From a virus: DNA of 22,060 nucleotides. The notes under the pieces were generated by a model, which did not search any database, was not told the DNA's origin, and worked only from the letters and a program-made list of their open reading frames with translations. Location: positions 1 to 22,060 of IMG/VR virus record IMGVR_UViG_3300011114_000089. One strand, given 5' to 3'. The translations under genes were made by a program, and so were the position numbers. Below are positions 1 to 22,060 of the stretch, one piece after another (the stretch's first letter is position 1; the number at the start of each line of letters is the position of its first letter).

Positions 1-3000
1 GAGTCGAAGCACTAATGAGGGCCTGTACTTGGTCAGTCGTAAGCCCCGTGGCCTTCAGGTCAGCAATAGCTGCGGCAAGCGCTGTTGTATCAGTTGTGGT
101 CTTCGTCGACAGATCAGAAATAGACTTCGCCAATGCAGTCTTTGCATCGTCCAATGCCGTTGTCTGAGCCGTGCTTGCTGCGGTAATTTCCGACCGCAAC
201 CCAGTTGTAACAGTAGCCGTACCAGCAGCAACAAGGGCATTCACTTGCTCTGTAGTCAACCCCGCTGCCGCCAAAGCAGTAATAGACTCCTTGATTCCAT
301 TCAGACTGGTCGTCGTTCCAGAGGCAAGGTCTGCAATGGATTTAGTCAAGCCTTCCTTGGCCGTATTCAATGCCGCTGCTGCTGCATCACCGCTAGTGTT
401 GACGATGGCTTGAACTTGTGCGGTGGTAACACCAGCAGGGATTTTGCTGATCAGGTTCTGTACATCAGCAATGGTGACGCCCGGATTGCTTGCAAGGGCC
501 GTGTTGACGATTACCTTGACTTGATCTGCCGTCAGGCTTGGATTGGCTGCAACTGCATCATTGACAATCTTTGTAACTTGCTCAGGCGTCAGACCGGCAA
601 CTGCCGTTTGAGTTGTCCCTGTTGCTGTACCGGTGCCTGCCGTAGTCGTTGTGCCAGTCCCGGTGGCTGTACCGCCAGCAGTAGTTGTCCCGGTCGTTGT
701 TCCAGTGCCTGTTGTCGTAACGGTTCCAGTCCCCGTAGCAGTTCCCGTAGCCGTCCCAGTCGTTGTTCCGGTCTTTGTGTCCGTTACGGCCTTGTCAACA
801 ACGTCTTTGTTAGTCGGCAAACCACGGATTATTTCCCTGACTTGCTCTGGTGTTGTCTTTGGGTCAGCAGCAAGTTTGTCAACAATAATCTTTTGGATGT
901 CGTCGAACTTCAGCGTTGGGTTTGCCGCAAGTTCTTCTTGAAGAACTATGCTTATGGTGTTTGGCAACGGCTTGATTGCATCAACAATTTTTTGGCCTGT
1001 AGATTGCGCTTGGGTATCCGAAATAGCATTGATGGTTGAAGCAAGGGATTTCGTGCCTGTATCAGTTGCACCAGAAAGAGCATTTTTTGTATCCGCCAAA
1101 GTAACCCAAATTGGTTCTTGGGTTTTCGGATCAATTGCAACCGAGTGACCATCTGAGTAGGTTATTAACGCATAACCGTTAGACGTCATTGAGAATGATG
1201 TTCCAGACGCATCATCCACGCCAAGCAACGAAGGGATACCAAGCGTTGCTAATGCGTTAGGTGCTTGCGATCCAGAACCTTCACCAAACAATGACCTTCC
1301 GCCTTGCGTTGGTGGTTTTGCTGACTGACCAATTGACAGCAAACCGTTTATTGTGTCTTTTGAAAGCTCATCTGCGTTAGAGCCGGATGTGCTAGTTCCA
1401 GTGAGGGTCAAATGCAGCGCACCTGTTGCGGGATCAATGCCATCGCCGGGAGTGACCTTTTGGAATCCATTGGCTTCAGCAAACGCTTTCATCTCCGCAC
1501 TGCTGACGTCCGTAAATGGTTTGCCAGCAAGGGTCTTGGCTTGATCTTCTGTAGCAGTGATGTTGTAGTCACGCTTCAATGCGTTTTGTACGTCAGTGGT
1601 CGACATGACCCGACCAGCATCAGCATTGAAACTAACCTTGTTTCCTGCGTTGTCTGTGAAGTTTAACGGTGCCTGCTTTACCCCGGCAGCGTCGATAAAC
1701 GCTGGCACGCCGTCTTGGAAGAACTTACCACCGCTATCTATCGTCATCCCGTTTGACAGCGTGTATGCCCCGTTGGCGTCCTTGCCAGTGACTGTAATTG
1801 CACCGCTGCCCACTGCGCCGATAAGCACGTCCCTTACGGCAACATCCGCAATTTGTTTTGCGGAGTTTTCAGCGGCTTTGTTTGCAGATGTTTGGGCCGT
1901 TTGGAATTCTGTATAAGCTATTTGATATTTATTTGCCGCTGCCGCCATTTGTGCGGCAAGGTTGTTGCCCGCTGGTGTTTCAATATCGGCCTTAATAGCA
2001 TTAAAGAATTCCGTTTTTGACGCAATCGTAGCTTCCAAAGGCGTTAGTTTGTCTTGAATTGGCTTTAACGTCTCTGTCAAATCAAGCGCCGTTTTAGCAG
2101 CATTGTTTGATTTAGTTGCCGCAGCGTTTGCAGCTACAGCCGCAGCTTTTTGGTCGTTATAAAATGTCTCTATTCCGGGGGCATAAATGCGCGTAGGCGA
2201 ATTCTCGCCATCGCTTGCTTCTTCCTTGTAATATTGAAGCACTCCGTCAGCAAAATCATCGTGGGCAGCAAACCCGCGTTTTATCATTTCATCGTTGTAA
2301 TTGTCAACTACAGCTTTGTTTTTGTCGTATGTGGCTTTATTTGCGTAATACTCAACGTTGGCAGCGTTTTGATCAGTTTCTGCCGCCGTAATCTTTGCAA
2401 TAATTGGGTCAACTTCAGCCGTTTTTATTGCGTTTATTTGCTCAACCGTTTTGTTGATGGTTGTTCTGGCTTCTTCCGAATCTGCAACTTTTGCCTTGTA
2501 AGTATCCTGCAAGGCCGTGTATTTGTCCTGTGCAGCCTGAGCCGCAGTAACTTTGCCAGTCAAATTTTCATAAGAGCTTTTGGCTAATTTGGAAAATTCA
2601 GAAGAGCCAAGGTTGATCATTGCTCCGCCAAGGTAGTTCCCAATGGCTTGCGCTGGATCACCTTTACCGCTGATTATGGTGTTCAGGGCAGTGCTGCTTG
2701 CGCCCTTGACCAAGTTCAGAGCCGTAGGGCTAAGGCCCCAGTTCTGGTCTTTGTTGATAGAGCTAAAGAAGCTATCCGTTGATCCGTAGACAAGCCCAGA
2801 TTGGAACCCGGAAGCCATACCACCGGCAATGCTGTCACCATTGAGAGCAGACTTTATGCCGCCCATCACCGATGAATTCAACGCCGCCGTTGACACCTTA
2901 GCAAGCTGGACTGCTTGGTCAGGAGTCAGGTCAAACGTCTTCATCATGGAGTCCGTCAAGTCTCCGCCTGCCGACCCAACAAATTTCTTGATGTCTGCCC

Positions 3001-3313
3001 CAATGTTAGTTTGGGACATGAATTCCGTTGAGGCGTAAGACATAGCAGCCGACTTAGCAATGTCTTCTAGGCTACCGCCTTTTGCCGCCGTAATAACTGC
3101 CGAAGTTACGTAAGGCGGAATCATGAAGGCGGAACCTACTGCTTGAACAATTGTCTCAAGCGGATGCTCTACGGCATTGGCAAACATATTCGCCATTGGG
3201 GAAATAACCTTCTCAACAACGCTACCGATTGCTTCAAAAGCAGGGTCAAGCGCATTGAAAACATGGTCAATGGCGTTGCCAATTTGATCCATTACCTTTG
3301 TTACGACACCCAT
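1..3313 (-). CDS. Very large Ala/Thr-rich virion protein, probably internal/ejection protein; C-terminus lies outside the window
   Basis: This reading frame starts at ATG 3313 and runs without a stop for 1104 codons to the left edge, so it is incomplete. Residues 1-110 are rich in hydrophobic and small residues (an AVGSAFMIPPYVTSAVI stretch near 57-73) and could contact membrane. About 247-490 is Ala/Lys/Glu-rich and looks coiled-coil. About 495-760 is mixed, with Gly/Asp/Asn-rich turns. Residues 798-845 and 908-980 carry a repeated helical motif (N-P-x-L-T-x-D-Q-V-x-x-I-V), separated by a Thr/Gly linker at 847-901; copies of the L-T-T-[ED]-Q-V motif recur at 1019 and 1091. The start overlaps the upstream stop as TAATG. 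The position after nozzle and GNAT-like genes matches where T7-like phages encode internal ejection proteins. I see no transglycosylase or protease motif in the visible part. A fibre or tape-measure-like role remains possible. Confidence 0.8.
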   Translation of the reverse strand, partial: MGVVTKVMDQIGNAIDHVFNALDPAFEAIGSVVEKVISPMANMFANAVEHPLETIVQAVGSAFMIPPYVTSAVITAAKGGSLEDIAKSAAMSYASTEFMSQTNIGADIKKFVGSAGGDLTDSMMKTFDLTPDQAVQLAKVSTAALNSSVMGGIKSALNGDSIAGGMASGFQSGLVYGSTDSFFSSINKDQNWGLSPTALNLVKGASSTALNTIISGKGDPAQAIGNYLGGAMINLGSSEFSKLAKSSYENLTGKVTAAQAAQDKYTALQDTYKAKVADSEEARTTINKTVEQINAIKTAEVDPIIAKITAAETDQNAANVEYYANKATYDKNKAVVDNYNDEMIKRGFAAHDDFADGVLQYYKEEASDGENSPTRIYAPGIETFYNDQKAAAVAANAAATKSNNAAKTALDLTETLKPIQDKLTPLEATIASKTEFFNAIKADIETPAGNNLAAQMAAAANKYQIAYTEFQTAQTSANKAAENSAKQIADVAVRDVLIGAVGSGAITVTGKDANGAYTLSNGMTIDSGGKFFQDGVPAFIDAAGVKQAPLNFTDNAGNKVSFNADAGRVMSTTDVQNALKRDYNITATEDQAKTLAGKPFTDVSSAEMKAFAEANGFQKVTPGDGIDPATGALHLTLTGTSTSGSNADELSKDTINGLLSIGQSAKPPTQGGRSLFGEGSGSQAPNALATLGIPSLLGVDDASGTSFSMTSNGYALITYSDGHSVAIDPKTQEPIWVTLADTKNALSGATDTGTKSLASTINAISDTQAQSTGQKIVDAIKPLPNTISIVLQEELAANPTLKFDDIQKIIVDKLAADPKTTPEQVREIIRGLPTNKDVVDKAVTDTKTGTTTGTATGTATGTGTVTTTGTGTTTGTTTAGGTATGTGTTTTAGTGTATGTTQTAVAGLTPEQVTKIVNDAVAANPSLTADQVKVIVNTALASNPGVTIADVQNLISKIPAGVTTAQVQAIVNTSGDAAAAALNTAKEGLTKSIADLASGTTTSLNGIKESITALAAAGLTTEQVNALVAAGTATVTTGLRSEITAASTAQTTALDDAKTALAKSISDLSTKTTTDTTALAAAIADLKATGLTTDQVQALISAST
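611..775 (-). repeat. Thr-Gly low-complexity linker coding repeat
   Basis: About 55 codons (residues 847-901 of the large open gene) are almost only Thr and Gly, with some Ala and Val, in alternating patterns such as TGTATGTATGTG. Codons vary (ACG, ACA, ACT, ACC with GGG, GGA, GGC), so the repeat is degenerate in DNA but kept in protein. It probably forms an extended flexible linker. The opposite strand reads as a Val/Pro repeat, which is only a shadow. Confidence 0.85.
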
Positions 3314-3792
3314 TAGCTTGCCCTCTTTTCGCCAGTAACAATCGCAAAGATGCCGTGTTTTGAATCAAACCGTGTCTTCAGACCGGGGGCTTTAATCTTT
3401 CTGACGGCAACCTTCAGGATGCGGACAATGTCATTGGAGTGCGTAAAAGCAAACAAGAAGTCAAACCCCATTGCTCTAGCCGACTTCAGGAACTCGCCCA
3501 TGTTCTCAACAAAGTTTGCCGGGGTGTCGCCATTGAACGTCCTCACAAACCCTACCCTGCCTTTCAAAGCAGCAATGGTGAACAACGTATTTCCCGCACG
3601 AATTCGAACCAAACCCTTGTTGCTGTACTCTTGCAGGAAGTAAGAGTAGGCCATCCGTTCAGGCGTGACCTTAGCCTTCTTGGCTGCTGGGACTAATTTT
3701 TCTTGCGTTTCCTTGTCCTCATGCGCCGCCGCAATGAAGATGTCATTGGGCGAAAGCATATGTTCTTTGGAATCAACGAGGCGAACGGTCAT
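3313..3792 (-). CDS. Small GNAT-like protein, possible T7 gp13 analogue (internal virion/assembly protein)
   Basis: A 159-residue protein beginning MTVRLVDSKEHMLSPNDIFI. The middle and C-terminal half have alternating strands and helices that resemble a degenerate GNAT acetyltransferase fold: a strand around GNTLFTIAALKGRVGFVRTF, a helix around NFVENMGEFLKSARAMGF, then FLFAFTHSNDIVRILKVA and a final strand HGIFAIVTG. No clear acetyl-CoA-binding R/Q-x-x-G-x-G/A loop is visible, so it may not be an enzyme. T7 gp13 is a similarly small protein with a GNAT-like look, encoded after the tail tubular genes and just before the ejection proteins, which matches this position. The stop overlaps the start of the large downstream gene (TAATG). 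The ribosome binding site is weak and the gap to the upstream gene is 9 bases, so coupling is likely. The family link is my inference. Confidence 0.7.
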   Translation of the reverse strand: MTVRLVDSKEHMLSPNDIFIAAAHEDKETQEKLVPAAKKAKVTPERMAYSYFLQEYSNKGLVRIRAGNTLFTIAALKGRVGFVRTFNGDTPANFVENMGEFLKSARAMGFDFLFAFTHSNDIVRILKVAVRKIKAPGLKTRFDSKHGIFAIVTGEKRAS

Positions 3793-3801
3793 TGAGGGTC
3801 T

Positions 3802-4065
3802 CTATCCGGTTGTTGACGTTGCGGGGTTCACTGCGCCTACCAAAGCCTGCGCCCAGTCCATCCAGTTATCAAAATACTCTGTGCGAGGGATCGCTTCGTT
3901 AGTGAAGACGTCAATGGCACTCAAACCATCTCCCCACGTTTTCCAGTCAGTCTGTGCTGTCGGAATCTCTAGCTGTTGGGCAGCGTACAGTTCGCACATG
4001 AGCGAAGCCCAAGACTCAAACGTATGATACCGGGGATCGTAGATGATGGAAGGGTTAAGAGCCAT
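3802..4065 (-). CDS. Small conserved-looking protein of unknown function
   Basis: An 87-residue protein rich in aromatic and acidic residues (Trp at five positions, several Tyr and Phe), starting MALNPSIIYDPRYHTFESWA. I do not recognise a family. It has no signal peptide, membrane segment or cysteine-pair motif and looks like a compact, mostly helical soluble domain with a disordered Thr/Ser tail. Its ATG at 4065 lies inside the last codons of the nozzle-like gene (11-base overlap), which argues for translational coupling and a joint role in the tail. A GAGAGG sequence sits only a few bases before the start, too close for an ideal ribosome binding site. Confidence 0.65.
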   Translation of the reverse strand: MALNPSIIYDPRYHTFESWASLMCELYAAQQLEIPTAQTDWKTWGDGLSAIDVFTNEAIPRTEYFDNWMDWAQALVGAVNPATSTTG

Positions 4066-6535
4066 AGCCTCTCACATCGCCAAAATCTGCGCTCAGAAGG
4101 ATTTTGCCCAATTGGTAGTTACCACCAGCAACGTCAGACACAAAGATCAACCGCAACTCACGGCGCTGTTCTTTCATGTCAATCTTGCCAATATTCTTGT
4201 CAAACGTGTAGGCCGGACTTAGTTTGTCTTCGCCCTGCGCGAACGGTCGACCGGTAATGTATAGCCGCATCTCGCCTTCCATGACGAAGTCAGGCTCTAC
4301 CCGTTCCAAGCGAAGCCACTTGTTCACGCCTTCAGCCGTAGACTGTGCTGGGCCTCCACCAACAAGCCCAAGGTCGCTAGTCTCAAAATAGCTTTCAATT
4401 GCTCTGACGTCTTGGCCGACAACCTCGTCGGTTCCAATCTCATGCTGGTACAAAGAAATCAAGCCAGCCCTTGTAGAGAACGTAAGCAACGAAGACGCAG
4501 ACCCGGTTGCCGCTACAGTCATCAGGATTGCCTGAGCGTAGATCGCCGTCACGGGAATGCTAAAGCCAGCCCCAGTCCCACCAATTGACGCCGCAGTCGC
4601 ACTCAAAACGTCACCGACTTGATAACCCTGACCACGGGCTGTAAGCGTAACGCTAGTGACCACCCCCCCAGATACAACAATAGTGGCCTTTGCGGAGCCT
4701 CCAGAGCCTCCGGTAAGCGTTTTGTTGGAGTAGGTTCCATCGGTGTACAAAGACCCCGGAGTTATTGTTCCTAGCGTCTTGATGTTGCTGGACGAAATGC
4801 CAGAAACAAGGGTTCCAGCCGTAATATTGTTGCCTGAAATTTCTTGGTTGATTTCAACTGAGGTGTTGTACGTGTCTGAATACAGGAATTGGCTTCCGGA
4901 TACCGTTGCATATGTTCCAGTAAAAACCGTTTGGCTTTCGGAAGCATCCCAACTCGCTTCTACTGGGTACGCAAATACTTGTGAAAAATACCCAGCAGAA
5001 CGACAAGCGCCAAGTGCTTCGCCTGCGTCATACCAAGTGTTCTCACGAACGTTGTAAATGATTGCGTCCGTACACTCCGTTGCATCCCCCTTGGGATAGA
5101 ACCACCAGACCTCGCCAAACCGTGGAACCTTGCAGGCCCAGACCTTTTGGCGCTGGGCATAGTTCAGGTTATCAAAGAAGTAGTTCTGGTTCATGGTGTT
5201 TGGAACTTCTTTCACCACGCCGTTGTACATTAGGAAGCGGTCAACCCCGATCCAGTAATAGATACCATCGTACTCAATCGCACACTGGCTTGATAGTATG
5301 GATGACTGGCTGCTGATGATGTCATAGCGCCAATATTGGGGAGGGGTTCCTGTCCCGCCAACGTATGAAACACGGATTAGGCTGTCAAGGCTCCAGAACA
5401 GTCCAGAAGGAGCGTTTGAACCTCCCCTGACGGGTAGGCCTTGCACAATCTTTCCAGCGGCTACGTTGGTCGCATTTGCATCTGCCGACACCCAATCTTG
5501 TGCGTTGCCTGCCGAGCAGTTTTGAATCAACCCGTCATTTCCGTATACAAAAACATAAGGGTGAAGAACAACAACCCCGCCAGATACAGAAATGTTGTTG
5601 TTGAAAGTAATAGTAGTCGCGGCAGAGGTTGCTGTTGCAGCATTGGAAAGTTGTACGTTTTGGAATTGTCCAAGCGTAAAAACCAACCCGTCTGTTGTGC
5701 CGGCAGTGGTCACAATACCCGCCCCGCCAGAAGTCGTTGAAAGCGTAAACGTTGTTGTGTAGTTGGTGGCGGTGATGTAGTAGGTAGTCCCAGTCACAAG
5801 CCCAGTCGAGGTGCCGGTAAAAGCTCCCGCTACTTTCACGGTTTGACCAATAAAAAGACCGTTGGTTGCGGTGCAACTCATTTGTCCAGCCGTACCAACT
5901 ACTGCTACTGAACCAAGGTTTGGCGCAACGAGGGTTGTAGCTACAACTGTTGTATTGGCCGGAATTCCCGTTCCGGTAACGGTTTGCCCCGCCCCGGTAA
6001 GCACAGCAGCAGACGGTGAATAAATGTTGACCGTGCTGTTTAAGACGAATGATTCAGTAAACGTACCAATTTGGGACATTGACGTACCATTGATGTCTCC
6101 ACTCAACACTGGACTATTGACCGTGCTACTGATAGACGTCAAGTTTTGGCATGGCGCGGCCAAAAGTGTTTGTACTTTTCCAGCGGCAACGTCATAGAAC
6201 CCATCAAGCTGCCACAAGTTGTTTGGTGATGCGGTGAAGTTGCTAAGGGTGAAATTGTTTACCCCAGCACCAACTCCGTTTTCGTCAAGCGAAAGAACTT
6301 GCAGCCCGTTGTTATAGCCGCTAAAAACAGACGTAATTGCGTTCTGGGTGTTCACCCAAATTCCGCGAGAAGGCCCACTCAATTGGCCCGAAATTACCCG
6401 ATAGCCGCCCATTTTTCGAGGGCGACCACGCTGGAACCTTACCCACCGGCCATCGTTGTAGAACTGCCTGTCCAGCACCGTTCCATCCCGTTGAATCCCC
6501 GCCTGCGTGTCAACGGTAAAAACTTTTGAGGTCAT
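4055..6535 (-). CDS. Tail nozzle / tail tubular protein B-like beta-propeller protein with inserted modules
   Basis: An 826-residue protein whose N-terminus (FYNDGRWVRFQRGRPRKMGGY, residues about 25-45) and a later segment WWFYPKGDATECTDAIIYN (about 474-492) followed by ENTWYDAG are typical of phage nozzle proteins of the P22 gp10 / T7 gp12 / SU10 type, which build the distal tube of short tails. Trp/Tyr-rich blade-like repeats lie between about 310 and 530. Two beta-rich inserts break the propeller: about 204-292 (TGLVTGTTYYITATNYTTTF) and about 590-667 (a Gly-rich module with GGVVTSVTLTARGQGYQVGD). The C-terminal 120 residues return to conserved core (LRLERVEPDFVMEGEMRLYI). It starts with TAATG on the stop of the upstream fibre gene. 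Assignment rests on motifs and on its place behind an adaptor gene; I am confident it is structural, less so of the exact family. Confidence 0.8.
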   Translation of the reverse strand: MTSKVFTVDTQAGIQRDGTVLDRQFYNDGRWVRFQRGRPRKMGGYRVISGQLSGPSRGIWVNTQNAITSVFSGYNNGLQVLSLDENGVGAGVNNFTLSNFTASPNNLWQLDGFYDVAAGKVQTLLAAPCQNLTSISSTVNSPVLSGDINGTSMSQIGTFTESFVLNSTVNIYSPSAAVLTGAGQTVTGTGIPANTTVVATTLVAPNLGSVAVVGTAGQMSCTATNGLFIGQTVKVAGAFTGTSTGLVTGTTYYITATNYTTTFTLSTTSGGAGIVTTAGTTDGLVFTLGQFQNVQLSNAATATSAATTITFNNNISVSGGVVVLHPYVFVYGNDGLIQNCSAGNAQDWVSADANATNVAAGKIVQGLPVRGGSNAPSGLFWSLDSLIRVSYVGGTGTPPQYWRYDIISSQSSILSSQCAIEYDGIYYWIGVDRFLMYNGVVKEVPNTMNQNYFFDNLNYAQRQKVWACKVPRFGEVWWFYPKGDATECTDAIIYNVRENTWYDAGEALGACRSAGYFSQVFAYPVEASWDASESQTVFTGTYATVSGSQFLYSDTYNTSVEINQEISGNNITAGTLVSGISSSNIKTLGTITPGSLYTDGTYSNKTLTGGSGGSAKATIVVSGGVVTSVTLTARGQGYQVGDVLSATAASIGGTGAGFSIPVTAIYAQAILMTVAATGSASSLLTFSTRAGLISLYQHEIGTDEVVGQDVRAIESYFETSDLGLVGGGPAQSTAEGVNKWLRLERVEPDFVMEGEMRLYITGRPFAQGEDKLSPAYTFDKNIGKIDMKEQRRELRLIFVSDVAGGNYQLGKILLSADFGDVRGYGS

Positions 6536-7779
6536 TAGAACCCCCCGCCAAAAACTCCTACCGTGAAGTTCCCGCTTCCTGTTACCGCAAGACCTGAAGC
6601 CGTGACGTCGACCCTTTGGGTTCCAAGAATAGAAATGGCAAATTCACCAGTTCCCGGCCTGTAAATACCTGTTGTTGCCTCAGAAGCAAAGTTCAATGAT
6701 GGCGCACCAGCAGTTCCGTTTGACAACGATACAGTCGTTGCACCCGCAGCAATAGTCGACGCATTCAACAAATTAACCGAGTCACAGACCAAAATAATTT
6801 GTTGGCCTGCCGGGACTACCGCTGTTGCCCCACCAGAATTTGTAGTAAACGTGATCGTAAAGTTAGCGCCTGTGCCGTTGGTCTGGTTGGTGATGTAGTA
6901 CACCTGAACCGTTGGTGGAAGGATGACCGTAACATCACCCGACAACGTACCAGTAAATTTCTGGATGACGTTTGCCGCTTCAGATGATGTCAGGGTGTAG
7001 GTTCCTGTCGCTACCGCATAGGTCAACTGCGTGAAGTTGAACTGACTGATTTGACCAAGGCCAACCGTGTAAAACGCTGTCCCTGAACAGGCAATGATGC
7101 AAGAGTCAGATGGCTGCAAGGAAATCGTCGATGCGCCATTGATCAGGCCACTTGCTGGGGAAACAATCAGCGTCCCTGTCCCGCCGTTACGGATCAGCAT
7201 ATACCAGTCATTGCCCAGCGTAGCCGGGGCCGTCAACGTAAGCGTTCCAGCGCCGCCAGTCCATACAAGAGCAGATGCCCTGTTCGCAGCAACTGCGGTA
7301 AATGAAGAACTGAAGGTCGATACCGAATATGCACCGTTCAGCGTGTTGGCTATTGCCCGGAGGCCGTATCCAGCCAACGTAGCTGCGTCTACATTCGACG
7401 TACCAACACCGAATGCAATGATCCCCCAAGTACCGGATGTCGTTGCGTTGGCAGTCAGGTAGATGTATTGGACTGTTCCCGGAGCAACCGTCACGATTGC
7501 CGTTGCACCAAGGTAGCTTTTTACCGGGATGCTGTATGAGCCAGTGTTCCGGATCAGCGCATCCTGACCAACAGAGGTCTGGTTTGCCGGTGGCATCAGC
7601 AGTGAATACGCCCCGGTAGCCGAGGTGGACGTAACGTCCATGATCCGGGCCGCAGCGTCATCCAAGGTACTGCCGTTCAGCGGCCATGTAAGCTGAACGT
7701 CAGAATTAAGTGTTATTGAACGGTAAGAGACATCCGTTGGCTGGATGACTTGGCCGGTAAACGGGCTATTGAAGCTCAT
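6535..7779 (-). CDS. Tail fibre/spike-like protein lacking a C-terminal S74 chaperone
   Basis: A 414-residue beta-rich, Thr/Ser/Gly/Ala-rich protein. The N-terminus (MSFNSPFTGQVIQPTDVSYR) and the segment SVQLTWPLNG-like TLNSDVQLTWPLNG are of a kind seen in phage fibre and virion-attached proteins. Near the C-terminus, NGTAGAPSLNFASEATTGIY followed by RPGTGEFAISILGTQRVDVT is the well-known phage fibre module that usually leads into an intramolecular S74 endosialidase-type chaperone. Here the protein stops about 20 residues later at NFTVGVFGGGF, so that domain is absent. The start overlaps the adaptor stop by four bases (ATGA) and the stop overlaps the nozzle start (TAATG), tying it to the connector genes. 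It could be a tail-attached fibre anchor or a shortened receptor-binding protein. Confidence 0.75.
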   Translation of the reverse strand: MSFNSPFTGQVIQPTDVSYRSITLNSDVQLTWPLNGSTLDDAAARIMDVTSTSATGAYSLLMPPANQTSVGQDALIRNTGSYSIPVKSYLGATAIVTVAPGTVQYIYLTANATTSGTWGIIAFGVGTSNVDAATLAGYGLRAIANTLNGAYSVSTFSSSFTAVAANRASALVWTGGAGTLTLTAPATLGNDWYMLIRNGGTGTLIVSPASGLINGASTISLQPSDSCIIACSGTAFYTVGLGQISQFNFTQLTYAVATGTYTLTSSEAANVIQKFTGTLSGDVTVILPPTVQVYYITNQTNGTGANFTITFTTNSGGATAVVPAGQQIILVCDSVNLLNASTIAAGATTVSLSNGTAGAPSLNFASEATTGIYRPGTGEFAISILGTQRVDVTASGLAVTGSGNFTVGVFGGGF

Positions 7780-8411
7780 GAGTCCCTCACAATCGCTTGA
7801 CGGTCAGCCACTCGCGTGACATCTTCTGTCTGCAACGCGCTGATGATTTGCTGGTATTGAGCCTGCCACATAGGCAAACGCTCATCATTTTTAAGGAACG
7901 GCATTGCCTGAAGCAGCGTACCGTAAAGGAGCGCCTGCGGGGCATATTCAGTGAACCAGTTCGACTGATTAGACGAATCCAGCGGCTGGACGCGCTCGTA
8001 ATACAAGGCCTCGTAAGAGTACGCTGCTGCCGGGGTCGGAGCCACAAGCCAATGCGTATAGTCGTAATCGCAATAGAACTTGGGTACATCTTTCAGCGTC
8101 GACTCGGGCCAGTATTCGCGTAAGTATTCGTACTTACGGAGCAAAACGGGGAAGCGCTCACCGGCAACCGTAACGTTCATTGAGACCGTCTTGCGCCACC
8201 GCGCTGGCTTGGCAATAACTGGTTCGCCAATCACCATCGTGCTTTCAACCACAACAAGGTTCCCAAGGAACTTGATGTCAGCCGCAATCACCTGTTCCGC
8301 CAGCATGATGAACTGGGGAATCTTGATGAGGGTTGCCTCGTCGGTACGCTCCAGATAGGTCGAAACGTCATCGACCAGACTGTCATACGTCATTACTGCT
8401 GCTGAAGTCAC
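7776..8411 (-). CDS. Head-tail adaptor protein, SU10 adaptor / tail tubular A-like
   Basis: A 211-residue protein with GTG start at 8411. The N-terminal pattern TYDSLVDDVSTYLERTDEAT followed by IPQFIMLAEQVIAADIKFLG is typical of phage adaptors that sit under the portal in short-tailed phages (SU10 adaptor family, similar in role to T7 gp11 and P22 gp4). A central beta part has YDYTHWLVAPTPAAAYSYEA and ends with the helical LLYGTLLQAMPFLKNDERLP segment, which also fits. The GTG has an AAAGG about eight bases upstream; an in-frame ATG at 8393 has no good ribosome binding site but also fits the family N-terminus, so the start is uncertain by six codons. It is the first gene after the lysis cassette and has its own promoter-like sequence just upstream. 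It overlaps the next gene by four bases. Confidence 0.8.
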   Translation of the reverse strand: MTSAAVMTYDSLVDDVSTYLERTDEATLIKIPQFIMLAEQVIAADIKFLGNLVVVESTMVIGEPVIAKPARWRKTVSMNVTVAGERFPVLLRKYEYLREYWPESTLKDVPKFYCDYDYTHWLVAPTPAAAYSYEALYYERVQPLDSSNQSNWFTEYAPQALLYGTLLQAMPFLKNDERLPMWQAQYQQIISALQTEDVTRVADRQAIVRDS

Positions 8412-8435
8412 GGTGATGCCTTTGTGGTTTTGAGC

Positions 8436-8464
8436 ATTTTAAGTCTCATTGGGGGTAAAGACAA
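8436..8464 (-). promoter_or_regulatory. Sigma70-like promoter ahead of the second connector block
   Basis: On the minus strand TTGTCT (8464-8459) and TAAAAT (8441-8436) are separated by exactly 17 bases, matching four of six and five of six consensus bases. It lies in the 55-base gap between the endolysin stop and the adaptor GTG, giving a predicted start of transcription near 8429 and a leader of about 18 bases. It would allow adaptor, fibre, nozzle and ejection genes to be transcribed apart from the lysis genes. No experiment supports it and random matches of this quality occur. Confidence 0.45.
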
Positions 8465-8466
8465 CG

Positions 8467-8895
8467 TCAGACGAACAGCTTCGTTCCAGCCTTGTCAATT
8501 ATCAACGCTTGTCTTCTCGGCAAAATCTCTGGATGGCTTGGGACGCTTATATGCGTCCATGAGTCGAATTCCCTGATGAGTTGGTCATAGGGTAGCCCGG
8601 AGGCAATTAAAGCCCGCACAACCGCATCTGGAGGCATTCCCGGCACCCTGATGTCGGCAGCGCACCCTAGTCGGTGTTGGCTGGTGTCCTTTGACCCAAC
8701 AGAGTCATTGACTTGCTTTGACCTGAACCCGCTGTTGATCATGATCGGCTTGCCACCAAGCGCCGTTTTCACTTGCTCCAAGAACGCCGCCAGCCGAGTC
8801 AGATTTGCCAATTCTGCTTCGTTTGGGGTGTTGTCGAACTGGCGATGATTTGTCACCGTTAGCTCTTCAAGCGTGAAATGTTCAGTCAACTTCAT
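8467..8895 (-). CDS. Endolysin, peptidase M15 family (D-Ala-D-Ala carboxypeptidase / L-Ala-D-Glu endopeptidase type)
   Basis: A 142-residue zinc peptidase that would cut peptide cross-links or stems in peptidoglycan at the end of infection. The M15_3-type signature is complete: SGFRS at 55-59, SQHRLGCAAD with zinc ligands His74 and Asp81, and REFDSWTHIS with probable catalytic Glu109 and third ligand His115. The length is normal for single-domain phage M15 endolysins. There is no signal peptide or cell-wall-binding domain, so export depends on the holin encoded directly upstream, with which it shares an ATGA overlap (8892-8895). A GGAG lies about ten bases before the ATG. Expected site of action is the periplasm of a Gram-negative host. 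Whether it acts as carboxypeptidase or endopeptidase cannot be told from sequence by eye. Confidence 0.92.
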   Translation of the reverse strand: MKLTEHFTLEELTVTNHRQFDNTPNEAELANLTRLAAFLEQVKTALGGKPIMINSGFRSKQVNDSVGSKDTSQHRLGCAADIRVPGMPPDAVVRALIASGLPYDQLIREFDSWTHISVPSHPEILPRRQALIIDKAGTKLFV

Positions 8896-9278
8896 CTAGC
8901 GGCAACTCCGTTGATCTTCTCCAACGTGCGAAGGCCACCAAGCCCAAGCATCCCAAGAAGAACCGGCATCATTTCAGTCAAGTTTGCCGGAGCAAGGTCA
9001 ACCGGGTAGCCAAAACCAGTTATTGCCAACTTTGCAATCGGAAGGCCAATCCAGTTCCACGCACAAGCCGTTCCACAGACCCAGCCAATAAATGGACGCC
9101 AACCAGACACAAAAACAGACGGGTTGGCCGCTTCGACCTTGTTGATGTCAAGCTGGCCTTGGACAACCATAACGGCTGCGGCAAGTTGCTGCTTTTCCTC
9201 TTCAGACTTGTCAGGCCAGATTTTGTTGATAGCCGTATTGACCAATCCAGCTACTGAACCAAGTCCGGTGATTTCCAT
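8892..9278 (-). CDS. Holin of the 3TM / GTA-holin type
   Basis: A 128-residue protein matching the pattern of the Holin_3TMs (GTA holin) family. The N-terminal part is an amphipathic helix region rich in charged residues (WPDKSEEEKQQLAAAV), followed by the family hallmark VSGWRPFIGWVCG at about 57-69 that leads into a hydrophobic segment (about 63-90) and a second one near 103-117 (MMPVLLGMLGLGGL). It would form inner-membrane lesions that release the M15 endolysin encoded next, with a four-base stop/start overlap. AAGGCGG lies upstream of the ATG at 9278 as a ribosome binding site. Together with the preceding small membrane protein it forms a compact lysis cassette placed between fibre and adaptor genes. 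Confidence 0.88.
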   Translation of the reverse strand: MEITGLGSVAGLVNTAINKIWPDKSEEEKQQLAAAVMVVQGQLDINKVEAANPSVFVSGWRPFIGWVCGTACAWNWIGLPIAKLAITGFGYPVDLAPANLTEMMPVLLGMLGLGGLRTLEKINGVAAR

Positions 9279-9294
9279 TGTTTATCCGCCTTGT

Positions 9295-9534
9295 TTAATC
9301 ACCGATTCGGATTCGACGATCAGCTTGTTGGTCTAACCGTTCAAATATGCGCTTACAGATGTCTTTTAACTCATCAACGTCACGCCGGTAGTCTTCCTTG
9401 GCGACATAGTCACGAGGAATATCGCGGGCATCCGCATCTAAGCGCTCAATGGCACGGGTGATGTTGTTTAAAATCCATCCCCCTAAAAATGCAGCAAGGG
9501 TAACGACTGAGTTGAAGATATATTGCATTTCCAT
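9295..9534 (-). CDS. Small membrane protein with cytoplasmic or periplasmic coiled coil, lysis-associated
   Basis: A 79-residue protein with one hydrophobic segment at about residues 7-24 (FNSVVTLAAFLGGWIL) followed by a charged, helical, coiled-coil-like tail (KEDYRRDVDELKDICKRIFE). This layout is common in phage lysis cassettes, where such proteins act as holin partners (XhlA-like), antiholins or inner-membrane spanin subunits. It starts one base after the TAG of the upstream fibre gene; ATG 9534 and an in-frame ATG at 9528 are both possible and neither has a clear Shine-Dalgarno sequence. It lies 16 bases upstream of the holin. No overlapping second-frame outer-membrane spanin with a lipobox was seen, so a spanin role is less likely than a holin-accessory one. 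Confidence 0.75.
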   Translation of the reverse strand: MEMQYIFNSVVTLAAFLGGWILNNITRAIERLDADARDIPRDYVAKEDYRRDVDELKDICKRIFERLDQQADRRIRIGD

Positions 9535-9535
9535 G

Positions 9536-11707
9536 CTACTGCCAGAAGAAGAAGTTAGTGGAGTTGCCAGTGCTTGGGGTGTAGCTAATGAAGATCATGC
9601 CAGCGCCACCAACGCCACCAACACCATTGCCAGTTGATGTATTTGAACCACCGCCGCTTCCCCCCGCACCATAACCCAAAGCATTACGCCCAACACCACT
9701 AGCAGCGGCACCTCCACCAGAACCGCCACCACCACCGGCAGTGTTGGAAATATCAACGCCGGTGCCACCGTTTGCACCGTTTGCGGCAGTACCACCACCG
9801 CCTCCGCCACCCAATAAACCAGCCGTGCTTGCAGCGCCGCCACCCGTGCTAAGTGAATTGTTGCCACCTGTACCACCGGCGCTTGTGGACGCATTACCTC
9901 CAGCCGTTCCACCCCCATTACCACCGCCGCCACCGCCATTGCCTTGGGCTGCTGCATTAGTAAAACCAATGCCGCCAGCGCCGCCCGTTCCGTTAGGGCC
10001 AGCAGAGCCACCGCCACCGCCACCTGCAACCGCTGAACCAGCGGTGGTTGTAGTTGATCCAGCGCCACCAGCACCGCCCGTTTGGGAGCCAGTTCCACCA
10101 GTGCCGCCTACAGACGATGGAGTTGCAGTAGTAGAACCTCCAGCGCCCCCGGTCGCCGTTGATGCCCCAGAGTTCCACGAAGTAGTACCGCCTGTCCCGC
10201 CTGTCCCGCCGTTTGTGGCTCCAGCCGTTCCACCCGCGCCAATCGCATAAGTAATCGCGCCTGACAATGTCTGGTTGGATAGGCCGGTGTAGCCACCGCC
10301 ACCGCCGCCACCGCCCCCTGCTTTGTTTGTTGCCGACCCCGCCCTACCGCCGCCACCGCCGCCACCAGCGCCAAAGATGTAGATATTGTTGCTGGAATTG
10401 TTCCAATTAGCAGGAGTTGTCCAGCTTGTCCCGGATGCAAGTAGATACGCCGTCAGTGTTGATGCGGCAAACAATATCCCGCTGTTGTTACCGCCGTTTG
10501 TGGAATTAACACCAGAGTACCATTTATAAGGGGCTGAACCATCTGTTGCAAATGGGGTAAAGTTAATATCAGTTACATTTAAATAATCAGTTGATGTAAC
10601 CGTCCCGCCACTTGAAAGGGCAATAGTTGCTGTAGAAAACGCTGTGGAAGCAGACAAAGTTAAAACATTACCAACAGCACCAGCGGCTGTAAATCCAGCT
10701 ACAGTTGTTGTTACTCCACTATCAAGCCTAATTGACGTTGCTCCAGTTGCCGCATATGTATTGGTTATATCCAAAAAAGTAGCCGAGCTACTAAACCGTA
10801 GCTGCCCAGAACCTCCTTGATTTACAACAGCGTTAATAGTAGAAGTATTTCCGTTAATAATATGAACAGTAGTCGCAGTTCCAGTAATAGTACCTGTTCC
10901 TGTACCCGCTGTAGTGGTAAAACCCGTTGGCGCAGCATTATTAAATATAACGCTATTAGAACCGCCAGCAAGAGCTAGTGTACCGCCATTAAATGTAAGG
11001 TCTTTAGTACCCGCAGCAGTTGCAAATGTACTTGACCCACCCGATAGCGTTAGTGTTTTACCGTTAAGGTCTAACGTACCATTGGTAAGGGTTACAGCGC
11101 CCGCTGCACTTCTATTTGTTGTAACTGCCGTACTAAGCGACCAATTTCCACCTACTCCATCAAATGTAAAACTACCACTAATAATTACGCCATTTGTAGC
11201 TATTGTTTTTCCGGTCGTTGTAGCGTTAAACGTAATAACTGCGGTTGTAGTCCATACGGTTGCAGCCACTAAAGACATTGAACCACTAATAGCAAATGTT
11301 GGGCTAGTGCCATTAGCAAAAGTTACTGTACCGGCTGAGACCGTAAGGTCTAAACAAGTCAAAGCGCCAGTACAAGTTACGGTGTAGGTTGGCGGCGAAT
11401 CAAAGAACACCGAGTCAGAAGCTGTCGGCACAGATGCGCCAACAGTCCCCGCTGTCATTGTTTGCGATCCGTAAGTGCCACCAACAGAAACTACCCAGCT
11501 ATTACCTGACCCGCTTACGATTGTTCCAAGGCTAACAAACGTGCTTGAGTACACCGTCATGCCAGCTACCAAAGCTGGTGAACCTGTAGTAGTCAGTGCC
11601 GTGGCAGTGCAAGAAGCCGTAAACGACAGGCCACTTGCCGCAGACCAGTTGGTCGTCGAACTAGTATTCCAAGTCCCTGTGCCGCCTACCCAGTATCGGT
11701 TAGCCAT
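9536..11707 (-). CDS. Large tail fibre / receptor-binding protein with glycine-rich C-terminal domain
   Basis: A 723-residue protein starting MANRYWVGGTGTWNTSSTTN, an N-terminal motif frequent in phage fibre and surface proteins. Residues about 25-95 contain a common phage beta module (LVAGMTVYSS to SVGGTYGSQTMTAG). About 95-420 is Thr/Ser/Ala/Gly-rich beta repeat (TNGTLDLNGKTLTLSGG), suggestive of a beta-helix or autotransporter-like fold. WTTPANWNNSSNNIYIFGAG near 430-447 opens a Gly-rich region that runs to about 705 with runs of up to seven Gly, ending GGAGMIFISYTPSTGN and an aromatic tail FFFWQ. Similar Gly-rich domains (polyglycine-II sandwiches in S16-type adhesins) bind host surface receptors. 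The ATG has a strong AGGAG, lying three bases after the stop of the 52-residue gene. It is the last fibre gene before lysis. Receptor binding is inferred. Confidence 0.85.
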   Translation of the reverse strand: MANRYWVGGTGTWNTSSTTNWSAASGLSFTASCTATALTTTGSPALVAGMTVYSSTFVSLGTIVSGSGNSWVVSVGGTYGSQTMTAGTVGASVPTASDSVFFDSPPTYTVTCTGALTCLDLTVSAGTVTFANGTSPTFAISGSMSLVAATVWTTTAVITFNATTTGKTIATNGVIISGSFTFDGVGGNWSLSTAVTTNRSAAGAVTLTNGTLDLNGKTLTLSGGSSTFATAAGTKDLTFNGGTLALAGGSNSVIFNNAAPTGFTTTAGTGTGTITGTATTVHIINGNTSTINAVVNQGGSGQLRFSSSATFLDITNTYAATGATSIRLDSGVTTTVAGFTAAGAVGNVLTLSASTAFSTATIALSSGGTVTSTDYLNVTDINFTPFATDGSAPYKWYSGVNSTNGGNNSGILFAASTLTAYLLASGTSWTTPANWNNSSNNIYIFGAGGGGGGGRAGSATNKAGGGGGGGGGYTGLSNQTLSGAITYAIGAGGTAGATNGGTGGTGGTTSWNSGASTATGGAGGSTTATPSSVGGTGGTGSQTGGAGGAGSTTTTAGSAVAGGGGGGSAGPNGTGGAGGIGFTNAAAQGNGGGGGGNGGGTAGGNASTSAGGTGGNNSLSTGGGAASTAGLLGGGGGGGTAANGANGGTGVDISNTAGGGGGSGGGAAASGVGRNALGYGAGGSGGGSNTSTGNGVGGVGGAGMIFISYTPSTGNSTNFFFWQ
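9600..10390 (-). repeat. Glycine-codon low-complexity tract
   Basis: About 790 bases coding mainly GGC/GGT/GGA codons mixed with Ala, Thr, Ser and Asn. The plus strand appears as long runs of CCG and CCA triplets, densest at 10291-10370 and 9781-9800. The composition opens other reading frames on both strands, which explains long but meaningless ORFs there. In protein it is the Gly-rich receptor-type domain of the fibre. Confidence 0.85.
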
Positions 11708-11710
11708 TGT

Positions 11711-11869
11711 TTACTCCTGCGGTGTCGTAATAGCGGCTATCCAGTCATTTAGACGCTGCTGTTTCATGGCTTCAATTTCAGTGTCACTTGGCAACTCTTC
11801 GCCTTCAGAAAACCACAAAGCGTCTGAAAACTTACCATAGGTAGTTTGGAACTCAAAGTCGATATACAT
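11711..11869 (-). CDS. 52-residue fibre-associated protein
   Basis: A short gene read directly from the sequence: ATG at 11869, TAA at 11713-11711. The protein starts MYIDFEFQTTYGKFSDALWF and ends DWIAAITTPQE. The pattern of a short beta-like N-terminus followed by a helix containing EIEAMKQQRLNDW is of a kind I have seen repeatedly in small proteins next to phage fibre genes, though no function is established for it. It has AAGGAAAG just before the start, lies nine bases after the upstream fibre gene and three bases before the Gly-rich fibre gene, and its end supplies the AGGAG for that gene. A role as fibre chaperone or small tip subunit is a guess. Confidence 0.8.
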   Translation of the reverse strand: MYIDFEFQTTYGKFSDALWFSEGEELPSDTEIEAMKQQRLNDWIAAITTPQE

Positions 11870-11878
11870 CGTCTTTCC

Positions 11879-12865
11879 TTATGCGACAGCAACGCAGCGC
11901 CATGTAGTCGTAGCCACGTTCCACACAAATCCAATGTCAAGTCGGTTCGTGGTCACCGTAGTCGTTGGCAGAGCAACCGTCGATGCTGAGAATGACGCAC
12001 CCCAAGTGATGGCAATCGCTCCGGTGCCCGTGATTGCAATCCACAGCTTCTGGCCGTTGGTGGGCGTACCCGTTAGGTTGGTCGTAAACGAAGTAATCGC
12101 AGCAGACTGCCCCGTGATGACCATCATGTCATAGCTATCAGTGTTCAGCGTAGGCGTTGCTGAATTGGCCGTACTTGCCAGAACCCGTGGAGTGATCCGC
12201 TTGTTCGTAAATGTATCGGTGCTGGAATAGGTGGGAATAGACGCGCCAGCAAGCGTTGTAGCACCCGTGCCGCCGTTACCTATAGGTAAGGTGCCGGTAA
12301 CGCCTGTTGTCAACGGCAAGCCCGTCAAATTAGTAGCAACACCAGATGTTGGTGTTCCCAACAGAGGAGTGACAAGCGTAGGGCTTGTGGCAAAAACAGC
12401 AACTCCAGTTCCGGTTTCGTCAGTTAACGCAGCAAGTAAATTGGCCGAGCTAAATGAACCAAGTGACGTTGCATTGCCAACCGATGTGACGGCACCGGTC
12501 AGGTTGGCATTGGTGGTCACGTTACCGGCAGTCAGGCCCGCCGCCGTGCCGGTGATGTTCGTACCGACCAAGGCGGATGGAGTTCCAAGAGCAGGAGTCA
12601 CCAAAGTTGGTGAGTTGCTCAGGACAACGTTGGTTGTACCCGTGCTTGATGTAACACCAGTTCCACCATTAGCCACCGCCAGCGGACTGACCGCATTCGC
12701 AGCGGTAGCCAGTACCGCAACGGCACCCCCGCTGGTCTTGTAGAAAAGTTTTCCATCAGCAGTATTCAATGCCAATTCGCCAGCAGCAAGATTTCCTGCG
12801 GTGGGGACATTGGTCGTTGTAGCGCTGTAGTACAGCGAAATTGGGGTGTAGCCTGATTGAGCCAT
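11879..12865 (-). CDS. Tail fibre protein with internal duplications
   Basis: A 328-residue protein. I chose ATG 12865 (MAQSGYTPISLYYSATTTNV), not an in-frame ATG 30 bases upstream, because a GGAGGA lies eight bases before it and because TAATG joins it to the upstream stop. Sequence is Ala/Thr/Gly/Ser-rich. After an N-terminal module (NLAAGELALNTADGKLFYKT) come two related segments with NSPTLVTPALGTPSALVGTN and TSPTLVTPLLGTPTSGVATN, then LPIGNGGTGATTLAG, all common fibre repeats. The last ~95 residues (NGQKLWIAITGTGAIAITWG to TNRLDIGFVWNVATTTW) look like a globular beta tip often seen at the ends of phage fibre proteins. It is likely part of a trimeric fibre together with the neighbouring fibre genes; which part binds the host is not clear. 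Confidence 0.85.
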   Translation of the reverse strand: MAQSGYTPISLYYSATTTNVPTAGNLAAGELALNTADGKLFYKTSGGAVAVLATAANAVSPLAVANGGTGVTSSTGTTNVVLSNSPTLVTPALGTPSALVGTNITGTAAGLTAGNVTTNANLTGAVTSVGNATSLGSFSSANLLAALTDETGTGVAVFATSPTLVTPLLGTPTSGVATNLTGLPLTTGVTGTLPIGNGGTGATTLAGASIPTYSSTDTFTNKRITPRVLASTANSATPTLNTDSYDMMVITGQSAAITSFTTNLTGTPTNGQKLWIAITGTGAIAITWGASFSASTVALPTTTVTTNRLDIGFVWNVATTTWRCVAVA

Positions 12866-14229
12866 TAGAAAGTTCCTCCAGAAATGCCAGACCAAGTCGG
12901 TGCGCTGGCCCCTGCTGATGTTAAAACATACCCAGCCGTTCCAGCCGCAGTAACTGCATATGCTGTGCCGGTTCCGTAAATGGCACCGCCTGCTGTTGGC
13001 GCAGCCGTGCCATTTGTACCGCCGTTGGCAATTGGAAGGGTGCCAGAAACGTGCGTTGTAAGTCCAATCTTCCCATAACTTGGGGCTACCCCAACGCCGC
13101 CAGAAATCAACGCATTACCGACAGCGACATCCGCCAACTTAGCTAGATCAGTAACTGTGCTGGCGTACAGTATGTCGCCCACCGTATACGCCGTCTGTCC
13201 AGTGCCACCAAGAGAAGCCAGAACAGGGCTTGTAAGGCTAAACTGCGACCCAACAAGAGTTAGTCCTGTCCCGGCAGTGTACGAAACAAGCAGCCCATCA
13301 ACGTACTGTTTGGTTGCAAGTTGCAACGCGCTGGTAGGATTCTGCGTTACAGCAACAGACGTAAGCCCACTAAGGGTTGTAACAGTCGATCCAAGCGATG
13401 CAACGGTAGTACCTAGCGTAATGTCGGTACTAAGCATCGAAATCGTGCCAGTGGACGTTATAGTCCCTCCGGTAAGCCCTAACCCCGTGCTGATGGACGT
13501 TACGCCACTTCCAGCGGCAAATGTTTGCCAGCCAAGGCTTGTATACCCAACAAAGCTGCCGGTAGTGCTATCAAAACGCATCTCCCCGAGTGATCCAGTT
13601 GGCTGAAGTGCCGTTGACCCAACAGGCACTTTCATCGACCCCGTTCCGGGAATTACCGGATTGTCAGCAAGGCCAATCGTTGGCAGTCCACCAATTGCCG
13701 TTCCATTAGCAACGTCAATTTCGTTTGCGGTTCCTTGAATTTCCGTTGCCGCAAATGTCCCAGCCGTGTTTAACGTCAGAATACCGTTAACGCTCAATCC
13801 AGCCAGCGAAGCAACTTGGCCCGTCAGCGCGATTGTTGGATTACCAACAACGCCAGAACCGTTGGTAACGCTCAAGCCAGCACCAGAGGATGCGATTGAC
13901 CGGCCAACAATGTCGGATGATGTTGTCTTGGTTTGGATGCCAGTTGGTGAGCTATTCAGCGAAAGCAACGCCCCAGTCGTCGAGATGTTGAACAGACCTT
14001 GAGCGCCACCATCCGTTAAGACCAGACCATTGGTCACACCAACGTACCGGCTGTTTGGAAGGGTAGGCTCCTTGTTTACCGTCAAGAAGGTCTGCGTCTG
14101 CGATGGGGATGCAGAGATGGCACCAGTTGTAGTCTGTACCGTTACGCCGTTCTGAACGATAGGAACAAGCTCAGAGCCAGTGATTGTTCCAGCGGTAGGG
14201 AGTTGACTGATTGTTACTTGTGCGGACAT
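12865..14229 (-). CDS. Tail fibre protein
   Basis: A 454-residue Thr/Ser/Gly-rich protein that begins MSAQVTISQLPTAGTITGSE, an opening typical of phage fibre proteins, with SELVPIVQNGVT directly after. Further fibre marks are GSLGEMRFDSTTGSFVGYTS, the ATKQYVDG element near residue 308 that occurs as a repeat in many fibres, and SGTLPIANGGTNG, which is also found in related form in the next fibre gene. It ends SGISGGTF without a separate chaperone domain. It is joined on both sides by TAATG stop/start overlaps (14229 and 12865), so the zinc-ribbon-like protein and both fibres are probably translated as a coupled set. Assignment as a fibre is solid; whether proximal or distal is unknown. Confidence 0.82.
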   Translation of the reverse strand: MSAQVTISQLPTAGTITGSELVPIVQNGVTVQTTTGAISASPSQTQTFLTVNKEPTLPNSRYVGVTNGLVLTDGGAQGLFNISTTGALLSLNSSPTGIQTKTTSSDIVGRSIASSGAGLSVTNGSGVVGNPTIALTGQVASLAGLSVNGILTLNTAGTFAATEIQGTANEIDVANGTAIGGLPTIGLADNPVIPGTGSMKVPVGSTALQPTGSLGEMRFDSTTGSFVGYTSLGWQTFAAGSGVTSISTGLGLTGGTITSTGTISMLSTDITLGTTVASLGSTVTTLSGLTSVAVTQNPTSALQLATKQYVDGLLVSYTAGTGLTLVGSQFSLTSPVLASLGGTGQTAYTVGDILYASTVTDLAKLADVAVGNALISGGVGVAPSYGKIGLTTHVSGTLPIANGGTNGTAAPTAGGAIYGTGTAYAVTAAGTAGYVLTSAGASAPTWSGISGGTF

Positions 14230-14591
14230 TATTGACCCTGATCGTTAGTTGGAGGGCTTGGCGCGATCTGGTCTTTGTTCCCCGTCTGTGTCGGCGTCTG
14301 CGTGTTCTGCTCCGTCGAAATCTGGAACTCGCTAGTCCCGCCAGTCATAAGGAAGTCGTCAGAAGCAGCTATGTTTGCATCTGGCCTTGGAAACCGAATC
14401 GTTATCTTTTCGGTTTTCCTAGCAGCCAAACGGTATGGATCAAGCTGATCAGCGCACCCAGTATTGCACACCCGCAAACCGGGAAAATTTGGATCATTCC
14501 GCATGACAGCGTGCGGATACTTCATCTTGCACCTATCGCAAATTGCGATGGCTATGTCGGAATATCCAAGTGTGTCGAGGAAGACCGGCAT
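14229..14591 (-). CDS. Four-cysteine zinc-ribbon-like protein in the tail operon
   Basis: A 120-residue protein with Cys18-x2-Cys21 (CDRC) and Cys42-x3-Cys46 (CNTGC), spaced by about 20 residues, as in small zinc ribbons. The second pair lies in FPGLRVCNTGCADQLDPYRL, a motif I associate with a recurrent small phage protein found next to adaptor and fibre genes. The remaining 60 residues are Thr/Gln/Asn/Pro-rich and probably disordered (TQTPTQTGNKDQIAPSPPTN). It starts two bases after the adaptor-like gene stop and overlaps the fibre gene by TAATG. Whether it enters the virion or helps assembly is unknown. Zinc binding is inferred from cysteine spacing only. Confidence 0.8.
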   Translation of the reverse strand: MPVFLDTLGYSDIAIAICDRCKMKYPHAVMRNDPNFPGLRVCNTGCADQLDPYRLAARKTEKITIRFPRPDANIAASDDFLMTGGTSEFQISTEQNTQTPTQTGNKDQIAPSPPTNDQGQ

Positions 14592-14593
14592 GG

Positions 14594-15655
14594 TTACCTC
14601 GTATAGACGCTGATATTCGGAGCAAAGTAGATCGGTGAGCGATCACGCTCTTCCTCTTCGGCCATAGAAAGGTACTTGCTTGCTTGGCCTTCAAGGTACT
14701 GAATTCGGATCATTTCGACACCCGGAAGCTCCAAGCTCATCTGGTGAGCCAGCATACTGACCACAGCCATGTACCAGCGCTGCGGTATCTCTAGCTCACC
14801 GTACAGGTCACCAACGTCCATGATCTGGCGCGAGTACCACACCGTCATCTGGTAGAACGAGTTCTGCGGAACAGGCCACAGATAGATTTTTGATTGCGGG
14901 ATGGTGCGATTGAACCAGAACTGGAACGGCTGATTGGCCGTAAAGTTCTTGTTTGGGAGGTTCGTATAGTCGTCCCGGTTCAGCCGCGACATTGTAATTT
15001 CGGTCGAATTGTTACCGAAATACAGTTCCCGCAACGACAACGTAGTGCCGCTATACGCCCGAATTCGGTAAAACTCTGTTGTCTGACCGGCTTCAATGTC
15101 AGTCCAAACCCACTCGCCGTTGACTACAGGAATGGTGCCAAGGTCAGACAAGGTTGTCCAAGTCGTGTTATCGGTCGAGCTTTCAAGGATGATCGACCAA
15201 GACCCGGTAGCTGCGGGCAGGAACCCAATAGAGCCAATGTAGATTGGGTTTGCCGTACCGTAGTCCACCGAAATGTTGCCGTTTGGGGATGTCTGGGTAC
15301 AGATGGTGTCGACATTGCCGTCATAGACATTGGCAACAACGCCACCGGCAGACGAGGTGTATGCGCCATTTGGACGGTTCATCCAGCGGTACAAGACGTT
15401 CAAGACGTCATTTCCACCCAGAGGAAGGTCATAGATGTACTGGTCAGCCTTGAAGCCGTAGACCTTCTTGTTGATGGCCCAATACTGGATGCCAATATTG
15501 ATCAGGTTCGACAACAAGAAGTACAGCGACTCACGGGCCGACAGGACTTGCTCAGACGTCAGTTCTTCGGCCATCTTCCCACAGCGGCGTGCGCCATGAT
15601 CAATCAGCGTCTGAACTGTCGTTACAGTCGTCCCGGTCGTTCCTGAGTACGCCAT
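14594..15655 (-). CDS. Adaptor/tail-accessory-like protein with an inserted discoidin-like (F5/8 type C) domain
   Basis: A 353-residue protein. I chose ATG 15655 (MAYSGTTGTTVTTVQTLIDH) over an in-frame ATG at 15715, because the upstream 20 codons overlap the preceding gene and the MAYSG start fits the family as I know it. Residues 1-97 are helical (SEQVLSARESLYFLLSNLIN) and residues 215-353 contain FWFNRTIPQSKIYLWPVPQN and a helical YMAVVSMLAHQMSLELPGVE segment, the two halves of an adaptor-like or connector protein. Between them, about 103-214, lies a beta domain (ANVYDGNVDTICTQ to EFYRIRAYSGTTLSLRELYF) resembling discoidin/F5-8C carbohydrate-binding modules. The start lies four bases after the upstream stop with a weak ribosome binding site. 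It probably sits on the virion at the head-tail joint or tail exterior. Confidence 0.75.
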   Translation of the reverse strand: MAYSGTTGTTVTTVQTLIDHGARRCGKMAEELTSEQVLSARESLYFLLSNLINIGIQYWAINKKVYGFKADQYIYDLPLGGNDVLNVLYRWMNRPNGAYTSSAGGVVANVYDGNVDTICTQTSPNGNISVDYGTANPIYIGSIGFLPAATGSWSIILESSTDNTTWTTLSDLGTIPVVNGEWVWTDIEAGQTTEFYRIRAYSGTTLSLRELYFGNNSTEITMSRLNRDDYTNLPNKNFTANQPFQFWFNRTIPQSKIYLWPVPQNSFYQMTVWYSRQIMDVGDLYGELEIPQRWYMAVVSMLAHQMSLELPGVEMIRIQYLEGQASKYLSMAEEEERDRSPIYFAPNISVYTR

Positions 15656-15659
15656 TTTC

Positions 15660-16118
15660 TTACCAACTAGAGTTGGACTTGTTTTTTGTCGCGGTAGAGA
15701 CCCGACCCGACCCAAGGTTCAAACGGCCAGATTTCCCTGTGTAACTAACAGAACCACCCTTTTTGTAACCGCCACTAAAGTCAGGAGGAGATATAGTTGG
15801 CATTGGGGAATAACCACTATCGTCAATTCCACCACCGTAGCGGCTATTACCTGTGTCGCTACCACTACCACCACCAAGGGCTTGTCGGCCCTGTGCCAAA
15901 GCCATATTGCTTTGATCAAGGCTATTTCCGACTTCCCCTAGCGATTTGCCAATTTGGCTTGAGCCTTTGTTGACTGTTTCCAAACCACCGTAAGCACCGC
16001 CGCCACCGCCGCCGCCGCCGCCGATTTCTGGCGGCATCATTTTTGCAATGTTACCTTTACCGCCAGTGTCGCCAATACCTCTTATTGTGTCCAAAATTGG
16101 GTTACCCGTCATTGCCAT
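15660..16118 (-). CDS. Glycine-rich small protein with one Lys-Lys-Gly-Gly motif
   Basis: A 152-residue protein of unknown function. The N-terminus MAMTGNPILDTIRGIGDTGG is followed by a run of nine Gly (about residues 33-41), a helical part with KSLGEVGNSLDQSNMALAQG, and a disordered Gly/Ser/Pro-rich C-terminus carrying GGYKKGGSVSYTGKSG. That last motif is nearly the same as YKKGGSAKK in the 347-residue protein three genes upstream. A good AAGGAG precedes the ATG at 16118; a second ATG two codons later is possible. It ends NSSW just before the adaptor-like gene. The composition points to a small virion or assembly protein, not an enzyme. Confidence 0.7.
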   Translation of the reverse strand: MAMTGNPILDTIRGIGDTGGKGNIAKMMPPEIGGGGGGGGGAYGGLETVNKGSSQIGKSLGEVGNSLDQSNMALAQGRQALGGGSGSDTGNSRYGGGIDDSGYSPMPTISPPDFSGGYKKGGSVSYTGKSGRLNLGSGRVSTATKNKSNSSW

Positions 16119-16149
16119 GATTGCTCCTTGTGTTTAACAAATTACTCTA

Positions 16150-16524
16150 TCACCAACCGGGGCAGTTCCACCGCTTCAGCGATGCCTTAGCGCGAGGAGC
16201 GTCACCCTTTGAATGTTCGACTACACCAGACATCCGAGCGCAGAAAGAATCCTTGCGTGAACCGCCCTGTGGCTGGGGTGCCTTCAGGTGCGATCCGGTC
16301 TCACGATTGTACTTCTCGCGGCCTTTCTGGGTAAGTCCCGCGCCTTGCTCAACTGGAAGTTTTTCACCGCGCCCGACAGCCAAAGAAACGCCACCAGACT
16401 TCATCTTTTTCTTGTCAGCCGCAACGAACTCTTTTCCGACCTTCTGCGGGACGCCACCGAACCCACCCTTGGTATGGGCCGCTGCCTCCATCAAGCGATG
16501 TTGGGAAGGTGACTTGCTTGGCAT
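16150..16524 (-). CDS. Small basic protein with conserved SFCARMSG motif (DUF6321-like)
   Basis: A 124-residue Lys/Arg/Gly-rich protein. Its C-terminal half contains GLTQKGREKYNRETGSHLKA, KDSFCARMSG and ASLKRWNC, three motifs that occur together in a small protein family of marine and freshwater phages that I recall as DUF6321; the name should be checked. The N-terminal half has KKKMKSGGVSLAVGRG, which matches the Lys-Gly-Gly motif of neighbouring proteins. Two cysteines in conserved motifs could bind metal or form a disulphide, but this is not proven. It begins two bases after the upstream TGA without a clear Shine-Dalgarno sequence, so coupling is likely. A DNA-binding or head-associated role fits the charge but is a guess. 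Confidence 0.75.
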   Translation of the reverse strand: MPSKSPSQHRLMEAAAHTKGGFGGVPQKVGKEFVAADKKKMKSGGVSLAVGRGEKLPVEQGAGLTQKGREKYNRETGSHLKAPQPQGGSRKDSFCARMSGVVEHSKGDAPRAKASLKRWNCPGW

Positions 16525-16526
16525 GA

Positions 16527-16946
16527 TCAGGTCACAGGGTTGACGTAGTGCTTTTGCATTTCAAGAATTACGGTGTATGAGTCACCAGCACTGCCGTCTA
16601 ACGTTGTAAACGTGATTACGCCATCCTTACCAGTTCCAGCGTTATTCCACAAACCGCCAAAATTTGAATAATCTTGCGTGTAATTTGTATTATTTGGAAC
16701 AGTTTCAATGACTACTGGAGTATTTGCTTTCCAGTTCATTTGCACTTCCAAACCATGCGTCATTGCTGTGCATTTCAAAATGCTTACAGCATCGCAAGCA
16801 CCACCAGCCGCTGACGGGTTGAGCGCTGACGGCGTTACTTTTGCAACGCCGGATTCGTTTTCAGTCGTAGTCATCGTCGCATAGAACTTCATGATGGCAA
16901 TTCGTTCGCCATCAAACAATGTTTGGGATGTAGCAGTAATAGTCAT
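16527..16946 (-). CDS. Small beta-sandwich-like virion protein of unknown function
   Basis: A 139-residue protein beginning MTITATSQTLFDGERIAIMK and ending DSYTVILEMQKHYVNPVT. The alternating hydrophobic pattern suggests an all-beta fold, and the FDGERIAIMKFYA start with a late NFGGLWNNAGTGKDGVITFT segment is a combination I associate with small structural proteins in related uncultured phages. Two cysteines (near residues 50 and 59) are present. A GGAGAG ribosome binding site lies five bases before the ATG and partly overlaps the tail of the upstream terminator. It could be a decoration or fibre-head protein; I do not know its role. Confidence 0.72.
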   Translation of the reverse strand: MTITATSQTLFDGERIAIMKFYATMTTTENESGVAKVTPSALNPSAAGGACDAVSILKCTAMTHGLEVQMNWKANTPVVIETVPNNTNYTQDYSNFGGLWNNAGTGKDGVITFTTLDGSAGDSYTVILEMQKHYVNPVT

Positions 16947-16958
16947 GTTCTCTCCAAT

Positions 16959-16981
16959 AAAAAGCAGGGGCCTAAGCCCCC
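16959..16981 (-). terminator. Intrinsic terminator after the Lys-Gly-Gly-rich gene
   Basis: On the minus strand a GGGGC / GCCCC stem (16980-16976 with 16971-16967) closes a four-base loop and is followed by TGC and five T (16963-16959). It lies nine bases after the stop of the 347-residue gene and only 13 bases before the next ATG. The T run is short and displaced, so partial termination is more likely than a full block. Confidence 0.6.
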
Positions 16982-16989
16982 ACTTTACT

Positions 16990-18033
16990 TCAGCACTTCA
17001 TTGCCCCGCCACGCTTCTTAGGAACAACCGTAACGGCTTCCTTCGACTTCGTGACGCTACCAGCAGGAGGATTGATGAATCCACGCCCTGCGCCTGCTTC
17101 CTTTTTGGGAGCAAACAGGTTGTCAATAAAGCTGTGCGCCTTCTTGGCAAATCCCATCCCCATTGGAGGGGCGTTCAATACCTTGTCGTACTCGCCGTTT
17201 GAAAGATCAACGTCACCGCCTTCTTTCATTTTCATCTTACTAGCAGGGCCATATTTCAGGTTGCTATCAGACTTAGCTACCCGCATTGCAGGAGCATTTT
17301 CATTGGCGGACATACCTTGCAACTGACGATTACCCGGAGCTACCCGGCCACCACTCTTGTACGTCCCGGTGAGGGCCGTGATGCTGATTGGCTTTGGAAC
17401 AGGCTTGTTGCCTTGCTTCATTGCGACAGGGGCACCTGAATCAACAGCTCCCCCCGCCGCGAAGGCTTTTTTTGCTGAACCACCCTTCTTGTAGCCGCCC
17501 TGACCATTGACAACACCGCCAGTAGCGTAGCCACCTTGACCGTCGACAACGCCACCCGTTGCATAACCGCCGCCGTTGCCGTTAACAACACCACCAGTAG
17601 CCATCTTGCCACCCTTTTTGAGGGCCAGCTTCGTGCCTTTGCCGCCTTTATGCTCTTGCATATCGTGCTGCTTGAAAGCCTTCTTGATCATGGCCTTGTC
17701 TTGAGCCATTTCGCCTTTACTGCCTTCAGCCATGCCACCCTTCTTCATCATGGCGGACATAGGCCCGACAGGAGCAGCAGGGCCAGCACCGGCAGGAACC
17801 TTCATAGCGCGTCGACGCATAGCCAGCGAAGGCTTCATAGGCGAAGCACCCATTGGAGGAGCGCCACGCATCGGCATTGGGCTTGGCATTGCGCTTGGAG
17901 GCGGTGCAGAAGGAGGAGGAGGCATCATCATGCCGCCGTCAGCCTTCTTCTGAACCTTGCCACCCTTTTTGAGCTTTAGCTCAACGGTTGGCTCGGTGGT
18001 CATCATCTTGACCATTGGTTTAAATTGACCCAT
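16990..18033 (-). CDS. Low-complexity Lys/Gly/Met/Pro-rich protein with repeated K-K-G-G and T-G-G-V-V motifs
   Basis: A 347-residue, strongly basic protein with no recognisable globular domain. Residues 22-27 are KKGGKV; further copies of the pattern are MKKGGMA, LKKGGKMA, YKKGGSA, YKSGGRVA, MKEGGDVD and the final KKRGGAMKC. A Met/Pro-rich stretch lies at about 34-70 (PPPPSAPPPSAMPSPMPMRG). Residues 145-181 are three tandem 12-13-residue units of the form YATGGVVNGQGG. About 255-310 looks more ordered (NLKYGPASKMKMKEGGDVDL, then MGMGFAKKAHSFIDNLFAPK). The ATG has AAGGAG six bases upstream. It sits between two terminators with the preceding gene. Binding of DNA or of the capsid interior would fit the charge, but I do not know its function. 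Confidence 0.75.
   Translation of the reverse strand: MGQFKPMVKMMTTEPTVELKLKKGGKVQKKADGGMMMPPPPSAPPPSAMPSPMPMRGAPPMGASPMKPSLAMRRRAMKVPAGAGPAAPVGPMSAMMKKGGMAEGSKGEMAQDKAMIKKAFKQHDMQEHKGGKGTKLALKKGGKMATGGVVNGNGGGYATGGVVDGQGGYATGGVVNGQGGYKKGGSAKKAFAAGGAVDSGAPVAMKQGNKPVPKPISITALTGTYKSGGRVAPGNRQLQGMSANENAPAMRVAKSDSNLKYGPASKMKMKEGGDVDLSNGEYDKVLNAPPMGMGFAKKAHSFIDNLFAPKKEAGAGRGFINPPAGSVTKSKEAVTVVPKKRGGAMKC
17491..17601 (-). repeat. 36-base tandem repeat, three units, in frame
   Basis: Units at 17491-17526, 17527-17562 and 17563-17601 (the last 39 bases) code YATGGVVNGQGG, YATGGVVDGQGG and MATGGVVNGNGGG-like sequence. Differences are mostly in third codon positions, showing that the peptide, more than the DNA, is conserved. 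Confidence 0.85.
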
Positions 18034-18045
18034 TTCGCTCTCCTT

Positions 18046-19008
18046 TTAGGCTTGCGTGACGCCAAAAGCGCCGGTGCGGGTTGCATTAGGGCCGACAGCA
18101 ATCGCTGGCATAGCAAGCGACATAACCAGACGCTTGGCACCATCCGTTGCGCCACTTGGGGTAAACGTGCCGCGAACGTCACCAGTACCCGTGGTTGCAG
18201 TGGCCGTGTCAGCTTTTACAGCAGTCCCGGCGTTCTCAGCCAGCACATTGTTGTAGCCAGCGCGGGTAATGTACGCCAAGTCCAAAATTCGAACCGGGCT
18301 ACCCAGAACGTCCGTAGTTCCGACCAGACAAACCGTTGCCGAGCCAGCGATAGTGACGCCGCTGATTTGGTAAAACGCCTTCAGACCGGGAACCGCAGTA
18401 CCCGGAGTCACGACAGTGATCAGTTCGCTCATGGCTTGACCATAAACGTCATAGCCGCTGACGGTCATTGCGCGTGCCGTGGTAGAGCAATTCACCCTCA
18501 CGCCGCGTGGGCAGTCGAGCTGAATAACCGTTACCCCATCCGCCCGCACCACCGACTTTGCCGAAGTACCGGCAGTCAGGGTCAGGGAACCAGCGCCAGC
18601 AGCAGTTTGCGATGCGGCGATGTTGTTCGTCACCGCAGCTTGCGGGACGCTGTCCCAGACGTAGATGCGACCCAGCGGGCCAACACCAATGTCCATCGGC
18701 GATGGGTCACCCAGAAGGGCATTACCAGCACCAATAACGGTAGCGCTGGCAGCCGTTTGGCTGGCGCTCACGGTATAGGTGCCCGTGCCGCCCGATCCAG
18801 TAACGAATGCCGTGATATAGGCGACAGTACCGACATTTGCGCCGCCAAGCCACATACCGAGGGTGATCGGATCACCAGACAGCATTGCCGTCACGGTCAA
18901 CGTTGTTGTTGCGATAGAACCAGTAAAGGTAGAGGAATTGGCATAAACACCAGTCCCTTGATAGCCTTGTGCTGGGCCTAGAAATAGATCGTCTGAAAAT
19001 TGAGGCAT
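18046..19008 (-). CDS. Beta-rich virion protein of unknown function, with a common phage module near the N-terminus
   Basis: A 320-residue Ala/Thr/Gly/Val-rich protein. Residues about 25-100 (FTGSIATTTLTVTAMLSGDP to GGTGTYTVSASQTAASATVI) form a beta module that recurs in many phage structural proteins. The middle (GVGPLGRIYVWDSVPQAAVT, then VIQLDCPRGVRVNCST) and the C-terminal half (DVYGQAMSELITVVTPG, LDLAYITRAGYNNVLAENAG) look like further beta domains. There is an AAGGAG before ATG 19008. The gene follows the capsid gene across a terminator and is 12 bases from the next gene. Its place suggests a head or head-surface protein, for example a fibre or decoration component; no enzyme motif is visible. 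Confidence 0.75.
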   Translation of the reverse strand: MPQFSDDLFLGPAQGYQGTGVYANSSTFTGSIATTTLTVTAMLSGDPITLGMWLGGANVGTVAYITAFVTGSGGTGTYTVSASQTAASATVIGAGNALLGDPSPMDIGVGPLGRIYVWDSVPQAAVTNNIAASQTAAGAGSLTLTAGTSAKSVVRADGVTVIQLDCPRGVRVNCSTTARAMTVSGYDVYGQAMSELITVVTPGTAVPGLKAFYQISGVTIAGSATVCLVGTTDVLGSPVRILDLAYITRAGYNNVLAENAGTAVKADTATATTGTGDVRGTFTPSGATDGAKRLVMSLAMPAIAVGPNATRTGAFGVTQA

Positions 19009-19041
19009 GGTCTGCTCCTTGAAAAGTTTGACCAGTTAAAC

Positions 19042-19069
19042 AAAAAAGGCGGGTTTTTTAAGCCCGCCC
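19042..19069 (-). terminator. Intrinsic terminator after the major capsid gene
   Basis: On the minus strand GGCGGG (19068-19063) pairs with CCCGCC (19053-19048) around a nine-base loop and is followed directly by six T (19047-19042). It lies seven bases after the capsid stop codon and 34 bases before the next start. This is the clearest terminator in the window and could raise capsid transcript stability while letting some read-through reach the later genes. Confidence 0.8.
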
Positions 19070-19075
19070 TGTTAC

Positions 19076-19990
19076 TTACACGCCGGGTGTACCGTACATT
19101 GCGCGGGGGTCAGTGAAACCCACTTGGTAACGCTCGGTAGCCTTGTAGCGCATGGAGTCGGTTTCAAAGTCACCTTCCATCGTCTTTTCCAGCTTCCGGC
19201 GCATCAGGAGCTTCATGCCCTCTGGTGCATCGGTCTGAACCCACCAAGCCGTTGCGGAGGTCAAACGTGACAGAACAGCAGCACCATCGTCAAGCAAGCC
19301 GATAGACTTGATTGGGTTGATGTCGTTGTTTGCGTTGCCAGCACGCAGAACAGACTTCAGCAGAACTTCAGCTTGGAAGACGTTGCCCGGAGCCACAGCG
19401 AGTTGCTTAGGAACCAGACGAATCTTCTTGCCGTTGTTGTCCACTGCTTGGCGAATCTGAATCAGCATCTGCTCAAGCGATGTCTGGCTCAGGTTGGCGG
19501 CGGTAGCCAATTGATTGCTGAAAGTACCGTTCACGATTGGGTGTGCCGTGCTAATCAGCGACACGCCATCGCCACCGGGGTACGAAGCGTTGAAAGCGCG
19601 GTTCAGCACGTTAGCTGCAAGCGTTTCCTTCGTTTCGATCAGTGACTGAGCGAGGTGACGAGCATAGACCTGACCGATACGGATATGGTCGCCGTCTTCA
19701 ACCAGAACTTTGGTCAACGCGAAGGCAAGGCCATACACGTTGTAAACATAGCGCTGGAGGAAGAGAACACCACCCTGCTGATACGAAACCGGAGTTCCGT
19801 CAGGCAGTTGAGGCGCGGCACCGAATCCGTACAGGACTGGCTCTTCGTGATAGTTGCGGGGAATACCTTCTTGCTCACGGAAAATCCGCGACCATTCATC
19901 GGTACGTTGGTCGTAAACACCGTCGAAACATTCGTTCAGGATTGGTTCAACAATCGAACGAAAGTCCGTACTACGCATTGGAGCAGCCAT
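19076..19990 (-). CDS. Major capsid protein
   Basis: A 304-residue protein that would form the head shell. It lies directly after scaffolding and decoration genes, and its composition and layout fit an HK97-fold capsid: an N-terminal arm (RSIVEPILNECFDGVYDQRT), a long helical spine region (EDGDHIRIGQVYARHLAQSL, ETKETLAANVLNRAF), a turn-rich part with STAHPIVNGTFSNQLATAAN, and a C-terminal ERYQVGFTDPRAMYG strand. It resembles major head proteins of the Mu gpT-like or short-tailed environmental phage type; I cannot fix the family without a search. The Shine-Dalgarno AAAGGAGG at ideal spacing, overlapping the upstream stop, is the strongest here, and an intrinsic terminator follows, both as expected for the most abundant virion protein. 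Confidence 0.88.
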   Translation of the reverse strand: MAAPMRSTDFRSIVEPILNECFDGVYDQRTDEWSRIFREQEGIPRNYHEEPVLYGFGAAPQLPDGTPVSYQQGGVLFLQRYVYNVYGLAFALTKVLVEDGDHIRIGQVYARHLAQSLIETKETLAANVLNRAFNASYPGGDGVSLISTAHPIVNGTFSNQLATAANLSQTSLEQMLIQIRQAVDNNGKKIRLVPKQLAVAPGNVFQAEVLLKSVLRAGNANNDINPIKSIGLLDDGAAVLSRLTSATAWWVQTDAPEGMKLLMRRKLEKTMEGDFETDSMRYKATERYQVGFTDPRAMYGTPGV

Positions 19991-20003
19991 TTTTTAGCCT
20001 CCT

Positions 20004-20576
20004 TTAGATTGCGACAACAGACGCTTGGAACTGCGACTTGTTGATCTGAACTTGCACAACAGTATAGGCATCGCCCCAAGCGTTATCTATACCACCATAA
20101 AGACCAACAATCTTCATCTGCGCCGTGCTGGAAGCACCAGCAAGCGAGTTGCTCAACGTGCACTGCGACAGACCAGTTACGGTCGAGCCAGCAGCGATGT
20201 TGCTGAAGTTTGCCTGATCGCCAAGTGACGTTTGGGCCAGTGACCCGTCAGCTTGGATGATGTAGACAATGTTGGGATCACTGTAGTAGTAAGCCGTCGA
20301 CGAACCAGCCACGTATGACGTAGAGGCAGGGTAGTAGTTCGAAATACGGAAACGCCCAGTCGTATCAGTCCACGAGAAGCCTGCGAAGGCACCTTGCAAA
20401 GAGCTACTAGTGGTTGCAATGATGATATTGCCGTTGGTATCCAATTGGACAGGTTGTCCCTTCAGGATGGCAGAGCCATAACCTGAAGCAATACCGTCAG
20501 TCAAGGCGACCGCACGATCCAGACCCGAAGGGTGGAACGAAGGCACCAAGCCGAACGGAGCATTAGTCGAAGACAT
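20004..20576 (-). CDS. Probable head decoration / capsid stabilisation protein
   Basis: A 190-residue beta-rich protein starting MSSTNAPFGLVPSFHPSGLD. The NAPFGL opening and the following ILKGQPVQLDTNGNIIIATT and LQGAFAGFSWTDTTGR segments are typical of small capsid-associated proteins encoded next to the major capsid gene in environmental tailed phages, where they are thought to decorate or stabilise the head. The TAA stop is immediately followed by the capsid gene's AGGAGG. A TAGGAG lies five bases before ATG 20576. The decoration role is inferred from position and N-terminal pattern. Confidence 0.75.
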   Translation of the reverse strand: MSSTNAPFGLVPSFHPSGLDRAVALTDGIASGYGSAILKGQPVQLDTNGNIIIATTSSSLQGAFAGFSWTDTTGRFRISNYYPASTSYVAGSSTAYYYSDPNIVYIIQADGSLAQTSLGDQANFSNIAAGSTVTGLSQCTLSNSLAGASSTAQMKIVGLYGGIDNAWGDAYTVVQVQINKSQFQASVVAI

Positions 20577-20599
20577 ATGAAACTCCTAGTTAAGTTGAG

Positions 20600-21142
20600 T
20601 CACCCGCTGAAAACGGGCGTCTTTACATTTCGGTCAAATTCGCCAAAGCCTTCGCCTTCGACTTTGCCAAGGCTCTTGCCCTGACTATCACGCGCACCTT
20701 GGAGGTTTTCCACCTGAAGTCGAACCTTGTCGGCCTCCTCAAGCGGCATCTCATGGTGCATTTGCAGCATGATGTCCTGATACATCTCCATAGGGAGCTT
20801 GTACAGTCGCATCTCGTTGCACGCGATAAAACCTACATCTTCGCCAGCCTTTACGCGGTAATTTTCGAATCCGGGCAATTCATCTGACCTAACAGGAACA
20901 TAGCCCAGTCGCATCCGCTTATCAATGCTGTCGTATCCGTTGGTAGTCGATAACCAACAAAGGTGCCATCCCGGAATATCCGGAACCTTTGGCAGTGCAC
21001 TTTGTGTCCATTCTTCGCTCCACATCTTTCGACGTTCCTGCGCGGTCATGAACTTCTCTTCAGGAGCAGCACGCGATAAATCTTGTGAAGATCTTGTTTC
21101 GCGGCCACCAGCGTTGAGAGTTTTTTTCAGACGAGAATCCAT
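20600..21142 (-). CDS. Conserved head-module protein of unknown function
   Basis: A 180-residue charged protein. The N-terminal 50 residues look disordered and basic (MDSRLKKTLNAGGRETRSSQ). The core has GWHLCWLSTTNGYDSIDKRM, RLGYVPVRSDELPGFE, then VGFIACNEMRLYKLPMEMYQ and a helix DIMLQMHHEMPLEEADKVRL. This type of protein occurs between scaffold and capsid genes of related short-tailed phages, but I know of no assigned function. An AGGAG lies nine bases before ATG 21142 and overlaps the end of the scaffold gene. It might be a minor head or scaffold-partner protein. Confidence 0.75.
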   Translation of the reverse strand: MDSRLKKTLNAGGRETRSSQDLSRAAPEEKFMTAQERRKMWSEEWTQSALPKVPDIPGWHLCWLSTTNGYDSIDKRMRLGYVPVRSDELPGFENYRVKAGEDVGFIACNEMRLYKLPMEMYQDIMLQMHHEMPLEEADKVRLQVENLQGARDSQGKSLGKVEGEGFGEFDRNVKTPVFSG

Positions 21143-21147
21143 AATGT

Positions 21148-22059
21148 TTAGCTCCTAGAGTTACGTGCGTCAGCGGCATACCGCTTGATCATTCGGTTAC
21201 GTTTTTCAGTGTCTTCCCAGAAACCGGCATCCTTCATAGCCCGAACCTGTTCTGGTTCAAGCACGAAGGAGTTGCCGCCTCGGCTCACTGACTCACGCCC
21301 CGACCCCGTCACTACGCTCTTGGGTCTCCTTCTGGAGTATTCGTCGTTACTTTGAGTATAGCGGTGTGGCAAACGTTTTTGCAAGCGGGTGTCAAGTTCA
21401 TCCCAATAATCTTGCGATTCTGGGTTCCAGCCCTCTGCAACAAGCCTGTTGTCAATGACTTTGGCAATAGCTGTGTCCTCGTCATTTGAGTCCGGGCTAT
21501 ACCAGTCGTTCTTCTCCATCCAGTTATTCGCCAGCTTCATCAGCTTAGGATTAACTGCCCCAGTCTCCTGCGATGTGTTCTGGGTAGCACGCTGCTTGTA
21601 GTCCTTCATGGCTTCTACTTTGCGGCGGCTGTCGTACCACATTTCCTGCGCCTTCGTGAATGCCGTACCGTCCGAGTTATCGGTGGCCTCTCGCATTTTG
21701 GCAATGGCGTAGTTCAGGCGAAGCTCTTCGTCGTCAATCGCCTTGTCGTAACGGGCCAGATCGGCACCGTGCGTCTTGCGCTCAACAACCGACAGGCGCT
21801 CTTCAAGCTCTTGATTACGGCGCTGCAAGAGGCTAAGACGTTGGTCTTTCTCCTCGTTGGTGCGCTTGATGTAATCCTTCTTGGCGTGACGGCGATTGCG
21901 TCGAGCTTCACGGATTGCATCCGTATCGTTAGGCTGATCCCGGTCGTCGTCAGACGCACTAGGGGCCTCAATGTGATCGGGAAGGTCTACAGTGGCAGAA
22001 CCGTCCTTCTCCTCTGTAACGTCCATATCATGGACATCGTCGTCTTTTTCGGTACTCAT
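21148..22059 (-). CDS. Capsid scaffolding protein
   Basis: A 303-residue protein starting one base inside the right edge (ATG 22059), so the start is likely but its ribosome binding site is not visible and a longer form cannot be excluded. The first 50 residues are very acidic (EKDDDVHDMDVTEEKDG), followed by a long coiled coil (about 60-165, including RLSLLQRRNQELEERLSVVE), a Trp-rich middle (NWMEKNDWYSPDSNDEDTAI, EGWNPESQDYWDEL) and a basic C-terminus (EPEQVRAMKDAGFWEDTEKR, then a short Arg-rich helix). Acidic start, coiled coil and basic capsid-binding end, together with its position two genes ahead of the capsid gene, fit a scaffolding protein that guides procapsid assembly. No protease motif is seen. 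Confidence 0.8.
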   Translation of the reverse strand: MSTEKDDDVHDMDVTEEKDGSATVDLPDHIEAPSASDDDRDQPNDTDAIREARRNRRHAKKDYIKRTNEEKDQRLSLLQRRNQELEERLSVVERKTHGADLARYDKAIDDEELRLNYAIAKMREATDNSDGTAFTKAQEMWYDSRRKVEAMKDYKQRATQNTSQETGAVNPKLMKLANNWMEKNDWYSPDSNDEDTAIAKVIDNRLVAEGWNPESQDYWDELDTRLQKRLPHRYTQSNDEYSRRRPKSVVTGSGRESVSRGGNSFVLEPEQVRAMKDAGFWEDTEKRNRMIKRYAADARNSRS

Positions 22060-22060
22060 A

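What the first reader, a model, noticed from the sequence alone, without database searches (positions are those of the whole stretch)
15660..18033. Lys-Gly-Gly motif shared by three neighbouring virion-region proteins
Seen: the pattern [KY]-[KS]-G-G-[KRSV] occurs many times in the 347-residue protein (KKGGKV, MKKGGMA, LKKGGKMA, YKKGGSA, YKSGGRVA), once in the 152-residue protein (YKKGGSV) and once in the 124-residue protein (MKSGGVS). Inference: a shared short linear motif, such as a docking tag to a common partner, a DNA-contact patch or a cleavage signal. I know of no description of this as a system.
Basis: partly seen in the sequence, partly recalled or inferred. Interest (0 to 1): 0.6.

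Follow-up and report, generated by a model that had tools for sequence, protein, structure and literature searches.

The report
Shared tag on predicted phage-injected proteins
A short peptide (roughly Tyr/Phe/Met-x-x-Gly-Gly-x-Val) recurs in the head-region proteins of a widespread group of environmental phages, above all in large effector proteins thought to be injected into the host and in one disordered protein carrying it about six times, so it is probably a tag that gathers or loads proteins into the phage head, although nobody has yet shown what binds it.

Summary
The 347-aa protein holds 5 K[KS]GG (0.2 expected) and 10 of the broader hxxGGx[VAM] (0.8 expected). It is predicted disordered and is found, mostly with 4-6 copies, in about 70 of 80 relatives. 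The 152-aa and 124-aa (DUF6321) proteins each carry one copy.

In 11 long relatives [FYM]xxGGx[VAI] is concentrated in this protein (17 per 1000 aa), in the large variable protein encoded between terminase and portal (2.7) and in DUF6321 proteins (2.7). The other 668 genes match chance (23 against 23.9). The pre-portal slot holds polyvalent effectors (ADP-ribosyltransferase, PcfJ, zeta toxin, transglycosylase, GP88). The motif often lies in their last 10-40 residues, on tails shared by proteins with unrelated bodies. ADP-ribosyltransferase polyvalent proteins carry it in phages with this portal (35 against 2.3 expected), not in other phages (11 against 10.5).

Best explanation: a cargo tag for loading injected proteins into the head, working like, but not shown homologous to, the T4 capsid-targeting sequence. 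The receptor is unknown and virion loading is not shown. DNA-contact and cleavage readings are disfavoured.

The parts
16990..18033 (-). K-GG protein, 347 aa, disordered, carries about ten h-x-x-GG-x-[VAM] motifs; constant N-terminus MGQFKPMVKMMTTEPTVELKLKKGG and C-terminus KKRGG..KC
   Evidence: AlphaFold mean pLDDT 49
17953..17973 (-). first motif copy of the K-GG protein, LKKGGKV, residues 21-27, GG invariant in the alignment
16150..16524 (-). 124-aa protein: N-terminal helical part (phrog_16759) and C-terminal DUF6321 domain, motif in the linker between them
16384..16404 (-). motif MKSGGVS, residues 41-47, in the low-confidence linker; absent from DUF6321 of DSL-LC05 and S-CBP4
15660..16118 (-). 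152-aa protein with one motif 35 residues from its C-terminus; relatives in the same slot share the C-terminal tail
15747..15767 (-). motif YKKGGSV, residues 118-124 of the 152-aa protein
21148..22059 (-). scaffold-position protein, 303 aa; this copy has no motif, but 20 of 66 homologues carry one near the N-terminus (e.g. EMASGGEVDADAE); role inferred from position
19076..19990 (-). major capsid protein (Phage_capsid_4), defines the head lineage; no motif

Best explanation
The motif [FYM]-[AK]-x-G-G-x-[VA] is a short linear cargo tag of phages that share one portal/GroES/scaffold/capsid head module. SHOWN by sequence: it is enriched and direction-specific; it is concentrated in the large effector-type proteins encoded beside the portal, in the DUF6321 protein, in part of the scaffold homologues and in a disordered protein with about six copies, while the rest of the genome is at chance level; in the effectors it often sits in the C-terminal tail; and it goes with the head lineage, not with the enzyme it is attached to. 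INFERRED: a head-assembly component (portal vertex, scaffold or inner capsid face) binds the tag in the procapsid, so that tagged proteins are enclosed with the DNA and injected; the multi-copy protein is a multivalent partner or abundant co-packaged adaptor. Receptor, presence in the virion and injection are not shown.
For: Per-cluster enrichment in 80 relatives: K-GG 6.0 per protein against 0.16 shuffled and 0.20 reversed; pre-portal protein 2.44 against 0.16 and 0.44. Whole contigs: rest of genome 23 against 23.9 shuffled. ART-PolyVal proteins: 35 motifs against 2.3 expected with this portal family, 11 against 10.5 elsewhere, Fisher p=2e-5. Second portal lineage repeats the pattern. C-terminal position: 22/34 and 28/63 against 16/578 and 20/529; similar tails on unrelated bodies. 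Same residue preferences around GG in the two carrier classes, different in other proteins. K-GG protein predicted disordered. Phage polyvalent proteins are predicted from gene context to be packaged and injected (PMC5512222).
Against: No protein of this group is shown to be in a virion. No receptor identified. About a third to a half of pre-portal proteins lack a C-terminal copy. Tails adjoin the portal gene, so recombination could carry them along. The motif form and carrier classes were refined while looking at the data.
Confidence: 0.5

Rival explanations
1. Self-docking: the motif binds a partner among the tagged proteins themselves. The disordered K-GG protein is a multivalent hub that holds effectors together, inside the head or after injection, and no capsid component reads the tag.
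For: Multi-copy disordered protein encoded in the same head region; an unrelated multi-copy K-GG protein occurs in MW202675, which also has tagged polyvalent proteins.
Against: Divergent lineage members such as DSL-LC04 have tagged proteins but only small single-copy K-GG proteins; no binding domain for the motif was identified.
Confidence: 0.17
2. Host-side role: the motif acts after injection, for example in passage through the envelope, or by engaging a host chaperone or protease.
For: The carriers are mainly proteins predicted to be injected.
Against: ART-PolyVal proteins of other phages, presumably also injected, lack it, and it follows the portal lineage. It also occurs in some scaffold homologues, which are not expected to be injected.
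Confidence: 0.14
3. Cleavage signal: a maturation protease cuts at or near GG.
For: Head proteins and internal proteins of other phages are processed at short motifs (T4-type, general knowledge; SPN3US, PMC7411985).
Against: S78, S49 and ClpP families not found in 16 long relatives; about six sites in one protein and sites a few residues from the C-terminus are unusual. S77 and Mu-type searches were uninformative.
Confidence: 0.07
4. No specific function: glycine linkers and low-complexity drift in fast-evolving disordered stretches.
For: Most copies lie in disordered or linker stretches; the K-GG protein is low in complexity.
Against: The reversed pattern and shuffles give near-chance counts; aromatic/Met at -3 and Val at +3 are specific; glycine-rich fibre proteins are not enriched.
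Confidence: 0.08
5. DNA-contact patch: the Lys-rich motif binds packaged DNA.
For: The K-GG protein is 13% Lys.
Against: Net charge of the 7-mer in pre-portal proteins is symmetric about zero, with acidic forms common.
Confidence: 0.04

Closest known systems
T4 capsid-targeting sequence (CTS) of internal proteins IPI-III and Alt (reviews found, e.g. PMC3012670, PMC9026906)
   Same: A short peptide on otherwise unrelated proteins that directs them into the prohead and so into the host (proposed here, established for T4).
   Different: From general knowledge the T4 CTS is N-terminal and removed by the gp21 protease; this motif is C-terminal, in linkers or repeated, and no prohead protease was detected. 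No sequence relation tested.
Phage polyvalent proteins (Iyer et al. 2017, PMC5512222)
   Same: The pre-portal carriers have the domains of that class (ART-PolyVal, PcfJ, transglycosylase, zeta toxin) and the genomic context of structural genes.
   Different: That paper describes domains and, in the passages searched, no shared short motif or packaging signal. The K-GG and DUF6321 proteins are not polyvalent proteins.
DUF6321 (PF19846)
   Same: The 124-aa protein contains this domain.
   Different: Domain function unknown; homologues in DSL-LC05 and S-CBP4 lack the KxGG segment.
KGG repeat family PF10685 (stress-induced repeat, GsiB/YciG)
   Same: Both show Lys-Gly-Gly repeated in a small basic, disordered protein (from general knowledge).
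   Different: No Pfam match of the 347-aa protein even at E of 10.

Membership tests
T4-type capsid-targeting sequence | N-terminal position on the carried proteins | tested here: not met
   Motif enriched at C-terminal tails and in linkers; an N-terminal position is seen in some proteins only
T4-type capsid-targeting sequence | Cleavage by a prohead protease during maturation | tested here: inconclusive
   S78, S49 and ClpP not found; S77 search without positive control
T4-type capsid-targeting sequence | Needed and sufficient for encapsidation | not testable with these tools
   needs an experiment
Phage polyvalent proteins (pre-portal carriers) | Effector domains of the class in large, usually multidomain proteins | tested here: met
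   ART-PolyVal in L006, L029, L080; PcfJ in DSL-LC04; zeta toxin in L193, L197; GP88 in L082; SLT in L248. Nine others had no Pfam match
Phage polyvalent proteins (pre-portal carriers) | Encoded among terminase, portal and head genes | tested here: met
   between large terminase and portal
Phage polyvalent proteins (pre-portal carriers) | Packaged in the virion and injected | not testable with these tools
   predicted in PMC5512222 from gene context; no proteomics here
DUF6321 (124-aa protein) | Profile match above the curated cut-off | tested here: met
   62.1 bits, cut-off 28.5
KGG repeat PF10685 (347-aa protein) | Profile match above the curated cut-off | tested here: not met
   no Pfam family even at E up to 10

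The most novel reading that the evidence does not exclude
A modular cargo system used by many environmental podovirus-like phages: any effector acquires the tag, often through an exchangeable C-terminal tail next to the portal gene, and a disordered multi-tag protein gathers the tagged proteins at the portal so that they are enclosed and injected together. A tag plus a multivalent organiser would be a kind of head-loading machinery not yet described.
Probability: 0.22. Interest if true: 0.85.

Novelty: new variant of a known kind. Interest (0 to 1): 0.62.

Why it matters
How phages choose which proteins to enclose in the head and inject is understood for only a few models. A tag that can be read from sequence would let predicted injected effectors be listed straight from metagenomes, would give a handle on many unannotated phage genes, and would make head loading testable by changing a few residues in a cultivable relative.

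Tried and rejected
Pfam and PHROG searches of the 347-aa and 152-aa proteins: no match. PF10685 KGG repeat: no match. The MPPGGPV hit in divergent portals was not counted as a tag: one fixed site in nearly all those portals, corresponding to a conserved stretch of the portal (FPPDGPV in others), judged structural. Motif hits in tail fibres: chance level. Phages outside the group (Syn9, S-CBP4, Lederberg) and Pag-Yong1: no enrichment. Relatives of the window's 1104-aa ejection-like ORF: one locus only, so that class was judged from whole contigs. Clustering of tails by similarity joined nearly all tagged tails into one group, partly because of the motif itself, so it does not count independent origins. 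An idea that the motif imitates the GGIV mobile loop of GroES, suggested by the phage-encoded GroES beside it, rests on memory only and was not tested. Literature searches for such a motif found nothing, but only open-licence papers are held.

Full report
Observation. The three ORFs are real and lie close together in the head-tail region of a 22-kb fragment of an uncultured tailed phage, whose major capsid protein (19076-19990, minus strand) is 90% identical to that of MW202545 and 78% to that of Caulobacter phage RW. The 347-aa protein has 5 K[KS]GG where 0.23 are expected from its composition, and 10 of the broader hxxGGx[VAM] where 0.77 are expected. No other protein of the window is enriched.

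Relatives. Eighty contigs with a close capsid protein were fetched. About 70 encode the K-GG protein shortly after the capsid gene, with a constant N-terminus (MGQFKPMVKMMTTEPxVELKLKKGG), usually a Cys at the end, and mostly 4-6 KxGG. Many of the invariant columns are GG sites. AlphaFold gives mean pLDDT 49, i.e. probable disorder. The 124-aa protein is a DUF6321 protein whose motif lies in a low-confidence linker between two helical parts. In two phages outside the group the DUF6321 protein lacks that segment. Proteins in the slot of the 152-aa protein share a C-terminal tail with GG sites.

A wider carrier set. Clustering the ORFs of the 80 loci and scoring [FYM]x[^G]GGx[VAI] gave two large outliers: the K-GG protein (6.0 per protein; shuffled 0.16; reversed pattern 0.20) and a protein of about 1100 aa encoded between terminase and portal (2.44; 0.16; 0.44). 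Capsid, portal, adaptor and stabilisation proteins are near zero. Some scaffold homologues carry one copy near the N-terminus (20 of 66). In 11 long contigs the rest of the genome (668 genes) has 23 motifs against 23.9 by shuffling. The residue preferences around GG, taken separately from the two carriers, agree with each other and differ from those of other GG sites.

What the pre-portal protein is. Members carry ART-PolyVal, PcfJ, GP88, zeta-toxin or transglycosylase domains, or nothing recognisable. Phage polyvalent proteins are predicted, mainly from gene context, to be packaged in the head and injected (PMC5512222). In the passages searched that paper names no shared signal.

Which property the motif follows. 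ADP-ribosyltransferase polyvalent proteins from many phages were fetched. With a portal of this family they hold 35 motifs in 17.5 thousand residues (2.3 expected, 5 reversed); in other phages 11 in 79.6 thousand (10.5 expected, 16 reversed). So the motif follows the head lineage and not the enzyme. Two plasmid-borne polyvalent proteins have none, where less than one was expected. A second, divergent portal lineage (about 28% identical) repeats the pattern in its pre-portal proteins and in small proteins beside the portal.

Position. In pre-portal proteins the motif is over-represented in the last 32 residues (22/34 and 28/63, against 16/578 and 20/529 for other proteins; about 1 expected by shuffling), for example YFKRGGSVERVYNDNRTYK at a C-terminus. 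Similar tails occur on proteins with no detectable similarity elsewhere (105 of 254 tail-alike pairs). All 16 GGN-GGN codon pairs are used, which speaks for selection on the protein. Because the tail lies next to the portal gene, recombination could carry tails along; this lowers the number of independent cases, but it does not explain the K-GG, DUF6321 and linker copies.

Complete or nearly complete isolate genomes. Enrichment is seen where extra large proteins are encoded beside the portal: MW202545, DSL-LC04, HTVC027P and MW202675. MW202675 also has its own 382-aa multi-copy K-GG protein. Genomes without such proteins (RW, HTVC023P, CRP-901, QDWS535, Pag-Yong1, MW202785, MW202796, MW202601) have only a few hits, though RW and HTVC023P each have a copy close to the C-terminus of a large late-region protein. 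What counts as enriched was judged after the fact and the sample is small.

Mechanism. The best reading is a cargo tag read by the head-assembly machinery, with the multi-copy protein as partner or co-packaged adaptor. Shown: distribution, direction, position, link to head lineage, codon freedom, predicted disorder. Inferred: binding, head loading, injection, receptor. Rivals are self-docking, a host-side role, cleavage, mere linker composition and DNA contact; the last two are poorly supported. It would work like the T4 capsid-targeting sequence, but it is not filed as a member: its position differs (tested), and processing and sufficiency are untested.

Limits. There is no proteomics. Motif form and carrier classes were refined while looking at the data; shuffles, reversed patterns, the second lineage and the whole-contig table guard against this but do not remove it. 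Many sequences are related, so Fisher p-values overstate the evidence. Gene calls are mechanical ORFs. Literature searches cover open-licence papers only.

Noticed in passing
window 2-3313 (-): A 1104-aa ORF of the late region that runs off the window end, with a C-terminal half rich in Thr/Ala/Gly repeats; probably an ejection or tail-interior protein. Only one relative was found in viral contigs.
   Followed up: partly
G001, G006, G010, G013, G015: A large late protein carries FKxGGxxxPLMAxGG about 115-130 residues before its C-terminus, followed by the constant stretch GDGQSDDIPAMLADGEFV; the motif-like part may belong to the same system or to that domain.
   Followed up: no
G011 portal C-terminus; HTVC027P large terminase (L362:12872-14350): Single tag-like C-terminal copies on a portal (MAKGGLV, 16 residues from the end) and on a large terminase (FRQGGLI, 26 from the end).
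   Followed up: no
L320, L319, L321: DUF6321 is present in 258 phage records, mostly cyanophages, near terminase or head genes in the ones looked at, yet no paper in the library names it.
   Followed up: partly
L172-L248, e.g. L169:2939-3190: A small conserved basic protein (MPLKKGSSQKTISxNIxE...KIY, about 83 aa) sits just after the portal gene in the divergent lineage and carries a single tag-like motif in about 40% of members.
   Followed up: no
L002-L081 and isolates: A phage-encoded GroES-like co-chaperonin lies between portal and scaffold genes in nearly all members of the group.
   Followed up: no
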